From Lactobacillus kefiranofaciens (lineage in GTDB: Bacteria > Bacillota > Bacilli > Lactobacillales > Lactobacillaceae), in assembly GCF_900103655.1 (NCBI RefSeq), contig NZ_FMXC01000001.1, positions 62,001 through 126,000 of the forward strand: a DNA stretch of 64,000 nt, read 5' to 3'. A model generated the notes under the pieces. The model was not told the origin of the DNA. It was given only the letters and a program-made list of their open reading frames with translations, and did not search any database. Within the stretch, counting starts at the first letter, position 1. The number at the start of each line of letters is the position of its first letter. Shown in pieces: positions 1 to 64,000 of this stretch. Position numbers and translations under genes: made by a program.

Positions 1-610
1 AACGATGGCAGTAACTCATTTAGGGCATAATTTTATTACAACAGATTTTACTGATGCTAATATTGCTCATAAATGGTTAGAGGTCCAATTAAATTCTGAA
101 AATGAGTCAATTCTAAAAACAGCTGATAAGTTTCCTGACTTAAATGGGATGGGGACGACAGTTGTGTTAGCTTTTGCTTTTGATGATGACGCTTTGATTG
201 CTCATCTAGGTGATTCGCATGCTTATAGTTACTCTGAAGGCAAGTTTGTTCAATTGACGGAAGATCATTCTTTGGTTAATGAACTGGTTAAAATGGGGCA
301 AATTACTAAAGAGCAGGCTAAGCATCATCCTCAAAAAAATATTATTACGCAAGCTTTAGGAGTTTCTAGTACGATAGATCCGGAATTCGATAATATTGAA
401 TTGGGCGAAAATGATATTATTTTGCTTTGTACTGATGGCTTGACTAATTCACTTAGTGATCCGCAAATTCAACAGATTTTAGCAACTAAGGAGCTCAGCT
501 TAAAAGAACGTTGTAATAAGCTCATCAGTGAAGCTAATCGATTAGGCGGTGGTGATAATATTACTGTCTGTCTAGTTTGGAACAAGGAGGACGAGAGCAG
601 TGATCGATAA
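1..610 (+). CDS. stp: Stp/PrpC-type PP2C serine/threonine phosphatase, 5' end outside the window
   Basis: PPM/PP2C-family protein phosphatase that removes phosphate from Ser/Thr residues and counteracts the PASTA kinase encoded next. The visible part carries the later family motifs in order: GMGTT, HLGDSHAY, LTEDHSLV, CTDGL and the terminal GGGDNITVCLV, which holds metal-binding Asp residues. The N-terminal RxxNxD-type motif is missing because the gene starts before base 1. The reading frame is open to the window edge, so the internal ATG at base 5 is not the true start. Its end overlaps the start of prkC by 11 bases, the usual coupled phosphatase-kinase arrangement of Firmicutes. Confidence 0.93.
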   Translation, partial: TMAVTHLGHNFITTDFTDANIAHKWLEVQLNSENESILKTADKFPDLNGMGTTVVLAFAFDDDALIAHLGDSHAYSYSEGKFVQLTEDHSLVNELVKMGQITKEQAKHHPQKNIITQALGVSSTIDPEFDNIELGENDIILLCTDGLTNSLSDPQIQQILATKELSLKERCNKLISEANRLGGGDNITVCLVWNKEDESSDR

Positions 611-2627
611 AGGTTATCTGCTTGGTGAACGCTATCGAATCATTGATACTTTAGGCGAAGGTGGGATGGCTAATGTTTATTTAGCTGAAGATATTATCTT
701 GCAGCGTAAAGTAGCTGTTAAGATCCTGCGGCTTGATTTACAAAATGAGCCTCAAACGCAGGCACGTTTTCAAAGAGAAGCATTAGCTACCAGCGAGTTA
801 AGTCATCCTAATATTGTTTCTGTTCTTGATGTAGGCACAGACCATAGCTTGCCATATATGGTAATGGAATATGTCGATGGTCCCGATTTAAAAGAATATA
901 TTCGTAAAAATTCCCCCTTAGATTTGCGTGAAGTCATTCGGATTATGGATCAAATCTTAAGTGCGGTTGCTTTGGCACATAAGCATAATGTGATTCACCG
1001 TGATTTAAAACCACAAAATATTTTGATGGATAAGAGAGGCAATATTAAAATTGCTGATTTTGGGATTGCAGTAGCCTTAAATCAAAGTTCTATTACGCAA
1101 ACGAACTCCGTTATGGGCTCAGTTCATTATATGTCACCTGAGCAAACTAGGGGCGGAATGGTTACTAAGCAATCCGATATTTATTCTTTAGGAATTATTT
1201 TGTATGAATTGCTTACTGGTACTGTTCCTTTTAATGGAGATACGCCAGTTTCGATTGCTCTTAAACATGCTCAGGAGCTAATTCCATCTATCAGAAAGAA
1301 AGATAAAAGTGTTCCGCAAGCATTAGAAAATGTGGTCTTAAGAGCAACAGCTAAAGATCCACGTGATCGTTATCCTTCTGCCCAGGCTATGAAGGCGGAT
1401 CTAGACAGCAGTCTTGATCCTGAACGCAGTGATGAACCGGTTTTTGTACCTACACATGGTTTAAATAACGATAAAACGATTGTATTACCTGGTTTTAGGC
1501 CACAAGAAAAGCAGCAAGAAAAACCAGAGGTTTCCAAAGAAGACACACAGCCTGAAGAGCCTAAAAGCAAAAAAATTTTTTGGCAAAATGTTAAAGATCA
1601 TAAATGGTGGTGGATTTTTTCGGTAATTACAGCTGGCTTGATCATTTTTATTATGATTTTTGCGTTAAGTGGCAGAGGTGATAAGCCTGAACAAGTTAAT
1701 GTCCCCGATGTAACTAATATTGCTGAAAACCGGGCTAAAGATAAATTAGAGGCTGCTGGTTTACAAATTGGGCAAGTGATTAAACGTCAGTCTGATGATG
1801 TAAAAAAGGGGCGCGTAATTGCAACTAAACCCAATGCTGGAAATAGTATTGATCAGGGAAAAACTGTCGATTTAATTGTTTCTAGTGGCTCGAGTATGGT
1901 AAAAGTAGCTGACATGGTTGGCAAAGAATATGATGAGGCTACAAAAAAACTAGAAAATTTGGGTTTTGATGTAGTTAGAGAAGATCAATATTCAGATAAA
2001 GTTCCTACAAATGAAATTATCTCTCAGAGTATTGCCGCAGGCGTAGAGGTTAAACCTACGCAAACTACTATTACTTTAGTTGTTTCTAAAGGGAAACCTG
2101 TGCGGCCTCATAATCATACTGTCACTCTAAGAGATTTAAAGAACTATTCACTAAAGGGTGCTCAAGATTATGCCAAAGAACATGGATTAACTTTGCAAAT
2201 TAATCAGGAGTATTCTGATAACGTTGAAAAGGGAATGGTGATCTCAATGGAACCTGGTCCAGGGACAAAAGTTGATCGCGGTTCAACTGTTACGATTAAG
2301 GTTTCACGGGGGCCAAAAGCTAAAAAAGAAACAACGATAACTAAAACATTTACAGTTAATTATGTTGGTGATAGCTTTGGTAAAGATGAAAAGACCAATA
2401 ACGATAAAACCGATAATAGTTCTTCTAATGAAGATAGTAATTCGAAAGGTGATCATGTTCAGATTTATATTAAAGATGATGATCATTCATTAAGTAACAT
2501 TTATCGTGATTTATATATTAAACGTGATATGAGCTTTTCAATTCCATTTTCGATTAGAAGTGGTCATGGGGAGTTGCGTGTAGTTCGTAATGGTCAGACG
2601 ATTTTGAACGAAAAGGTGACAAAGTAA
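600..2627 (+). CDS. prkC: PASTA-domain serine/threonine protein kinase PrkC/Stk1
   Basis: Membrane Ser/Thr kinase that senses cell wall fragments and controls growth and division. The N-terminal Hanks kinase domain (about residues 10-270) has a GEGGMANVY glycine loop, Lys41 in VAVK, HRD at 133-135 and DFG at 153-155. One membrane helix (about residues 337-357, WWWIFSVITAGLIIFIM) is followed by three PASTA repeats (about 365-580). The last ~95 residues are an Asn/Ser/Lys-rich linker and a beta-rich tail that is not a PASTA unit. The GTG start at 600 lies inside the end of stp, with an AGGAGG-like site upstream. rsgA follows immediately. Length 675 residues is normal for the family. Confidence 0.95.
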   Translation: MIDKGYLLGERYRIIDTLGEGGMANVYLAEDIILQRKVAVKILRLDLQNEPQTQARFQREALATSELSHPNIVSVLDVGTDHSLPYMVMEYVDGPDLKEYIRKNSPLDLREVIRIMDQILSAVALAHKHNVIHRDLKPQNILMDKRGNIKIADFGIAVALNQSSITQTNSVMGSVHYMSPEQTRGGMVTKQSDIYSLGIILYELLTGTVPFNGDTPVSIALKHAQELIPSIRKKDKSVPQALENVVLRATAKDPRDRYPSAQAMKADLDSSLDPERSDEPVFVPTHGLNNDKTIVLPGFRPQEKQQEKPEVSKEDTQPEEPKSKKIFWQNVKDHKWWWIFSVITAGLIIFIMIFALSGRGDKPEQVNVPDVTNIAENRAKDKLEAAGLQIGQVIKRQSDDVKKGRVIATKPNAGNSIDQGKTVDLIVSSGSSMVKVADMVGKEYDEATKKLENLGFDVVREDQYSDKVPTNEIISQSIAAGVEVKPTQTTITLVVSKGKPVRPHNHTVTLRDLKNYSLKGAQDYAKEHGLTLQINQEYSDNVEKGMVISMEPGPGTKVDRGSTVTIKVSRGPKAKKETTITKTFTVNYVGDSFGKDEKTNNDKTDNSSSNEDSNSKGDHVQIYIKDDDHSLSNIYRDLYIKRDMSFSIPFSIRSGHGELRVVRNGQTILNEKVTK

Positions 2628-3518
2628 ATGAAACTAGCACAAGGAATTGTTGTTGGTCTAATTGCTGGTTATTATGACGTAGAAACTACCACGGGTATCG
2701 TGAGAACACGTGCTCGTGGCGTTTTTCGTCAAAAAAAGCAAAAGCCGGCAGTAGGTGATCGTGTAGAAATTCAAATAGATGATCAAGGTATGAGTTATTT
2801 GGTAAAAATTTTGCCTAGATTGAATCGAATAGGTCGTCCAGCTGTAGCTAATGTAAGTCATGTTTTATTAGTGATTTCTGCTATTGAACCTGATTTTTCT
2901 GTAGAACTATTAGATCGTTTTTTAACTTTCTTTTCTTGGCAAAGAGTAAGAGTTACAATTTATCTCTCCAAGACTGATCTAATTGAGGCCGAAAAGCTGG
3001 CGAAAATAAAGCAAAAATTAAGTTATTATCAAGCAATTGGCTATCTGGTATTTACAGATTATCATGAAGTTCAAAGGCAAATTTCTACAATGATTCAAGA
3101 TGATCAAATTTGGACTTTAGCTGGTCAATCTGGTGCGGGCAAATCCACTCTGCTTAATCATTTGAAAAAGGATGCCAATCAAACGACTGGCGCCATTTCC
3201 ACTAGTTTGAATCGAGGCAAGCATACTACGAGAAAAGTTGAATTATTCAAGTTAGGTGCTGGTTTTTTGGCAGATACACCAGGTTTTTCTTCAATTGATT
3301 TAACACTGATTAAGTTAAACGAACTGTGTAATTATTTTGTTGAATTTAAAAAGGCTAGTGTTAATTGCAAGTTTCGTGGTTGTCAACACTTAAAAGAACC
3401 AGGATGCGAAGTTAAAAAATTGCTTAAAGAAGAACAGATTATGTCTAGTCGCTATGAAGATTATTTAGCAATAAGAACCGAAATTAGTGACGGACGTATA
3501 CCAGAGTATTTGAAATAA
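2628..3518 (+). CDS. rsgA: Ribosome small subunit-dependent GTPase RsgA (YloQ)
   Basis: Circularly permuted GTPase that helps mature the 30S subunit. The N-terminal OB-fold region is followed by G motifs in permuted order: the SKTD specificity motif, the [10 protein letters not shown]-loop near residue 166, then DTPGFSS. A C-terminal zinc knuckle with three Cys and a His ([14 protein letters not shown]) is typical of the family. At 296 residues it is full length. The ATG start directly abuts the prkC stop, so the two are probably translated together. The stp-prkC-rsgA-rpe-thiN order is the conserved Firmicute arrangement. Confidence 0.95.
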
Positions 3519-3535
3519 TTGTGTGAGGTGAGTTT

Positions 3536-4189
3536 ATGATTATTGCACCATCAATTTTAAATGCAGATAATCTGAATTTAAAAAATGAAATAGATGAAGC
3601 TGTAGCAGCGGGAGTTGATCGCTTTCATATTGATATTATGGACGGACATTTTGTCCCAAATCTTTCTTTTGGGCCACAGCTAGTGAGTGACTTTAAACGG
3701 GAATTTCCGATGACTAACGCGGAAATTCACTTAATGAGTGATAATCCAGATGATTTAGTACCAGCTTTTGTTGATGCAGGTGCTGATATTATTGAACTTC
3801 ATTATGAGGCAATGAGTGAATCTAAGATAAACTATTGGTTTGATTATTTAGCTTCTAATGGCGTTCATGCTGCTTTAGCAATTAATCCTGATACGTCTGT
3901 TGAGGTAATCGAAAAATTTTTGCCTAAGATTAGTCAGATATTAGTTATGACAGTTCATCCTGGCTTTGGCGGTCAAGGATTTATTGCGAATTCTACCTCA
4001 AGAATTAAAGAAGTGAGAAAATTGGCAGGTCCTAATGTTCCAATTGAAGTAGATGGCGGTATTAATGATGAAACCATCAAGCTGGCCAAGCAGGCAGGTG
4101 CTGATGTTTTTGTAGTAGGATCATATCTTTATGAAGATGGCGATGTAGCGCATCAGATTCATTTATTAAAAGAAAAGCTGACTAAATGA
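3536..4189 (+). CDS. rpe: Ribulose-phosphate 3-epimerase
   Basis: Interconverts ribulose 5-phosphate and xylulose 5-phosphate in the pentose phosphate pathway. The TIM-barrel signatures are clear: IIAPSILNAD at the start, HIDIMDGHFVPN, MTVHPGFGGQGF and VDGGIN, which hold metal-binding His/Asp and phosphate-binding residues. Length 217 residues is standard. The ATG has a good GAGGTGAG site upstream. Its stop overlaps the start of thiN by four bases (ATGA), pointing to translational coupling. Confidence 0.96.
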   Translation: MIIAPSILNADNLNLKNEIDEAVAAGVDRFHIDIMDGHFVPNLSFGPQLVSDFKREFPMTNAEIHLMSDNPDDLVPAFVDAGADIIELHYEAMSESKINYWFDYLASNGVHAALAINPDTSVEVIEKFLPKISQILVMTVHPGFGGQGFIANSTSRIKEVRKLAGPNVPIEVDGGINDETIKLAKQAGADVFVVGSYLYEDGDVAHQIHLLKEKLTK

Positions 4190-4875
4190 AAGCATATGCA
4201 TTATTAGGCGGGCCTACAGATTTATGGCCTCAGAATATTCAAGCGCAATTTCGTCAAGCTCAAGCGCAAGGCGATTTAATCATTGGGGTAGATCGTGGCT
4301 CTTTGTTTCTGGAAGAATTAGGGATCATACCAGATTTGGTAGTGGGTGATTTTGATTCTTTGCAAAAAAAAGATTTAGCTCAGATTGAAAATAGCGTGGC
4401 TGATATCCGCTATTCTAATCCTGTTAAAGACTGGACAGATACTGAATTAATGTTGCAAACAGCTTTTAGGGATTATGCGATACAGAATTTAACAATTTTT
4501 GGAGCAACAGGTGGCCGAATCGATCATTTTTTAACTAATCTTTGGATGATACTTAATCCTGCTATTCGATCCTTTGCGTCACGACTTACGTTTATTGATC
4601 AACAAAATTTAATTAAATTTTTTAATCCAGGTAGGCATACAGTAACAAAAAAAGAAATTTATCCTTATATTGGTTTTGCTAGTTTAACGTCCATTAGAGA
4701 TTTTAATATTATTGGTGCTCGTTATAAGTTAAAGAATTATTCCGGCGATTACCCACGAGTTTTTGCTTCAAATGAATTTTTGACCGGACATGAGCAGTTT
4801 GAGATTTCTTTTGCAAAAGGGATGATAGCTGCAATTTATTCAAAAGATGTAGATCGCTTTCATAATCTTTCCTAA
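4186..4875 (+). CDS. thiN: Thiamine pyrophosphokinase
   Basis: Transfers pyrophosphate from ATP to thiamine to make the cofactor thiamine diphosphate. Family signatures visible are the GVDRGS and VVGDFDSL segments, the KDWTDTEL motif and the ATGGRIDH motif in the catalytic domain, followed by a C-terminal thiamine-binding region. Length 229 residues is near the family norm. Start at 4186 overlaps the rpe stop. The last gene of the stp-prkC-rsgA-rpe-thiN cluster. Confidence 0.93.
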   Translation: MKAYALLGGPTDLWPQNIQAQFRQAQAQGDLIIGVDRGSLFLEELGIIPDLVVGDFDSLQKKDLAQIENSVADIRYSNPVKDWTDTELMLQTAFRDYAIQNLTIFGATGGRIDHFLTNLWMILNPAIRSFASRLTFIDQQNLIKFFNPGRHTVTKKEIYPYIGFASLTSIRDFNIIGARYKLKNYSGDYPRVFASNEFLTGHEQFEISFAKGMIAAIYSKDVDRFHNLS

Positions 4876-4918
4876 AACGTGTAAAATAGACGTAGTGAAA
4901 CAGAAACGAGGAAGAATT

Positions 4919-5224
4919 ATGAAATATATCGATTTTGAAAGAGATATTGCTGGTTTTGGTGATGGCCGTTATGAAGCCAGACTTGATCGAGCAAAGAAAA
5001 ATGTAGAAGATTATATGCACAAGAATCATGTTCATGTGTTTGATAAGAAAAAGAAGAAAGAAGTAGCTACAATTAGTGGCTTATCTAGAAATGTTACTTA
5101 TCAAGACTTAGGTTTGCCGACTAAGCTAGGTGAAATGATTACGGAATATGCTTATACGCCAATCGATGAAAGAATGGCTGATGAAATTCCAGACGATGAT
5201 AAACGACACAATATTATGAAATAA
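4919..5224 (+). CDS. Small charged protein of unknown function
   Basis: I do not recognise this 101-residue protein. It begins MKYIDFERDIAGFGDGRYEA after an ACGAGGAAG ribosome binding site. A GTG 24 bases further upstream is in frame, but its spacing to that site is wrong. The sequence is strongly hydrophilic with a lysine cluster (KKKKKE) near the middle and an acidic C-terminus. There is no signal peptide, membrane segment or metal motif. It is followed directly by a terminator, so it is either the last gene of the rpe-thiN transcript or a single-gene unit. A TAAAAT hexamer at about 4882 could be its -10 element. Confidence 0.75.
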   Translation: MKYIDFERDIAGFGDGRYEARLDRAKKNVEDYMHKNHVHVFDKKKKKEVATISGLSRNVTYQDLGLPTKLGEMITEYAYTPIDERMADEIPDDDKRHNIMK

Positions 5225-5227
5225 AAG

Positions 5228-5255
5228 AAAAAGAACCACTTTCTGGTTCTTTTTT
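5228..5255 (+). terminator. Rho-independent terminator after the small unknown gene
   Basis: Inverted repeat AAAAAGAACC (5228-5237) and GGTTCTTTTT (5245-5254) around a 7-base loop, ending in a T run. It sits 4 bases after the stop codon and separates this gene from the oppositely oriented rpmB. Confidence 0.85.
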
Positions 5256-5345
5256 GATGCACAAATGTTGCACAAAATGCATTTACTTAAAAATGAGCAA
5301 AAAAATAAGCCCGTCAGATTATTGATCTAACAAGCTCTTGGTCTA

Positions 5346-5531
5346 TTAGGCACGAGTAACTTTACCAGACTTTAAAGCCTTGGTTGAAACCCATACGCGC
5401 TTTGACTTACCGTCAACAAGAATGCGAACTTTTTGAAGGTTTGGCTTCCAAGCACGACGAGCTGAGTTCATTGAGTGTGAACGTTTGTTACCGAATGTAG
5501 TCTTCTTACCTGTTACGTAATCTTTTGCCAT
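5346..5531 (-). CDS. rpmB: 50S ribosomal protein L28
   Basis: Ribosomal protein bL28, 61 residues. It starts [20 protein letters not shown] and contains the basic [12 protein letters not shown] segment typical of the family. Strong GGAGG site upstream on the minus strand. It is a monocistronic unit divergent from the asp23-like/fakA operon, as in many Firmicutes. No Cys pair is visible, so this is the zinc-free form. Confidence 0.96.
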
Positions 5532-5569
5532 TTGCTAAACCTCCTTTGTTTGTGATGTCATACTTTATT

Positions 5570-5598
5570 AGATTATCATATGTTTTGTTGCAATTCAA
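5570..5598 (-). promoter_or_regulatory. Candidate rpmB promoter
   Basis: On the minus strand a TTGAAT hexamer (5593-5598 complement) and a TAATCT hexamer (5570-5575 complement) are separated by 17 bases, 39 bases before the rpmB start. Sigma-A-like, found by eye. Confidence 0.45.
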
Positions 5599-5615
5599 CT
5601 TTTTTTAAACGTATT

Positions 5616-5644
5616 TTGTTTATTGATTATGTCTCTACTATGAT
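5616..5644 (+). promoter_or_regulatory. Candidate promoter of the asp23-like/fakA operon
   Basis: TTGTTT (5616-5621), a 17-base spacer and TATGAT (5639-5644), 43 bases before the asp23-like gene. An overlapping alternative uses TAAAAT at 5644-5649. The two divergent promoters share a very AT-rich interval. Confidence 0.45.
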
Positions 5645-5687
5645 AAAATAATAAACGTATATATAGATAATAAGACGGAGGAAAAAC

Positions 5688-6050
5688 ATGGCTGTTAAGA
5701 TCAAGACAAAGGATGGTTTGATTGATATTTCAAACGGTGTAATCGCAACTGTTGTTGGTGGCGCAGCTACGTCTAATTATGGCGTTGTGGGAATGGCTTC
5801 CAAGAATGCCATTCGTGATGGATTTGACGGAATTCTTAATCGTGCCAATTATAAGCGCGGTGTTGTTGTCAAGTCACAAGATAATGAAATTACTGTTGAC
5901 GTGTACATTATTGTCGGATATGGGTTGAAGATTTCTGAAGTAAGTAAGAATGTTCAAGATAGTGTTAAATTCAACCTTTCTAATCAATTAGAAATTAACA
6001 CTAAAGCCGTTAATGTAATCGTCCAAAGTGTTAAGGTACTTGACGAATAA
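5688..6050 (+). CDS. Asp23/Gls24 family envelope stress protein (YloU-like)
   Basis: Asp23/Gls24-family protein of 120 residues, beginning MAVKIKTKDGLIDISNGVIA with the family VVGGAATSNYGVVGMASKN segment and VDVYIIVGYG core. These proteins associate with the membrane or envelope, and the paralogue upstream of fakA is conserved across Firmicutes; its exact function is not settled. A GGAGGAAAAAC site precedes the ATG. It is the first gene of a unit with fakA, recG, plsX and acpP. Confidence 0.92.
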   Translation: MAVKIKTKDGLIDISNGVIATVVGGAATSNYGVVGMASKNAIRDGFDGILNRANYKRGVVVKSQDNEITVDVYIIVGYGLKISEVSKNVQDSVKFNLSNQLEINTKAVNVIVQSVKVLDE

Positions 6051-6071
6051 CGCAAGCGGAGGTTTTAAATA

Positions 6072-7733
6072 GTGGTTTTAAATGAGATAGATAGTAAACA
6101 ATATAGAGATATGGTACGTGTTGCTACTCATAGAATTGGTAAGAATGCAGAGTTTGTTAACTCTTTGAATGTCTTTCCGGTTCCGGATGGTGATACTGGT
6201 ACTAATATGAATTTAACCATTGAAAGTGGTGCTAAGGCTGTCTCTGAAGATCCTAGTACTAGTGTAGGCGATTTAACTGAAAGCCTAGCTAAGGGGATGC
6301 TGATGGGTGCACGTGGCAATAGTGGTGTAATTACTTCACAATTGTTCCGTGGCTTTTATAAGGCTACTCGAGGCATGAAGACCTTAACTGCTCAAGAATT
6401 AGCTAACGCTTTTTCGAATGGTGTAGCAACTGCTTATAAGGCTGTTATGAAACCTGTAGAAGGGACTATCTTAACTGTTGCACGAGTTGCGGCACAAGAG
6501 GGTGCAACTAAGGCTAATGATACAGACGATGTTACAGAGGTTATGAAGGCCGTTGTAGAAGGAGCTAAAAAAGCTCTGAAATCAACACCGGATTTACTTC
6601 CTGTATTGAAGCAAGTTGGCGTAGTTGACTCAGGCGGTCAAGGATTACTGTTTATTTATGAAGGCTTTTTGGAAGGTTTGCTTGGTGAAAACTTTGCTGA
6701 TCAATATCAACCAGATGAAACTGAAATGGATGAAATGATCAATGCCATGCATCATCAATCTTCGGTTCAAAGCCAGTTAGCTACTCAGGACATTAAAAAT
6801 GGCTATTGTACTGAAATCATGGTGGATTTAAATGCTGATGTACCAAATAAAAAGAAATTTGATCTAGAAGAATTCAGAAAGCATTTATCTAGTTTAGGTG
6901 ATTCACTTCTTGCCGTTTCAGATGGCGAAATTGCCAAGGTTCACGTTCATACGGAGCATCCAGGTGATGTATTCCAATATGGCAGTCAATTTGGTCAATT
7001 AGGTAAAATCAAGATTGATAATATGAGAATTCAACATGAAAGTATTGTTGATCAGGATGAAGAAGAACAAGAAGCTGTCGACTTTGCTGTGATTGCAGTA
7101 GCTTCTGGTAATGGGATTCGTAAGTTGTTCGAAAGTGAAGGGGTAAATCGAATTATCTCTGGCGGTCAAACAATGAATCCATCTACACAGGATTTTATTG
7201 ATGCGATTAAGAAGTCAGGTGCGAAGAAGGCTATTGTTTTACCAAATAACGGTAATATTGTGATGGCTGCCAAACAAGCTGCTGAAGTTAGTGATATTCC
7301 AGTAGGCATCGTACCAAGTAAGACTATTTCTCAAGGTTTGACTGCAATGCTTTCATTTAACCCAGATGCATCAGTTGAAGAAAATGTTGAAGCAATGTCA
7401 GATGATCTTGATACAGTTGTTTCAGGTGAAGTTACTAAAGCTACTCGTGATACCGAAATTGATGAAGTTGAGATTCATAAGGATGATTTCTTAGGGATTA
7501 TTGATGGTAAGATTAAGGTTGATAATGCTGATTTAATTAAGACTACTTCAGAAATGATCGAAAAGATGCTGGATGAGGATTCAGAAATTATTACTATCAT
7601 GTATGGTCGTGATTCAAACAAGCAAGAAGCTCAAAAAGTAGTTGAACAATTAGAAGCAAATCATGATGATCTTGAATTTGAAATTCATGATGGTGGTCAA
7701 CCCGTTTACCATTTCTTGGTTTCAGTGGAATAA
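6072..7733 (+). CDS. fakA: Fatty acid kinase ATP-binding subunit FakA (YloV, DAK2 family)
   Basis: Phosphorylates fatty acids presented by FakB proteins, feeding exogenous fatty acids to PlsX/PlsY for phospholipid synthesis. The N-terminal DhaL-like nucleotide domain has the NVFPVPDGDTGTNMNLT motif with its metal-binding Asp residues. A middle linker region is followed by a C-terminal EDD/DegV-like domain. At 553 residues it is full length. The GTG start has an AAGCGGAGG site at a good distance. recG begins 4 bases after its stop. plsX and acpP lie downstream, which fits a lipid role. Confidence 0.93.
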   Translation: MVLNEIDSKQYRDMVRVATHRIGKNAEFVNSLNVFPVPDGDTGTNMNLTIESGAKAVSEDPSTSVGDLTESLAKGMLMGARGNSGVITSQLFRGFYKATRGMKTLTAQELANAFSNGVATAYKAVMKPVEGTILTVARVAAQEGATKANDTDDVTEVMKAVVEGAKKALKSTPDLLPVLKQVGVVDSGGQGLLFIYEGFLEGLLGENFADQYQPDETEMDEMINAMHHQSSVQSQLATQDIKNGYCTEIMVDLNADVPNKKKFDLEEFRKHLSSLGDSLLAVSDGEIAKVHVHTEHPGDVFQYGSQFGQLGKIKIDNMRIQHESIVDQDEEEQEAVDFAVIAVASGNGIRKLFESEGVNRIISGGQTMNPSTQDFIDAIKKSGAKKAIVLPNNGNIVMAAKQAAEVSDIPVGIVPSKTISQGLTAMLSFNPDASVEENVEAMSDDLDTVVSGEVTKATRDTEIDEVEIHKDDFLGIIDGKIKVDNADLIKTTSEMIEKMLDEDSEIITIMYGRDSNKQEAQKVVEQLEANHDDLEFEIHDGGQPVYHFLVSVE

Positions 7734-7737
7734 ACAA

Positions 7738-9768
7738 ATGATAGATAATGCATTATTTGCTCCTGTGACCAATTTAAAGGGCGTAGGGACAAAGACTGCG
7801 GCTGATCTTGGTAGTTTAGGCATTTATAGTATTTATGATTTACTCTTTTACTTCCCATTTCGCTATGATGAATTGCAGACATTGCCTCTAGACCAAATCA
7901 TGGACGGTCAAAAAGTAATGCTAAAAGGAATAGTTGCCACTGAGCCTTTTGTTAGTCGTTTTGGTTATAAAAAGAGTCGTTTAAGCTTCAAGATGAGAAT
8001 TGACCATGACATAATCATGGTCAATTTTTTTAATCAACCATGGCTAAAAAGCAAGATTGAAATTGGTCAAGAAGTTGCAATTTATGGTAAGTACAACGTG
8101 GCACGGCAAAGTCTATCTGCATTTAAGTTTGTCGCTGCTAAAGAAAATGACAGTGGCATTGCTCCGATTTACCCATTAAATCGTCATGTAAAGCAAAAGA
8201 AATTAGTTACTTTAATTAATTTGGCAATTGATGATTTTTTAGAGCAAGTTAAAGATATTGTGCCTAAAGAAATTAGACAAAAATATCGCTTATTGACGGA
8301 TCGAGAAATTATTCAAAAAATGCATCATCCCAATAATGGGCGTGAAGCAGAAATAGCAAAGCGAAGTGCGATTTTTCGAGAGTTCTTTATTTTTGAATTG
8401 CAGCTAGCTTTGTTGACGCGGAATGATGGTCAGCAGAAAGGTTATCCCAAAGATTATGATCTGAAGGAAATTGCTAAATTAACCAGCTCATTGCCGTTTG
8501 AATTGTCAGCAGATCAGAAGCAAGTAGTGAATGAAATTTTTGCTGATTTGCATTCGGAAAGACAAATGCGTCGTTTGCTCCAAGGAGATGTAGGTTCAGG
8601 TAAAACGGTTGTTGCAATTTATGCAATTTTTTCCGCCATTACTGCAGGTTACCAGGCTGCTTTGATGGTGCCGACCGAAATTTTAGCTACTCAACACTTT
8701 AAGAAAATAGATGAATTGCTGCGTCCATTAGGTGTAAGGGTAGCATTATTAACGGGGAATACTAAGACGCTTGAACGACGAGAAATTTATCGCGAGTTAA
8801 CAGATGGTACGATTAATGTGGTAATTGGAACTCATGCCTTAATTCAGAAAAATGTTATCTTCAAAAAATTAGGGCTAGTTATTATTGATGAGCAGCACCG
8901 CTTTGGTGTAGGTCAGCGTCAAGCTTTGATAAATAAAGGAGATAATCCAGATATTTTAGCGATGACAGCTACCCCGATTCCGCGAACTCTAGCCTTGACT
9001 GTTTATGGAGATATGACTGTATCTGAAATTCATCATCTGCCATCAGGCAGAAAACCAATTATTTCTGTCTGGAAAACTAGCAGTCAGATGAAGGATGTTT
9101 ACCAGCAAATGAAGGAGCAGTTAGCTCAAGGTTTTCAAATTTATGCGGTAACACCATTAATTACCGAATCAGAGACTCTAGATTTAAAAAATGCTGAAGA
9201 GTTACATCAAAAATTAAGTCATGACTTTCCAGATCAAAAAGTAGTGTTATTGCATGGTCAAATGCCCGGACCTAAAAAAGATGAAATTATGGAATGCTTT
9301 GCTAATGGCGACATTAATATTTTGGTTACGACTAGTGTAATTGAAGTTGGGGTTGATGTAGCTAATGCCAACATGATGGTCATTTATAATGCTGATCGTT
9401 TTGGTTTAAGTCAATTGCATCAACTTCGTGGTCGCATCGGTCGTGGTCAGACCCAGAGTTATTGTGTCTTTGTAGCTGATCCTAAAACTGACGCGGGGAA
9501 AGCTCGAATGAAGGTTATTGCAGCGACTAATGATGGCTTTAAACTAGCCGAAGAGGATCTAAAAATGCGGGGTGAAGGTGATCTTTTTGGTAAGGCGCAA
9601 TCAGGACTGCCTGAATTTAGAGTTGGTGATGTGGTTAATAACTACAATACTTTGGTTGTTGCCCAAAAGGTTGCCCGTGAATTGGTAAAAGCTGATCCTG
9701 GTTTGAAAGACCATAAAACTCTTAAACAAGTGCTAGAATATAAGCAGCTAGAGCAAAATAGAATTTAG
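7738..9768 (+). CDS. recG: ATP-dependent DNA helicase RecG
   Basis: Superfamily 2 helicase that remodels stalled replication forks and Holliday junctions. An N-terminal wedge/OB domain (about residues 1-240) is followed by the helicase core with GDVGSGKTVVA (Walker A), DEQHRFGV (DExH), MTATPIPRTL and QLRGRIGRG. I chose ATG 7738 (MIDNALFAPV, 676 residues), which matches the family N-terminus. A longer form from 7663 would overlap fakA by 71 bases with unrelated residues. The Shine-Dalgarno site is weak, so translation may depend on coupling to fakA. Confidence 0.95.
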   Translation: MIDNALFAPVTNLKGVGTKTAADLGSLGIYSIYDLLFYFPFRYDELQTLPLDQIMDGQKVMLKGIVATEPFVSRFGYKKSRLSFKMRIDHDIIMVNFFNQPWLKSKIEIGQEVAIYGKYNVARQSLSAFKFVAAKENDSGIAPIYPLNRHVKQKKLVTLINLAIDDFLEQVKDIVPKEIRQKYRLLTDREIIQKMHHPNNGREAEIAKRSAIFREFFIFELQLALLTRNDGQQKGYPKDYDLKEIAKLTSSLPFELSADQKQVVNEIFADLHSERQMRRLLQGDVGSGKTVVAIYAIFSAITAGYQAALMVPTEILATQHFKKIDELLRPLGVRVALLTGNTKTLERREIYRELTDGTINVVIGTHALIQKNVIFKKLGLVIIDEQHRFGVGQRQALINKGDNPDILAMTATPIPRTLALTVYGDMTVSEIHHLPSGRKPIISVWKTSSQMKDVYQQMKEQLAQGFQIYAVTPLITESETLDLKNAEELHQKLSHDFPDQKVVLLHGQMPGPKKDEIMECFANGDINILVTTSVIEVGVDVANANMMVIYNADRFGLSQLHQLRGRIGRGQTQSYCVFVADPKTDAGKARMKVIAATNDGFKLAEEDLKMRGEGDLFGKAQSGLPEFRVGDVVNNYNTLVVAQKVARELVKADPGLKDHKTLKQVLEYKQLEQNRI

Positions 9769-9786
9769 AAAAGATTGTGGTAAATT

Positions 9787-10788
9787 ATGAGAACAATTGC
9801 GATTGATGCTATGGGTGGTGAAAATGCACCTGAAGCGATCGTGAAAGCAGTATTAAAGGCAAAAACTGAATTGCCGGAAACCAAATTTTTGTTATTTGGT
9901 GATAAAGAGCAATTAAGAAATTTAATTCCAGCAAATCAAATCAGTGATCAACTTGGTGTTGTAGCCACTACAGAAGTGATTGCTGATGAAGATGAACCAG
10001 TGAAGGCAATTAGGCACAAAAAAGATTCTTCAATGGTCCAAGCAGCTAATTTTGTTAAAGAAGGCAAAGCTGATGCACTCTTATCTTTAGGTAATACTGG
10101 TGCACTTTTAGCCTGTGGCATTTTCATTATTGGCAGAATCAGGGGGATTACTCGTCCTGGCTTAATGCCAACTTTACCAGTAAAGAATAGTGATGAAGGC
10201 TTTAATATGGTTGATGTTGGTGCTAATGCCAAAAGTAAGCCGGAATATCTGCTCCAGTGGGCACAAATGGCTTCATACTATGCTAAAAAAATTCGTGAAA
10301 TTGAAAATCCTAGAGTTATGCTTTTAAATAATGGTGCAGAAAGCGATAAAGGCGATGAGGTACATCAAGAAGCATATAAGCTATTGAAAGATAGCAACTT
10401 AAACTTCTTAGGCAATATTGAGGGCAATGAATTGCTTTTAGGTAAGGCTGATGTCGTAGTGACAGATGGTTTTACTGGCAATGCCGTTTTAAAAAATATT
10501 GAAGGTACTTCTAGCGTCCTGCTTCATTTATTAAAAGATAGCTTGTTAAATAGTGGAATGATGACTAAATTAGGAGCTTTGCTGGTCAAAGGCTCATTAG
10601 CTGGTCTAAAGTCTAAATTTGATACAGCTAAGTATGGTGGTGCAGTTTTACTGGGAGTAAATGCACCGGTAGTTAAGACGCATGGTCGTTCTAATGAAAG
10701 GCCGATTTATTATACTCTTAAGCAAGTCGATAAGATGATTGCAGAAAATCTTGTTGCAGAGTTTAGAGATGAATTTGCTACAAAATAG
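9787..10788 (+). CDS. plsX: Phosphate acyltransferase PlsX
   Basis: Converts acyl-ACP to acyl phosphate, the acyl donor for PlsY in the first step of phospholipid synthesis. It begins MRTIAIDAMGGENAPE, carries the SLGNTGAL and VDVGANA segments typical of PlsX, and is full length at 333 residues. It sits between recG and acpP, as in other Firmicutes, although the fabD and fabG genes often found between plsX and acpP are absent here. Together with fakA upstream it links fatty acid activation to membrane lipid synthesis. Confidence 0.95.
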   Translation: MRTIAIDAMGGENAPEAIVKAVLKAKTELPETKFLLFGDKEQLRNLIPANQISDQLGVVATTEVIADEDEPVKAIRHKKDSSMVQAANFVKEGKADALLSLGNTGALLACGIFIIGRIRGITRPGLMPTLPVKNSDEGFNMVDVGANAKSKPEYLLQWAQMASYYAKKIREIENPRVMLLNNGAESDKGDEVHQEAYKLLKDSNLNFLGNIEGNELLLGKADVVVTDGFTGNAVLKNIEGTSSVLLHLLKDSLLNSGMMTKLGALLVKGSLAGLKSKFDTAKYGGAVLLGVNAPVVKTHGRSNERPIYYTLKQVDKMIAENLVAEFRDEFATK

Positions 10789-10821
10789 TAAAATATTTTA
10801 TTAAAAAGGAGAAATTTTAGA

Positions 10822-11064
10822 ATGTCAGAGGAAGAGATTTTTAATAAGATTAGAGATTTGATTGCTGATAATTTTGATGTCGACAAGGACAAAATTACTG
10901 AAAACACTAATTTTACTGCCGATTTAGATGCTGATTCAATTGACTTAGTTGAATTTATTTTGCAATTAGAAGATGAATTTGGTGCAGAAATTCCAGATGA
11001 TGATGCTGAAAAAATTAAAACAGTCGGTGATGCAGTTTCATATATTAAGTCTCATCAAAATTAA
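10822..11064 (+). CDS. acpP: Acyl carrier protein
   Basis: Small acidic 80-residue carrier that holds acyl chains on a phosphopantetheine arm. The attachment site is Ser39 in DADSIDLVEF. The common motif is DSLD, so this is an Ile variant. The start has an AAAAGGAG site at good spacing. It follows plsX by 33 bases and is probably in the same transcript. A terminator-like hairpin lies just downstream. Lactobacilli often carry a second ACP in the fab cluster, so this copy may mainly serve PlsX. Confidence 0.93.
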   Translation: MSEEEIFNKIRDLIADNFDVDKDKITENTNFTADLDADSIDLVEFILQLEDEFGAEIPDDDAEKIKTVGDAVSYIKSHQN

Positions 11065-11068
11065 TTTA

Positions 11069-11112
11069 AAAAAAGCGGTGTCGTGATTTGCATACGACCG
11101 GCTTTGTGTTTA
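11069..11112 (+). terminator. Imperfect terminator after acpP
   Basis: Imperfect hairpin pairing AAAGC...GTCGT with ACGAC...GCTTT, followed by a mixed T-rich stretch. The stem has bulges and the T run is interrupted, so termination may be partial. It overlaps the promoter proposed for the opp operon. Confidence 0.5.
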
Positions 11113-11116
11113 TAAT
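11088..11116 (+). promoter_or_regulatory. Promoter of oppDFBC
   Basis: TTGCAT (11088-11093), 17-base spacer, perfect TATAAT (11111-11116), 65 bases before the oppD start. The -35 element falls in the loop of the acpP terminator hairpin and the right arm of the stem lies in the spacer. Confidence 0.6.
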
Positions 11117-11181
11117 TAGAAAATAAATAGAAAAGATTAAACAGCTTTTAATGAACAAAGCTTTAGATGGGGGAATGACCT

Positions 11182-12216
11182 TTGGAAAAGCAGAGTGATC
11201 TATTACTAGATATTCAACACCTGCATACGGCTTACCGTTTGCAAGGGAAGTTCTATGATGCTGCGGATGATATTAATCTGACTTTGAAGCGTGACGAGAT
11301 TTTAGCTATCGTAGGTGAATCTGGTTGCGGTAAAAGTACGATCGCTGCAAGTATCATTGGACTTTATGACCATAAAAATACAAAAGTTACAGGGGACATT
11401 CTTTACAATGAATTAAACCTGGTTGGCTTGAACGAATCATTGTTTAACAAGATTCGTGGGGATAAGATCGGAATGATCTTTCAAGACCCATTGGCCAGCT
11501 TGAATCCATTGATGCGTGTTGGTGATCAAGTTGCTGAAACTCTTTATTACCACACTGACATGGATGAAAAAGCACGTCATGCACGTGTGATTGAATTGTT
11601 TAATCAAGTGGAAATGCCTAAGCCTAATGAGATGTACGAAATGTATCCACATGAGTTGTCAGGTGGATTACGTCAGCGTGTGGTAATTGCGATGGCTATT
11701 GCATGTAAGCCAGAAGTAATTATTGCTGATGAACCGACTACTGCTTTGGATGTTACTATTCAAGCTCAGATTTTGGATTTGCTGGAAGATATTCAAAAGC
11801 AGTCACATTCAGGTATTATTTTGATTACGCACGATTTAGGTGTCGTAGCTGAGACTGCAGATGAAGTTGCAGTTATGTATGCTGGTCAAATTGTTGAGAA
11901 GTCCGATGTGAAGACAATTTTTGAGCATCCACTTCATCCATATACTAGATCACTACTTAATTCTATGCCTCAATCAGATGATACTGATGAGGATTTACAT
12001 GTTATTCATGGTACGGTACCATCGCTTAAAAATATGCCACGTACAGGTGATCGTTTTGCTGCAAGAATTCCTTGGATTCCTGCAAGTGCACATGAGGAGG
12101 AGCCACAAGTACATGAGGTCGAACCAGGTCACTGGGTAAGATGTACTTGTTGGAAGACATTCCACTTTGAGAATGAAGATAGTGTGCAACAGGTAACAGC
12201 AGCAAGTGGGGAGTAG
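11182..12216 (+). CDS. oppD: Oligopeptide ABC transporter ATP-binding protein OppD
   Basis: First ATPase of the oligopeptide importer, which supplies peptides from milk or other protein to the cell. It has Walker A GESGCGKST, signature LSGGLRQRV and Walker B IIADEPTTALD, and the C-terminal oligopeptide/dipeptide transporter extension that ends with a Cys-containing segment (RCTCWK). The start is TTG at 11182 preceded by a GATGGGGG site; no better ATG is available. It is the first gene of the oppDFBC unit, and oppF follows after 3 bases. Full length at 344 residues. Confidence 0.95.
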   Translation: MEKQSDLLLDIQHLHTAYRLQGKFYDAADDINLTLKRDEILAIVGESGCGKSTIAASIIGLYDHKNTKVTGDILYNELNLVGLNESLFNKIRGDKIGMIFQDPLASLNPLMRVGDQVAETLYYHTDMDEKARHARVIELFNQVEMPKPNEMYEMYPHELSGGLRQRVVIAMAIACKPEVIIADEPTTALDVTIQAQILDLLEDIQKQSHSGIILITHDLGVVAETADEVAVMYAGQIVEKSDVKTIFEHPLHPYTRSLLNSMPQSDDTDEDLHVIHGTVPSLKNMPRTGDRFAARIPWIPASAHEEEPQVHEVEPGHWVRCTCWKTFHFENEDSVQQVTAASGE

Positions 12217-12219
12217 TTT

Positions 12220-13206
12220 ATGGCGAAAGAAATTATTCAAATAAAAAACTTAAAAGTCTATTACCCAATTCGTTCCGGTTTTTGGAATAGAATTACTGAT
12301 TATGTTCGAGCTGTCGATGGAATTAACTTCTCAATTGGAGAAGGCGAAACCTATGGCTTAATTGGTGAATCAGGTTCGGGTAAGTCAACGGCTGGTAAAG
12401 CAATTGTTGGTGTTGAAAAGGTTACTAGTGGACAAATCATTTATAAAGGTGTAGATGTTACTAAAGCAAGTAATCGTAGAAAGCTTGACTACAACAAAGA
12501 CGTACAAATGATTTTCCAGGATTCAATGTCAAGTTTAAATCCAAGAAAGCGGATTGAAGATATCATTGCTGAGCCTATTAGAAATTTTGAAAATCTAACT
12601 ACTGATCAAGAACGCGATCGTGTACAAGAACTGCTTGATATCGTAGGGATGCCTAGCGATGCGATTTATAAATATCCTCATGAATTCTCAGGTGGTCAAC
12701 GTCAGAGAATTGGCGTCGCTCGTGCGGTGGCTACGAATCCTAAATTGATTGTAGCCGACGAACCAACTAGTGCTTTGGATTTGTCAGTTCAAGCTCAGGT
12801 TTTGAACTTCATGAAGCATATTCAACAACAATACAACATTGCTTACTTATTCATTTCACATGACTTGGGTGTTGTTAAGCATATGTCTGAAAACTTGGCG
12901 ATTATGCACCGTGGCCGCTTAGTTGAATTAGGTAGCCGTGAAGAAATTTACAAGCATCCCATTCACATCTATACTAAGCGTTTGCTTTCTGCTATTCCTA
13001 AGGTAGATGTTGAACATCGTGAGGAACACAAGAAGCATCGTGAGCAGGTTGAAAAAGAGTTCGAAGAAAACCAAAGCAAATGGTATGACAAAGATGGTCG
13101 TGTATATCCGTTACAAAAAGTAGCTCCTAATCACTGGGTAGCATTACCTAAAGATTTGGCACAGGAAGCCGAACTTGAAGAACATGAAGAAAAGGAGAGT
13201 GATTAA
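12220..13206 (+). CDS. oppF: Oligopeptide ABC transporter ATP-binding protein OppF
   Basis: Second ATPase of the Opp importer, pairing with OppD. Motifs: Walker A GESGSGKST, signature FSGGQRQRIG, Walker B LIVADEPTSALD, H-loop FISHDLGV. The C-terminus is longer and highly charged (Glu/Lys/His-rich), as in lactobacillar OppF proteins. Length 328 residues. It starts 3 bases after oppD and ends 2 bases before oppB, so the genes are tightly coupled. Confidence 0.95.
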   Translation: MAKEIIQIKNLKVYYPIRSGFWNRITDYVRAVDGINFSIGEGETYGLIGESGSGKSTAGKAIVGVEKVTSGQIIYKGVDVTKASNRRKLDYNKDVQMIFQDSMSSLNPRKRIEDIIAEPIRNFENLTTDQERDRVQELLDIVGMPSDAIYKYPHEFSGGQRQRIGVARAVATNPKLIVADEPTSALDLSVQAQVLNFMKHIQQQYNIAYLFISHDLGVVKHMSENLAIMHRGRLVELGSREEIYKHPIHIYTKRLLSAIPKVDVEHREEHKKHREQVEKEFEENQSKWYDKDGRVYPLQKVAPNHWVALPKDLAQEAELEEHEEKESD

Positions 13207-13208
13207 AG

Positions 13209-14168
13209 ATGTGGAAAACAATATTACGGCGTTTGTTAATCATGATCCCACAATTGATTATCTTGAGTCTGTTGGTCTTCTTGCTTGCTAAGATGATGCC
13301 AGGTGACCCATTTAGTGGATCAATTAACCCTAACACCGACCCTAAACAAATCGAAGCTTTAAGAAGAGCTGCTGGACTTTATGATCCATGGTACGTTCAA
13401 TACTTTAGATGGGTAGGAAACTTGTTCCATGGCGATCTTGGTACAAGTTATATCCAGCACGTACCTGTAACATCATTAATTGCTGATCGTGCAAGTAATA
13501 CTTTCTGGTTATCACTTTTGACAACTATTTTAAGTTATAGTATTGCGATTCCTCTTGGTATTACCGCTGGTCGTCACCAAGACCAATGGCAAGATAATGG
13601 TGTACAAATCTTTAACTACATTACTTTAGCTACACCAGGTTTCGTATTCTATATCTTAGGTTTGTGGTTATTCGGATTTACCTTAGGTTGGTTTCCAATC
13701 TCAGGTTCCGTATCAGCCAGTGCATCCGGATTCTGGGGAGTTCTTCTTAGTCGATTAGATCACATGATCTTCCCAGCTATTCTGTATGCCTTAATTGCGA
13801 CTACTGGAACAGTTCAGTACTTAAGAACTGGTATCGTTGATAACAAGGTTGAAGATTACGTAAGAACTGCACGTAGTAAGGGTGTTCCTGAAAATGTTGT
13901 TTTCCATAAGCATATTTTAAGAAACTCATTATTGCCAATCGCTGCCTTCTTAGGTAACACGATTACCGGTCTTCTTAGTGGTTCAATGATCATTGAAAGT
14001 GTATTTAGTTATCCTGGTATGGGTAAGCTGTTCCTTGACTCAATTAGTCAGCGTGATTACACAACTTTAACTGCTCTAATTCTGATCTTTGGTATCTTAA
14101 CCTTAATTGGTAATCTTTTATCAGATATCATTATGAGTATTATTGATCCACGTATTAGAATTCAATAG
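13209..14168 (+). CDS. oppB: Oligopeptide ABC transporter permease OppB
   Basis: Membrane permease of the Opp importer. An N-terminal membrane helix (LLIMIPQLIILSLLVFLLA) is followed by the conserved PGDP segment and about five more helices. The EAA-like cytoplasmic loop (YVRTARSKGVPENVVFHKHI) contacts the ATPases. Length 319 residues is normal. An AAAGGAGAGTG site overlaps the end of oppF. Confidence 0.95.
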   Translation: MWKTILRRLLIMIPQLIILSLLVFLLAKMMPGDPFSGSINPNTDPKQIEALRRAAGLYDPWYVQYFRWVGNLFHGDLGTSYIQHVPVTSLIADRASNTFWLSLLTTILSYSIAIPLGITAGRHQDQWQDNGVQIFNYITLATPGFVFYILGLWLFGFTLGWFPISGSVSASASGFWGVLLSRLDHMIFPAILYALIATTGTVQYLRTGIVDNKVEDYVRTARSKGVPENVVFHKHILRNSLLPIAAFLGNTITGLLSGSMIIESVFSYPGMGKLFLDSISQRDYTTLTALILIFGILTLIGNLLSDIIMSIIDPRIRIQ

Positions 14169-14182
14169 GGAGGAGAGAAAAA

Positions 14183-15112
14183 ATGGCTGATAAGAAAGAA
14201 AATTCTGCTAAGACAGTAAAAGCAAAAGAAGCTAAAGATAAGGCTACTCTCCCACCTTCTGGATTTCGGGTAGCTATGCGTGAAATTTTACGGTCAAAGT
14301 CCGCATGTATAGCTTTGATTATCATTATTTTAATATTGTTATTCACTTTTGGTGGATCTTTATTCTTGAATAAAGCACAAGTTACTGAAATGAATATTGC
14401 TGATGCCTACTATGGTTGGGGTGAAGCTGGTCACTTACTCGGTACTGACGATGGTGGTCGTGATATCATGAAGCTCCTTATGATGGGTGGACGTAACTCA
14501 ATCATGATTGGTCTCTCAGTTACCTTAATCACTGAAATTGTCGGTTTGATTGTCGGTTTGGTTTCAGGTTACTACGGTGGTGCAATTGACTCAGTTATCA
14601 TGAGAATAGTTGACTTTGTTCAAATTTTGCCACAATTGCCAATTATCATTGTTTTGACTACTGTTATTCGTAACTACAATGCCGTAATTTTAGTATTCTT
14701 GATTGCGATGTTTGGATGGACAACGACGGCGCGTTATTACCGTTCCTTCATCCTGTCACAGCGTGACCGTGATTATGTTTTGGCTTCTAAGACTTCAGGT
14801 TCATCTAATCTACAAATTATGTTCCGTGAAGTTTTGCCTAACATTACTTCAATGATTATCATTGACGTTGTTTTAACTATTGCTGGTAACATTGGTATCG
14901 AAACTAGTTTGTCCTTCTTGGGCTATGGTTTGCCTACTGCAACTCCATCACTTGGTACTTTGATTGGATTTGCGGATGACCCAGTTAACGTTATTAACCG
15001 TCCATGGTTGTGGCTTCCAGCTACTATCTTGCTTTTGGTTATTTCCTTAAGTATTAACTATGTTGGTCGTGCCTTACAACGTGCAGGTGACGCAAGACAA
15101 CGTGAAAATTAA
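14183..15112 (+). CDS. oppC: Oligopeptide ABC transporter permease OppC
   Basis: Second membrane permease of the Opp importer. A Lys/Ala-rich cytoplasmic N-terminus of about 30 residues precedes the first helix (ACIALIIIILILLFTFGG). The LGTDDGGRDI motif and the EAA-like loop (DRDYVLASKTSGSSNLQIMF) are typical of the OppC/DppC family. The strong GGGAGGAG site supports the ATG at 14183. It ends 19 bases before a perfect terminator, so oppA is expressed from its own promoter. Confidence 0.95.
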   Translation: MADKKENSAKTVKAKEAKDKATLPPSGFRVAMREILRSKSACIALIIIILILLFTFGGSLFLNKAQVTEMNIADAYYGWGEAGHLLGTDDGGRDIMKLLMMGGRNSIMIGLSVTLITEIVGLIVGLVSGYYGGAIDSVIMRIVDFVQILPQLPIIIVLTTVIRNYNAVILVFLIAMFGWTTTARYYRSFILSQRDRDYVLASKTSGSSNLQIMFREVLPNITSMIIIDVVLTIAGNIGIETSLSFLGYGLPTATPSLGTLIGFADDPVNVINRPWLWLPATILLLVISLSINYVGRALQRAGDARQREN

Positions 15113-15130
15113 TAAATTAATAAAATCATT

Positions 15131-15166
15131 AAAAACAGCTCTGTCGCTTGATAGAGCTGTTTTTGT
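15131..15166 (+). terminator. Strong terminator between oppC and oppA
   Basis: Perfect 12-base stem AAAAACAGCTCT (15131-15142) / AGAGCTGTTTTT (15153-15164) with a 10-base loop and T run. It ends the oppDFBC message. Confidence 0.92.
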
Positions 15167-15236
15167 TTTAATTCCATAATGATAAAGTTATGCAATTAAC
15201 TTAAAACAAAAATTAAAAAATATTTTCATAAAACTA

Positions 15237-15264
15237 TTGAGAAATTAATAAAACATGGTATTAT
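15237..15264 (+). promoter_or_regulatory. Promoter of oppA
   Basis: TTGAGA (15237-15242), 16-base spacer and TATTAT (15259-15264), about 60 bases before the oppA ATG. A separate promoter lets the binding protein be made in excess over the membrane complex. Confidence 0.6.
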
Positions 15265-15324
15265 TTAATCATCAACTTGATTTCCAAAACAGAAATAATA
15301 AGCCAAATATGGAGGCATATAAGT

Positions 15325-17082
15325 ATGAAGAAAACACAACTTTTAGGATCAATCGGATTGGTTACAGGTGCTGTTTTAACTTTAGCAGCCTGTGGTCAAA
15401 AGAGTAATGATAATGCGGGCGCTAACGGCGCTAAGAAGTTCCCACAACAAACACCAAAGAAGGCTGTTAAAAAGGGTGGTACTTTATCTTACGCACTTGA
15501 AACTGATACCCCATTTACTGGTATCTTTAACAACGAATTATCCACTACTCAATATGATTCTGATGTAGCTCAATTCGGTAACGAATCATTATTTGATACT
15601 GATGATAGCTATAAGATTAATAACAAGGGTCCTGCAACTTTTAAGCTTGACCGTAAAGCTAAGACTATAACTATTGAAGTTAAGAAGGGCGTTAAGTGGT
15701 CAGACGGTAAGCAAGTAACTGCTAAAGACGTTGAATACGAATACGAAATCATGGCTAACAAAGGCAGTAAGTCACAACGTTATACTGCTTCACTTCAAAA
15801 CATTGTTGGTTTAACTGATTACCATGATGGTAAGTCTAAGACTATTTCCGGTATTGAAATGCCAGAAGGTGAAAATGGTCGTAAAGTTGTAATTCACTTT
15901 AAGGAAATGAAACCTGGTATGATTCAATCAGGTAACGGTTACTTCCTTGAAACAGCTAGTCCATATCACCAATTGAAGAACATCCCATTTGATAAGTTGC
16001 AATCTTCAGATGCTGTACGTAAGAATCCTATCTTCTTTGGTCCATACAAGATTAGTAAGATTGTTCGTGGTCAATCAGTAACTTGGGTTCCTAACAAGTA
16101 CTACTGGAGAGGTACTCCAAAGCTTGATAAGATTACAATTAGTGTTGTTAACCCTAACTCAGCTTCACAAGCTATTAAGAGTCACAAGTTTGACATTGCA
16201 AGTGTTGTTAACTCACAATGGCAAAACATTAAGGGAACTAAGGACGTTAACTTCATTGCCCAAATTCCGCTTTCATACTCATACCTTGGTTTTAAGGTAG
16301 GTAAGTGGGATGCCAAGAAGGGTGAAAACGTTATGAATCCTAAGTCTAAGATGAATAACAAGGCTCTTCGTCAAGCAATCGGTTACGGTATGAACGTTGA
16401 CCAAGTTTACAAGCGTTACTCATATGGCTTGAGCTTTAGAGTACCAACTTTAATTCCTAAACAATTCGGTGACTACTTCGATAAAAATGTTAAGGGCTAT
16501 ACCTACAACCTTAAGAAGGCTAACCAATTGCTTGACAAGGCTGGCTTTAAGAAGAAGGGCAAGTACCGTGTACAACCTAATGGTAAGCCTTTGACTATTC
16601 GTTTGGCTGCTATGACTGGTTCATCAACTCAAGAACCAATCGTTCAAAACTACATCCAACAATGGAGAAAAGAAGGCTTGAACGTTAAGTTAACTACTGG
16701 CCGTTTGATTGAATTTAACTCATTCTACGATAAGGTTCAAAATGATGACCCATCAGTAGATATGTTCTTAGGTGCATGGTCATTATCTAGTGAACCATCA
16801 CCAAATGACCTTTATGGTGAAAAAGCACCAATGAACTATTCACGTTTCGTAGCTAAGAAGAACAATCAGCTTCTTACTGATATGGACTCACAAAAGGCAT
16901 TTAACCATAAGTATAGAGTTGATAAGTTCCACGAATGGCAAAAGTACATGGATGATGAAGCTTACGTCATTCCTGTAGCTAACAACTACTCAATTACTGC
17001 TGTTAACAAGAAGCTTACTGGTTATTCACTTAAGCCATCAGATGCTAACTCATTATGGTACAAGGTTGGTTATGCTAAGTAA
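15325..17082 (+). CDS. oppA: Oligopeptide-binding lipoprotein OppA
   Basis: Extracellular peptide-binding protein of the Opp importer, anchored by lipid. The N-terminus MKKTQLLG plus a hydrophobic stretch ends in the lipobox LAAC with Cys23 as the modification site. The SBP family 5 body follows, with motifs such as KKGVKWSDGKQVTAKDVEY. I chose ATG 15325 (585 residues) because it has a GGAGG site and gives a clean signal peptide; an in-frame upstream start at 15277 would add 16 unrelated residues. Codon use is strongly biased to abundant codons (AAG, AAC), which suggests high expression. Confidence 0.95.
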   Translation: MKKTQLLGSIGLVTGAVLTLAACGQKSNDNAGANGAKKFPQQTPKKAVKKGGTLSYALETDTPFTGIFNNELSTTQYDSDVAQFGNESLFDTDDSYKINNKGPATFKLDRKAKTITIEVKKGVKWSDGKQVTAKDVEYEYEIMANKGSKSQRYTASLQNIVGLTDYHDGKSKTISGIEMPEGENGRKVVIHFKEMKPGMIQSGNGYFLETASPYHQLKNIPFDKLQSSDAVRKNPIFFGPYKISKIVRGQSVTWVPNKYYWRGTPKLDKITISVVNPNSASQAIKSHKFDIASVVNSQWQNIKGTKDVNFIAQIPLSYSYLGFKVGKWDAKKGENVMNPKSKMNNKALRQAIGYGMNVDQVYKRYSYGLSFRVPTLIPKQFGDYFDKNVKGYTYNLKKANQLLDKAGFKKKGKYRVQPNGKPLTIRLAAMTGSSTQEPIVQNYIQQWRKEGLNVKLTTGRLIEFNSFYDKVQNDDPSVDMFLGAWSLSSEPSPNDLYGEKAPMNYSRFVAKKNNQLLTDMDSQKAFNHKYRVDKFHEWQKYMDDEAYVIPVANNYSITAVNKKLTGYSLKPSDANSLWYKVGYAK

Positions 17083-17098
17083 ATTAAGTTAAAAATGA

Positions 17099-17135
17099 AA
17101 GGGCTACTTCTAAGTTTAGAAGCAGTCTTTTTTTG
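17099..17135 (+). terminator. Terminator after oppA
   Basis: Hairpin pairing GGGCTACTTCTA with TAGAAGCAGTCT (one A-C mismatch and G-T pairs), followed by seven T bases. It separates oppA from rnc. Confidence 0.85.
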
Positions 17136-17158
17136 CATTCAAAAAAGCAACCTAAAAC

Positions 17159-17167
17159 TGGTATAAT
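17159..17167 (+). promoter_or_regulatory. Extended -10 promoter of rnc-smc-ftsY
   Basis: TGGTATAAT, a perfect -10 hexamer with the TGn extension, 26 bases before the rnc start. No good -35 element is seen, which extended -10 promoters can tolerate. Confidence 0.55.
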
Positions 17168-17192
17168 TTAGAGGTATAAAAGGGGCAATTTT

Positions 17193-17879
17193 ATGGTAAG
17201 TACAAAATTTTTAAAGAAATTAAAAGAAGAATATAATATTAAATTCAATAATGAAAAGCTGCTAGAAGAAGCCTTTACGCATTCTTCTTATTCAAATGAA
17301 CATTCTAATGATGGTATTCGTGATTATGAAAAGCTAGAATTTTTAGGTGATGCGGTTTTGGAATTGGCAGTTTCAGATTATCTTTATCGTCACTATCCTA
17401 AGCTTAATGAAGGTGAATTAACCAGGTTGAGATCGAACATCGTTAGAACTGAAGGTTTTTCAGAATTTGCGATTGAATGTGGTTTTCAAACAGAAATTCA
17501 CTTAGGTAATGGTGAAGAGAAAGCAGGTGCTAGAAGGCGTAAGACTTTGTTAGAAGATGTTTTTGAAGCTTTTAATGGTGCTTTGTTTTTAGATCAAGGA
17601 ATGCCAGCGGTTGAACACTTTTTGCATTTAACGGTTTATCCATTAATTGATAAAGGTGAATTTGATGATTCACGAGACTATAAGACTGATCTGCAGGAAT
17701 TATTGCAACAAGATGGCCCTGTTGATATTGAATATAGTGTGGTGAGTGAATCACAGCTTCCTTCACATTTTGTAGTTGAATTGAAAATTAATAATAAAGT
17801 ACAAACTCAAGGTGAAGGCCATAATAAAAAGGCAGCTGAGCAACAAGCAGCTAAATCAGCATTACAAAAATTTGAATAA
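17193..17879 (+). CDS. rnc: Ribonuclease III
   Basis: Cuts double-stranded RNA in rRNA maturation and mRNA turnover. The catalytic signature YEKLEFLGDAVLEL and a second acidic site (LLEDVFEAFNGALF) form the RNase III domain (about residues 1-155). A C-terminal dsRNA-binding domain follows and ends with GEGHNKKAAEQQAAKSAL. Length 228 residues. rnc-smc-ftsY is the conserved Firmicute order; acpP normally lies directly upstream, but here the opp genes intervene. Confidence 0.96.
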   Translation: MVSTKFLKKLKEEYNIKFNNEKLLEEAFTHSSYSNEHSNDGIRDYEKLEFLGDAVLELAVSDYLYRHYPKLNEGELTRLRSNIVRTEGFSEFAIECGFQTEIHLGNGEEKAGARRRKTLLEDVFEAFNGALFLDQGMPAVEHFLHLTVYPLIDKGEFDDSRDYKTDLQELLQQDGPVDIEYSVVSESQLPSHFVVELKINNKVQTQGEGHNKKAAEQQAAKSALQKFE

Positions 17880-17891
17880 GGGGATGAAAGA

Positions 17892-20800
17892 GTGCCATTA
17901 ACAGAATTAGTGCTCGATGGTTTTAAATCATTCGCTGATAAGACAATTATTCATTTTAATGATGGAATTACTGGAATCGTTGGTCCTAATGGCAGTGGTA
18001 AGAGTAATATTACTGAAGCTATTCGTTGGGTAATGGGAGAGTCCAGTGCCAAATCACTTCGTGGAACTAACATGAAAGATGTTATTTTTGCGGGGAGTCA
18101 ATTTCGAAAGCCTCTTAATAAGGCAGAAGTGACATTAGTCTTTGATAATCAAAAGCGTGAATTGGCATTTGATGCTGATCAAGTGTCAATTACGAGAAGG
18201 ATTTTACGCTCTGGTGATAGTGAATTCTGGATTAATAATCAACAGGTTCGAATGCGTGACGTGCATGCGCTTTTCCTTGATTCTGGAGTTTCACAGAATA
18301 GTCTGGCAATTATTTCTCAGGGACGAGTTGATCAAATTTTAAATTCGCGTCCTGAACAAAGAAGAGTAATCTTTGAAGAAGCAGCTGGTGTGCTTCACTT
18401 TAAACAACAAAAAGAAGCTGCTCAGACTCAATTAAAAAAGACGCAGGACAATCTAATTAGAATTAATGATTTAGTTAAAGAACTGAAGAATCGTCTTGAG
18501 CCGTTACATGAACAGAGTTCTTTAGCTAAGGAATACCAATTTCAAAAGGCAAGATTAGACAAAAAATTAAAGAGTCTGTTGGCTTTTGAAATTGAGGATA
18601 TTAATCGGCAAAAAGAAGAGGTACAGGAATCTGCTAGCAAAAATAAGGTTCTTTTAGCTAAACTTGATGCGGAAGTTAAAGAATCGCAAAATGCGGTTTC
18701 ACAAAAGAGAGCAGAATATCAAAAAATTCGTGATCAGCGTGAAAAAACACAAGCTGAATTATTGAAACTGAGTCAACAGCTATCTGACTTAAGTGCAAGT
18801 TTGCAGGTAGCAGAACAATCGCGTCAATTTGATGATGCAACTAAGGTGGAATATCAGAATCAAGTTAAAGCTTTAACAGCTGATTTAGTAAAATTTAATT
18901 CAACCTTAGCAGAATTACAGCAAAATCAGAAGAACCTAAAAAAGCAACAAGCAATATTACAGAAAAAGCGTGCGCAATTAACTGCACAATTGAAGGAAGA
19001 CCCAGAAGAATTAAATCAGCAGTTGGAAGATTGCCGTAATGATTATATTCAATTGCTTCAGGATCAAGCGACTACTAATAATCAGGTAGTTAATTTGAAT
19101 ACTGATTTAAAACGAAGTAAGGCAGATACTAGTTATCAGAATAACGATGTTTCAGAGCAGTTAAGTTCGGCTCAAAAAGAATTAGAGCAATTGCGTAATA
19201 AGGGAAAAAATTTAACCGAAAAGCGCAAGCAAGAAAAAGATAAATTTACGCAAATTAGTGAACAAAACGCTGAATTAAGTCAGAAACTAAATAGTTTACG
19301 GCAAATCGTTAATGATGAGCATAGTAAATTAGAAAAAGTTGAGGCACGTCATGAAGCTTTGCTTAATATTCAAAAGCGACATGAGGGCTACTACTATGGC
19401 GTAAGAAATGTTCTGAACCATTTGAATGAATTTAAGGGCGTAATAGGCGCTGTAGGTGAGTTAATTACTTTCCCAGCAGAACTTGAAGCAGCAATGACAA
19501 CTGCTTTGGGTAGTGGCGTACAGGATTTGATTACAACTAGCCGAGTTAGCGCTAGAAATGCCATTCATCAATTAAAGCTCAATCGAGCTGGGCGAGCTAC
19601 CTTTTTACCATTAGATGGATTAAGGCAGTATGGCATCCCACAATCAACGATAACTACATTAAGCTCATTCAATGGCTTCAAGGGAATAGCAAGTCAATTA
19701 GTAAAGACCAAAACAGAGCACGATATTTCTTCTGCCATTAATTATTTATTAGGTAGCGTGATTATTGTTGATACCATCGATACTGCAATGCTAATTTCAC
19801 AACGTGTAGGTCGTTACCGAATCGTTACGCTTGATGGAGATGTTATTTCTCCAGGCGGCTCAATGACTGGTGGTCAGAGAAATCAACGAAACAATTCTCC
19901 TTTGCAAACAGCGACTGAAATTAATAAATTAGAAAAGCAGCTTGAGGCCTTGTCTGCCAAGCTAAAAGCGGATCAAGCACAGCTAAAAGATTTTGCCGAT
20001 CAAAGTGTAAATGTATCTAATCAATTGCAAAAATTGCATGATTCTTTGCAAGAAACAAATCAGGCAATTAATGAAGCTGCTATTTCATTTCAAAATCAAG
20101 AGAAAGAAGTTAAGCGACTAACTGACGCCAATTCTTTATATGAGTCTCGCATAAAAGAGCGCAATGAGCGGATCGTTTCTTTGCAAAAACAAATTGAAGC
20201 TGCAAATGTTAAACAAGAAGATTTAACTAAGCAAGGTGAAAAGCAAAAGAAGCGGATGAATGATCTGCAAGATAAGATTCGCAATTTTAATAGCTTGAGT
20301 CAAAGAATTCAAGATCAGTTGTCACAACTTGATCCTAAAATTGCTGTGTTTACTAATAAATTAGAGAATTTGACTAGTCAGGAAAAAGAAAAAGTAGGTC
20401 AGATTGCTAATAACAAGCAACAAATCACAGATTTAAAGCAAAAATTGACTGATTTAGTTCAGAATGGTGAATTGTCGGTTAAAAAGAACTCAGATTTGAG
20501 AAAGCACAAAATTGAGATTAATCAGCAAACTGAGAAGTTACAAAAGAAATTAAATGACTTGAGTTCACAGTTAGGACAATTTGATGCGCAGATTAATCAG
20601 TTAGATCAAGTAGCTAGTCGAAACTATGATTTGCGTAAAGATGCTGCAATTGAGCAAGAAGATTATTCAGTTAAAATTGCTAAGTTTAATAGTCTAATTG
20701 ATCAAAGACTTGGGGTTTTGCGTGATGATTATTCCTTAACCTTTGAAGCTGCTTTAGCCCAAGCTGAAGGTGAAAATACAGAAGATAATCGTAATGAATT

Positions 20801-21461
20801 AACCAAAAGCGTCAAATTGCATCGAATGTCGATTGAAGATATTGGACCGGTAAATCTGGATACTATCCAGGAATATGAGGATGTTAGAAAACGTTATGAT
20901 TTCTTAGATGGACAGCAGAATGATTTACTCAAGGCTCGTGATGATCTTGAAAAATCAATGGATGAATTGGATGAAGAAGTTAAGTCACGTTTTAAATCAA
21001 CGTTTAATGCTGTTGCAGAAAGTTTTAAGAGTATTTTTCCGGTAGTCTTTAGTGGTGGCAAAGCTAAGTTGGAACTAACTGAACCGAATAACTTGCTAGA
21101 AACAGGGATTGAGATTATTGCTCAACCACCTGGTAAGAAGCTGCAGCGTTTGAGTCTTTTATCTGGTGGGGAACGTGCTTTAACTGCGATTACGTTGCTT
21201 TTTGCAATGTTACAGGTTAATCCAGTACCTTTCTGCGTATTAGATGAGGTTGAAGCCGCACTGGATGATGCGAATGTTACTCGCTTTGCTCAGTTTTTGC
21301 TTAAGTATGATCTTAAGACACAATTTATTGTGATTACTCACAGGCGCGGTACGATGAGGCAAGCAGATCAATTGTATGGCGTGGTGATGCAAGAATCTGG
21401 TATTTCTCAAGTCTTATCAGTATCATTAAAAGAAATGAAAAATAAAAATGAGGTGAAGTAA
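17892..21461 (+). CDS. smc: Chromosome segregation protein SMC
   Basis: Structural maintenance of chromosomes ATPase that compacts and separates the nucleoid with ScpA/ScpB. The N-terminal head has [13 protein letters not shown]. Two long coiled-coil arms flank a hinge at about residues 510-670 ([12 protein letters not shown] ... GGSMTGG). The C-terminal head has [10 protein letters not shown] and [10 protein letters not shown]. Length 1189 residues is standard. The GTG at 17892 has a GGGGATGAAAG site. ftsY starts directly after its stop. Confidence 0.96.
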
Positions 21462-22766
21462 TTGGGATTATTTGATCGAATTAAAAAATCTCTCTTTGGT
21501 AAAAAAGATGAAGACGAAGATAAGAAAAAAGAAGAACAAAAACAGCAAGAAAAAGAAGAATCTACTGCTGAAGTAGAAACAGAAAATCAAGAAGAAGAGG
21601 CTGAATCAGCTTCTGAAGAAACTCCAGAAAATACAGAATCGGAAACTATAGAACAAGAAAAGGAAAGTACTGATTCTGAAACATCTGAGTCTGAAGATGA
21701 ACCAACTTCTGAAGTTGAGGAAGAGCCTGAAACTGAAGAAGTAGAATCAGAAGAAGCAGATACAACTTCTGTAGATCAAGAACAATCTGAAGAATCAAAA
21801 CCTGCTGAAGAGAAATCAGAGACTGAAGAAGATTCAAATGAACAGCTTTATGAAAAAGGTTTAGAGAAAACCAATAAGGGCTTTGGTGCACGCTTAAATG
21901 CTTTCTTTGCCAAGTTTAGAACAGTTGATGAAGACTTTTTTGATGATCTGGAAGACTTGCTCATTGAATCTGATGTTGGTTATGAAACTGCTGAGCAATT
22001 GACGGACGAATTGCGTGAAGAGGCCAAATTGCAAAATGCCAAGTCACGTGATGATTTAAAGAAGGTTATTGTTGAAAAACTGGTTGATCTTTATGATCAA
22101 GGTGGTAATAGCGAGGATGAAAAACTTATTTATCATCCAGACGATAAGCCAAATGTTTACTTGTTTGTCGGCGTAAATGGTGCTGGCAAGACGACTACTA
22201 TTGGTAAACTGGCTAAGCGTTTTAAGGATGAAGGCAAGTCAGTTATCTTGGCAGCTGCCGATACCTTTAGAGCAGGGGCAGTTGAACAATTAGTAGAATG
22301 GGGCAAGCGTGTAGATGTGCCAGTTGTAACTGGCAAAGCACAAGCTGACCCCGCTTCTGTTGTTTATGATGCCACTGAACGAGCAATTAATGAAAAGGCA
22401 GACTATCTCTTAGTTGATACCGCTGGTCGTCTGCAAAACAAGAAAAATTTAATGGCTGAACTAGAAAAAATTCAGCGTACAATTAAGAAGCTTTTGCCCA
22501 AGCAACCAACAGAGACTTTATTGGTGCTTGATGGTTCAACTGGGCAAAATGCTTTGCTTCAAGCCAAAGACTTTGATAAAACTACTAAACTAACTGGTTT
22601 GGTTTTAACTAAGCTTGATGGTTCATCTAAAGGTGGGGTTGTATTGGCAATCCGTAACGAGATGAATTTGCCAGTTAAGTTAGTTGGCCTTGGCGAAAAA
22701 GCAGAAGACTTAGCAGACTTTGATGCAGCTAATTACGCTATTGGCCTTTTCCATGGCTTAGTCTAG
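21462..22766 (+). CDS. ftsY: Signal recognition particle receptor FtsY
   Basis: Membrane-associated GTPase that receives the SRP-ribosome complex (Ffh is encoded 5 kb downstream). After a short basic start (MGLFDRIKKSLFGKKDEDED) comes a Glu/Ser/Thr-rich acidic region (residues ~20-125), then the N domain and G domain with GVNGAGKTTTIGKLA, DTFRAGAVEQL, DTAGR and TKLDG. TTG start at 21462, immediately after smc, with an AGGTGAAG site inside the smc end. Length 434 residues, inflated by the acidic region. Confidence 0.95.
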   Translation: MGLFDRIKKSLFGKKDEDEDKKKEEQKQQEKEESTAEVETENQEEEAESASEETPENTESETIEQEKESTDSETSESEDEPTSEVEEEPETEEVESEEADTTSVDQEQSEESKPAEEKSETEEDSNEQLYEKGLEKTNKGFGARLNAFFAKFRTVDEDFFDDLEDLLIESDVGYETAEQLTDELREEAKLQNAKSRDDLKKVIVEKLVDLYDQGGNSEDEKLIYHPDDKPNVYLFVGVNGAGKTTTIGKLAKRFKDEGKSVILAAADTFRAGAVEQLVEWGKRVDVPVVTGKAQADPASVVYDATERAINEKADYLLVDTAGRLQNKKNLMAELEKIQRTIKKLLPKQPTETLLVLDGSTGQNALLQAKDFDKTTKLTGLVLTKLDGSSKGGVVLAIRNEMNLPVKLVGLGEKAEDLADFDAANYAIGLFHGLV

Positions 22767-22808
22767 TGATAAAGTAAATATATAATTTCAATTTATAAGG
22801 AGAATTTT

Positions 22809-24230
22809 ATGAAAGAATATAGTGCTTGTACTACCATTTTAGTTGGTAAAAAAGCTTCAATTGACGGCACGACTATGATCGCTCGTAACGATGATACTTT
22901 CCGTCCAATTACCCCACAAAAATTTATTATCGAACCTGCGCGTCATGGTGAAAAGAAACACATTAAGTCATGGCTCAATAAGTTTGAAATGGATTTACCG
23001 GAAGATGCACAACGTGTTCCTGCTGTACCAAATGTTGATTATAAACACCGTGGTTACTATGACGAAAGTGGTATTAACCAAGAAAACGTATGTATGTCAT
23101 GTACCGAATCAACTTACGGTAACGAAAGAACTTTAGCTTTTGACCCACTTGTTAAGGATGGTCTTGATGAAGATTGTATGCAAACTTCAGTATTGCCATA
23201 CATTCATTCTGCACGTGATGGTGTGCAATACTTAGGTAAATTGATTGCTAAGTACGGTTCACCAGCTGGTAACTCAGTTCTCTTCAGTGATAAAGACGAA
23301 ATCTGGTACATGGAAATTGTTACTGGTCACCACTGGGTTGCTGAACGTATCCCAGATGACTGCTATGCTGCAACTGGTAATCGTGTAGCCATTGAACAAG
23401 TTGATTTTGACAATCCTGATTACTTCATGTGGAGTGAAGGCATTCAAGATTTCGTTGAAAAGCACCACTTGAACCCTGATCATGAAGGTTGGAACTTCCG
23501 TCATATTTTCGGTACCTATACTGAACAAGATCATCACTATAACACTAACCGTCAATGGTATATTCAAAAGTTGTTCAACCCTGAGATTGAACAAGATCCA
23601 CAAGACGGCGACATTCCATTTATCCGTAAGGCTGCTAAGAAGATTACCAAGGAAGATATTCAATTTGCTTTAGGTTCTCACTACCAAGACACGCCATACG
23701 ATCCATTTGGCAAGGGTACTGATGAAGAAAAGCACCGCTACCGTCCAATTGGCTTAAACCGCACTCAAAATGCTCACGTTTTGCAAATTAGAAGCGATGT
23801 TCCTGCAGATCGTGCTGCTATTATGTGGTTATGTATTGGTGGCCCAACATTTACTCCATTTGTTCCATTCTTTGCTAATATGAGTGATACTGATCCTTCA
23901 TACAACAATACTTCAATGGATTACAATATGAATGATGCATGGTGGTACTATAAGTCATTTGCTGCTATTGTTGAAAGCCATTACCCACAATTCGTTCAAC
24001 TTGACACTACTTACTTAACTGAACTTAACCGTTACTTCAGAGGTCGGGTTGAAGAAATTATTGCTGGTAGTGAAGGCAAGTCAGGCGATGAATTGACTGC
24101 ATATTTGACCAAGGAGAACCAAAAGACAGTTGCCCATACTCGTAAGGAAACTGAAAAGCTTTGGGGTCAAATGATGATTGATTCAATTAATATGTCTAAA
24201 TTGACTTTCAATATGGATGAAAATCTTTAA
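22809..24230 (+). CDS. pepD: Dipeptidase PepD (C69 family)
   Basis: Cytoplasmic dipeptidase of the N-terminal nucleophile family C69, completing the breakdown of peptides imported by Opp. It begins MKEYSACTTILVGKKASIDG; Cys7 is the predicted nucleophile, with the family TTMIARNDD segment after it. Length 473 residues fits lactobacillar PepD. AAGGAG site at good spacing. It has its own terminator. In many Firmicutes ftsY is followed directly by ylxM-ffh; here PepD opens a 4.5 kb accessory insert. Codon bias suggests good expression. Confidence 0.93.
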   Translation: MKEYSACTTILVGKKASIDGTTMIARNDDTFRPITPQKFIIEPARHGEKKHIKSWLNKFEMDLPEDAQRVPAVPNVDYKHRGYYDESGINQENVCMSCTESTYGNERTLAFDPLVKDGLDEDCMQTSVLPYIHSARDGVQYLGKLIAKYGSPAGNSVLFSDKDEIWYMEIVTGHHWVAERIPDDCYAATGNRVAIEQVDFDNPDYFMWSEGIQDFVEKHHLNPDHEGWNFRHIFGTYTEQDHHYNTNRQWYIQKLFNPEIEQDPQDGDIPFIRKAAKKITKEDIQFALGSHYQDTPYDPFGKGTDEEKHRYRPIGLNRTQNAHVLQIRSDVPADRAAIMWLCIGGPTFTPFVPFFANMSDTDPSYNNTSMDYNMNDAWWYYKSFAAIVESHYPQFVQLDTTYLTELNRYFRGRVEEIIAGSEGKSGDELTAYLTKENQKTVAHTRKETEKLWGQMMIDSINMSKLTFNMDENL

Positions 24231-24243
24231 TTTACGTTTTAAG

Positions 24244-24272
24244 AAACAGTTCACTTGTTGAGCTGTTTTTTT
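24244..24272 (+). terminator. Terminator after pepD
   Basis: Ten-base stem AAACAGTTCA (24244-24253) / TGAGCTGTTT (24259-24268) with one G-T pair, 5-base loop, and a T run. Confidence 0.88.
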
Positions 24273-24315
24273 CTTGCGCTAGTATAATTAAATTGGTAGA
24301 TGGAAAGGATGATAA

Positions 24316-24720
24316 ATGATGACAGAGAACACGATTGGTTCATTTTTTACTAAAATGAGCAATGAAGTTGAAAAACAAATGGATGAAGACCTTAAAAATT
24401 TTGGTATTACCGCTAATGAATTAGAAGTCTTAATCGAGTTAAGATATCATAAACATGGTAAAAAACTAGAAAAATTAGCTAAAGCAATACATGTGAATGA
24501 TGAGAAATTAAAGACATTAACAACTCCACTTGCTACTAAGAAATTAATTACCATTTCTAATGATACAGCTATGGATACAGATGAAGGAAAAGAGCTTTGC
24601 AAGAAGGTAGCACAGCATCGGCGGGATACTGATCAAACCATTACGGCAATGCTAAGCAAAGATGAAACTTTAGGCTTAGTAAATGTTCTGAAAAAAATGT
24701 TAAAAGAAGAGGAAAGTTAG
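24316..24720 (+). CDS. Small MarR-like protein of unknown role
   Basis: 134 residues, with an ATG preceded by GAAAGGA at good spacing. The pattern (helical N-terminus, FGITANELEVLIELRYH, then a helix-turn-helix-like LEKLAKAIHVNDEKLKTLTTPLATKKLITI and a helical C-terminus) resembles MarR-family winged-helix regulators. The wing is short and the match is by eye only. It has a TATAAT at 24283-24288 and a strong terminator behind it, so it is probably a single-gene unit. It could regulate the neighbouring permease; no operator was identified. Confidence 0.65.
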   Translation: MMTENTIGSFFTKMSNEVEKQMDEDLKNFGITANELEVLIELRYHKHGKKLEKLAKAIHVNDEKLKTLTTPLATKKLITISNDTAMDTDEGKELCKKVAQHRRDTDQTITAMLSKDETLGLVNVLKKMLKEEES

Positions 24721-24726
24721 GGTATG

Positions 24727-24752
24727 AAAAAAGCGGCTTTGGCCGCTTTTTT
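24727..24752. terminator. Bidirectional terminator between convergent genes
   Basis: Perfect 11-base stem AAAAAAGCGGC (24727-24737) / GCCGCTTTTTT (24742-24752) with a 4-base loop. The A run and T run make it work in both directions, for the MarR-like gene on plus and the permease on minus. Confidence 0.93.
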
Positions 24753-24762
24753 GTTTGAAATA

Positions 24763-26190
24763 TTATTTTTTCTTGTTTAACACAGAATGATGAATGCCAT
24801 AAGTAAAGTAGATGATTAATCCTAAAATAAACCAAATACCGGCGTAGAGTTTAGCTTGATAATCTAATCCTAAAAAGACAATCAATGCAGCTAAGAAGCC
24901 TAATGCAGGCAGTACCGGATAAAATGGCATTTTGAAAGATGGATCATCAATATCTTTGCCTTCACGCGGACGTAATTTATAAATTCCTAGTGAAACAAAC
25001 ATGAAGGCGATCAAAGTACCTGCAGAAACTAGTTGTGACAACATTGAGAATGGGAAAAATGCTCCCAACAAGATACCAACTACTGTTAAAGTCCATAATG
25101 CGTTATTAGGGCAACGTTCAGAATTTAATTTACCTAGCCACTTAGGCAACATTCCGTCTCGACCAAATGAATAAATTAATCTTGATCCAGCCATACTCAT
25201 GCCGATTAAAGCTGTAAACATTCCTAAAACTGCAATAGTTTGAACAATAACTGCGACAATTGGATGTCCTGCGTAACGTAGAGCTAAACCAACTGGTTCT
25301 GCGGAATTTGCATATTTTTGATATGGCATCATGCCAACTAGAACTAAACTAACACCGACAAAAAGGGCAACGGCGATTACCAGTGAGCCTAAAATGCCGC
25401 GGGGCATCGTCTTTTGTGGATTAATAGCTTCGGCTGAATTAGCCGCAATTGAGTCAAATCCAATGTAGGATAAGAAAATCATTGATACGCCGGCATAAAT
25501 TCCTTGCCAACCACCAAATGATCCATTAGCAGTTGGTCGATATTTTGGAATAAATGGCATAAAGTTGGCTGCTTTTAATGCAGTTAAACCAACAACAATG
25601 AAAAGTAAGATTGCTAGCACTTTGAGCACTACCAAAGCATTTTCAACACGTGCGGCTCTTGATACGCCGTGGCCGATTAATAAAGCTACTAATAAAATGG
25701 AAAGCAGTGAGATTGCATCGATAATTCCACCATTTGTACCAAATGCATTAGATAATGAAGCTGGTAGCTTTAGACCAATCGGTGCGATCAAGGCTCGGAA
25801 ATTAGCAGAAAGTCCGGAACCGACAAAGGCCAAGGCAATAAAGTATTCAGCTAAGAGTGCCCAGCCAGCGACCCAACCCCAAAATTCGCCAAAAACAACA
25901 TTAATCCAAGAATAGGCAGAACCTGCAAATGGCATTGCGGCAGCCATTTCTGCATAAGCAAAAGCAACTAATCCCGCGGCTATCGCTGCTAAGATAAATG
26001 AAATTGCGACGGCTGGACCAGTATGTAGTGCCGCAACTTCACCCGGTAGAGTAAAAATTGAAGCTGAAACAATCGTTCCAACACCTAAAGCTAGAAAGTC
26101 CTTAACTTTTAATGAGCGAACCAAGTGTCCATCTTTGTTTTCATAAACGCGCGGATCTTCTTTTTTGTTCATTCTTTGCCAGAGATTCAC
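24763..26190 (-). CDS. APC-family amino acid permease
   Basis: Membrane transporter of the amino acid-polyamine-organocation superfamily, 475 residues with about 12 predicted helices. The first helix segment (LALGVGTIVSASIFTLPG) is the typical unwound TM1 substrate site, and the best relatives by pattern are YfnA/cationic amino acid transporter-like proteins. Substrate is not readable from sequence. GTG start at 26190 with an AAGGGGAG site on the minus strand; an internal ATG is 6 codons in. It is divergent from the broken sugar transporter. Confidence 0.88.
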   Translation of the reverse strand: MNLWQRMNKKEDPRVYENKDGHLVRSLKVKDFLALGVGTIVSASIFTLPGEVAALHTGPAVAISFILAAIAAGLVAFAYAEMAAAMPFAGSAYSWINVVFGEFWGWVAGWALLAEYFIALAFVGSGLSANFRALIAPIGLKLPASLSNAFGTNGGIIDAISLLSILLVALLIGHGVSRAARVENALVVLKVLAILLFIVVGLTALKAANFMPFIPKYRPTANGSFGGWQGIYAGVSMIFLSYIGFDSIAANSAEAINPQKTMPRGILGSLVIAVALFVGVSLVLVGMMPYQKYANSAEPVGLALRYAGHPIVAVIVQTIAVLGMFTALIGMSMAGSRLIYSFGRDGMLPKWLGKLNSERCPNNALWTLTVVGILLGAFFPFSMLSQLVSAGTLIAFMFVSLGIYKLRPREGKDIDDPSFKMPFYPVLPALGFLAALIVFLGLDYQAKLYAGIWFILGLIIYFTYGIHHSVLNKKK

Positions 26191-26281
26191 AATACAACTC
26201 CCCTTTACGTTTTAATTATGTATCTAATTATAATTAAAAATACGTTAAAAAAGCAACCATAAAATATTTAATATTTTAACT

Positions 26282-26347
26282 TTATAGGAATTATAGGAAC
26301 TGAAAACACTTACTTTTTGTTACAAGTCGCAACTTGCGTTATAACAA
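26282..26347. promoter_or_regulatory. Operator-like repeats between permease and broken sugar transporter
   Basis: A direct repeat of TTATAGGAA (26282-26299, two copies back to back) is followed by a nested inverted repeat: outer arms TTGTTA (26317-26322) and TAACAA (26342-26347), inner arms CAAGT (26323-26327) and ACTTG (26332-26336). The 206-base gap between the divergent genes has no other feature I could name. The regulator is unknown. Confidence 0.4.
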
Positions 26348-26396
26348 TTATTAGGGTTTTAAAAGTAATAATTATTTATGAATTGGAAAGAATTTT

Positions 26397-27264
26397 ATGG
26401 CTTTATTAATCGCTTTAATTAACATAGTAGGTTGGGTTTTGATCCCATTAACAGTAAAGGGCTCTCCTGCTCATCAAATTGCAGGGATGGGATTGGGTGC
26501 ATTCATTACTGCATTCATTACTGCATTTATTATTTATCTCTGTACTAGACCAGCCTTTGATGCTGCAACTTGGGGAGTAGCTTTCATTGCAGGGATGCTT
26601 TGGACAAATGGGACAATTCATCTCTTATACGCGCATAGGTGTTAGTGGGACTATTCCTTTATCAGCTGGTTTTCAGTTAGTAGGTAATTCATTGATTGGG
26701 GTTCTGATCTTTGGTGAATGGTCAACTGTTCAAGCTAAGATTATCGGTTTTATTGCTTTAGTTTTAGTAGTTGTAGGAATCGTTCTAAGTTCTAAGAGTG
26801 ATGACCAAGAATCTAGTAATGCTAATGCTAAAAATATTGCATTTTTGCTTGTCACTACAATTGGTTTTTGGATTTACTCAAGTTTTCCTAAGCTAATTGC
26901 CAAAAATATTAATCCTAACGTTAATGGCCTAGATTATATCTTGCCAGAAATGTTTGGTGTTTTAGTTGGTACGGTTGTATACATCATTGGTTCACATTCA
27001 ACCTTTGTATATAGAGGTAAGCTGTTGTGGCAAAATAGTATTGCTGGATTAGAATTCGGTATTGGTACCTTATTTTATTTGTTTTCGGTAAAGCAAAATG
27101 GGGTTACCAATGCATTTATTTACAGTCAGTTGTGCTCTGTCATTTCTGCCTTTGGTGGAATTTGGTTCTTGCATGAATCAAAATCTAAACGTGAGATGAC
27201 TTATATTATCATTGGTTTGATTTTTATTGTGGGCGGTAGCATCTTGACAGGTTTTGCCAAATAA
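26397..27264 (+). pseudogene. Broken GRP-family sugar uptake protein (GlcU/RbsU-like), frameshifted
   Basis: Drug/metabolite-superfamily sugar transporter of the glucose/ribose porter type. The first frame (26397-26645) reads LLIALINIVGWVLIPLTVKG and ends shortly after GMLWTNG. The rest continues in another frame from about 26605 (GQMGQFISYTRIGVSGT) to 27264. Intact relatives read G-L/M-L-W-x-I-G-Q-x-G-Q-F, so about 7-8 bases appear lost at 26600-26612. A 12-base tandem duplication (GCATTCATTACT, near 26499-26522) adds the repeat FITAFITAF in TM2. Ribosome binding site GGAAAG is present. The protein is unlikely to be made intact. Confidence 0.8.
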
Positions 27265-27278
27265 AAATTAATGAAAGA

Positions 27279-27316
27279 AAAGGACCTTGATTATTTTGAT
27301 CAGAGTCCCTTTTTGA
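27279..27316 (+). terminator. Terminator after the broken sugar transporter
   Basis: Hairpin GGACCTTGAT (27282-27291) / ATCAGAGTCC (27299-27308) with one mismatch, then CTTTTT. It insulates the following ylxM-ffh unit. Confidence 0.8.
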
Positions 27317-27341
27317 TATACTAAAGGCTGGTGAAACATAT

Positions 27342-27683
27342 ATGGATGAATTAACGAAAAACGAAGAACTAGGCGATTTATATGCCTACTATGGTTCATT
27401 ACTAACTCAGGGACAGCAATCCTATTTTGAAGATTATTATTATAATGATTTGTCTTTGGGTGAAATAGCGCTTAATCATCAGGTCTCTAGACAAGCTGTC
27501 TATGATAATTTGAAGCGATCAAGTAAGATCCTGCAAAATTATGAAGAAAAATTACATATGAAACGTGATAATAATCATGTTGAGGATGTTTTAGCTGATG
27601 CTCTCTTATCACTAGACAATGATGATAGCCAAGCTGCAAAACAAGAAATAACGAATTTATTAAATCAATTGAGGGGAGAGTAA
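27342..27683 (+). CDS. ylxM: YlxM, putative SRP-associated helix-turn-helix protein
   Basis: UPF0122 family, 113 residues. It contains the sigma-factor region-4-like helix-turn-helix (QSYFEDYYYNDLSLGEIALN then HQVSRQAVYDNLKRSSKIL). Such proteins are encoded upstream of ffh in Firmicutes and have been linked to SRP function or its regulation. The stop lies 3 bases before the ffh start, and the ribosome binding site for ffh (GAGGGGAG) is inside ylxM. Confidence 0.9.
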   Translation: MDELTKNEELGDLYAYYGSLLTQGQQSYFEDYYYNDLSLGEIALNHQVSRQAVYDNLKRSSKILQNYEEKLHMKRDNNHVEDVLADALLSLDNDDSQAAKQEITNLLNQLRGE

Positions 27684-27686
27684 CCC

Positions 27687-29117
27687 ATGGCTTTTGAAAA
27701 TTTAAGTGAAAGAATTCAAAAAGCATTAAAAAATTTAACAGGCAAGGGTAAAGTTTCTGAAGAAGATATTAATAAGGCTAGTCGTGAAATTAGGTTAGCT
27801 TTATTAGAAGCCGATGTTAACTTTAGGGTCGTTAAAGATTTTATCAAAACGATTAAAAAAGAGGCATTAGGCGAGGAAGTACAAGAAAGCTTGAATCCTG
27901 GACAGCAGGTAATTAAGATTGTCAATGAACAATTGACAAAGATGATGGGTGAAGAAGCTGTTCCACTTAATAAGTCTAAGCATATTCCGACGATCATTAT
28001 GATGGTTGGTTTGCAAGGTACAGGTAAAACTACTACGGTTGGTAAATTAGCTTATCATTTGCAGAAGACAGAAAAGGCTCGTCCTCTGTTAATTGCTGGA
28101 GATATTTACCGTCCAGCTGCCGTTGACCAGTTAAAGCAAATTGGCGATAAGCTAAAGGTACCGGTCTATAGCGAAGATGGTGAAAAAGATGTCGCTAAGA
28201 TTGTTCAAGATGGATTAGCTGAGGCAGATAAAAATAAAAATGATTATGTTTTAATCGATACTGCTGGTCGTTTGGAAATTGATGAACCTTTAATGGAAGA
28301 ATTGGAACGAGTAAAGCAAGTTGCTGAGCCGGATAATATTCTTTTAGTTGTTGATGCCATGACTGGTCAAGCTGCAACTGATGTAGCCAAAGGCTTTGAT
28401 GAACGGCTAGATGTTACTGGTGTGATTTTGACCAAACTTGATGGTGATACTCGTGGTGGTGCTGCGCTTTCAATTCGTGCTGTTACTGGCAAACCAATTT
28501 TATTTACTGGTCAAGGTGAAAAATTAAGCGACTTGGATGTTTTCCATCCTGATCGAATGGCTTCAAGAATTTTGGGTATGGGGGATATGCTTTCCCTGAT
28601 CGAAAAGGCACAACAAGATTATGATGCCAAAGAAGCTCAAAAAGTAGCTGAAAAGATGCGTGAGAGTACTTTTGATTTTAATGATTTTGTAGATCAATTA
28701 AAGCAAGTACAAAAAATGGGTCCATTAGATCAGATTATGAAAATGATCCCGGGGATGGCTAACAATCCGCAACTTAAGAATTTGAGTATTGATCAAAAGC
28801 AAATTGATCATACTGAAGCTATTGTCTATTCAATGACCGAAGAAGAACGTGAAAATCCCGATATTTTAAATCCAAGTCGGCGCAGAAGAATTGCTGCTGG
28901 ATCAGGTCGTCCTGTTGTTGAAGTTAATAGGATGATCAAGCAGTTTAAGCAAATGCGTGATATGATGAGTAAAGTCACTAAAGGCAATATGAAGGGTTTA
29001 AGCAAGTTGCCTGGGATGGATTCGCCAATGGCTAAGATGGCTATGCGACGCATGAATAAAAACTTTAAGAAGAATAAAAAGAAGCGTTTACGTAAAATTA
29101 AGCGATTCCACTCATAA
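27687..29117 (+). CDS. ffh: Signal recognition particle protein Ffh
   Basis: GTPase subunit of the SRP that targets nascent membrane proteins to FtsY. The N domain is followed by the G domain with GLQGTGKTTTVGKLA, DIYRPAAVDQL, DTAGR and TKLDGD. The Met-rich M domain carries the RNA-binding RRRRIAAGSGRPVVEVNRM segment, and the C-terminus is Lys-rich. Length 476 residues, full length. Confidence 0.96.
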   Translation: MAFENLSERIQKALKNLTGKGKVSEEDINKASREIRLALLEADVNFRVVKDFIKTIKKEALGEEVQESLNPGQQVIKIVNEQLTKMMGEEAVPLNKSKHIPTIIMMVGLQGTGKTTTVGKLAYHLQKTEKARPLLIAGDIYRPAAVDQLKQIGDKLKVPVYSEDGEKDVAKIVQDGLAEADKNKNDYVLIDTAGRLEIDEPLMEELERVKQVAEPDNILLVVDAMTGQAATDVAKGFDERLDVTGVILTKLDGDTRGGAALSIRAVTGKPILFTGQGEKLSDLDVFHPDRMASRILGMGDMLSLIEKAQQDYDAKEAQKVAEKMRESTFDFNDFVDQLKQVQKMGPLDQIMKMIPGMANNPQLKNLSIDQKQIDHTEAIVYSMTEEERENPDILNPSRRRRIAAGSGRPVVEVNRMIKQFKQMRDMMSKVTKGNMKGLSKLPGMDSPMAKMAMRRMNKNFKKNKKKRLRKIKRFHS

Positions 29118-29143
29118 TTTTTGTAGCTGTTAAGGGAAAACAC

Positions 29144-29172
29144 TTTACACCCACAAAATTTGGTGGTATATT
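29144..29172 (+). promoter_or_regulatory. Promoter of rpsP
   Basis: TTTACA (29144-29149), 17-base spacer, TATATT (29167-29172), 35 bases before the rpsP start. The spacer holds a short inverted repeat (CCAC / GTGG). Confidence 0.6.
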
Positions 29173-29206
29173 ATTAATCGTTAAGTTTTTAGGAGGAAAT
29201 TAATTT

Positions 29207-29479
29207 ATGTCAGTTAAAATTCGTATGCACCGTGCTGGTGCCAAGAGAAAGCCATTCTACAGAATCGTTGTTGCAGACTCACGTATGCCACGTGATGGTC
29301 GTTTCATCGAACAAGTTGGTTACTACAACCCAGTTTCACAACCAAAGGAATTGAAGCTTGACGAAGACAAGATCTTCGATTGGTTACAAAAGGGTGCACA
29401 ACCTTCAGACACTGTTAGATCACTTCTTTCAGGTGCTGGCTTAATGACTAAGTTGCACGATGCAAAATACAACAAGTAA
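29207..29479 (+). CDS. rpsP: 30S ribosomal protein S16
   Basis: Ribosomal protein bS16, 90 residues. The start [20 protein letters not shown] and the [20 protein letters not shown] segment are diagnostic. Strong TAGGAGG site. Codon use is that of a highly expressed gene. A hairpin with T run follows, so the rpsP message is at least partly ended before rimM. Confidence 0.97.
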
Positions 29480-29496
29480 TCTTGTTATGATTTAAG

Positions 29497-29526
29497 GCTT
29501 GATGCTATGTGCTTCAAGCTTTTTTT
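29497..29526 (+). terminator. Terminator or attenuator between rpsP and rimM
   Basis: Stem GCTTGATGC (29497-29505) / GCTTCAAGC (29511-29519) with one central T-T mismatch and loop TATGT, followed by seven T bases. No promoter is obvious between it and rimM, so read-through likely supplies rimM-trmD at a lower level than S16. Confidence 0.8.
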
Positions 29527-29547
29527 CTTACTTAAAAGGAGTTACCG

Positions 29548-30063
29548 ATGGAATATTTTGACGTAGCGAAGATCTTAACTACCCATGGTTTAACTGGAGA
29601 AGTTAAGGTAAATGTGATTACTGATTTCCCAGAAGAACGCTTTGCGGAAGGGATGCATTTAGCCTTAAAGGAAAATACTGATCGAATCTTAACTATTAAG
29701 AAGAGTCGGTCATTCAAGCAATTTTGGTTGCTGCAATTTAATGAAGTAACGGATATTGATGCAGCTGAGAAGCTACGTGGCAAGGTCTTAGTAGTTAGTG
29801 AAACTGATCGCGGAGAACTACCTAATAATGTTTACTATTATAAAGATATCTTAGGATGCGACGTGATCGATAATGAATCTGAGAAGATTTTAGGTAAGAT
29901 TACTGATATCCAATCACCAGGGGCTAATGATATTTGGTTAGTTCATGAAAAAAATGGTAAGGAATATTGGATTCCGAATATAGCTGATGTAATTAAAAGT
30001 GTAGATGTACCCGATAAAAAGATCTACGTTGATTTGATGGAGGGCCTACGCGATGAAGATTAA
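29548..30063 (+). CDS. rimM: 16S rRNA processing protein RimM
   Basis: Assists maturation of the 30S head and binds S19. The N-terminal barrel ([19 protein letters not shown]) and C-terminal PRC-barrel region ([14 protein letters not shown] ... GANDIWLV) are both present. Length 171 residues. AAAAGGAG site upstream. The last 11 bases overlap trmD, so the two proteins are probably translated in a coupled way. Confidence 0.95.
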
Positions 30064-30772
30064 TGTTTTAACGCTTTTTCCTGATATGTTTACGCCTTTG
30101 CAGGTATCAATGCTAGGTCGCGGGCTAGAAGATAAGAAGTGGCAACTTAACTTAATTAATTTCCGTGATTTTACTAATGATGTTCATCATCACGTTGATG
30201 ATACTCCGTATGGTGGCGGAGCAGGGATGGTTTTACAAATAATGCCGATTAAGAAAGCATTAGATTCTTTATCATCGACTGGCAAGATTATTATTACTGC
30301 CCCACAAGGTAAGACTTTTAATGAAAAAATAGCGCAAGATTGGGCCAAAGAAGATGAATTAACATTTATTTGCGGTCATTATGAGGGCTTTGATCAGCGG
30401 GTATATAATTTAGCTGATGAAACAGTATCAATTGGTGATTATGTTTTAACTGGTGGCGAATTACCAACAATGAGCATGATTGATGCAACTGTACGTTTAA
30501 TTCCAGGTATCTTAGGCAATGCTGCTAGTCCAGTAGAAGAAAGCTTCTCACATGGATTGCTTGAATATCCGCAGTACACACGTCCTGCAGATTTTGAGGG
30601 GCAGAAAGTACCAGAAGTTCTGACTAGTGGCAACCATCAAAAGATTGCCGAATGGCGACATAAAGAAGCTTTAAAAGCAACTTATCTTCATCGACCTGAT
30701 TTATTGGAAAAGCGTGATTTAAGTAGCGAAGAAAAGAAAATGTTGACAGAAATTAGGTTAGAGCTTGATTAA
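30053..30772 (+). CDS. trmD: tRNA (guanine37-N1)-methyltransferase TrmD
   Basis: Methylates G37 next to the anticodon and prevents +1 frameshifting. The knotted SPOUT fold signatures are clear: [35 protein letters not shown] and [13 protein letters not shown]. Length 239 residues. The start lies inside the end of rimM. The rplS promoter overlaps its final codons. Confidence 0.96.
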
Positions 30773-30793
30773 GTATTGTTTATTTGTTAAACT
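30765..30793 (+). promoter_or_regulatory. Promoter of rplS overlapping the end of trmD
   Basis: TTGATT (30765-30770), 17-base spacer, TAAACT (30788-30793). The -35 box covers the last codons of trmD. It would produce a leader of about 85 bases before rplS. Confidence 0.5.
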
Positions 30794-30794
30794 A

Positions 30795-30880
30795 GTTAGC
30801 GTGGCTAAAGTCACAACTAATCAAAGTTATGGGTGTTCCGCTGACGTTAGTACGTTGATGAATGCCGTAGAAGGAGAAAA
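30795..30880 (+). ncRNA. Structured L19 leader upstream of rplS
   Basis: About 85 bases lie between the rplS promoter and its ribosome binding site and include GGTGTTCCGCTGACG, ACGT repeats able to pair, and GATGAATGCCGT. The position and the TTCCGCTGA ... AATGC core agree with my memory of the Firmicute L19 leader family, a proposed autoregulatory binding site for L19. No database comparison was possible here. Confidence 0.6.
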
Positions 30881-30886
30881 TACATT

Positions 30887-31234
30887 ATGGATCCATTAAT
30901 TCAAGAATTAACTAAAGAACAAATTCGTGACGATATCCCTACTTTCCGTGCAGGTGATACTGTAACTGTTCACGTACGTGTTGTAGAAGGTACACATGAA
31001 CGTGTTCAGTTATTCGAAGGTGTTGTAATTAAGAAGAGGGGCACTGGCATCGGTGCTACTTACACTGTTCGTAAGATTGCTTCAGGTGTTGGTGTTGAAA
31101 GAACCTTCCCAGTTAACGATCCACGTGTTGCTAAGGTTGAAGTTAAGCGTCATGGTCGTGTACGTCGCGCTAAGCTTTACTATTTACGTGAACGTCATGG
31201 TAAGTCAGCAAGAATTGCTGAAGCACGTCGTTAA
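30887..31234 (+). CDS. rplS: 50S ribosomal protein L19
   Basis: Ribosomal protein bL19, 115 residues, at the 30S-50S interface. Diagnostic segments: [39 protein letters not shown] and the basic C-terminal [26 protein letters not shown] site. It has its own promoter and leader, which separates its dosage from trmD. Confidence 0.97.
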
Positions 31235-31243
31235 TTATCAAAG

Positions 31244-31274
31244 GAGTCAGTTCGATGTGAACTGGCTCTTTTTT
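31244..31274 (+). terminator. Terminator after rplS
   Basis: Ten-base stem GAGTCAGTTC (31244-31253) / GAACTGGCTC (31259-31268) with one G-T pair, loop GATGT, then six T bases. Confidence 0.92.
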
Positions 31275-31326
31275 ATTGATTAAGTTTGTGAAAATATTTA
31301 TTGTGTAACTTATGTGAAACGCTAAA

Positions 31327-31386
31327 ATAACTTCACAAGATATCAATAAATATTTATATATAAGTATTTATAGCTTGTGAAGTTAT
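31327..31386. repeat. Large imperfect palindrome in the rplS-UDG gap
   Basis: Arms ATAACTTCACAAG (31327-31339) and CTTGTGAAGTTAT (31374-31386) are perfect 13-base complements. Inside, ATAAATA (31346-31352) pairs with TATTTAT (31365-31371). The gap 31275-31484 has no supportable gene. It also holds a second inverted repeat (ATAAGTGT near 31404 with ACACTTAT near 31431) and the DnaA box below. It has no T run after it, so it does not look like a terminator. Confidence 0.7.
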
Positions 31387-31434
31387 GATTATAAAAATTA
31401 ATAATAAGTGTGGAATTACGTCTAAAACAGACAC

Positions 31435-31443
31435 TTATCCACA
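31435..31443 (+). promoter_or_regulatory. Perfect DnaA box
   Basis: TTATCCACA, the exact consensus 9-mer bound by DnaA, about 50 bases before the start of the broken uracil-DNA glycosylase gene and 22 bases before its candidate -10 TATAAT (31465-31470). A degenerate opposite copy (TGTGGAATT) lies about 25 bases upstream. A single box can arise by chance. Confidence 0.5.
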
Positions 31444-31493
31444 GTTATACTTGGGTAATTACTATATAATATAAATAAGGGTAGGTGATAATA

Positions 31494-32153
31494 ATGGATT
31501 ATCCGGAAAAATTAATTGCGGAGGTTATGCGACGCTCAAGAGGAATGAAATTAGAAGGCCTTAACTCAGGCAGCGGTCCACAGCATCCCTTGTTAATGAT
31601 TGTAGGAGAAGCCCCAGGAAGAAATGAAATAGTCAATAATATTCCTTTTAGTGGGAGTGCGGGAAAGGAACTGGATAAATCTCTTCGGCAAGTCGGTTTA
31701 ACTAGAAAGGATGTCTATATCACTAGTGCAGTTAGAAGTAGACCATTTGCGATCAAAAAAGTTTTTAGTAAACGAGAAAATAAAGAGGTTATTAAACGGC
31801 CTAATCGTAAACCGACGAAAAAGGAAATCTTAGCACATGCTCCATTTTTAGATTATGAAATTGATTATGCGCAGCCCAAAATAATAGTTACTTTAGGAAA
31901 TACTGGCCTTGAGAGGCTTTTAGGCCCAGGACATAGAATTTCAGCAGAGCATGGTAAAGTAATTGAAAATACGCCAATTTTAAAACTGGATGAAACAAAA
32001 AATGGTTATATTTAGTCTGATAAAAAATATACAATTATTCCAGAATATCATCCCGCTGCAATTTTCTATAATCGTAAATTGACAGAGGATATAATTAAGG
32101 ATTGGGAGATAATTAAACCTTATATAGCTAAAGAAAGGAAAAATAATGAGTAA
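31494..32153 (+). pseudogene. Uracil-DNA glycosylase family protein interrupted by an in-frame TAG
   Basis: Resembles the bacterial UDG superfamily (families 4/5 by pattern): VGEAPGRNE, PFSGSAGKEL, VYITSAVRSRP and VTLGNTGLERLLG. The frame hits TAG at 32013-32015 after ETKNGYI. It then continues open to TAA at 32151-32153 and encodes the expected C-terminal motif IPEYHPAAIFYNRKL, whose His is part of the active site. The interruption therefore removes a conserved catalytic element. Start taken at ATG 31494 with an AGGTG site; a GTG three codons earlier is possible. A truncated 173-residue product could still be made. Confidence 0.85.
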
Positions 32154-32952
32154 TGAAACTTTTTTAATTCCGATTAGACAAAATAATGATCTCTCAGATA
32201 TTGCTCTAAATGAACTTCGAATGGATTTAGATGAACATCCATTGTATCAACGTATTTATGCAGATCTGGCATATTTATCTGGTAATAATCGAAAATATAG
32301 TTTAAATAAAGTGGAGACAATAAATAGCCCTCTACGAAATAAAAAAATTTTGTTTTTAGGCTCTTCTGTAACGTTTGGCTTTGGCGCTTTAGGCGAATCT
32401 TTCGTAGATTATCTCTGGAAGAAAGATGGAATAGCTGCAATTAAAGATGCTGAAAATGGTACTACTTTGGTTGATCAAGCGACTTATAATGCAGGTGATT
32501 CTTATGTTGCACGCTTTAATAAAGAATTAAAGGAGACTAATCCTGATTTATTTGTTTTGCAATTATCTACTAATGATGCTAGACAAGGTAAAAAACTAGG
32601 TAAAATTAGTCAAAATGATGTTTTTGATACTCAGACTATTATTGGGGCTATGGAATATATTATTAGTACTGCTAAATCAAAATGGCATTGTCCAATTTTA
32701 ATTTATACTAATCCATATTTTGAAAGTGAATTATATGAAAAAATGGTAAATAGTGGACATCAATTAGCACAAAAATGGAATATTGAAATTTTAGATTTGT
32801 ATAATAATCCCAAGCTAAAAAAACAAGCTTCACTTTACATGGCTGATGAAATTCATCCAACTCGTGCCGGATATTTAAAGCAATGGTTACCTTTATTCGA
32901 AGATAAAATAATACAAATTTTGGTAGAAAAAAGCCTAAATCTTAAGACTTAG
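32146..32952 (+). CDS. SGNH/GDSL-family hydrolase
   Basis: 268-residue hydrolase of the SGNH superfamily. Block I is ILFLGSSVTFGFGA (Ser nucleophile), block III is QLSTNDARQG (Asn), and block V is ADEIHPTRAGY (Asp-x-x-His). No signal peptide, so cytoplasmic; natural substrate (ester, acetyl group or lipid) cannot be read. The ATG overlaps the end of the broken glycosylase frame by 8 bases and has an AAAGG site, so the two formed one transcript. Its last codons overlap the lexA terminator. Confidence 0.88.
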   Translation: MSNETFLIPIRQNNDLSDIALNELRMDLDEHPLYQRIYADLAYLSGNNRKYSLNKVETINSPLRNKKILFLGSSVTFGFGALGESFVDYLWKKDGIAAIKDAENGTTLVDQATYNAGDSYVARFNKELKETNPDLFVLQLSTNDARQGKKLGKISQNDVFDTQTIIGAMEYIISTAKSKWHCPILIYTNPYFESELYEKMVNSGHQLAQKWNIEILDLYNNPKLKKQASLYMADEIHPTRAGYLKQWLPLFEDKIIQILVEKSLNLKT

Positions 32953-32954
32953 GC
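32927..32954 (-). terminator. Terminator of lexA, inside the 3' end of the SGNH gene
   Basis: Arms GCCTAA (32933-32938) and TTAGGC (32949-32954), with further pairing inside. On the minus strand the hairpin is followed by a T run (A bases 32927-32932), so it serves lexA. On the plus strand there is no T run. Confidence 0.75.
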
Positions 32955-32962
32955 ATTAAACA

Positions 32963-33589
32963 TTAATCAATATTGTTACGGTAAAGGCTAACTACTTTAC
33001 CAAGAATTTTAACTTCTGAAAGAATAATAGGAGACATTGAATCGTTTTCTGGTTGCAAACGGTAATGTCCATTTTCTTTAAAGAAACGCTTAATAGTTGC
33101 TTCATTTTCTTCAGTCATTGCAACAACTATTTCACCATTATTAGCAGTTGATTGTTTCTTAACAATAACACTATCACCGTTTAAAATACCAGCATTAATC
33201 ATGCTATTGCCATGTATTTTAAGCATGAAAAGTTCACCAGCATCATTCTTAAGATCCGGTGGTAGTGGGAAATAATCCTCAATATCTTCTACTGCTAAAA
33301 TTGGTTGACCTGCTGCTACAACACCCACGATGGGAATAGTTGTGGGCTTAATGCCTAATTCTTTCTTGCCCTCAGCAGTAATTTCTAGAGCCCGAGGCTT
33401 AGTAGCATCTTTGATCAATAGGCCTTTGCGTTCAAGACGCGATAAGTGTCCGTGAACAGTTGAAGTTGAAGATAATCCTACTGCTGCACAGATTTCACGC
33501 ACCGTCGGTGGAAATCCGCGATGATCTACAGTATCATAAATGTATTGTAAGATTTCTAATTGCTTAGTCTCACTAGTTTTTTTAGGCAT
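32963..33589 (-). CDS. lexA: SOS repressor LexA
   Basis: Represses DNA damage genes until RecA-ssDNA triggers self-cleavage. The N-terminal winged helix (residues ~1-70, [20 protein letters not shown]) binds DNA. The cleavage site is Ala93-Gly94 in VVAAGQP, with catalytic Ser129 in HGNSM and Lys167 in ATIKRF. Length 208 residues. A candidate LexA box lies upstream, consistent with autoregulation. Confidence 0.96.
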
Positions 33590-33666
33590 AATAGTCTTTC
33601 TCCGTTTACTTAAATTTTTATTATTTTATTTATAACATATATTCTACCAGAATTGAAAGGAAATAT

Positions 33667-33680
33667 CAAACAGGCGTTCT
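33667..33680. promoter_or_regulatory. Candidate LexA box between lexA and the ynzC-like gene
   Basis: CAAACAGGCGTTCT matches the Gram-positive consensus CGAAC-N4-GTTCG at 8 of 10 fixed positions. It lies 78 bases from the lexA start and 69 bases from the divergent gene, placed to control both. Confidence 0.6.
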
Positions 33681-33748
33681 AAAAAATATATCTTTTTTTA
33701 TTACTAAAAATACGGTAGACTAAAGATTGTTAATGTGAGGTGGATATT

Positions 33749-34003
33749 ATGACAATGAGCAAAGAAGAAGAAAAAAGGGTTACTGATCGAATTAATGAAC
33801 TTTATAATAAGAAAGAAAATGAAGGATTAACCCCTGCAGAAGAAAAAGAAAGAAAAGAATTACATCAAAAATTCTTGGCTAACTTTAGAGCTGCTTTCAA
33901 GCAAGATGTTGAAGATATGGTTATTCTGGATAAAAATGGTAAGGAAATCACTTCCGAAAGAGCCAAGCGCGCTCAAAGAAGAAAAGGACTTAGAAAAGAC
34001 TAA
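33749..34003 (+). CDS. DUF896/UPF0291 protein (YnzC-like)
   Basis: 84 residues in the DUF896 family: RINELYNKKENEGLTPAEEK, then FRAAFKQDVEDMVILDKNGKE and a basic C-terminus (SERAKRAQRRKGLRKD). Function unknown; short helical protein. I chose ATG 33749 because the GTGAGGTGG site sits 5 bases upstream; GTG 33740 and ATG 33755 are alternatives. In B. subtilis the ynzC gene belongs to the SOS operon yneA-yneB-ynzC divergent from lexA, and this gene holds the same position with yneA/yneB missing. Confidence 0.88.
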   Translation: MTMSKEEEKRVTDRINELYNKKENEGLTPAEEKERKELHQKFLANFRAAFKQDVEDMVILDKNGKEITSERAKRAQRRKGLRKD

Positions 34004-34069
34004 TTAACCCTTTAAAAAAGTTAAAAAATTATGTAAGATAATATTGTTAGTTAATGGAGGATATACAAT

Positions 34070-34288
34070 ATGAATTTAGGTTTAGCAATTTTTTTGATTA
34101 TTATTGCGCTCTTGATTGGTGCCGTAGCTGGTTTTTATGGTGCAAGAGCATATATGAAGAAATATTTTAAAGAAAATCCTCCTATCAGTGAAGATATGAT
34201 CGTTGCTATGATGTCTCAAATGGGACAAAAACCCTCTAACAAGAAGGTTCACCAAGTAATGAATATGATGAAACACCAGCAAAGATAA
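34070..34288 (+). CDS. UPF0154 small membrane protein (YneF-like)
   Basis: 72 residues. One N-terminal membrane helix ([26 protein letters not shown]) is followed by a basic stretch and the family segment [25 protein letters not shown]. Function unknown. The GGAGG site is clear. The yneF neighbour is also found near lexA in B. subtilis, so synteny supports the call. Confidence 0.9.
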
Positions 34289-34310
34289 TTCAATTAATTA
34301 TTTTTTATTG

Positions 34311-34345
34311 AAAAGGCGAGGAAAATTTTCTTCGTCTTTTTTTGT
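34311..34345 (+). terminator. Terminator after the YneF-like gene
   Basis: Near-continuous inverted repeat of 15 bases per arm (34311-34325 / 34326-34340, with two G-T pairs) plus a T run. The innermost A/T pairs would form the loop. Confidence 0.88.
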
Positions 34346-34370
34346 ACACTTTTGTAAATGAAGTGAATAT

Positions 34371-35849
34371 ATGAAAATATTTAGAAAATTAGGCTGGTTC
34401 TTTAAACAAGAGAAAAAACGATACATTGTTGGCATCACTTTTTTAGCCCTGACTTCATTAGCCAATCTTGTGCCGCCGCGAGTTTTAGGGCTAATGGCAG
34501 ATCAGCTTGATAAAGGCCATATTTCTTGGGGCGAATATGGAATGTTAATACTAGCCGTATTAGCAGCAGCTTTTACGCTTTATGTTTTACGTTATTTTTG
34601 GCGTAAGCAGATTTGGGGGGAGCTGCTGAATTGGAACGGCAAATGCGTTCTAAATTATTTAACCATTTTATGATAATGGATCGAACTTTTTATCAGCGCC
34701 ATCGAACGGGCGATTTGATGGCACATGCGACGAATGATGTATCAGCTATTCAAAATGTTGCCGGCGATGGGGTTTTGACTTTAGTTGACTCTCTAATTAT
34801 GGGTCTTTCAACGATGATCGCGATGATTATTTTTGTTGATTGGCGCTTAACCGTAATAGTTTTATTGCCATTGCCGTTTCTGGCATTAGGTGCATGGAAG
34901 TTTTGGACAATTAGTATCTTTTATTGCCTATATTTCTAATATGGTTTGGCCAATGTTTGCAATCGGGTATCTTTTCAACATTTTGGAACGAGGCAGTGCA
35001 AGTTATGATCGAGTAGAAGAATTATTAGATGAAAAGCCTCTTATTACAGATGCTCATGCCGATCAGACCATTACTTCTAAAGATTTACAAGGCGATTTGC
35101 ATTATGATATTAAATCTTTTGCATATCTTGATGAAAAAGATATTCCAGTTTTAAAAAATATTGAATTTACTTTGAAGCAAGGCCAAACTTTAGGTTTAGT
35201 TGGGCGTGTTGGTGCCGGTAAAACAACAATTATTCAACTATTGCTGAGAGAATTTGATCAGTATCAGGGGCAGATAACTTTGAATGGCAAAGACATTCGC
35301 AATATTCCACTAAAAGTTTTATTGGGGCAGATTGCTTATGTACCACAGAATAATTTTTTGTTTTCAACCAGTATCGGCAAGAATATTGCGTTTTCTTCTG
35401 AAAAAGCAAATAAAAGTGATGTGGCGAGTGCAGCCGAAAAGAGTGATTTGCATGATGATGTTCTTCAAATGCCGAAGGGCTATGAAACTTTAGTTGGTGA
35501 AAATGGTATTTCCCTTTCTGGTGGTCAGAGACAAAGAATGTCAATTGCTCGAGCTTTGTTAAAAGATAGTCAGATTTTAATCTTGGATGATGCTTTGTCC
35601 GCTGTAGATGCTAAAACGGAAACAGAAATTTTGTCTGCATTAAGAAAAGAAAGACAAGATAAGACGACATTGATTGCAGTTCACCGTCTGACGTCAGTGA
35701 TGGATGCCGATCTGATTTTAGCATTAAAAGACGGGCAAATCGTAGAGCGTGGCAACCATCAACAGCTATTAGCAGAAGATGGCTGGTATGCAGAAATGTG
35801 GTGCAGACAGGAATTACAAGCAAAGGTAGGTGAAGACATCAATGAATAA
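34371..35849 (+). pseudogene. Broken ABC half-transporter (YheI/LmrC-like), frameshift plus internal deletion
   Basis: Type IV ABC exporter half with N-terminal membrane domain and C-terminal ATPase. The frame runs from 34371 (RYIVGITFLALTSLANLVPPR) to a run of six G at 34615-34620. Seven would restore the family segment W-G-G-A-A-E-L-E-R, so one base is lost. The second frame covers RSKLFNHFMIMDRTFYQRHR to about 34900. Then about 100 residues of the usual membrane domain are missing and a third frame resumes at GQLVSFIAYISNMVWPM, running to 35849 with LVGRVGAGKTTIIQLL, LSGGQRQRM and ILILDDALSAVD. The LDD form is the degenerate site normal for this partner. Confidence 0.9.
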
Positions 35850-37635
35850 TGAAGAAAATCAGGAATCAGTTTGGGCAAAAGCTATTCCCTTTAAAGAACA
35901 AGTTGCAATTTTTAAACGATTGATGAAGTTCGTTAAAAAATTTAAATTTGAAATGATTATTGCCTTAGTGGGAGCCTTTATAGTCAGCATTATTAATATT
36001 CTTTTGCCTAGAGGGTTGCAGTATTTTTTAGATGTCTTTTTATTGCATCAGAGTGCGACTGTGCAGGTGATTTTGTTTGCTGGCTTTTTATATGCTTTAG
36101 GTTCAATTCTTAAGGCAGTTATTTAATTTATTTATCAATACTTTTTTGCATTAGGTTCAGAAAAAACACTTGAAAGTCTTAGACGGGCTTTATATCGTAA
36201 ATTGCATACGTTAGGAATGCGCTATTTCGATAAAACGCCTGCCGGCTCAATAGTATCTAGAGTCACTAATGATACGATGACCTTAAGCAATTTCTTGACA
36301 GTTCTATCAACTATTGTTATTGGTGCGTTTTCGGTGGTGACAGCACTTGTTGCCATGTTTACTACAAATGTGATCGCTGGTTGGCTGATTTTAGCCTTTA
36401 TACCTATCTTGCTTTTGGTAATTTGGCTATATTCACAAAAGAGTTCGCGTTTATATCGTAATTATCGTGAACACTTAAGCCGAATTAATGCTAATTTAAA
36501 CGAATCAATTGAAGGCGTCTCAATTATTCAGCAATTTAATCAAGAACATCGAATGACTAAAAATTTTGAAGGAGAAAACGGCGGTTTAATGAATACACGT
36601 TTTAATATGATTCGAATTAATTCATTGCTTCTGTCGCCTTTAACCAGTTTGCTTTACTCATTGGCTTTAGCAGTGTCATTAATGTACTTTGGCTTTCCAC
36701 TGCGAGAAACTTTTGTGCCTGCTGGCGTAGTTTATGCATTTTCACAATATATTTCTCAACTGTTTAACCCGATTTCAACAATGATGGATCAAATGACCTT
36801 CTTCCAAGACGGGATTGTTGCAGGTAAAAGAATCTTTAGAATCTTAGATGATACGCAATATGAACCTGCGCAAAATGAGCAGCAGGACTTGACTATTACT
36901 CAGGGCAAGATTGAATTTAAGCATGTTAGTTTTTCTTATGATGGTAAAAATGAAATTTTGCACGATATTTCATTTACGGTCAATCCAGGAGAAACTTTAG
37001 GAATTGTGGGGCATACTGGCTCAGGTAAGAGTTCGATTATTAATGTTATGATGCGTTTTTATGAATTCAGCCAAGGGCAAATTTTAATCGATGGCGTGGA
37101 TATAAAAAAATATCCTAAAAAGGAATTGCGTCAAAAATTAGGCTTGGTTTTACAAGAGCCATTTATGTTTTATGGTGATATTTCATCTAATATTCGTTTA
37201 TACAATAAAAAGATTACTGATCAGCAAATTAAAAAAGCCGCAAAGGCAGTACAAGCTGATCAGTTTATTGAGCAGATGCCAGGAAAATATCATGCTAAAG
37301 TAATTGAAGGTGGAGAAGAACTAAGTTAAGGTCAAAGACAACTGATTTCATTTGCTAGAACTTTGGTAACTAATCCAAAGGTCTTGGTGTTAGATGAAGC
37401 AACAGCCAATGTAGACACCGAAACTGAGACTTTGATTCAACAAGGACTTAAGCGTCTGCGTAAAGGTAGAACCACTTTAGCAATTGCACATAGATTATCA
37501 ACGATTGCCGATGCAGATCAGATTATTGTTTTGGATAAAGGGCGTATAATTGAACGAGGCAATCATGAAGAGTTGTTAAAGAAGAAGGGCTATTATTACA
37601 ATCTGTATACTTTACAGAATAATGAAAATAAATAA
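35830..37635 (+). pseudogene. Broken ABC half-transporter (YheH/LmrD-like), two in-frame stops
   Basis: Partner half-transporter starting 20 bases inside the previous gene. The frame is intact throughout except for two TAA codons. The first, at 36124-36126, follows LGSILKAVI, within the membrane domain. The second, at 37327-37329, replaces the middle residue of the ABC signature LS-x-GQRQL. Otherwise there is a full membrane domain, Walker A GHTGSGKSSI, Walker [13 protein letters not shown] with catalytic Glu, and IAHRLSTI. Without the stops it would be about 601 residues, the usual length. Both stops are one C-to-T change from CAA (Gln), a common residue in the signature position. Confidence 0.9.
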
Positions 37636-37649
37636 TTGAAGGTGAAAAA

Positions 37650-39734
37650 ATGAGAAGATATTTTGCAGTTCGTGGTGGTGCTGGTGATGTTGCTGAACCT
37701 GACGTTAATACTAAACCACAAGATAACCTATATTTAGCAGTTAATTCAGAGTGGCTTTCTAAGGCTGAAATTCCAGCTGATCGTACTTCAACTGGAGTGA
37801 ATTCCGAACTAGATATTCGCATTGAAGATAGAATGATGAAAGACTTTGCCAATATTGCTGCAGGCAAGGAAGAAATACCTAAGGTGAGAGATTTTGATAA
37901 AGCAATTGCTTTGTACAAGATTGCAAAAGCTTTTGTCAAGAGGGATGCCGACGGTGCTCGCCCAATTCAAAATGATTTGCAAAAGATTTTAGATTTAAAT
38001 AATTTTACTGATTTTAAGCAAAATGCAGCTAAATTATTTATAGGACCATACGCATTGCCAGTTGTTTATGATGTTGATGCCGATATGAAGAACACTGACG
38101 TAAACGTGCTTTATTTTGGTGGACCAGGAACATTTTTGCCAGATACAACCACTTATCAAACTTCAGATGCAAAAAAACTATTAGATATTTTGCAAAAGCA
38201 AAGTATTAATTTGCTGATGATGGCTGGTCTGGGTAAGACTGAAGCAAAAACATATGTCGAAAGCGCTTTAGCTTTTGATCAAAAGCTATCCAAAGTAGTT
38301 AAATCTACTGAAGAATGGTCAGATTACGCTGCTATCTATAACCCGGTTTCATATGCTGATTTTATTGCAAAATTCAAGTCATTTGATATGGCCGATTTCC
38401 TAGATCAGATTTTACCAGTTAAACCAGATCGCGTGATTGTGATGGAGCCGCGTTTTCTTAAGCATGCTGAAGAATTGATCAATGAACAAAACTTTGACGA
38501 GATCAAGGGCTGGATGTTAGTTAAATATATTAACAATGTAGCTAAATATTTATCCCAGGAATTTCGTGAAGCAGCGTTTCCGTTTGATCAAGCTATTTCA
38601 GGTACGCTAAAAATGCCTTCACAGATCAAGCAAGCTTACCGTTTAGCTAATGGTGCTTTTGATGAAGTCGTAGGTATCTACTATGGTCAAAAGTATTTTG
38701 GTGCTGAGGCAAAGCATGATGTGGAAGACATGATTCATAAAATGCTAAAGGTCTACGAAGAGCGAATCAAAAGTAATGATTGGCTTTCTGAAGATACTAA
38801 GAAAAAGGCGATTGTTAAATTAAATGCTTTAGTATTAAAGATCGGCTATCCAGAAAAGATTGAAGAAATCTATGATTTACTGCAAGTTGATCCTGCAAAA
38901 AGTTTATACGAAAATGAAGCGGCTATGGCAACAGTTAGAACTAGATATGAAATGAATAAATTAACTAAGCCAGTTGATCGCTCAGTATGGCTGATGCCAG
39001 GGAATTTAAACAATGCGTGCTATGATCCGCAAAGAAATGATTTAACTTTCCCAGCTGGAATTTTGCAAAAACCATTTTACGATATTCATCAATCTCGCGG
39101 TGCAAACTATGGCGGTATTGGTGCAACCATTGGTCATGAAGTTTCACACGCTTTTGATAATAGTGGTGCTAAATTTGATGAACATGGAAATATGAATAAT
39201 TGGTGGACCAAAGAAGACTTTGCTGAATTTAACAAGCGTGTCGGTCAAATGGTCGATATCTTTGACGGCTTGCAATATGGCCCGGCTAAAGTTAATGGTA
39301 AGCAAGTGGTTGGTGAGAATATTGCTGACCTAGCTGGTCTTGCTTGTGCTGTACAAGCAGGCAAGAATGATGGTGTAGATTTGAAAGACTTGTTTGAAAA
39401 TTATGCCAGAAGCTGGATGCAAAAGCAGCGTCCAGAAGCAATTAAAACGGAAGTACAAGTTGATGTTCATGCACCACAGCCTACAAGAGTAAATATTCCT
39501 GTGCAATGTCAAGATGCCTTTTATGAGGCTTTTGATGTTAAGCCGGAAGACGGCATGTGGCTTGATCCAAGCGTTATTAGCTCCACCTTGTTGACGGGTG
39601 ATGCCATGAATCAAAGCTACACCATCATTCTTGAGGTATTTAGCAACATCATTGAAATATTCACCCAAGTTCTCAGAACCAACATGTTCAAACATACCAA
39701 CGGAAGTTACGTAATCCCATTGTTGATCACCTAA
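37650..39734 (+). CDS. pepO: Endopeptidase PepO (M13 family) with a replaced C-terminus
   Basis: Zinc endopeptidase of the neprilysin family that degrades oligopeptides in the cytoplasm. It has the substrate motif NNACYDP, zinc motif HEVSH at residues 496-500, and third-ligand segment GENIADLAG. The family body runs to about residue 640 (DGMWLDP). The last ~54 residues ([20 protein letters not shown] onward) are antisense cfa sequence. Family members normally end about seven residues after this point, with a conserved C-terminal Trp that is lost here. The ATG has a GAAGGTG site. Activity of the altered protein is uncertain. Confidence 0.88.
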
Positions 39735-40412
39735 TTCACGGTAATCTTCAAGTTTAACTTCAGCTACATCTTGCAAATTTTCATCGTAAATCTTCTTTTG
39801 AACGAGTTTGTACTGTTCTTCACTTAAAGTTACGCCGGTAACTTTTAAACCATATTCCTTAGCAGCAGTAAGCATTAAAGTACCCCAGCCACAACCGATA
39901 TCAAGCAAAGTTCTGCCCTTTTGAGGATTTAGTTTATTTAAAATATGGTGAACTTTAGCAATCTGTGCTTTTTCAAGGTCATCTTTATTATCATCGGTGA
40001 AGTAGGCACATGAGTAAGTCAAAGTAGGATCAAGCCACATTTCGTAGAAGTCGTTACCAATATCGTAATGTCTTTGTACGTCTTCTTCGCTTTGCTTTTC
40101 CGTATGTTTTAATTTAGGTAAAAATTTACGGAATTTTAAAGAGCGTATAAAACTGTCTGCACTCTCATAAGCACCATCGATTACTTTTTGAATGCTGCCA
40201 TGAATTTCTATCTTTTTATACATGTAGCCTTCGCCTAAAGCTAGAGAAGCATTTTTAATGATCTCGCTCATAGGGATCTTTTCATTGAATACGATCTCAG
40301 CTTCAGGAGTGCCATTACCATAAACTTCGCTTTTGCCGTCCCAGTAAGTTACTTTAACGGGAAAAGGGAAGGACTTGCTAAGCATCATTTTGTAAAATGT
40401 TTTTTCTAACAA
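39330..40412 (-). pseudogene. cfa: Cyclopropane-fatty-acyl-phospholipid synthase, 3' truncated and fused to antisense pepO
   Basis: SAM-dependent enzyme that turns unsaturated membrane acyl chains into cyclopropane chains. The genuine part (about residues 1-283) includes [39 protein letters not shown] and FEHVGSENL and stops after GGANNAWI. From there the frame reads antisense pepO ([16 protein letters not shown] onward) for ~77 unrelated residues. About 100 residues of the usual C-terminal catalytic region are missing, so loss of function is likely. TTG start at 40412 with a GGAGG site on the minus strand. Confidence 0.88.
39562..39569. other. Deletion junction joining pepO and cfa tail to tail
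   Basis: TTGATCCA is shared by both sides: it reads as the end of pepO (leading into the usual DPEDR-type codons) and, on the other strand, as the expected continuation of cfa after NAW-I (W-I-N). Both genes lose their 3' ends exactly here, pointing to a deletion through 8 bases of microhomology. Confidence 0.75.
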
Positions 40413-40476
40413 TTATCTTTCCTCCAATAATTATCAAACCTAATTATTTATTTTAACACTAATCAAATATAAGCAT

Positions 40477-40507
40477 AAAAAATACTTAGTCCGTTTTGAA
40501 CTAAGTA
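40477..40507 (-). terminator. Terminator of plsC
   Basis: Arms TACTTAGT (40483-40490) and ACTAAGTA (40500-40507) with a 9-base loop; on the minus strand a T run follows (A bases 40477-40482). It lies 6 bases after the plsC stop. Confidence 0.85.
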
Positions 40508-40512
40508 CATTA

Positions 40513-41127
40513 TTATTTTGCAATGTAATGGAAATTAGGATCTAATTCTTGGTCTAAATTATTCCAAGCATCTTCAAGTTGCTGATAGATAATTGCTTCA
40601 TTTTCATGAGTTAGTTTAGTTTTACGGTCTATTGAGATTGGATTGCCGTAATTAACTTTTAATGGCTGCCGTTTTAATAATCCTTTAAATGACAATGGAC
40701 CTTGATAGACTACGGGAACCATTGGCTTTTGTGACATCTTGGCAATTACCAAGGCTCCACCTTTTAATTTAGCTGAATGCCTTGTCCCAGATGGAAAAAT
40801 AATCAGGGAAAGCTTACCTTTTTTAAGTCCCTTAACTGGAACTTTTAGAACTGAAGGACCAGGATTTTTGCGGTCTACTGGAAAAGCGTGAGCATGATTT
40901 AAAATAAAACGCAAAACTGGATTTTTGAATAATTCTATTTTGGCCATAAACATGAATTCCATTGGACTAGCGCCTAATGCAAAAAGTAAAGGCTCCCACC
41001 AAGTTCTATGTGGTGCAACTAGAATATAGTTGCCTTTTGGCAAGCGATCTTTATGATGAATATGTAGATGTCCATTTAATACCCATACGATAAAGCGCAC
41101 GATAGGGCAAATAATTTTATAAAACAT
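40513..41127 (-). CDS. plsC: 1-acyl-sn-glycerol-3-phosphate acyltransferase PlsC
   Basis: Adds the second acyl chain to make phosphatidic acid. Start at ATG 41127 (MFYKIICPIVRF) with a GGAGG site; an upstream in-frame extension of 18 residues lacks one. Motif I reads APHRTWWEPL: the conserved H-x4-D appears as H-x4-E. Motif III is FPSGTRH instead of FPEGTR. Motif IV VPVVYQGP is normal. Length 204 residues. Genes for PlsX and FakA are elsewhere in the window, so three steps of lipid supply are represented. Confidence 0.9.
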   Translation of the reverse strand: MFYKIICPIVRFIVWVLNGHLHIHHKDRLPKGNYILVAPHRTWWEPLLFALGASPMEFMFMAKIELFKNPVLRFILNHAHAFPVDRKNPGPSVLKVPVKGLKKGKLSLIIFPSGTRHSAKLKGGALVIAKMSQKPMVPVVYQGPLSFKGLLKRQPLKVNYGNPISIDRKTKLTHENEAIIYQQLEDAWNNLDQELDPNFHYIAK

Positions 41128-41189
41128 AAATTCCTCCAATTGTTGTAAGCTATTATAAAAATATAAACACAAGAAAGGCAACTGTTTTT

Positions 41190-42221
41190 ATGGTAGAACT
41201 TAAAGATAATGAACGAATTGATTATATGTATAGCGATAACTTGCGGATAATTCAAGAAAAAACTGCTTTTAGCTTTTCAATGGATACGCTTTTTCTGGCT
41301 TATTGGGCTAAAGATGCGATTCATGATCGGGATAAAGTAGCAGATCTTTGTGCTGGGAATTGTGCGGCCACTATTTATATGGCATATTTTAATCGAGCAC
41401 ATTATGACGCAATTGAAATTCAGAAAGAAATATTTTCTCAAGCTCAACGTTCAATTGAGTTGAATAAAATGGAAAACCGAATTTCAGTTTATCAGGAAAA
41501 TGTTTTGAATGCTCCTAAATTTCTGCGCAAAGATAGTTATGATGTAGTGACAGTCAATCCGCCATATTTTAAAGCACCTAAAGGTCATGAGATTAATCCT
41601 GACCGTAAGAAAGCAATTGCCCGTCATGAATTGTTGATTAATTTGGAACAAATCATTGAAGTAGCTAGTGGATTGCTCAAGATGAAAGGGAAAATGTTTA
41701 TGGTCCATCGTCCTGAGCGCTTAGGTGAAATTTGTTATTATTGTATGAAGCATGATTTGAGTGTGAAGTTTGTTCAACCGTTTGTTGCACATCGCGGAAA
41801 AGATGCAAATTTAATCATAGTTGAGGCTGTTAAGCATACGGGAACAGATGGAACAGAAATTAGGGATGCAATTGAAGTTCATGATCAAGATGGCAATTTT
41901 AAGCCTTTTATTCAGAAAATTGTACGAGAAACTGACGAAGATAAGCAAAAAAGAGAAGCACAGGGCAAGTATTATTTTTATGTTTTATTATGTAACGATG
42001 GTAGTTTTTATGGCGGATTTACTAATGATTTGGCGCATCGTTTGAAAATGCATAATGCAGGTAAAGGAGCAAAGTATACTAAGACGCGTAGACCGGTACG
42101 AATGATTTATCATGAGCAATTTGATGATAAGCGCTTAGCATTAAAGAGGGAATATTGGTTTAAACATCATAATCGTGAATGGAAGGAAAAGTTTTTAAAA
42201 GAACGTAATATTAAGTTTTAG
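41190..42221 (+). CDS. tRNA1(Val) adenine-N6-methyltransferase fused to a GIY-YIG nuclease domain
   Basis: Two-domain protein of 343 residues. Residues ~1-245 are a TrmN6/YabB-type methyltransferase: a [14 protein letters not shown] start, the SAM-binding segment [14 protein letters not shown] and catalytic NPPY at 123-126. Residues ~259-335 form a UPF0213-type GIY-YIG domain ([20 protein letters not shown], then REYWFKHH). These are separate adjacent genes (yabB, yazA) in B. subtilis. No stop or frame change lies between the domains here. Divergent from plsC over a 62-base gap. Confidence 0.9.
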
Positions 42222-42223
42222 TC

Positions 42224-42252
42224 TTGAAAGTTAAAAAAAATTTTTGTAAAAT
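42224..42252 (+). promoter_or_regulatory. Strong promoter of rpsB-tsf
   Basis: TTGAAA (42224-42229), 17-base spacer, TAAAAT (42247-42252), starting 3 bases after the previous stop codon. Predicted transcript start is near 42259, leaving a leader of about 124 bases. Confidence 0.7.
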
Positions 42253-42284
42253 AGATAAGTATGTTTTAAGACATGCAAGAATTT

Positions 42285-42360
42285 AAAACACATCAAGAGC
42301 GATCACCATTGTGGTGCCCTAGGTAGTGGTTAAATGGTGAAAAGAACGCTTGAGAGGATT
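42285..42360 (+). ncRNA. Structured leader of rpsB
   Basis: Nested inverted repeats precede the rpsB ribosome binding site: an outer stem of CAAG-A-GCG (42294-42301) with CGCTTG (42347-42352), and an inner stem of CACCATT (42304-42310) with AATGGTG (42333-42339). The enclosed loop is TGGTGCCCTAGG-like. The position suggests an S2-binding autoregulatory leader. I could not match it to a named family. Confidence 0.55.
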
Positions 42361-42382
42361 AAAACCATAGGAGGAATATAAT

Positions 42383-43156
42383 ATGGCAGACATTGTTACA
42401 ATGAAGCAATTGCTTGAAGCTGGTGTGCACTTCGGTCACCAAACTAGAAGATGGAACCCAAAGATGGCTCCTTACATTTTTACTCAAAGAAATGGTATCT
42501 ACATCATTGATTTACAAAAGACTATCAAGATGTTAGATGGCGCTTACAACTTTATGAAGGCTGTTGCACAAGACGGCGGCGTTTTCTTGTTTGTAGGTAC
42601 TAAGAAGCAAGCTCAAGACTCAATTGCTGAAGAAGCAACTCGTGCAGGTCAATACTACGTTAACCAACGTTGGTTAGGTGGTACTTTGACTAATTGGACT
42701 ACTATTCAAAGCCGTGTTAAGAGATTAAAGCAATTAAATGAAATGTCAAAGGATGGTACTTTTGACGTATTACCAAAGAAGGAAGTTGCTCTTTTAACTA
42801 AGGAAATGGACAAACTTGAAAGATTCTTAGGTGGTATCGAAGATATGCCAAGAATCCCAGATGTATTGTTTGTAGTAGATCCTAAGAAGGAAAAGATTGC
42901 TGTTCACGAAGCTAACATTTTGGGTATCCCAGTTGTAGCTATGGTTGATACCAACACTGATCCAGAACCAATTGACGTAGTTATCCCTTCAAACGATGAT
43001 GCTATTCGTGCTATCCGTTTGATCGCTGGTGCTATGGCAGATGCTATCGTTGAAGGCAAGCAAGGTCAAGACGATGAGTCTGTTGAAGTTGACTTTAAAG
43101 AAAATGCTGATGGCTCAGAAGAAGCTGTTAGTGCTGAAGAAAACCCAGAAGACTAG
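42383..43156 (+). CDS. rpsB: 30S ribosomal protein S2
   Basis: Ribosomal protein uS2, 257 residues. Diagnostic segments include [44 protein letters not shown] and [11 protein letters not shown]. The C-terminus is an acidic tail (~25 residues). AGGAGG site. Optimal codon use. It forms a two-gene unit with tsf, which starts 32 bases later. Confidence 0.97.
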
Positions 43157-43188
43157 TTTTTACTGTTAGTTCTGTAGGAGGACTTATA

Positions 43189-44211
43189 ATGGCAATTACT
43201 GCAAAGCAAGTTAAAGAATTACGTGAACGTACTGGTGCTGGCGTTATGGACGCCAAGAAGGCATTAGTAGAAGTTGACGGTGATATGGACAAGGCCATTG
43301 AATATCTTCACGACAAAGGTATGGCTAAAGCTGCTAAGAAGGCTGACCGTGTTGCAGCTGAAGGTTTAACTGGCGTTTGTGTTGCTGGCAACGTGGCTGC
43401 TTTGACTGAAATTAACTCAGAAACTGATTTCGTTTCTCAAAACGAAAAGTTCGTTAACTTAGTAAAGGATGTTACTAAGACCATTGCTGAAGGTAAGCCA
43501 GCTAATGCTGAAGAAGCAAATGAATTAAAGATGGCTGATGGCAAGACCCTAGCTCAATCTTTTGTAGACGCAACCGCAACAATTGGTGAAAAGATTGTTT
43601 TACGTCGTTTTGCTTTAGAAGAAAAGACTGATGATCAAGAATTTGGTACTTACCAACACAATGGTGGTCAAATTGGTGTAATCACTGTCTTAGAAGGTGC
43701 AGATGCCGCAATGGCTAAGCACTTGGCAATGCATATTGCTGCTATGAAGCCAAAGGTTATTTCACCAGATGAATTAGACGATGACTTCATTACTGAGCAA
43801 TTGGCATTGATGAACCACAAAATTGATCAAGATAACGAAAGTCGTGCATTAGTACACAAGAAGCCATTGCCACACCTTGTTTATGGCTCAGAAAAGCAAT
43901 TAACTGATGATGTTTTAGCTAAAGCTAAGGAAGACATCAAGGCTGAACTTAAAGAAGAAGGCAAGCCAGAAAAGATTTGGGACAGAATTATTCCTGGTAA
44001 GATGCAACGTTTCATCGATGATAATACTCAAGTTGATAAGCAATTTGCTGTTTTATCACAAGATTACATCATGGATGATAGTAAAACTGTTGGCGAATTT
44101 TTAAAAGACAATGGTGCTAAGTTAGTTGCCTTTAAGCGTTTTGAAGTTGGCGAAGGTATCGAAAAGAAACAAGAAGACTTTGCTGCTGAAGTTCGCGAAC
44201 AAATGAAGTAG
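43189..44211 (+). CDS. tsf: Elongation factor Ts
   Basis: Guanine nucleotide exchange factor that recharges EF-Tu with GTP. The N-terminal UBA-like segment [21 protein letters not shown] and the [15 protein letters not shown] motif are diagnostic. Length 340 residues, longer than the ~280-290 of typical homologues, from an extended dimerisation/C-terminal region. AGGAGG site. A perfect-looking terminator follows. Confidence 0.96.
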
Positions 44212-44230
44212 TTATTACTACCCTAAATAG

Positions 44231-44266
44231 AAAGGAGGAGTACGTTTATGTACCCCTCCTTTTTTT
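44231..44266 (+). terminator. Terminator after tsf
   Basis: Thirteen-base stem AAAGGAGGAGTAC (44231-44243) / GTACCCCTCCTTT (44250-44262) with one A-C mismatch and 6-base loop, then a T run. Confidence 0.92.
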
Positions 44267-44287
44267 AGAAAAAATCTTTTGCCTTTG

Positions 44288-44317
44288 TTGACTTAAAAGA
44301 CATTAACTAGTTATATA
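44288..44317 (+). promoter_or_regulatory. Promoter of the pyrH-frr-uppS-cdsA unit
   Basis: TTGACT (44288-44293), 18-base spacer, TATATA (44312-44317), 39 bases before pyrH. Confidence 0.55.
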
Positions 44318-44356
44318 TGGTAGAATAATTAAAGCTATTAGAGGAGGTCATTTCAT

Positions 44357-45082
44357 ATGAGTCAAGTAAAATATAAGCGTATTATTTTAAAAGTATCAGG
44401 TGAAGCTTTAGCAGGTGATAAAGGAACTGGGATTAATCCAACAGTCATCGGACACTTAGCTAAAGGAATTAAGTCTGTTCATGATTTAGGTGTTGAAATC
44501 GGTGTTGTCTGTGGCGGCGGTAATATGTGGCGTGGTGAAACTGGCGCTAAGCTAGGAATGGAACGTGCACAAGCTGACTATATGGGGATGCTTGCTACTA
44601 TTATGAATGGATTAGCTTTGCAAGATGGTCTTGAAAAAGTTGGTGTTCCAACTAGAATGCAAACCTCGATCGAAATGAGACAAATTGCTGAGCCTTATAT
44701 TAGAAGGAGAGCTTTACGTCATCTTGAAAAAGGACGCGTAGTTATCTTTGGTGGTGGTACAGGTAATCCTTACTTCTCAACTGATACTACTGCAGCACTT
44801 CGTGCGGCCGAAATTGGTGCAGATGTAATTCTAATGGCTAAAAACGGTGTTGATGGTGTTTATTCAGCTGATCCTAAAACTGATCCTTCAGCTACCAAGT
44901 TCTCAGAGTTAACTCAACTTGATTTGATTTCTAAGAATTTGAAAGTAATGGACAGAACTGCAAGTTCACTTTCGATGGACACAGAAATTCCGTTAATTGT
45001 ATTTAACGTTAATACCCCAGGTAACATTAAGAAAGTTGTTTTGGGTGAAAATATTGGTACTGTGATTAGAGGTAATAAATAA
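44357..45082 (+). CDS. pyrH: UMP kinase
   Basis: Phosphorylates UMP to UDP in pyrimidine nucleotide synthesis; hexameric amino acid kinase-fold enzyme. Diagnostic segments: [40 protein letters not shown] and [14 protein letters not shown]. Length 241 residues. GAGGAGG site. Its stop TAA shares a base with the ATG of frr (TAATG), implying coupled translation. Confidence 0.96.
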
Positions 45083-45639
45083 TGAATAACGAAATTATTA
45101 AGAAAACACAAGAAAATATGGATAAATCCATTAAGGTTTATCAAAAGAAATTAGCATCAATTCGTGCGGGAGTTGCCAATGCAGCTTTGCTTGACAATGT
45201 TCAGGTTCAATACTATGGCGCACCAACTCCTTTAACTCAAATGTCAAGTATTACTATTCCTGAACCTCGTGTATTACTAATTACACCCTATGATCAAAAT
45301 AGTTTAGATGACATTGAACATGCATTATTGGCTTCTAATCTTGGCTTAACCCCAGCTAATGATGGGAAAGTAATTAGATTAGTTATTCCACAACTTACTG
45401 GTGAGAGAAGAGAAGAAATCGCTAAGGAAGTTGGAAAATACGCTGAAGAAGCTAAAATTGCCGTTAGAAATGTTCGTCGTGAAGCTATGGATTCTTTGAA
45501 AAAAGATGAAAAAAATGGCGATATTACTGAAGATGAACAACGCAACTTGGGAAAGCAAGTTCAAAAAGTAACTGATGACTCAACTAAGAAAATTGACCAA
45601 CTTGCTGATGAAAAACGCAAGGAAATTACTCAAGGATAA
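45082..45639 (+). CDS. frr: Ribosome recycling factor
   Basis: Splits post-termination ribosomes together with EF-G. 185 residues, with the tRNA-like three-helix bundle ([18 protein letters not shown] start) and conserved segments [28 protein letters not shown] and [10 protein letters not shown]. Starts on the last base of pyrH and is followed after 2 bases by uppS. Confidence 0.97.
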
Positions 45640-45641
45640 AT

Positions 45642-46376
45642 ATGAGTAAAAAAGACAATGAATTAAATCATCTAGCTATTATTATGGATGGCAATGGTCG
45701 CTGGGCTAAAAAAAGGCATAAGCCTCGATTTGTAGGCCACCGAGAGGGCATGGATAATGTTGAACGAATTACTTTAGCTGCTGATAAGTTAGGTATTAAA
45801 ATTTTAACTTTATATGCTTTTTCTACTGAAAATTGGGCAAGACCTAAAGAAGAAGTTGCTTATTTAATGAATCTTCCAGTGCGCTTTTTTGATAAGTATA
45901 TGCCCACTTTGATGAAGAACAATGTCAAAGTAAATATTATGGGGTATCTGGACGAGCTACCAGAGAAAACCTATCAAATTGTTCAACGTGCTATGTCAGA
46001 AACTGCTCATAATACTGGCCTGATCTTAAATTTTGCCTTTAATTATGGCTCGCGTAGAGAAATTGTTTCAGCGATGCAGGAATTGGGTGGAATGATTGAA
46101 GCAGGTATGCTCAAGAGTGAAGATATCACTGAAGGAATGATTTCTGACCATTTAATGACGGGTAAATTCGGGGAATACCAAGATCCTGATTTATTAATTA
46201 GAACTTCTGGTGAGCAGCGTATTTCCAATTTTTTACTCTGGCAATTGGCTTATTCAGAGCTAGCTTTCAGTGATAAAAATTGGCCTGATTTCAATGAAGA
46301 TGATTTGAAGAAATTTGTAGATGATTATAAGCACCGTAATCGGCGCTTTGGTAAGGTAGACGAATCGGATAGTTAA
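45642..46376 (+). CDS. uppS: Undecaprenyl diphosphate synthase
   Basis: Cis-prenyltransferase that makes the C55 lipid carrier for peptidoglycan and wall polymers. Motifs: [14 protein letters not shown] with the catalytic Asp, [19 protein letters not shown] and a C-terminal [15 protein letters not shown]. Length 244 residues. Tightly linked to frr and cdsA, as in other Firmicutes. Confidence 0.96.
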
Positions 46377-46377
46377 T

Positions 46378-47193
46378 ATGAAACAACGTGTAATTACGGC
46401 AGTTATTGCCTTAATCTTATTTATTCCAATTGTGCTGGCAGGCGGACTCTGGATGGATTGGTTGACTGTATTATTTGCTGCAGTTGGCATTAGTGAAATC
46501 TTCTTAATGAAGAAACAGATTTTAGTATCCTTTGATTTTTTGCTAGCTTTGCTTGCTACTTTGACTTGGACAGTCCCAGATTCATTTTTTAAAGTATTCC
46601 CTTCAAGCATTACTAAGTTTGGAGTATTCTTTGGAATTATTATGCTTTTCTTAACATGGACTGTTCTTTCCAAAAATAAAACAACATTTGATGACGTAGG
46701 TGTATATATTTTAGCTTCGCTTTATATAGGAATAGGATTCCATTATATGGCAGCTATTAGATCATTTCCGTATAATGGTTTAGCATTATTAGGTTATGTT
46801 TTTGTAGTAGTTTGGTCTACTGATATTGGTGCCTATATGATTGGTCGTAAGATCGGTAAACATAAATTATGGCCTGTTATTAGTCCAAACAAAACCTGGG
46901 AGGGAGCAATTGGTGCAGTAATCTGTGCTTTGATTTGTAGTGCAATCTATATGGCAATTATGGGCAATTTAGGGATTAACTTTAATACTTCTGAATTGAC
47001 TATGATTGTCTTGGCCTTTTTCCTTTCCATTGTAGGGCAGATGGGTGACTTAGTAGAATCTGCATATAAACGTTTCTATGGCGTCAAAGATTCTGGTAAA
47101 ATTTTACCAGGGCATGGTGGTATCTTAGATCGTTTTGATAGTATGCTATTTGTTTTGCCCGTAGTCGCCGCAATTTTAGGTATTGTACATTAG
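46378..47193 (+). CDS. cdsA: Phosphatidate cytidylyltransferase
   Basis: Integral membrane enzyme that makes CDP-diacylglycerol from phosphatidic acid and CTP. About eight membrane helices. The family signature appears as VGQMGDLVESAYKRFYGVKDSGKILPGHGGILDR in pieces (positions about 47035-47130), with preceding ISPNKTWEGAIGA. Length 271 residues. Starts 1 base after uppS. The dxr gene that often follows in organisms with the MEP pathway is absent. Confidence 0.95.
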   Translation: MKQRVITAVIALILFIPIVLAGGLWMDWLTVLFAAVGISEIFLMKKQILVSFDFLLALLATLTWTVPDSFFKVFPSSITKFGVFFGIIMLFLTWTVLSKNKTTFDDVGVYILASLYIGIGFHYMAAIRSFPYNGLALLGYVFVVVWSTDIGAYMIGRKIGKHKLWPVISPNKTWEGAIGAVICALICSAIYMAIMGNLGINFNTSELTMIVLAFFLSIVGQMGDLVESAYKRFYGVKDSGKILPGHGGILDRFDSMLFVLPVVAAILGIVH

Positions 47194-47205
47194 GAGAATT
47201 TTTAT

Positions 47206-48462
47206 TTGAAAGGTATACTAATCTTTATAGTCGTTTTCGGAATACTGGTTTTTGTTCACGAATTTGGACATTTTATTGTAGCCAAAAAATCAGGTATTCT
47301 TGTACGAGAATTCTCAATTGGAATGGGACCAAAGCTTTTTCAAATTAGAAGAAATCCAACAACCTATACCATTCGTTGGCTACCATTAGGCGGTTATGTT
47401 CGTTTAGCCAGTTCTGATGATGAAAGTAAGCTTGATCCTGGTATGACCGTAGTGTTGCAGTTAAATGACCGAAATCAGGTTATTAGGATAGATGCTTCTG
47501 AATCAGAGATCCCAATTGAAGGAATTCCTGTTCAAGTTACTAAAGCAGATTTAGTGGATGAATTAATTATTGAAGGCTATGAAAATGGTGATGAAAATAA
47601 TCGGGTAACCTATCGGGTCGATCATGATGCTACAATTATTGAAAAAAATGGTACTGAATTAGTAATTGCCCCACGTGATACTCAATTTAATCAGGCGAAT
47701 GTTTGGCAGAAATTGGCTACCAATTTTGCTGGACCATTTATGAATATAGTACTTGGTTTTGTGGTTTTTTTGATCTGGACTTTCACAGTTCCAGGACCAG
47801 CGACTACTACGATAGGTTCAATAATAGCTCATTCACCTGCGCAGGATGCTAAAATTGAAGCTGGTGATCGAATTGTAGCAATTAATGGTCAAAAGATTGT
47901 TAGTTTTGAACAAGTATCGCAAAAGATTAATCAAAGTAAAGGTAAACCTTTGACCTTTAAACTAGTTAAAGATGGTTCGACTAGAACTGCTACAGTGGTG
48001 CCAAAGGTACGCCGTATTCAAAAACAAAAGGTTTATCAAATTGGGATTGAAGCCCAAAGTAATGAAAATGCTTTTGTAAAGTTAAAACGAGGCTGGGACA
48101 CAGCGGTTTCTACGACCGGTTTGATCTTTCGGGCCGTAGGTAATTTGTTTAGTCACTTTAGTTTGAATAAATTATCTGGACCGGTGGGTATCTATTCGCA
48201 AACCTCACAAGTATCACAAATGGGCTTTACGTATGTTCTAGCCTTTTTAGCGATGATTTCTATTAATTTAGGAATTGTCAACTTAATCCCGATTCCAGGC
48301 TTAGATGGTGGTAAACTTTTATTGAACTTAATTGAATTATTCCGTGGTAAGCCAATTGCTGAAGAGCATGAAGCTATCGTTGATTTAATTGGATTTGGTT
48401 TATTATTAATATTAATTATTGCAGTTACAGGTAATGATATTTATCGTTACTTCATAAAATAA
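47206..48462 (+). CDS. rseP: Site-2 membrane metalloprotease RseP
   Basis: Intramembrane zinc protease that cleaves membrane-bound anti-sigma factors, signal peptide remnants or pheromone precursors. HEFGH at residues 18-22 in the first helix, one PDZ domain (about residues 195-275, HSPAQDAKIEAGDRIVAING) and the second zinc motif PIPGLDGGKLL near the C-terminus. 418 residues. TTG start at 47206 with a TAGGAGA site. No dxr gene separates it from cdsA. Confidence 0.94.
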   Translation: MKGILIFIVVFGILVFVHEFGHFIVAKKSGILVREFSIGMGPKLFQIRRNPTTYTIRWLPLGGYVRLASSDDESKLDPGMTVVLQLNDRNQVIRIDASESEIPIEGIPVQVTKADLVDELIIEGYENGDENNRVTYRVDHDATIIEKNGTELVIAPRDTQFNQANVWQKLATNFAGPFMNIVLGFVVFLIWTFTVPGPATTTIGSIIAHSPAQDAKIEAGDRIVAINGQKIVSFEQVSQKINQSKGKPLTFKLVKDGSTRTATVVPKVRRIQKQKVYQIGIEAQSNENAFVKLKRGWDTAVSTTGLIFRAVGNLFSHFSLNKLSGPVGIYSQTSQVSQMGFTYVLAFLAMISINLGIVNLIPIPGLDGGKLLLNLIELFRGKPIAEEHEAIVDLIGFGLLLILIIAVTGNDIYRYFIK

Positions 48463-48497
48463 TATAGTTAGTTTTATTTTTACTTTAGGAGAAATTA

Positions 48498-50195
48498 ATG
48501 CGTCAATCAAAATTTTTTATGCCGACATTAAAGGAAGCTCCATCAGATGCAGTGGCTGAAAGTCACAAACTGATGATTAGAGGAGGATATATTCGTCAGG
48601 TTACCGCTGGTGTTTATGCTTATCTTCCGTTAGGTTACCGTGTTTTACGCAAGGCAGAGGCAATTATTGAGCAAGAAATGGACAGTATCAATGTTCCAGA
48701 AATGATTATGCCTCATTTATTACCAGCAACCTTATGGCAAGAATCAGGGCGTTATAAAAAGTACGGTGCTGAAATGTTTAAATTGAAAGACCGTCATGGT
48801 CGTGAAAGCTTGCTTGGCCCTACTCATGAAGAAACCTTTACGGAAATCGTTGCTAAGAATTTAAAGAGTTATAAGCAAATGCCACTTGCTTTGTATCAAA
48901 TTCAAACTAAGTTCCGTGATGAAAACCGTCCTCGTTTTGGTCTTCTTCGTGGTCGTGAATTCGTAATGTTAGATGGTTACAGTTTTGCCGCAACTCGTGA
49001 TCAATTAGATGAACAATTTGATGATCAAAAAGGTGCATATGAGCGTATTTTTAAACGTGCAGGTGTAACTGTTCACCCAGTAATTGCTGACTCAGGTACA
49101 ATGGGCGGCAAAAACTCAACAGAATTCCAAGCTCCTGCAGCTATTGGTGAGGATACCATTGCTACTAATGAGAAGGGTACTTATGCTGCTAACCTTGAAA
49201 TGGCTAAGAGTGTTGATACCTTTAAGCAAGAACCAGAGGAACCTAAAGAATTAACTAAAGTAGCAACGCCTGGTTGTGATACTATTGAAAAATTAGCTAA
49301 ATTCTTAGATGTTCCAGCAACTATAATCGTTAAGAGTATCCTTTACATTGCTGATGATCAAAAAGTTCTTGTTTTAATTCGTGGCGATAAGCAAATCAAC
49401 GAAGTTAAGTTGGGACATATTCTTGATGCAGATGAAGTTCATGAGGCAAATACTGCAGATTTAAAGGAAATTACTGGTAGTGAAAAGGGTGGCGTAGGTC
49501 CTGTTAATGCTGATTGGGCAAACAAGATTATTGCCGATGAAACTGTTAAGAACCTTTACAATGTAGTAGTTGGCGCTGGTGAAACCGACTATCAATTTAA
49601 GAATGCCAACTTAGACCGAGACTTTAAAGTTAATGAGTTTGCTGATATTAGAACTGCTAATGAGGGTGAACCTGATCCAGTTGATCACTTGCCATTAAAG
49701 TTCACTACTTCAATTGAAGTAGGTCATATTTTCAAATTAGGTACTTATTATACTAAGACAATGGGTGCCAATTTCTTGGATCAAAATGGTAAGGCTAAGC
49801 CAGTTATCATGGGTTCATACGGAATTGGTGTTACTAGAATGCTTTCTGCAGCTGTAGAACAACACTTGACTGAACATGGTGTTGCTTGGCCAAAAGAGAT
49901 TGCACCATTTGCAATTCATATTGTTCAAATGAAGATGAACAAAGATGATCAAACTGAATTAGCTGAAAAACTTGAAAAAAAGTTCAGTTCTAAGTATGAC
50001 GTTTTATACGACGACCGTAAGGAACGTGCTGGCGTTAAGTTTGCTGATGCTGACTTGGTTGGTGCTCCAATTAGAATTACGGTTGGTAAGAAAGCTGCTG
50101 ATGGAATCGTTGAAGTTAAACGTCCAACAGATGCTAAAGCGACTGAAATGTCAATTGATGAATTAGACAAGTTTGTAAATCAAGAGTTAGGATAA
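48498..50195 (+). CDS. proS: Prolyl-tRNA synthetase
   Basis: Charges tRNA-Pro. Class II signatures: motif 1 near RGGYIRQVTAGVYAYLPLG, motif 2 FRDENRPRFGLLRGREF, motif 3 GSYGIGVTRML. A YbaK-like editing insertion (about residues 235-385, CDTIEKLAKFLDV ...) removes misacylated alanine. Length 565 residues, the bacterial long form. No T-box leader fits in the 35 bases before it. Confidence 0.96.
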   Translation: MRQSKFFMPTLKEAPSDAVAESHKLMIRGGYIRQVTAGVYAYLPLGYRVLRKAEAIIEQEMDSINVPEMIMPHLLPATLWQESGRYKKYGAEMFKLKDRHGRESLLGPTHEETFTEIVAKNLKSYKQMPLALYQIQTKFRDENRPRFGLLRGREFVMLDGYSFAATRDQLDEQFDDQKGAYERIFKRAGVTVHPVIADSGTMGGKNSTEFQAPAAIGEDTIATNEKGTYAANLEMAKSVDTFKQEPEEPKELTKVATPGCDTIEKLAKFLDVPATIIVKSILYIADDQKVLVLIRGDKQINEVKLGHILDADEVHEANTADLKEITGSEKGGVGPVNADWANKIIADETVKNLYNVVVGAGETDYQFKNANLDRDFKVNEFADIRTANEGEPDPVDHLPLKFTTSIEVGHIFKLGTYYTKTMGANFLDQNGKAKPVIMGSYGIGVTRMLSAAVEQHLTEHGVAWPKEIAPFAIHIVQMKMNKDDQTELAEKLEKKFSSKYDVLYDDRKERAGVKFADADLVGAPIRITVGKKAADGIVEVKRPTDAKATEMSIDELDKFVNQELG

Positions 50196-50200
50196 TTTTT

Positions 50201-53200
50201 GTGATTAATAAGAATGATCTTTTCTTAAAATTGCTCAAACAGGTTCACTTTCCTGATAGTTTTGAAGACAATGATTTGCTTCAGAAAGGAAAGATTGAAA
50301 ACGTGGATGTTTACGCTAAGGAACATAGGTGGGATATCCACGTTTTTTTTGATACGCCCTTAAGATATGATACCTATGTAGCTTTAAGAAAAGCAGTAGA
50401 AGAAACTTTTTCTTCATTTGTAAACGTAAAATTGGTTGTAAGAACTGCAGATGGATCAGATCAGTATTTACTTAAATATTGGCATTATGCTGTTCAAAAT
50501 TCTAATGTTCTTCAGCCTGTAGCTAGAGAGTTTTTAGCGGGACAAAAGCCAGATAAAATTGATAATCGTTGGGTAATCCCAATAGATAATAATGTAATTG
50601 ATGGTATGATTGAGCAAAAGGCTTTAGATGATTTAGCTGAAGAAATGCGCAATTATGGCTTCTTTAATTTAAAATTTATTACCCAAGTTGATAATACCAG
50701 TTCGCAAAATAATCTGGAGAGCTTGCAAGAATTGCAGCAAGAACATGAAAAGAGTATGCAGCAGGTTTATGAAAAAACACCCGATAAACCTAAACCGCAA
50801 CTTAGTAAGTATCCCACCAGAAAAACTTCATATGGTAAACGAAAGTTAGATGAAAATGCTCCGATTACTCAGATAAAAGAAGTTGAAGATGGTACTCGTA
50901 ATGTAGTCATTGAAGGTAATATCTTTAATATTGAAAGCCGAGAATTAAAATCGGGCTCGGTTATTTTTACTGGAGAAATTACTGATTATAGTGATTCTAT
51001 TGCTTTTAAGAAGTTTGTTTCTGATAAAGAACAGATCGAACAAATGTCAGCTATTAAGCCAGGAACATGGGCTAAAATGCAAGGCTCAGCGGCTGATGAT
51101 CAATGGCAACATGATGTAGTTTTCAATATCAGTAGTTTTGAGACTGTTGAACACATTGGTCGGACTGAAGATTATGAAGGCGATGAAAAACGAGTTGAGT
51201 TACATCTACATACGAATATGAGTCAGCTGGATGCAACTAATACACCATCAGATTTCATTAAAACAGCTAAGAAGTTTGGTCAAAAAGCTATCGCAATTAC
51301 GGACCATGGAGATGTTCAATCTTTTCCAGAAGCTTATAGTACTGGTAAAGCCTTAAATATGAAAATACTTTATGGTGTAGAAGCTAATATGATAGATGAT
51401 CATGCGCTTTTAGTTTTAAATCCAGCACCAATGACTTATGAAGATCGTGAATTTGTAATTTTTGACGTAGAAACGACTGGGCTTTCATCTGTTTATGATA
51501 CGATTATTGAAATTGGAGCCGTTAAGATGAAGAATGGTGAAGTGCTTGAGCGCTTTGATAAATTCATTAATCCCCATCATCCTTTGAGTGAACAAACTAT
51601 TAACTTGACTTCAATTACTGATGAAATGGTTGGTGCAGCTGATGATGAAGCGGTAGTAATCAAGCGGTTTCAGGATTTTTATGGTGATCGTCCTTTATGT
51701 GGTCATAATGTACAATTTGACGTTGGATTTGTTAATGCTGCTTTAAGAAGGGCAGGTCTGAGCGAGATCACCCAGCCAGTTGTTGATACTTTAGAGGTTT
51801 CTCGTTTACTTCATCCTGAGCAAAATCGACATACTTTAGATTCTTTAGCTAAAAAATACAATGTTTCTCTAGAGCATCACCACCGAGCAAATCAAGATGC
51901 GGAAGCTACTGGATATTTGATGTATAAGTTGCTTGATGCATTTAAGAAAAAATATAATGAAGATAACTTAAATAATTTAAATAGTTATGCTGCTCATGGT
52001 GAAGTATATAAACGTGCTCGACCTTCTCATATGACGGTATTAGCTAAGGATCAAAAGGGATTAAAGAATCTTTATAAGTTAGTTTCAATTGCAAGTACGA
52101 AAGATTTCTATCGAATTCCACGGACGCCTAAATCTGATTTAGCTAGATTACATAAAGGTTTACTTTATGGATCGGGTTGTTGGCAAGGTGATGTCTTCAT
52201 TACCATGATGCAAAAGGGTTATGATGAAGCGCGTGAAAAAGCCAAATTCTATGATTATTTAGAGGTACAGCCTCCAAAAAGCTATTCTCAATTAATTGCA
52301 GATGGCTTAATTAAGGATGAGGATCAGCTACACGAAATTATTGGTAATATAGTTAAACTTGGTAAAGAATTAAATAAGCTAGTTGTAGCTACAGGCGATT
52401 CTCATTATGTAGAGCCACATGATGCTATTTATAGAACAATTTTAATTTCAGCACAGCGTTCTAATCCTAATAGAAATAAACCACAACCGGATTTGCATTT
52501 TTATTCAACACAAGAAATGCTGGATGCATTTAGCTTCTTAGGTAAGGATGTTGCTAAAGAAATTGTAATTGATAATACTAATAAGATTGCTAACGAAATT
52601 TCTGAAATTCAACCGATTAAAGATGGTTTGTATCCACCGCATATTGCTCATGCTGATGAAGAAATGAAGAAATTGACTTATGATAAGGCCTATGAACTTT
52701 ATGGCAATCCGCTACCGAAGATAGTCAAAGATAGAATTGATCTTGAATTAAATTCTATTATTTCTAATGGATATGCAGTTATTTATTTAATTTCTCAGCG
52801 TCTGGTAGCTAAATCCAATAAAGACGGCTATTTGGTAGGTTCTCGAGGTTCCGTTGGCTCAAGTCTAGTTGCTACAATGTCAGGAATTACGGAAGTTAAT
52901 CCACTGGCACCGCATTATCGCTGTCCTAAGTGTAAATATTCCCAATTTTTTGAAAATGGTGAATATGGTTCTGGTTATGACTTGCCAGATAAAGATTGCC
53001 CTAAATGTGGTACACCATTGGTAAAAGATGGACAAGATATTCCATTTGCCACTTTCTTAGGGTTTCATGGAGATAAAGTCCCTGATATTGATTTAAACTT
53101 CTCGGGAGATTATCAGCCGGTGGCTCATAATTTTATTCGAGTTATGTTTGGTCCTGACAATTCATATCGTGCTGGAACAATTGCTACGGTTGCGGATAAA

Positions 53201-54508
53201 ACGGCATATGGTTATGCTAAGCATTTTGATGAAGAACGAGATCTTAAATTAAGAAATGCTGAACTAGACCGTTTAGCTAGTGGTGTTCGTGGTGTTAAGA
53301 GAACTACAGGTCAGCACCCGGCCGGTATTGTTGTAGTGCCCGATGATATGGATATTTATGATTTTACGCCGGTTTCTTATCCAGCCGATGATGTTAATGC
53401 GGCCTGGTTAATTACGCACTACGACTTCCATTCTATCCATGATAATATTTTAAAATTCGATATTTTAGGGCATGATGATCCAACGATGATTCGTCACCTG
53501 CAAGATCTATCGGGAATTGATCCATTAACTATTCCGCCAGATGATCCAGGGGTAATGTCACTTTTTTCAGGAACTAAGGCATTAGGCGTTACCCCTGAGC
53601 AAATTGGGTCGCAAACAGGAACCTTGGGGGTACCTGAGTTTGGTACTCGCTTTGTTCGTGGAATGCTTGAAGAAACGAAACCGACAACGTTTTCTGAATT
53701 ATTGCAGATTTCCGGTTTGTCCCATGGTACCGATGTGTGGTTAGGAAATGCTGAAGACTTAGTCAATAATGGTACTTGTAAGTTAAAAGATGTAATTGGT
53801 TGTCGTGATAACATCATGATGGACTTAATTCACTGGGGCGTTAAGCCAGAAGTTTCATTTTCGACGATGGAGTCCGTTCGTCATGGTCGTGGAATTAGTG
53901 ATGAAAATATGGCGATTTTGAAAAAGAATAAGAATATTCCTGACTGGTATATTCCATCATGCTTAAAGATTAAATACATGTTTCCTAAGGCTCATGCTAC
54001 AGCATATATTTTAATGGCCTTACGAATTGCTTGGTTTAAAGTATATTATCCAGAAATCTATTACACTGCTTATTTCTCAGTTCGGGCTGATCTGTTTGAT
54101 TTAGTTGCGATGAGCCATGGCAAAAATACTGTTAAGGCAGCGATAAAGGCAATTCAGGATAAAGGAAATGACGCTTCTGCTAAGGATAAGAGCTTGCTGA
54201 CTGTTTTGGAAATCGCCAACGAATGTCTTGAACGTGGCATTAAAATTAAGATGGTTGATATTGATCAATCTGAAGCAACTGACTTCAAGATTTTGGATAA
54301 ACATACTATTTTAGCGCCATTTAACGCGGTTCCGGGGTTAGGCGATAACGCTGCCAAGCAAATTGTAGCGGCTCGTGCTGAAAAGAAATTTTTATCCAAA
54401 GAAGATTTATCTAAGCGAGGCAAAGTATCTCAAACTATTATGAATTACTTTGAAGATAATGGTGTTTTAGATGGGATGCCGGATGAAAATCAGTTATCAT
54501 TATTCTAA
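50201..54508 (+). CDS. polC: DNA polymerase III alpha subunit PolC
   Basis: Gram-positive-type replicative polymerase with built-in proofreading. In order: N-terminal region and OB fold, PHP domain start (ELHLHTNMSQLDATN, about residue 332), inserted DEDDh exonuclease (VIFDVETTGLSS, about 422), the rest of PHP, Cys zinc module (CPKCKYSQFF ... CPKCGTPL, about 907-945), polymerase core with PDIDLNFSGDYQ, and a C-terminal helix-hairpin-helix region. 1435 residues. GTG start at 50201, 5 bases after proS, with a weak TTAGGA site. Confidence 0.97.
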   Translation: MINKNDLFLKLLKQVHFPDSFEDNDLLQKGKIENVDVYAKEHRWDIHVFFDTPLRYDTYVALRKAVEETFSSFVNVKLVVRTADGSDQYLLKYWHYAVQNSNVLQPVAREFLAGQKPDKIDNRWVIPIDNNVIDGMIEQKALDDLAEEMRNYGFFNLKFITQVDNTSSQNNLESLQELQQEHEKSMQQVYEKTPDKPKPQLSKYPTRKTSYGKRKLDENAPITQIKEVEDGTRNVVIEGNIFNIESRELKSGSVIFTGEITDYSDSIAFKKFVSDKEQIEQMSAIKPGTWAKMQGSAADDQWQHDVVFNISSFETVEHIGRTEDYEGDEKRVELHLHTNMSQLDATNTPSDFIKTAKKFGQKAIAITDHGDVQSFPEAYSTGKALNMKILYGVEANMIDDHALLVLNPAPMTYEDREFVIFDVETTGLSSVYDTIIEIGAVKMKNGEVLERFDKFINPHHPLSEQTINLTSITDEMVGAADDEAVVIKRFQDFYGDRPLCGHNVQFDVGFVNAALRRAGLSEITQPVVDTLEVSRLLHPEQNRHTLDSLAKKYNVSLEHHHRANQDAEATGYLMYKLLDAFKKKYNEDNLNNLNSYAAHGEVYKRARPSHMTVLAKDQKGLKNLYKLVSIASTKDFYRIPRTPKSDLARLHKGLLYGSGCWQGDVFITMMQKGYDEAREKAKFYDYLEVQPPKSYSQLIADGLIKDEDQLHEIIGNIVKLGKELNKLVVATGDSHYVEPHDAIYRTILISAQRSNPNRNKPQPDLHFYSTQEMLDAFSFLGKDVAKEIVIDNTNKIANEISEIQPIKDGLYPPHIAHADEEMKKLTYDKAYELYGNPLPKIVKDRIDLELNSIISNGYAVIYLISQRLVAKSNKDGYLVGSRGSVGSSLVATMSGITEVNPLAPHYRCPKCKYSQFFENGEYGSGYDLPDKDCPKCGTPLVKDGQDIPFATFLGFHGDKVPDIDLNFSGDYQPVAHNFIRVMFGPDNSYRAGTIATVADKTAYGYAKHFDEERDLKLRNAELDRLASGVRGVKRTTGQHPAGIVVVPDDMDIYDFTPVSYPADDVNAAWLITHYDFHSIHDNILKFDILGHDDPTMIRHLQDLSGIDPLTIPPDDPGVMSLFSGTKALGVTPEQIGSQTGTLGVPEFGTRFVRGMLEETKPTTFSELLQISGLSHGTDVWLGNAEDLVNNGTCKLKDVIGCRDNIMMDLIHWGVKPEVSFSTMESVRHGRGISDENMAILKKNKNIPDWYIPSCLKIKYMFPKAHATAYILMALRIAWFKVYYPEIYYTAYFSVRADLFDLVAMSHGKNTVKAAIKAIQDKGNDASAKDKSLLTVLEIANECLERGIKIKMVDIDQSEATDFKILDKHTILAPFNAVPGLGDNAAKQIVAARAEKKFLSKEDLSKRGKVSQTIMNYFEDNGVLDGMPDENQLSLF

Positions 54509-54512
54509 CTAT

Positions 54513-54542
54513 TTTACTTTTTAATTAAAAATATGTTATACT
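54513..54542 (+). promoter_or_regulatory. Promoter of the rimP-nusA-infB operon
   Basis: TTTACT (54513-54518), 18-base spacer, TATACT (54537-54542), just downstream of the polC stop. Transcription would begin near 54549, giving a 65-base leader that contains a complete terminator. Confidence 0.6.
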
Positions 54543-54569
54543 AATAGAGAAGTTTGAATAGGTAAATTC

Positions 54570-54596
54570 GAGTGAGCAGTGATGCTCACTCTTTTT
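54570..54596 (+). terminator. Leader terminator/attenuator before rimP
   Basis: Perfect 9-base stem GAGTGAGCA (54570-54578) / TGCTCACTC (54583-54591) closed by the GNRA-type loop GTGA, followed by five T bases. It lies between the promoter and rimP, so it must be read through for the operon to be expressed. It could also end polC transcripts. Confidence 0.85.
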
Positions 54597-54613
54597 ATTA
54601 CGGAGGAAAATTT

Positions 54614-55090
54614 TTGTCTAAAGTTATAGATCTTGTTCGTCCAGTTATTGAACCCCTTATTAATGAGCATGGCGACATGTTGGTTGATATGGAATACGTT
54701 ACAGAAAAGGGCAAAAAGTATTTACGTATATATGTAGATCATGAGCCTGATAGAATTGATATTGATGAAATTGCAACGTTAAGCGAGTTGGTTTCTGAAA
54801 AACTCGATACGCTTAATCCTGATCCTTTCCCTGAACCATATGTTTTAGAATTATCTTCTCCAGGTGCTGAACGCCCAATTAAAACACCAGCAGATTGGAA
54901 GAGGGCTTTGAATGACTATGTTCATGTCGCTCTTTATCAAAAGATTAAAGATAAAAAAATGTATGAAGGTACTCTTAAGTCCTATAATGATGATGAGATT
55001 GTGTTAGAAATAAAGGATAAGACAAGGCGAAAAGCAATAACTGTTCCCCGTAAGTTAATTGCCAAGATTCGTTTTGCAATTGAATTTTAG
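54614..55090 (+). CDS. rimP: Ribosome maturation factor RimP
   Basis: Needed for 30S subunit assembly. 158 residues, with the family segments [25 protein letters not shown] and [15 protein letters not shown] chose the TTG at 54614 because a CGGAGG site precedes it by 6 bases and the N-terminus then matches the family. An in-frame start 42 bases upstream would be inside the leader hairpin. First gene of the rimP-nusA-ylxR-L7Ae-infB-rbfA operon. Confidence 0.93.
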
Positions 55091-55109
55091 AAAGGCTGAT
55101 TAAAAACTT

Positions 55110-56315
55110 ATGTCTAAAGAAATGCTAGAAGCGTTTGCTACCTTGGAAAAGACCAAGGGCATTAAACAAGATGTTATTGTTGATGCAATTAAGGCCGCTT
55201 TGGTAGCTGCATATAAAAGGAATTATAACCAGGCACAAAACGTTGAAGTTGATTTCGATGAAAGAAAAGGCAACTTTAAAGTAATGGCTGTTAAGACTGT
55301 TGTTGACGAAGTACAGGATGATCGTCTTGAAGTTAGTTTAGATGATGCTTTAGCAATTAATCGTGCTTATGAAGTTGGCGATGAAATTCGTTTTGAAGTA
55401 ACACCTAAAAACTTTGGTCGAATTGCTGCACAAACTGCTAAGCAAGTTATTATGCAACGTCTTCGTGAGGCTGAAAGAAATCATATTATTGATGAATATT
55501 CTCAATATGAAGACGAATTAGTCACTGGCACAGTTGAAAGACGTGACAATAAATTTGTTTACGTTAAGATTGGTAATGTTGAAGCCGTGATGCCACATCG
55601 TGATCAAATGCCTAATGAAGTTTACAATCTACAAGATCAAGTTCGCGTATTAGTAACACATGTTGGCTCTGACTCTAATGGTGCACAAATTACTGTTTCG
55701 AGAACTGCTCCAGATATGATTAAGCGTTTATTTGAACAAGAAGTTCCAGAAATTTATGATGGAACTGTTGAAATCGTTTCAATTGCTCGTGAAGCTGGCG
55801 ATCGTACTAAAATAGCAGTTAAGTCAAATGATCCTAATATTGATCCAGTTGGTACCTGCGTTGGACAAAAAGGTGCGCGTGTTCAAAACGTAGTTAATGA
55901 ACTTGGTGGCGAAAATATTGATATCGTTAAATATGAAGAAGATCCTTCTGATTTTATTGCCAATGCTTTGAATCCAGCAGAAGTAATTGCAGTTCAATTT
56001 GGTGAAGATGAAGAAGAAAAGAGCGCATTAGTAATTGTGCCTGATTATCAATTGTCTCTTGCAATTGGTAAGAAGGGACAAAACGTTCGGTTGGCAGCTC
56101 GTTTAACAGGTTATAAGATTGATATTCGTCCTGAATCTGAAGTTGAATTTGTTGATGAAAAGCCAAAGGATTCTACGGATGATAGTGTTGAGGAAAACAC
56201 TGAAGATTCAGTTGAAAACACTACTGATGATACTGCTACGGCAGATACTACTACTGATAATGGACCAGTAGATGAAACTGAAAATACAAATGAAGAAGAT
56301 AATACTGAAGAATAG
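55110..56315 (+). CDS. nusA: Transcription termination/antitermination factor NusA
   Basis: Binds RNA polymerase and promotes pausing and hairpin-dependent termination. N-terminal domain (MSKEMLEAFATLEKTKGI), S1 domain (TGTVERRDNKFVYVKIGNVEA), and KH domains (CVGQKGARVQNVVNEL ... IGKKGQNVRLAARLTGYKI). The C-terminal ~50 residues are a low-complexity acidic Asp/Glu/Thr/Asn tail. 401 residues. The terminator in its own operon leader suggests autoregulation. Confidence 0.96.
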   Translation: MSKEMLEAFATLEKTKGIKQDVIVDAIKAALVAAYKRNYNQAQNVEVDFDERKGNFKVMAVKTVVDEVQDDRLEVSLDDALAINRAYEVGDEIRFEVTPKNFGRIAAQTAKQVIMQRLREAERNHIIDEYSQYEDELVTGTVERRDNKFVYVKIGNVEAVMPHRDQMPNEVYNLQDQVRVLVTHVGSDSNGAQITVSRTAPDMIKRLFEQEVPEIYDGTVEIVSIAREAGDRTKIAVKSNDPNIDPVGTCVGQKGARVQNVVNELGGENIDIVKYEEDPSDFIANALNPAEVIAVQFGEDEEEKSALVIVPDYQLSLAIGKKGQNVRLAARLTGYKIDIRPESEVEFVDEKPKDSTDDSVEENTEDSVENTTDDTATADTTTDNGPVDETENTNEEDNTEE

Positions 56316-56323
56316 GTGATTTT

Positions 56324-56620
56324 TTGAAAAAAAGAAAAATCCCAATGCGGAAAGACTTATTGACTGATACCATGCAGCCTAAAAAAGAATTGGTTCGAAT
56401 TGTAATTGACAAAGAAAAAAATGTCTCTGTTGATCCTACTGGCAAAAAAGCAGGGAGAGGGGCGTATGTGTCACTTGATCCAACTAAAATCGCGGTTGCT
56501 AAAGAAAAGCGAGTTTTAGATCGTAGTTTGGGCACAAAGATCCCTGATGGTTTTTATGATGAACTTTATTCTTATGTAGATCATCAAAAGGCTAGAAAAG
56601 AATTGTTTGGTGATAAATAA
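56324..56620 (+). CDS. ylxR: YlxR-family RNA-binding protein
   Basis: 98 residues of the YlxR/DUF448 family, which binds RNA and has been linked to RNase P in B. subtilis (RnpM). Core segments: RKIPMRKDLLTDTMQPKKELVRI and KKAGRGAYVSLDP. The family's usual first Cys-containing turn is replaced by the Leu/Thr-rich DLLTDTMQPKKE. TTG start 9 bases after nusA with a weak AGGTG site. Confidence 0.92.
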   Translation: MKKRKIPMRKDLLTDTMQPKKELVRIVIDKEKNVSVDPTGKKAGRGAYVSLDPTKIAVAKEKRVLDRSLGTKIPDGFYDELYSYVDHQKARKELFGDK

Positions 56621-56622
56621 GA

Positions 56623-56934
56623 TTGCAAGATAGACAAAAGGTAATTAATTTGTTAGGTTTAGCTCAGCGTGCTGGTAAATTAATCAGTGGAACTGAAACT
56701 ATACTTGATGAACTTAAGCGAAAAAGAGTTAAGGCAGTTATTATGGCGAATGATATTCAAGATAATACTGCTGAAAAGGTAAACCTAGCTACTAAGAAAG
56801 ATAATATTCCATTGATAACTGCGTTTTCTGCTGCAGAAATATCACATGCAATTGGTAAGAAACGTAAGGTTTTAGGATTAACTGATGTCGGTTTTGCTAA
56901 GACATTAATTAAAAGAGTAAATGAAGGAGTGTGA
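56623..56934 (+). CDS. L7Ae-family ribosomal protein YlxQ
   Basis: 103-residue L7Ae/L30e-type RNA-binding protein (YlxQ, also called RplGA). Typical start [18 protein letters not shown]-like (here [17 protein letters not shown]), then [17 protein letters not shown]. Kink-turn RNA binding is the known property of the fold. TTG start 3 bases after ylxR. Overlaps an in-frame upstream extension of infB but not its chosen start. Confidence 0.92.
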
Positions 56935-56938
56935 TTGG

Positions 56939-59575
56939 ATGGCAAAGAAAAGAATTTATGAAGTCGCAAAGGAAATTGGCGTCGATAATAAAGTTGTAGT
57001 CCAAAAAGCAAAGGATTTGGGCTTTGATGTGAAAAATCATATGTCATCGATAGATGATTCACAAGTTACAAAGTTAAAGGGTAGTTTCCAAAACTCCGCT
57101 CCCGCTAAAAAGAAAGCTGAAAAAACAACGTCTAAAAAGAATAATAAAATTAAGATCTCTGTTTCTTCTATTCGGAAAAATGAGAAGGGACAAGAAGAAA
57201 ATTCAAATTCTAAAAAGTCTAGAAGACGTAATAGTAAACGTCGTCAGAATGATCATGGCCACCGGAACAGAAATGAAAATAATGGTCGTAATAGATCCGG
57301 TTCTGGTAAACCTAAAGCAGCAGCTTTGCTTGAGCAACTAAAGCATAAGCAACGTGCTGAAGAAGGACAACTTAATCGTGAGGCTAAGAAAGCCAAGAAA
57401 GAATATCACGAACAATTGAAGCATCCACAACCAGTGAAGAATAATAAGAAATCTGATAAAGATAATCACGGTACGAGTAAAAAATCCACTTCAATTGAAA
57501 AGAAAGTTATTGGCCCTAAAATTTTAAAACCATCTCCAGCTCGTTTGAAGAAAACCCAACCTTCTGCTAATGAAAGAGTGGCTGCTAAGATTAATATTCC
57601 TGAGGCTCCGAAGGAAAAAAAGAATAATAATCGTGGTAATGGACATGGCCGTAATATGGGGAAGCCAGGCCGTAAGGGTAGAAATCAAGTCTTTAATAAT
57701 CATAATGAACATTCATATCGTTCAGAAAGAAATCGGCGTAAGAATAAGCGGCGTCAACAAGAGCAAAGACCAAAGAAGCAACCAACTAAGCGTAAGGAAC
57801 GTCCATTACCAGATACTTTAGTTTATGAAGAGGGAATGAACGCTCAAGATATAGGTAAACTAATTCACCGTGAACCCGCTGAAATTGTTAAAAAATTATT
57901 TATGTTGGGTGTGATGACCAACCAAAACCAATCATTGGATAAAGATACTATTGAGCTTTTAGCCGCAGAATATGGTATAGATGCTAAACAAAAGGTTCAT
58001 GAAGATATCTCTGATATTGATACTCTTTATAATAAGAGAATGAAGGCATCTAAGGAATCCAAGAATCAAGTTAAGCGCCCACCAGTAGTTACAATTATGG
58101 GTCACGTTGACCATGGTAAAACTACATTGCTTGACCGTTTACGTCATACTCATGTTTCAGCTCATGAAGCTGGTGGTATTACGCAAAAGATCGGTGCTTA
58201 CCAAGTTAGATTAGATGATCGCTTGATCACTTTCTTAGATACTCCAGGACATGCAGCCTTTTCTAACATGCGTGCACGTGGTGCTGAAATTACTGATATT
58301 GTTGTTTTAGTTGTTGCTGCTGATGATGGTGTAATGCCACAGACAGTTGAAGCTATTGATCATGCCAGAAGTGCCAATGTTCCAATTATTGTTGCTATTA
58401 ACAAGATGGATAAACCTGGTGCCAACCCACAACATGTAACTGAAGAATTGATGAAGTATAACTTAATTCCAGAAGATTACGGTGGTGACACTATTTTCGT
58501 TAATATTTCAGCTAAAACTGGTCAAAACGTTGAGGATTTATTGCAAATGATTTTGCTTCAAGCTGATGTGATGGAACTTAAGGCTAACCTAACTTCAATG
58601 GCTATTGGTACTGTTATTGAAGCACGTTTGTCTCGTGGTCGTGGCCCTGTTGCCGATGTTTTAATTCAACAAGGTACGCTTAATGTTGGTGATCCAATTG
58701 TTGTTGGTGATACCTTTGGCCGTGTACGTACGATGACTAACGATCGTGGTCGTCAAGTTAAGAGGGCAACACCATCAGAACCTGTTGAAATTACTGGATT
58801 AAATGATGTTCCTGAATCAGCTGATAAATTAGTTGAATTTAAAGACGAGAAGACAGCTAGAAGCGTTGGTGAATCTAGAGCACAACAAGCTTTGCAAAAA
58901 TCTCGTGAAAACGTACAACATGTAACCCTTGATAACCTCTTCGATACTATGAAGAAGGAAAATATGAAGGAAGTAGACATCGTCTTAAAGGCCGACGTTC
59001 AAGGTTCAGTTGAAGCTTTACAACAATCACTTGAAAAGATTGAAGTTGAAGGTGTTCGAGTTAACATCATCCACTCAGGCGTAGGTGCTATTAATGAATC
59101 AGATGTTACTTTAGCAGGTGTCTCTAATGCATTCATTATTGGTTTCAATGTTCGTCCAACTGCAACTGCTAAGAGTCAAGCCGATACTGATGGTGTCGAT
59201 ATGCGCTTATATAGTGTTATTTATAAAGCAATTGATGATGTTACTGCCGCAATGAAGGGTATGTTGGAACCAACTTATGAAGAAAAAGTTATCGGTAACC
59301 TAACTGTTCGTGAAACTTGGAAGGTATCTAAAGTCGGTACTATTGCTGGTTCCTTTGTTGACAAAGGTATTGTTAAAAATGATTCTAAAATCAGAGTTAT
59401 TCGTGATGGTATTGTAAAGTATGACGGTGAAATTGCATCACTTAAGAGATTTAAAGATGATATTAAAGAGGTTAAAGCCGGTAATGATTGTGGTTTGACT
59501 ATTAAGGACTACAATGACATTAAAGTTGGCGACGAATTCGAAATTTATGAAATGCAGCAAGTTGAGCCTAAGTAA
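56939..59575 (+). CDS. infB: Translation initiation factor IF-2
   Basis: GTPase that brings initiator tRNA to the 30S subunit. A short N-terminal IF2N domain ([18 protein letters not shown]), then a ~230-residue low-complexity region very rich in Lys, Asn and Arg, a second IF2N domain (about residue 290), and the G domain with GHVDHGKT at 388-395 and NKMD. Domains II-IV complete the 878 residues. ATG 56939 (MAKKRIYEV) has a GGAG site; an in-frame upstream start at 56921 would overlap the previous gene. Confidence 0.96.
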
Positions 59576-59595
59576 TATTTTTAGGAGAGAAAAAC

Positions 59596-59961
59596 ATGAA
59601 GCATAGAATTGGTCGTGTTGAAGGAGAAATCCTTCGCGAATTAACCAAAATTTTGCAAAAAAAGATCCGCGATCCTCGTTTAAGCGAAGTAACAATTACT
59701 GCGGTTGAATGTACAAATGATCTTTCATATGCAACTGTTTATTACAGTCTTTTAACTGAAGATGCTGAGAAAGAAAAGGAAGTTAAAGAAGGCTTGGAGA
59801 AAGCAAAAGGCATGATGCGTCATTTGTTAGGGCAGACTTTAACGGTTTATAAGGTTCCTGAACTTATTTTTAAGAGAGACAATTCAGTTAAGTATGGTAG
59901 TAAAATTGACCGTTTAATTGCAGAAGTTAAAAAACAAGATGCAGAACGGACAAATAAGTAA
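59596..59961 (+). CDS. rbfA: Ribosome-binding factor A
   Basis: Cold-shock KH-fold protein that assists 16S rRNA 5' end processing. 121 residues, with HRIGRVEGEILRELTKIL, KIRDPRLSEVTITAVECTND and a VPELIFKRDNSVKYGSKID C-terminus. TAGGAGAG site. Last gene before a terminator, closing the rimP-to-rbfA operon. Confidence 0.96.
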   Translation: MKHRIGRVEGEILRELTKILQKKIRDPRLSEVTITAVECTNDLSYATVYYSLLTEDAEKEKEVKEGLEKAKGMMRHLLGQTLTVYKVPELIFKRDNSVKYGSKIDRLIAEVKKQDAERTNK

Positions 59962-59988
59962 AAAAGGCGCCGTTAAGGCGCTTTTTTT
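59961..59988 (+). terminator. Terminator after rbfA
   Basis: GCGCC (59967-59971) / GGCGC (59977-59981) core with a GTTAA loop and flanking A/T pairs, followed by seven T bases; it begins at the rbfA stop codon. Confidence 0.88.
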
Positions 59989-60009
59989 GTTAATTAGATT
60001 GGATTATAT

Positions 60010-60903
60010 ATGTTAAATGGAATTTTAGTAATTGATAAGGATGCAGGCATGACTAGTGCTGATGTCGTGTATCATTTGCGTAAGGCATTGCATATACGTA
60101 AGATTGGCCATGCGGGTACACTTGATCCTGAAGTAACTGGAGTCTTGCCAGTTGCTGTGGGTCAAGCTACAAAATTAATTGAAATGATGCATACTAGACC
60201 CAAGGAGTATGTTGGACAAGGTCTGTTTGGCTATTCGACGGATAGTTATGATGCTACAGGAAGCGTATTAGCACAACAGAAGTTAACCACTCCATTTTCA
60301 GTTGAAGAAATCAAACAAAAAATGGCTACTTTTAAAGGGCAGATTGAGCAAGTACCGCCAATTTATTCTGCAGTTAGAGTTAATGGAAAGCATCTTTATG
60401 AATATGCTCGTGAAGGAATCGCGGTAGAACGGCCTAAGCGTATGGTTGAGGTGTATGACTATGATTTAACCGAAAAGCCAGTTTTTGATCAGGAGAAGGG
60501 GCAAGAGAGCTTTAGTTTTAGAATTAAATGCAGTAAAGGTACTTATGTACGCTCCTTAGTTAATGATCTGGGCGAAAAGATGGCTTGCCCGGCAGTAATG
60601 ACTTATTTAAGAAGAACCGCTAGTTCTGGCTTTGATATTTCGCAAGCTGTAAAATTAAGTAAAATAGAAGAAAATCCTGCAGAAGTTGATAAATTAATTC
60701 AACCAATTGATGCCTTTTTTAAAGATTATCCGCAGATTGATTTAGATGAGGGCAAGTGGTTAAAAGTAAAAAATGGTGCAGGTATTTCGTTAGAAATGGA
60801 TGCTAAAAAAGTAGCTTTACGTTTCAATAAAAAAGTTAAAGCAATTTATGAAAGTAAAGGTAATTTATATCGTCCGAAATTAATGTTGCTGCAAAATGAA
60901 TAA
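60010..60903 (+). CDS. truB: tRNA pseudouridine55 synthase TruB
   Basis: Makes pseudouridine 55 in the T loop of tRNAs. Motifs: [36 protein letters not shown] with the catalytic Asp, and [13 protein letters not shown]. Length 297 residues. The ATG is 22 bases after the rbfA terminator; the ribosome binding site is weak (TTGGATTATAT). Pairs with ribF downstream. Confidence 0.95.
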
Positions 60904-60923
60904 TTGAAACGAAGGAATTAACT

Positions 60924-61862
60924 GTGAAAACCGTTCATTTAACTTATCCAGTTAAAGAAAATATTTTATCTTCAAAAGTTGTACTTGCATTAGGGTTCTT
61001 TGATGGAGTTCATCTAGGTCATCAGCGTTTAATTACGCGTGCTAAAAAAATAGCTCAGAAAAAGGACCTACCGCTAGTAGTACTTACTTTTAATCGTCAT
61101 CCTAAAGAAATTTATGCTAATAAGAAAGATTTTAAATATTTAGAAACTTTAGAAGAACAAGCAGATAAAATGGCTGAATTAGGCGTAAACTATTTAGCTG
61201 TTTTGCCATTTACTAAAGACTTTAGTAAGATTAAACCACAAGATTTTGTAGATCAGGTAATTATTAAGCTAAATGCGGATACAGTGGTAGCAGGTTTTGA
61301 CTATACATATGGTGATAAAAATATAGCTAATATGGCTACTTTGCCAAAATATGCTCAAGGTAGATTTGACATTGAAGTTATGCCTAAGCAAATTTTTGCG
61401 GGAAAAAAGATTGGTTCTACTGAAATTCGTCAAGCTATTAGAGATGGCAAGATGGAATTAGCTTACGAATTAATGGGGCATCATTATGTAATGAGCGGAA
61501 TTATTGGACATGGTAAACGTAATGGACATAAGCTAGGCTTTCCAACTGCTAATTTAGTTTGGGCAGAGCACAAAGTGGTGCCTAAAATTGGAGTTTATGC
61601 AACTAAGACTATGGTTAATAATACTTGGTATGAGTCGATGACTAGTGTTGGTTATAACGTTACGATTAATCAAGCTAAAAAAATTTATATTGAGTCTAAT
61701 ATTTTTGATTTTGATGAAGATGTATATGGTAAACCAATGAAAATTGAGTGGTATAAATATACTCGCGGTGAAGTTAAATTTGCTAATTTGACTGAGTTAA
61801 AAAAGCAACTAGAAAAAGATCAAAGAGAAATAAAAGCTTATTTTGCTAAACAACATGATTAG
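60924..61862 (+). CDS. ribF: Bifunctional riboflavin kinase/FAD synthetase RibF
   Basis: Turns riboflavin into FMN and then FAD. The N-terminal nucleotidyltransferase domain has LALGFFDGVHLGHQRLI and the C-terminal kinase domain has GHGKRNGHKLGFPTANL and a SVGYNVTI segment replacing the usual S-I/V-G-x-x-P-T. Length 312 residues. GTG start at 60924 with an ACGAAGGA site. Ends just before a perfect terminator. Confidence 0.95.
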   Translation: MKTVHLTYPVKENILSSKVVLALGFFDGVHLGHQRLITRAKKIAQKKDLPLVVLTFNRHPKEIYANKKDFKYLETLEEQADKMAELGVNYLAVLPFTKDFSKIKPQDFVDQVIIKLNADTVVAGFDYTYGDKNIANMATLPKYAQGRFDIEVMPKQIFAGKKIGSTEIRQAIRDGKMELAYELMGHHYVMSGIIGHGKRNGHKLGFPTANLVWAEHKVVPKIGVYATKTMVNNTWYESMTSVGYNVTINQAKKIYIESNIFDFDEDVYGKPMKIEWYKYTRGEVKFANLTELKKQLEKDQREIKAYFAKQHD

Positions 61863-61869
61863 ATAGGAG

Positions 61870-61907
61870 AAAAGATCTGCATCAGATTAAGGGATGCAGA
61901 TCTTTTT
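61870..61907 (+). terminator. Strong terminator after ribF
   Basis: Perfect 14-base stem AAAAGATCTGCATC (61870-61883) / GATGCAGATCTTTT (61893-61906), 9-base loop, T run. Confidence 0.95.
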
Positions 61908-61937
61908 GTGCAAAATAACAGAAAAAATGAAAAATAA

Positions 61938-61964
61938 TTAGCACTCTACTTGAAATGCTGCTAG
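61938..61964. promoter_or_regulatory. Degenerate upstream CIRCE element
   Basis: Left arm TTAGCACTC (61938-61946) is perfect; after exactly nine bases the right arm TGCTGCTAG (61956-61964) keeps 5 of 9 bases of GAGTGCTAA. It overlaps the -35 box of the hrcA promoter, where HrcA binding would block polymerase. Confidence 0.6.
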
Positions 61965-61977
61965 TTTTTAGTATAAT
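61950..61977 (+). promoter_or_regulatory. Promoter of hrcA-grpE-dnaK
   Basis: TTGAAA (61950-61955), 16-base spacer, perfect TATAAT (61972-61977). It sits between the two CIRCE copies. Confidence 0.75.
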
Positions 61978-61985
61978 AGAATCTG

Positions 61986-62012
61986 TTAGCACCTGAGAGA
62001 AACGAGTGCTAA
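61986..62012. promoter_or_regulatory. CIRCE operator
   Basis: TTAGCACCT - 9 bases - GAGTGCTAA matches the HrcA operator TTAGCACTC-N9-GAGTGCTAA with one position changed in the left arm. It starts 9 bases after the -10 box, at the expected transcription start. Confidence 0.93.
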
Positions 62013-62029
62013 AAGTGAGGGCGATACTT

Positions 62030-63079
62030 ATGTTGACCGAACGTCAAGAATTAATATTAAAAACAATTATTCAGGATTTTACTCATAAGCATGAGCCTGT
62101 TGGTTCTAAGACAGTGATGAAGCAACTTCCAATTAAGGTTTCAAGTGCTACTATTCGTAATGAGATGGCAGTACTTGAAGATCAAGGCTTAATTGAAAAG
62201 ACACATTCTTCGAGTGGTCGTGTTCCTTCAAGTGAGGGATATCGTTATTACCTTGATAATTTGGTTGAGCCGCTTCAACTTCCTGAATCAGTTTATAATC
62301 AAATAGTTTATCAATTAGATCGACCATTTCATCAAGTTAATGAAATAGTTCAAGAAGCTGCCAAGATTCTTTCGGATTTAACTAATTATACAGCATTTGC
62401 GGAAGGACCTGAGAGTCATGATGTTACTGTAACTGGTTTTAGAATTGTTCCTTTGTCTAACAGACAAGTAATGGCAATTTTAGTAACGAGTGATGGAAAC
62501 GTTAAGAATCAAGTCTATGCGTTACCACATAATATTCATGGGGATGAGATTGAAAAGGCAGTAAGGATGATTAATGATGAGCTAGTAGGCAAAAGCTTAA
62601 AAGATATTTCGCCAACTTTGCTCAAAAGTCTTACTTCACACCAGATTGGTGGAGAGCATTCAAGTGAACTGCTGGATTTAGTAGAAGATGTTTTAAAGGA
62701 TGCAGCTAGTGAACAGATGTATGTTGATGGGCAAATTAATCTTTTAAACAATACTTCAGAAAAGGATATTAAAGATATTCGATCTCTCTATGAATTAGTT
62801 GATCAAAATGATCTAATCTCGGAATTAATGACAACTAGTCCAGTGACCAAGGATGCTAAGTTTCCGGTCAAGGTTACGTTGGGGTCGGAGTTGCCTAATG
62901 ACTTACTGAAGAACTATAGCCTATTAACTGCAGAATATAGTGTTGGTAATCATGGAAAAGGAACAATTGCTTTACTTGGTCCAACTAACATGCCGTATTC
63001 ACAAATGATCGGGCTACTTGAATATTTTAGAAACGAGCTAGCCAGGAAATTGCTCGATTATTATGGAAAATTTCAATAG
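62030..63079 (+). CDS. hrcA: Heat-inducible transcription repressor HrcA
   Basis: Represses class I heat shock genes by binding CIRCE; it needs GroEL to fold. N-terminal winged helix ([28 protein letters not shown], in pieces) with [21 protein letters not shown] as recognition part, then a GAF-like dimer domain. 349 residues. ATG 62030 is chosen because a GTGAGGG site precedes it; an upstream in-frame GTG lies inside the CIRCE right arm. First gene of its own CIRCE-controlled operon. Confidence 0.95.
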
Positions 63080-63096
63080 ATTAAAGGAGGTTAGCC

Positions 63097-64000
<904 letters not shown>

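Follow-up and report, generated by a model that had tools for sequence, protein, structure and literature searches.

In a 64,000-nucleotide stretch of the Lactobacillus kefiranofaciens genome (hereafter the window), the convergent ends of pepO on the forward strand and cfa on the reverse strand abut at the octamer TTGATCCA (39562-39569). We interpret this locus as a gene-disrupting chromosomal deletion between the two genes at a short direct repeat, with a probability of roughly 0.85. This is ordinary gene decay through a known kind of event, and the sole feature beyond what such decay would lead one to expect is an inverted repeat straddling the junction. The junction represents one clear step of decay and predicts a simple trait, namely a lactobacillus without cyclopropane fatty acids. 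These lipids are thought to serve lactic acid bacteria against acid, cold, and drying. If the junction occurs species-wide in L. kefiranofaciens, it would be a genetic argument for examining the membrane robustness of kefir starters.

The junction and the two fused reading frames

The pepO open reading frame (37650-39734, +) encodes 694 amino acids, of which 640 codons are native and the last 54 residues foreign. The cfa open reading frame (39330-40412, -) encodes 360 amino acids, with 283 native codons followed by 77 foreign residues. Past the junction, each frame reads the antisense strand of the other gene according to the open reading frame list and homology, as an earlier note on this DNA had claimed, and the homology ends place the changeover at 39562-39569. 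We rejected a real gene fusion, since each tail is simply the opposite gene read in antisense. The features of the locus are as follows.

37650..39569, + strand: native part of pepO, 640 codons, M13 endopeptidase (open reading frame; Pfam M13_N and M13; 640 gap-free codon columns with relatives)
39570..39734, + strand: tail of the pepO frame, 54 foreign residues, antisense to cfa (open reading frame and homology ends)
39564..40412, - strand: native part of cfa, 283 codons, cyclopropane fatty acid synthase (open reading frame; CMAS positions 2-175 of 273; residues 1-283 of PDB 5z9o)
39330..39563, - strand: tail of the cfa frame, 77 foreign residues, antisense to pepO (open reading frame and homology ends)
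39562..39569, no strand: deletion junction TTGATCCA, common to both sides (genus search and locus comparisons)
39330..39734, no strand: 405-base antisense overlap of the pepO and cfa frames, without the long hairpin of relatives G060 and G003 (open reading frames and hairpin scans)

Pfam and NCBIfam identify the first protein as M13 endopeptidase PepO and the second as CMAS / cyclopropane fatty acid synthase, with the NCBIfam equivalog matches lying below their curated cut-offs. We searched 75 genomes of the genus, including the source genome, with a 701-base query spanning the junction. Among the matches listed, those to pepO mostly stopped at query positions 369-371, with some weaker ones stopping earlier, and those to cfa began at 363, 366, or 368. 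The furthest strong matches listed ran to 370 for pepO (G013, G005) and from 363 for cfa (G003, G060), and their overlap is exactly 39562-39569. The octamer TTGATCCA occurs 10 times in the window against 3.05 expected (0/100 shuffles reached 10). It is therefore a common word here, and the oddity is the junction rather than the octamer itself. No direct repeat of at least 10 bases was found between 39300 and 39800 in the present sequence, in keeping with the loss of one copy of the repeat.

The source genome (2.28 Mb) is a draft assembly of 84 contigs, which leaves room for the junction to be an assembly or sequencing artefact. We give this explanation very little credence. The junction sits inside a 236-kb contig (C43) with the expected neighbors on both sides, no other contig was found to carry the missing piece, and an 8-base repeat should be far too short to mislead an assembler.

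Intact relatives, the missing segment, and the breakpoint homology

In relatives, pepO and cfa are intact and convergent. A search with Cfa returned 65 loci, of which we used 18 (all Lactobacillus) together with 16 stretches fetched from genomes, for a total of 34. The comparison of the two sides drew on 18 of these 34 (15 pepO sides and 15 cfa sides from 14 genomes; second copies of the same contigs were omitted). Seven loci with a cfa match and no pepO match were first omitted and then added, bringing the cfa side to n = 22. PepO has 647 amino acids in L104, L108, L099, L100, and four further relatives, and Cfa has 391-398 in the intact relatives. The exception is L. kitasatonis (G028, L103), where cfa is open for 322 amino acids and its match falls one base short of the query, possibly through an independent frameshift or a sequencing error.

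The gene order in G060 (L108) is that of the window: two ABC transporter genes, pepO, cfa, an acyltransferase gene, and a methyltransferase/GIY-YIG gene, with both pepO and cfa intact. The earlier note had proposed comparison with strains in which both genes are intact as a check. In relatives, the sites corresponding to the junction proved to be 399-421 bases apart in the five convergent loci measured (L108 of G060, 421; L104 of G003, 410; L110, 412; L109, 399; L113, 421) and 2,244 bases apart in G005 (L099), where a DDE transposase gene lies in between. In the two relatives checked, L108 and L104, a hairpin of 16-17 pairs just past the pepO stop falls inside the stretch that is missing from the window; near the window junction there is no such hairpin, merely two weak sites of 5-6 pairs. 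Counts of terminator-like hairpins were close to those of shuffled DNA (2 against 1.6 in L108, 1 against 1.0 in L104, and 2 against 0.9, sd 1.0, in the window), so the difference is one of stem length, 16-17 against 5-6 pairs.

A search of the source genome with the L108 version of the missing stretch found no counterpart, giving only five matches of 19-31 bases (E 0.44-0.82). Since the genes are intact and convergent in relatives and this search located no second copy of the lost DNA, one deletion explains both truncations. Two claims of the earlier note, that a single deletion joined the convergent genes and that the DNA between them is gone, are thereby supported.

We envisage an ancestor with intact, convergent pepO and cfa separated by a short intergenic stretch carrying the hairpin. 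Replication strand slippage, or the joining of two broken ends, would then have acted between short direct repeats, one among the final pepO codons (Leu-Asp-Pro) and the other within cfa (antisense of Trp-Ile). This would have removed one copy of the repeat and all DNA between the copies, or about 0.4 kb if the interval held no insertion. Such insertions exist: G005 carries the DDE transposase gene, L. gallinarum has IS66 transposase genes beside each gene, and 16.8 kb separate pepO and cfa in G010 among the matches listed. The lost segment may therefore exceed about 0.4 kb. That the interval takes insertions would also suit a different history, in which a mobile element between pepO and cfa deleted its flanks on transposing. 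We consider this improbable, as native pepO directly abuts native cfa with no mobile element sequence at the junction, and the short junction homology is a better fit to slippage. Deletion at a short direct repeat in this locus resembles known bacterial microhomology deletions in the loss of one repeat copy and the intervening DNA and in a junction without a mobile element. It differs from them in that two convergent genes were hit at once, leaving mutual antisense tails, and in the inverted repeat straddling the junction.

The earlier note had further stated that the continuations of both genes share the 8 bases. The homologies do meet on the same 8 bases; their full identity in the ancestor is less certain. 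Exact TTGATCCA was present on the pepO side in 5/15 loci and on the cfa side in 3/22 (L. gallinarum, G010, and L. acetotolerans), while 10 of the 22 cfa sides had TTAATCCA, one base off TTGATCCA. Only L. gallinarum had the exact octamer on both sides, and its two genes lie on different contigs. With an ancestor like G060, the shared bases would be ATCC only. Random breakpoints placed in the intact L108 and L104 gave microhomology of at least 8 bases in 55 and 97 of 400,000 trials, and of at least 4 bases in about 2%; because real sequences of relatives were used, the word bias of TTGATCCA is partly accounted for. dS between the window and all eight relatives compared exceeded 1 for pepO and cfa alike. 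The lineage is thus remote from these relatives, which makes the ancestral letters uncertain, and for the same reason the age of the deletion could not be dated by dN/dS. Given these comparisons, the true homology at the deletion was probably 4-8 bases, and an ancestor with the full 8-base homology is likely.

Consequences for PepO and Cfa

PepO. Relative to its 647-residue counterparts, PepO lost its last 7 residues, including a conserved Trp, and gained 54 foreign ones. All 15 pepO loci of relatives (14 genomes) end in Ile-Trp-stop and the window pepO does not, so the earlier note was right about the loss of the conserved C-terminal Trp. The M13 profile matched the window PepO to position 201 of 205 and both paralogues in the genome to 205 of 205. 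The sequences HEVSH and ENIAD are present in the window translation; we take HExxH and ExxxD to be the zinc-binding motifs of M13 peptidases. Compared with the PepO of lactic acid bacteria, an M13 endopeptidase (PDB 4iuw), the window protein keeps the whole catalytic domain with HEVSH and ENIAD, and differs in the replacement of the last seven residues, Trp included, by the 54-residue tail. A literature search on neprilysin with a C-terminal tryptophan found no paper. PepO is probably impaired. Protein change was not faster than in G060 (dN 0.09-0.11 in both), and PepO may therefore still be used. Of the two M13 paralogues, the C66 copy is intact and ends in Val-Ile-Trp, and it may cover the role of PepO. 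The other, C75 (46565-47134, L116), has an internal TAA where C66 has Gln; with the truncated window pepO, two of the three M13 genes in the genome are thus damaged.

Cfa. The loss was larger for Cfa. The earlier note had put it at about 100 residues; the truncation is real, and the measured loss is 110 of about 393 residues relative to the G003 protein. The window protein matched DUF7884, and CMAS (PF02353) merely at positions 2-175 of 273. Lost residues were mapped by alignment to 5z9o, 7qos, and 6bqc. Residues 1-283 of the L. acidophilus cyclopropane fatty acid synthase (PDB 5z9o) align end to end with the native part; the rest of the chain (110 residues relative to G003, whose Cfa matches 5z9o 1-393) has been swapped for 77 unrelated residues. 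The remnant keeps the bicarbonate Glu and His. The Tyr (residue 320 of L104 Cfa; Tyr317 of E. coli) is absent, and the dimer interface region (the equivalent of E. coli Ser294-Phe314) and the last helix fall within the lost part. The roles of the three bicarbonate ligands (Glu, His, and Tyr) and of the homodimer interface are taken from the excerpted text of PMC11387697. The lipid-binding domain and SAM-binding fold, represented by DUF7884 and CMAS 2-175, are kept.

Because the bicarbonate Tyr and the dimer interface are missing, the Cfa remnant should be inactive. A PF02353 profile search for a second cfa in the genome gave one match only, at 2-175 of 273. The only cfa found is therefore truncated, and the strain is predicted to be without cyclopropane fatty acids in its membrane, which we regard as probable. 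Across the 75 genomes of the genus, source genome included, CMAS was full-length in 61, absent in 5, and a weak partial match in 7 (two just over the family cut-off). In G039 the CMAS match ends at a contig end, and the source genome (G000) is alone among the 75 in having a strong match that is cut inside a contig.

Lineage-specific replacements were counted at sites where the other seven sequences agree, using 8 sequences over 640 (pepO) and 283 (cfa) columns with L. kitasatonis dropped. The window cfa had 11 such replacements, G060 0, G003 4, and the rest 0-4. By the same criterion, the window pepO had 13, G060 8, and G003 13. The excess in cfa over pepO gave a Fisher p of 0.03 against G060 and 0.20 against G003. 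For dN/dS, the L. kitasatonis cfa reading began late, and 214 codon columns were used there. The replacement counts hint at relaxed selection on cfa and do not suggest it for pepO.

Both proteins could in principle still function despite their new tails. The lack of acceleration in pepO would fit this, and so would the naturally occurring class of 'small CFAS' proteins, which are truncated at the C-terminus and of unknown role, exemplified by Bacillus cereus A0A164GXD1 in the excerpted text of PMC11387697. Because this class exists, some residual function of the window Cfa stays conceivable. According to the same excerpts, small CFAS resemble the window protein in keeping the N-terminal lipid domain and SAM site while lacking the bicarbonate Tyr, the dimer interface, and the last helix. 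The window truncation, unlike theirs, results from a deletion, carries a foreign tail, and occurs in one of 75 genus genomes rather than in a conserved protein class. With a catalytic ligand and the dimer interface gone from Cfa, and with its 11 lineage-specific replacements against 0 in G060 and 4 in G003, we think it unlikely that both proteins remain functional. Among the titles and abstract openings listed for L. kefiranofaciens combined with cyclopropane, pepO, or cellular fatty acids, none points to the junction or to the species' own cyclopropane fatty acids, and the Cfa named in the excerpted text of PMC9558504 belongs to L. delbrueckii.

The inverted repeat and the decay of surrounding genes

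The junction is straddled by an inverted repeat located by repeat search.

39362..39384, + strand: left arm, 23 nt (22/23 matching), in pepO
39611..39633, - strand: right arm, 23 nt (22/23 matching), in cfa

This was the most exact of 14 inverted repeats in the window (at least 20 bases, within 1 kb). When the pepO and cfa coding strands of eight relatives (only part of the L. kitasatonis cfa included) were compared with one mismatch allowed, the longest match was 13-14 bases, and in 40 synonymous shuffles it was at most 19. Both arms encode KNDGV, and with the peptides fixed and the codon usage of 16 window genes, 22 or more matches arose in 208 of 200,000 draws. Scanning 20 loci (311 kb including the window, some overlapping) for pairs separated by 60-1000 bases turned up one other such pair. 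That pair is a perfect 23/23 repeat in L105 (G010), at 9102-9124 and 10053-10075, about 0.93 kb apart within the pepO-cfa insertion block, and it may represent the ends of an IS. The present junction segment, folded as single-stranded DNA, had a z of -4.7, and none of 200 shuffles folded equally well.

These numbers raise the possibility of inverted-repeat-assisted template switching, in which a replication fork folded or switched strands, copied one arm onto the other, and deleted the loop at a short direct repeat. The 22/23 match against 13-14 in the eight relatives and at most 19 in shuffles, its rarity in the codon draws and the 311-kb scan, and the stable fold all speak for it. We nevertheless hold it doubtful. 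The repeat was found after the fact and may be a coincidence, its sharpening could postdate the deletion, and plain short-repeat slippage needs no inverted repeat. In G003, moreover, both peptides are already KNDGV and the arms match at 18/23; since KNDGV is common to both peptides there, part of the match is inherited or due to chance. The fuller proposition, that the deletion and the 22/23 repeat are footprints of one replication template-switch event in which an arm was rewritten and the loop shortened at a short direct repeat, we rate as slightly more doubtful still. As a small natural example, the repeat could be used to study how deletions may arise from short repeats in convergent genes, and a plain deletion at the short direct repeat remains our preferred reading of the junction.

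Genes upstream of pepO are also decayed.

34371..35849, + strand: first ABC transporter gene, disrupted by a 1-base frameshift near 34619 and a 287-base internal deletion near 34903 (name from an intact relative)
35842..37635, + strand: second ABC transporter gene, with two in-frame TAA codons (36124-36126 and 37327-37329; Gln, CAA or CAG, in 8/8 aligned genomes)

In comparison with L100, TTGG is shared at the junction of the 287-base deletion (length from alignment ends), which would make it the second deletion at short homology within this gene group. The two TAA sites were compared over 12 and 11 locus rows from 8 genomes, some with two rows. A type-4 uracil-DNA glycosylase gene at 31485 is ended by a TAG at 32013-32015 where 4/4 relatives have TGG (Trp). 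All three nonsense changes compared in the window are consistent with C-to-T or G-to-A, and weakened uracil repair could have favored them, with three changes being too few for a test.

The window has a G+C content of 36.5%, and the genome of the L. kefiranofaciens type strain one of 37.2% (PMC8540521). In a sugar transporter open reading frame (26587-27264), the PF06800 profile match starts at position 67 of 280, and the start of this frame may therefore be broken. Elsewhere in the genome, contig C53 holds a 4.9-kb stretch that shares 99% identity with an L. kefiranofaciens subsp. kefirgranum HL1 plasmid. For an IS982 copy, identity is 99.2% to its counterparts on two L. kefiranofaciens plasmids, 99.4% to one from Latilactobacillus sakei, and only 75% to one on a third L. 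kefiranofaciens plasmid.
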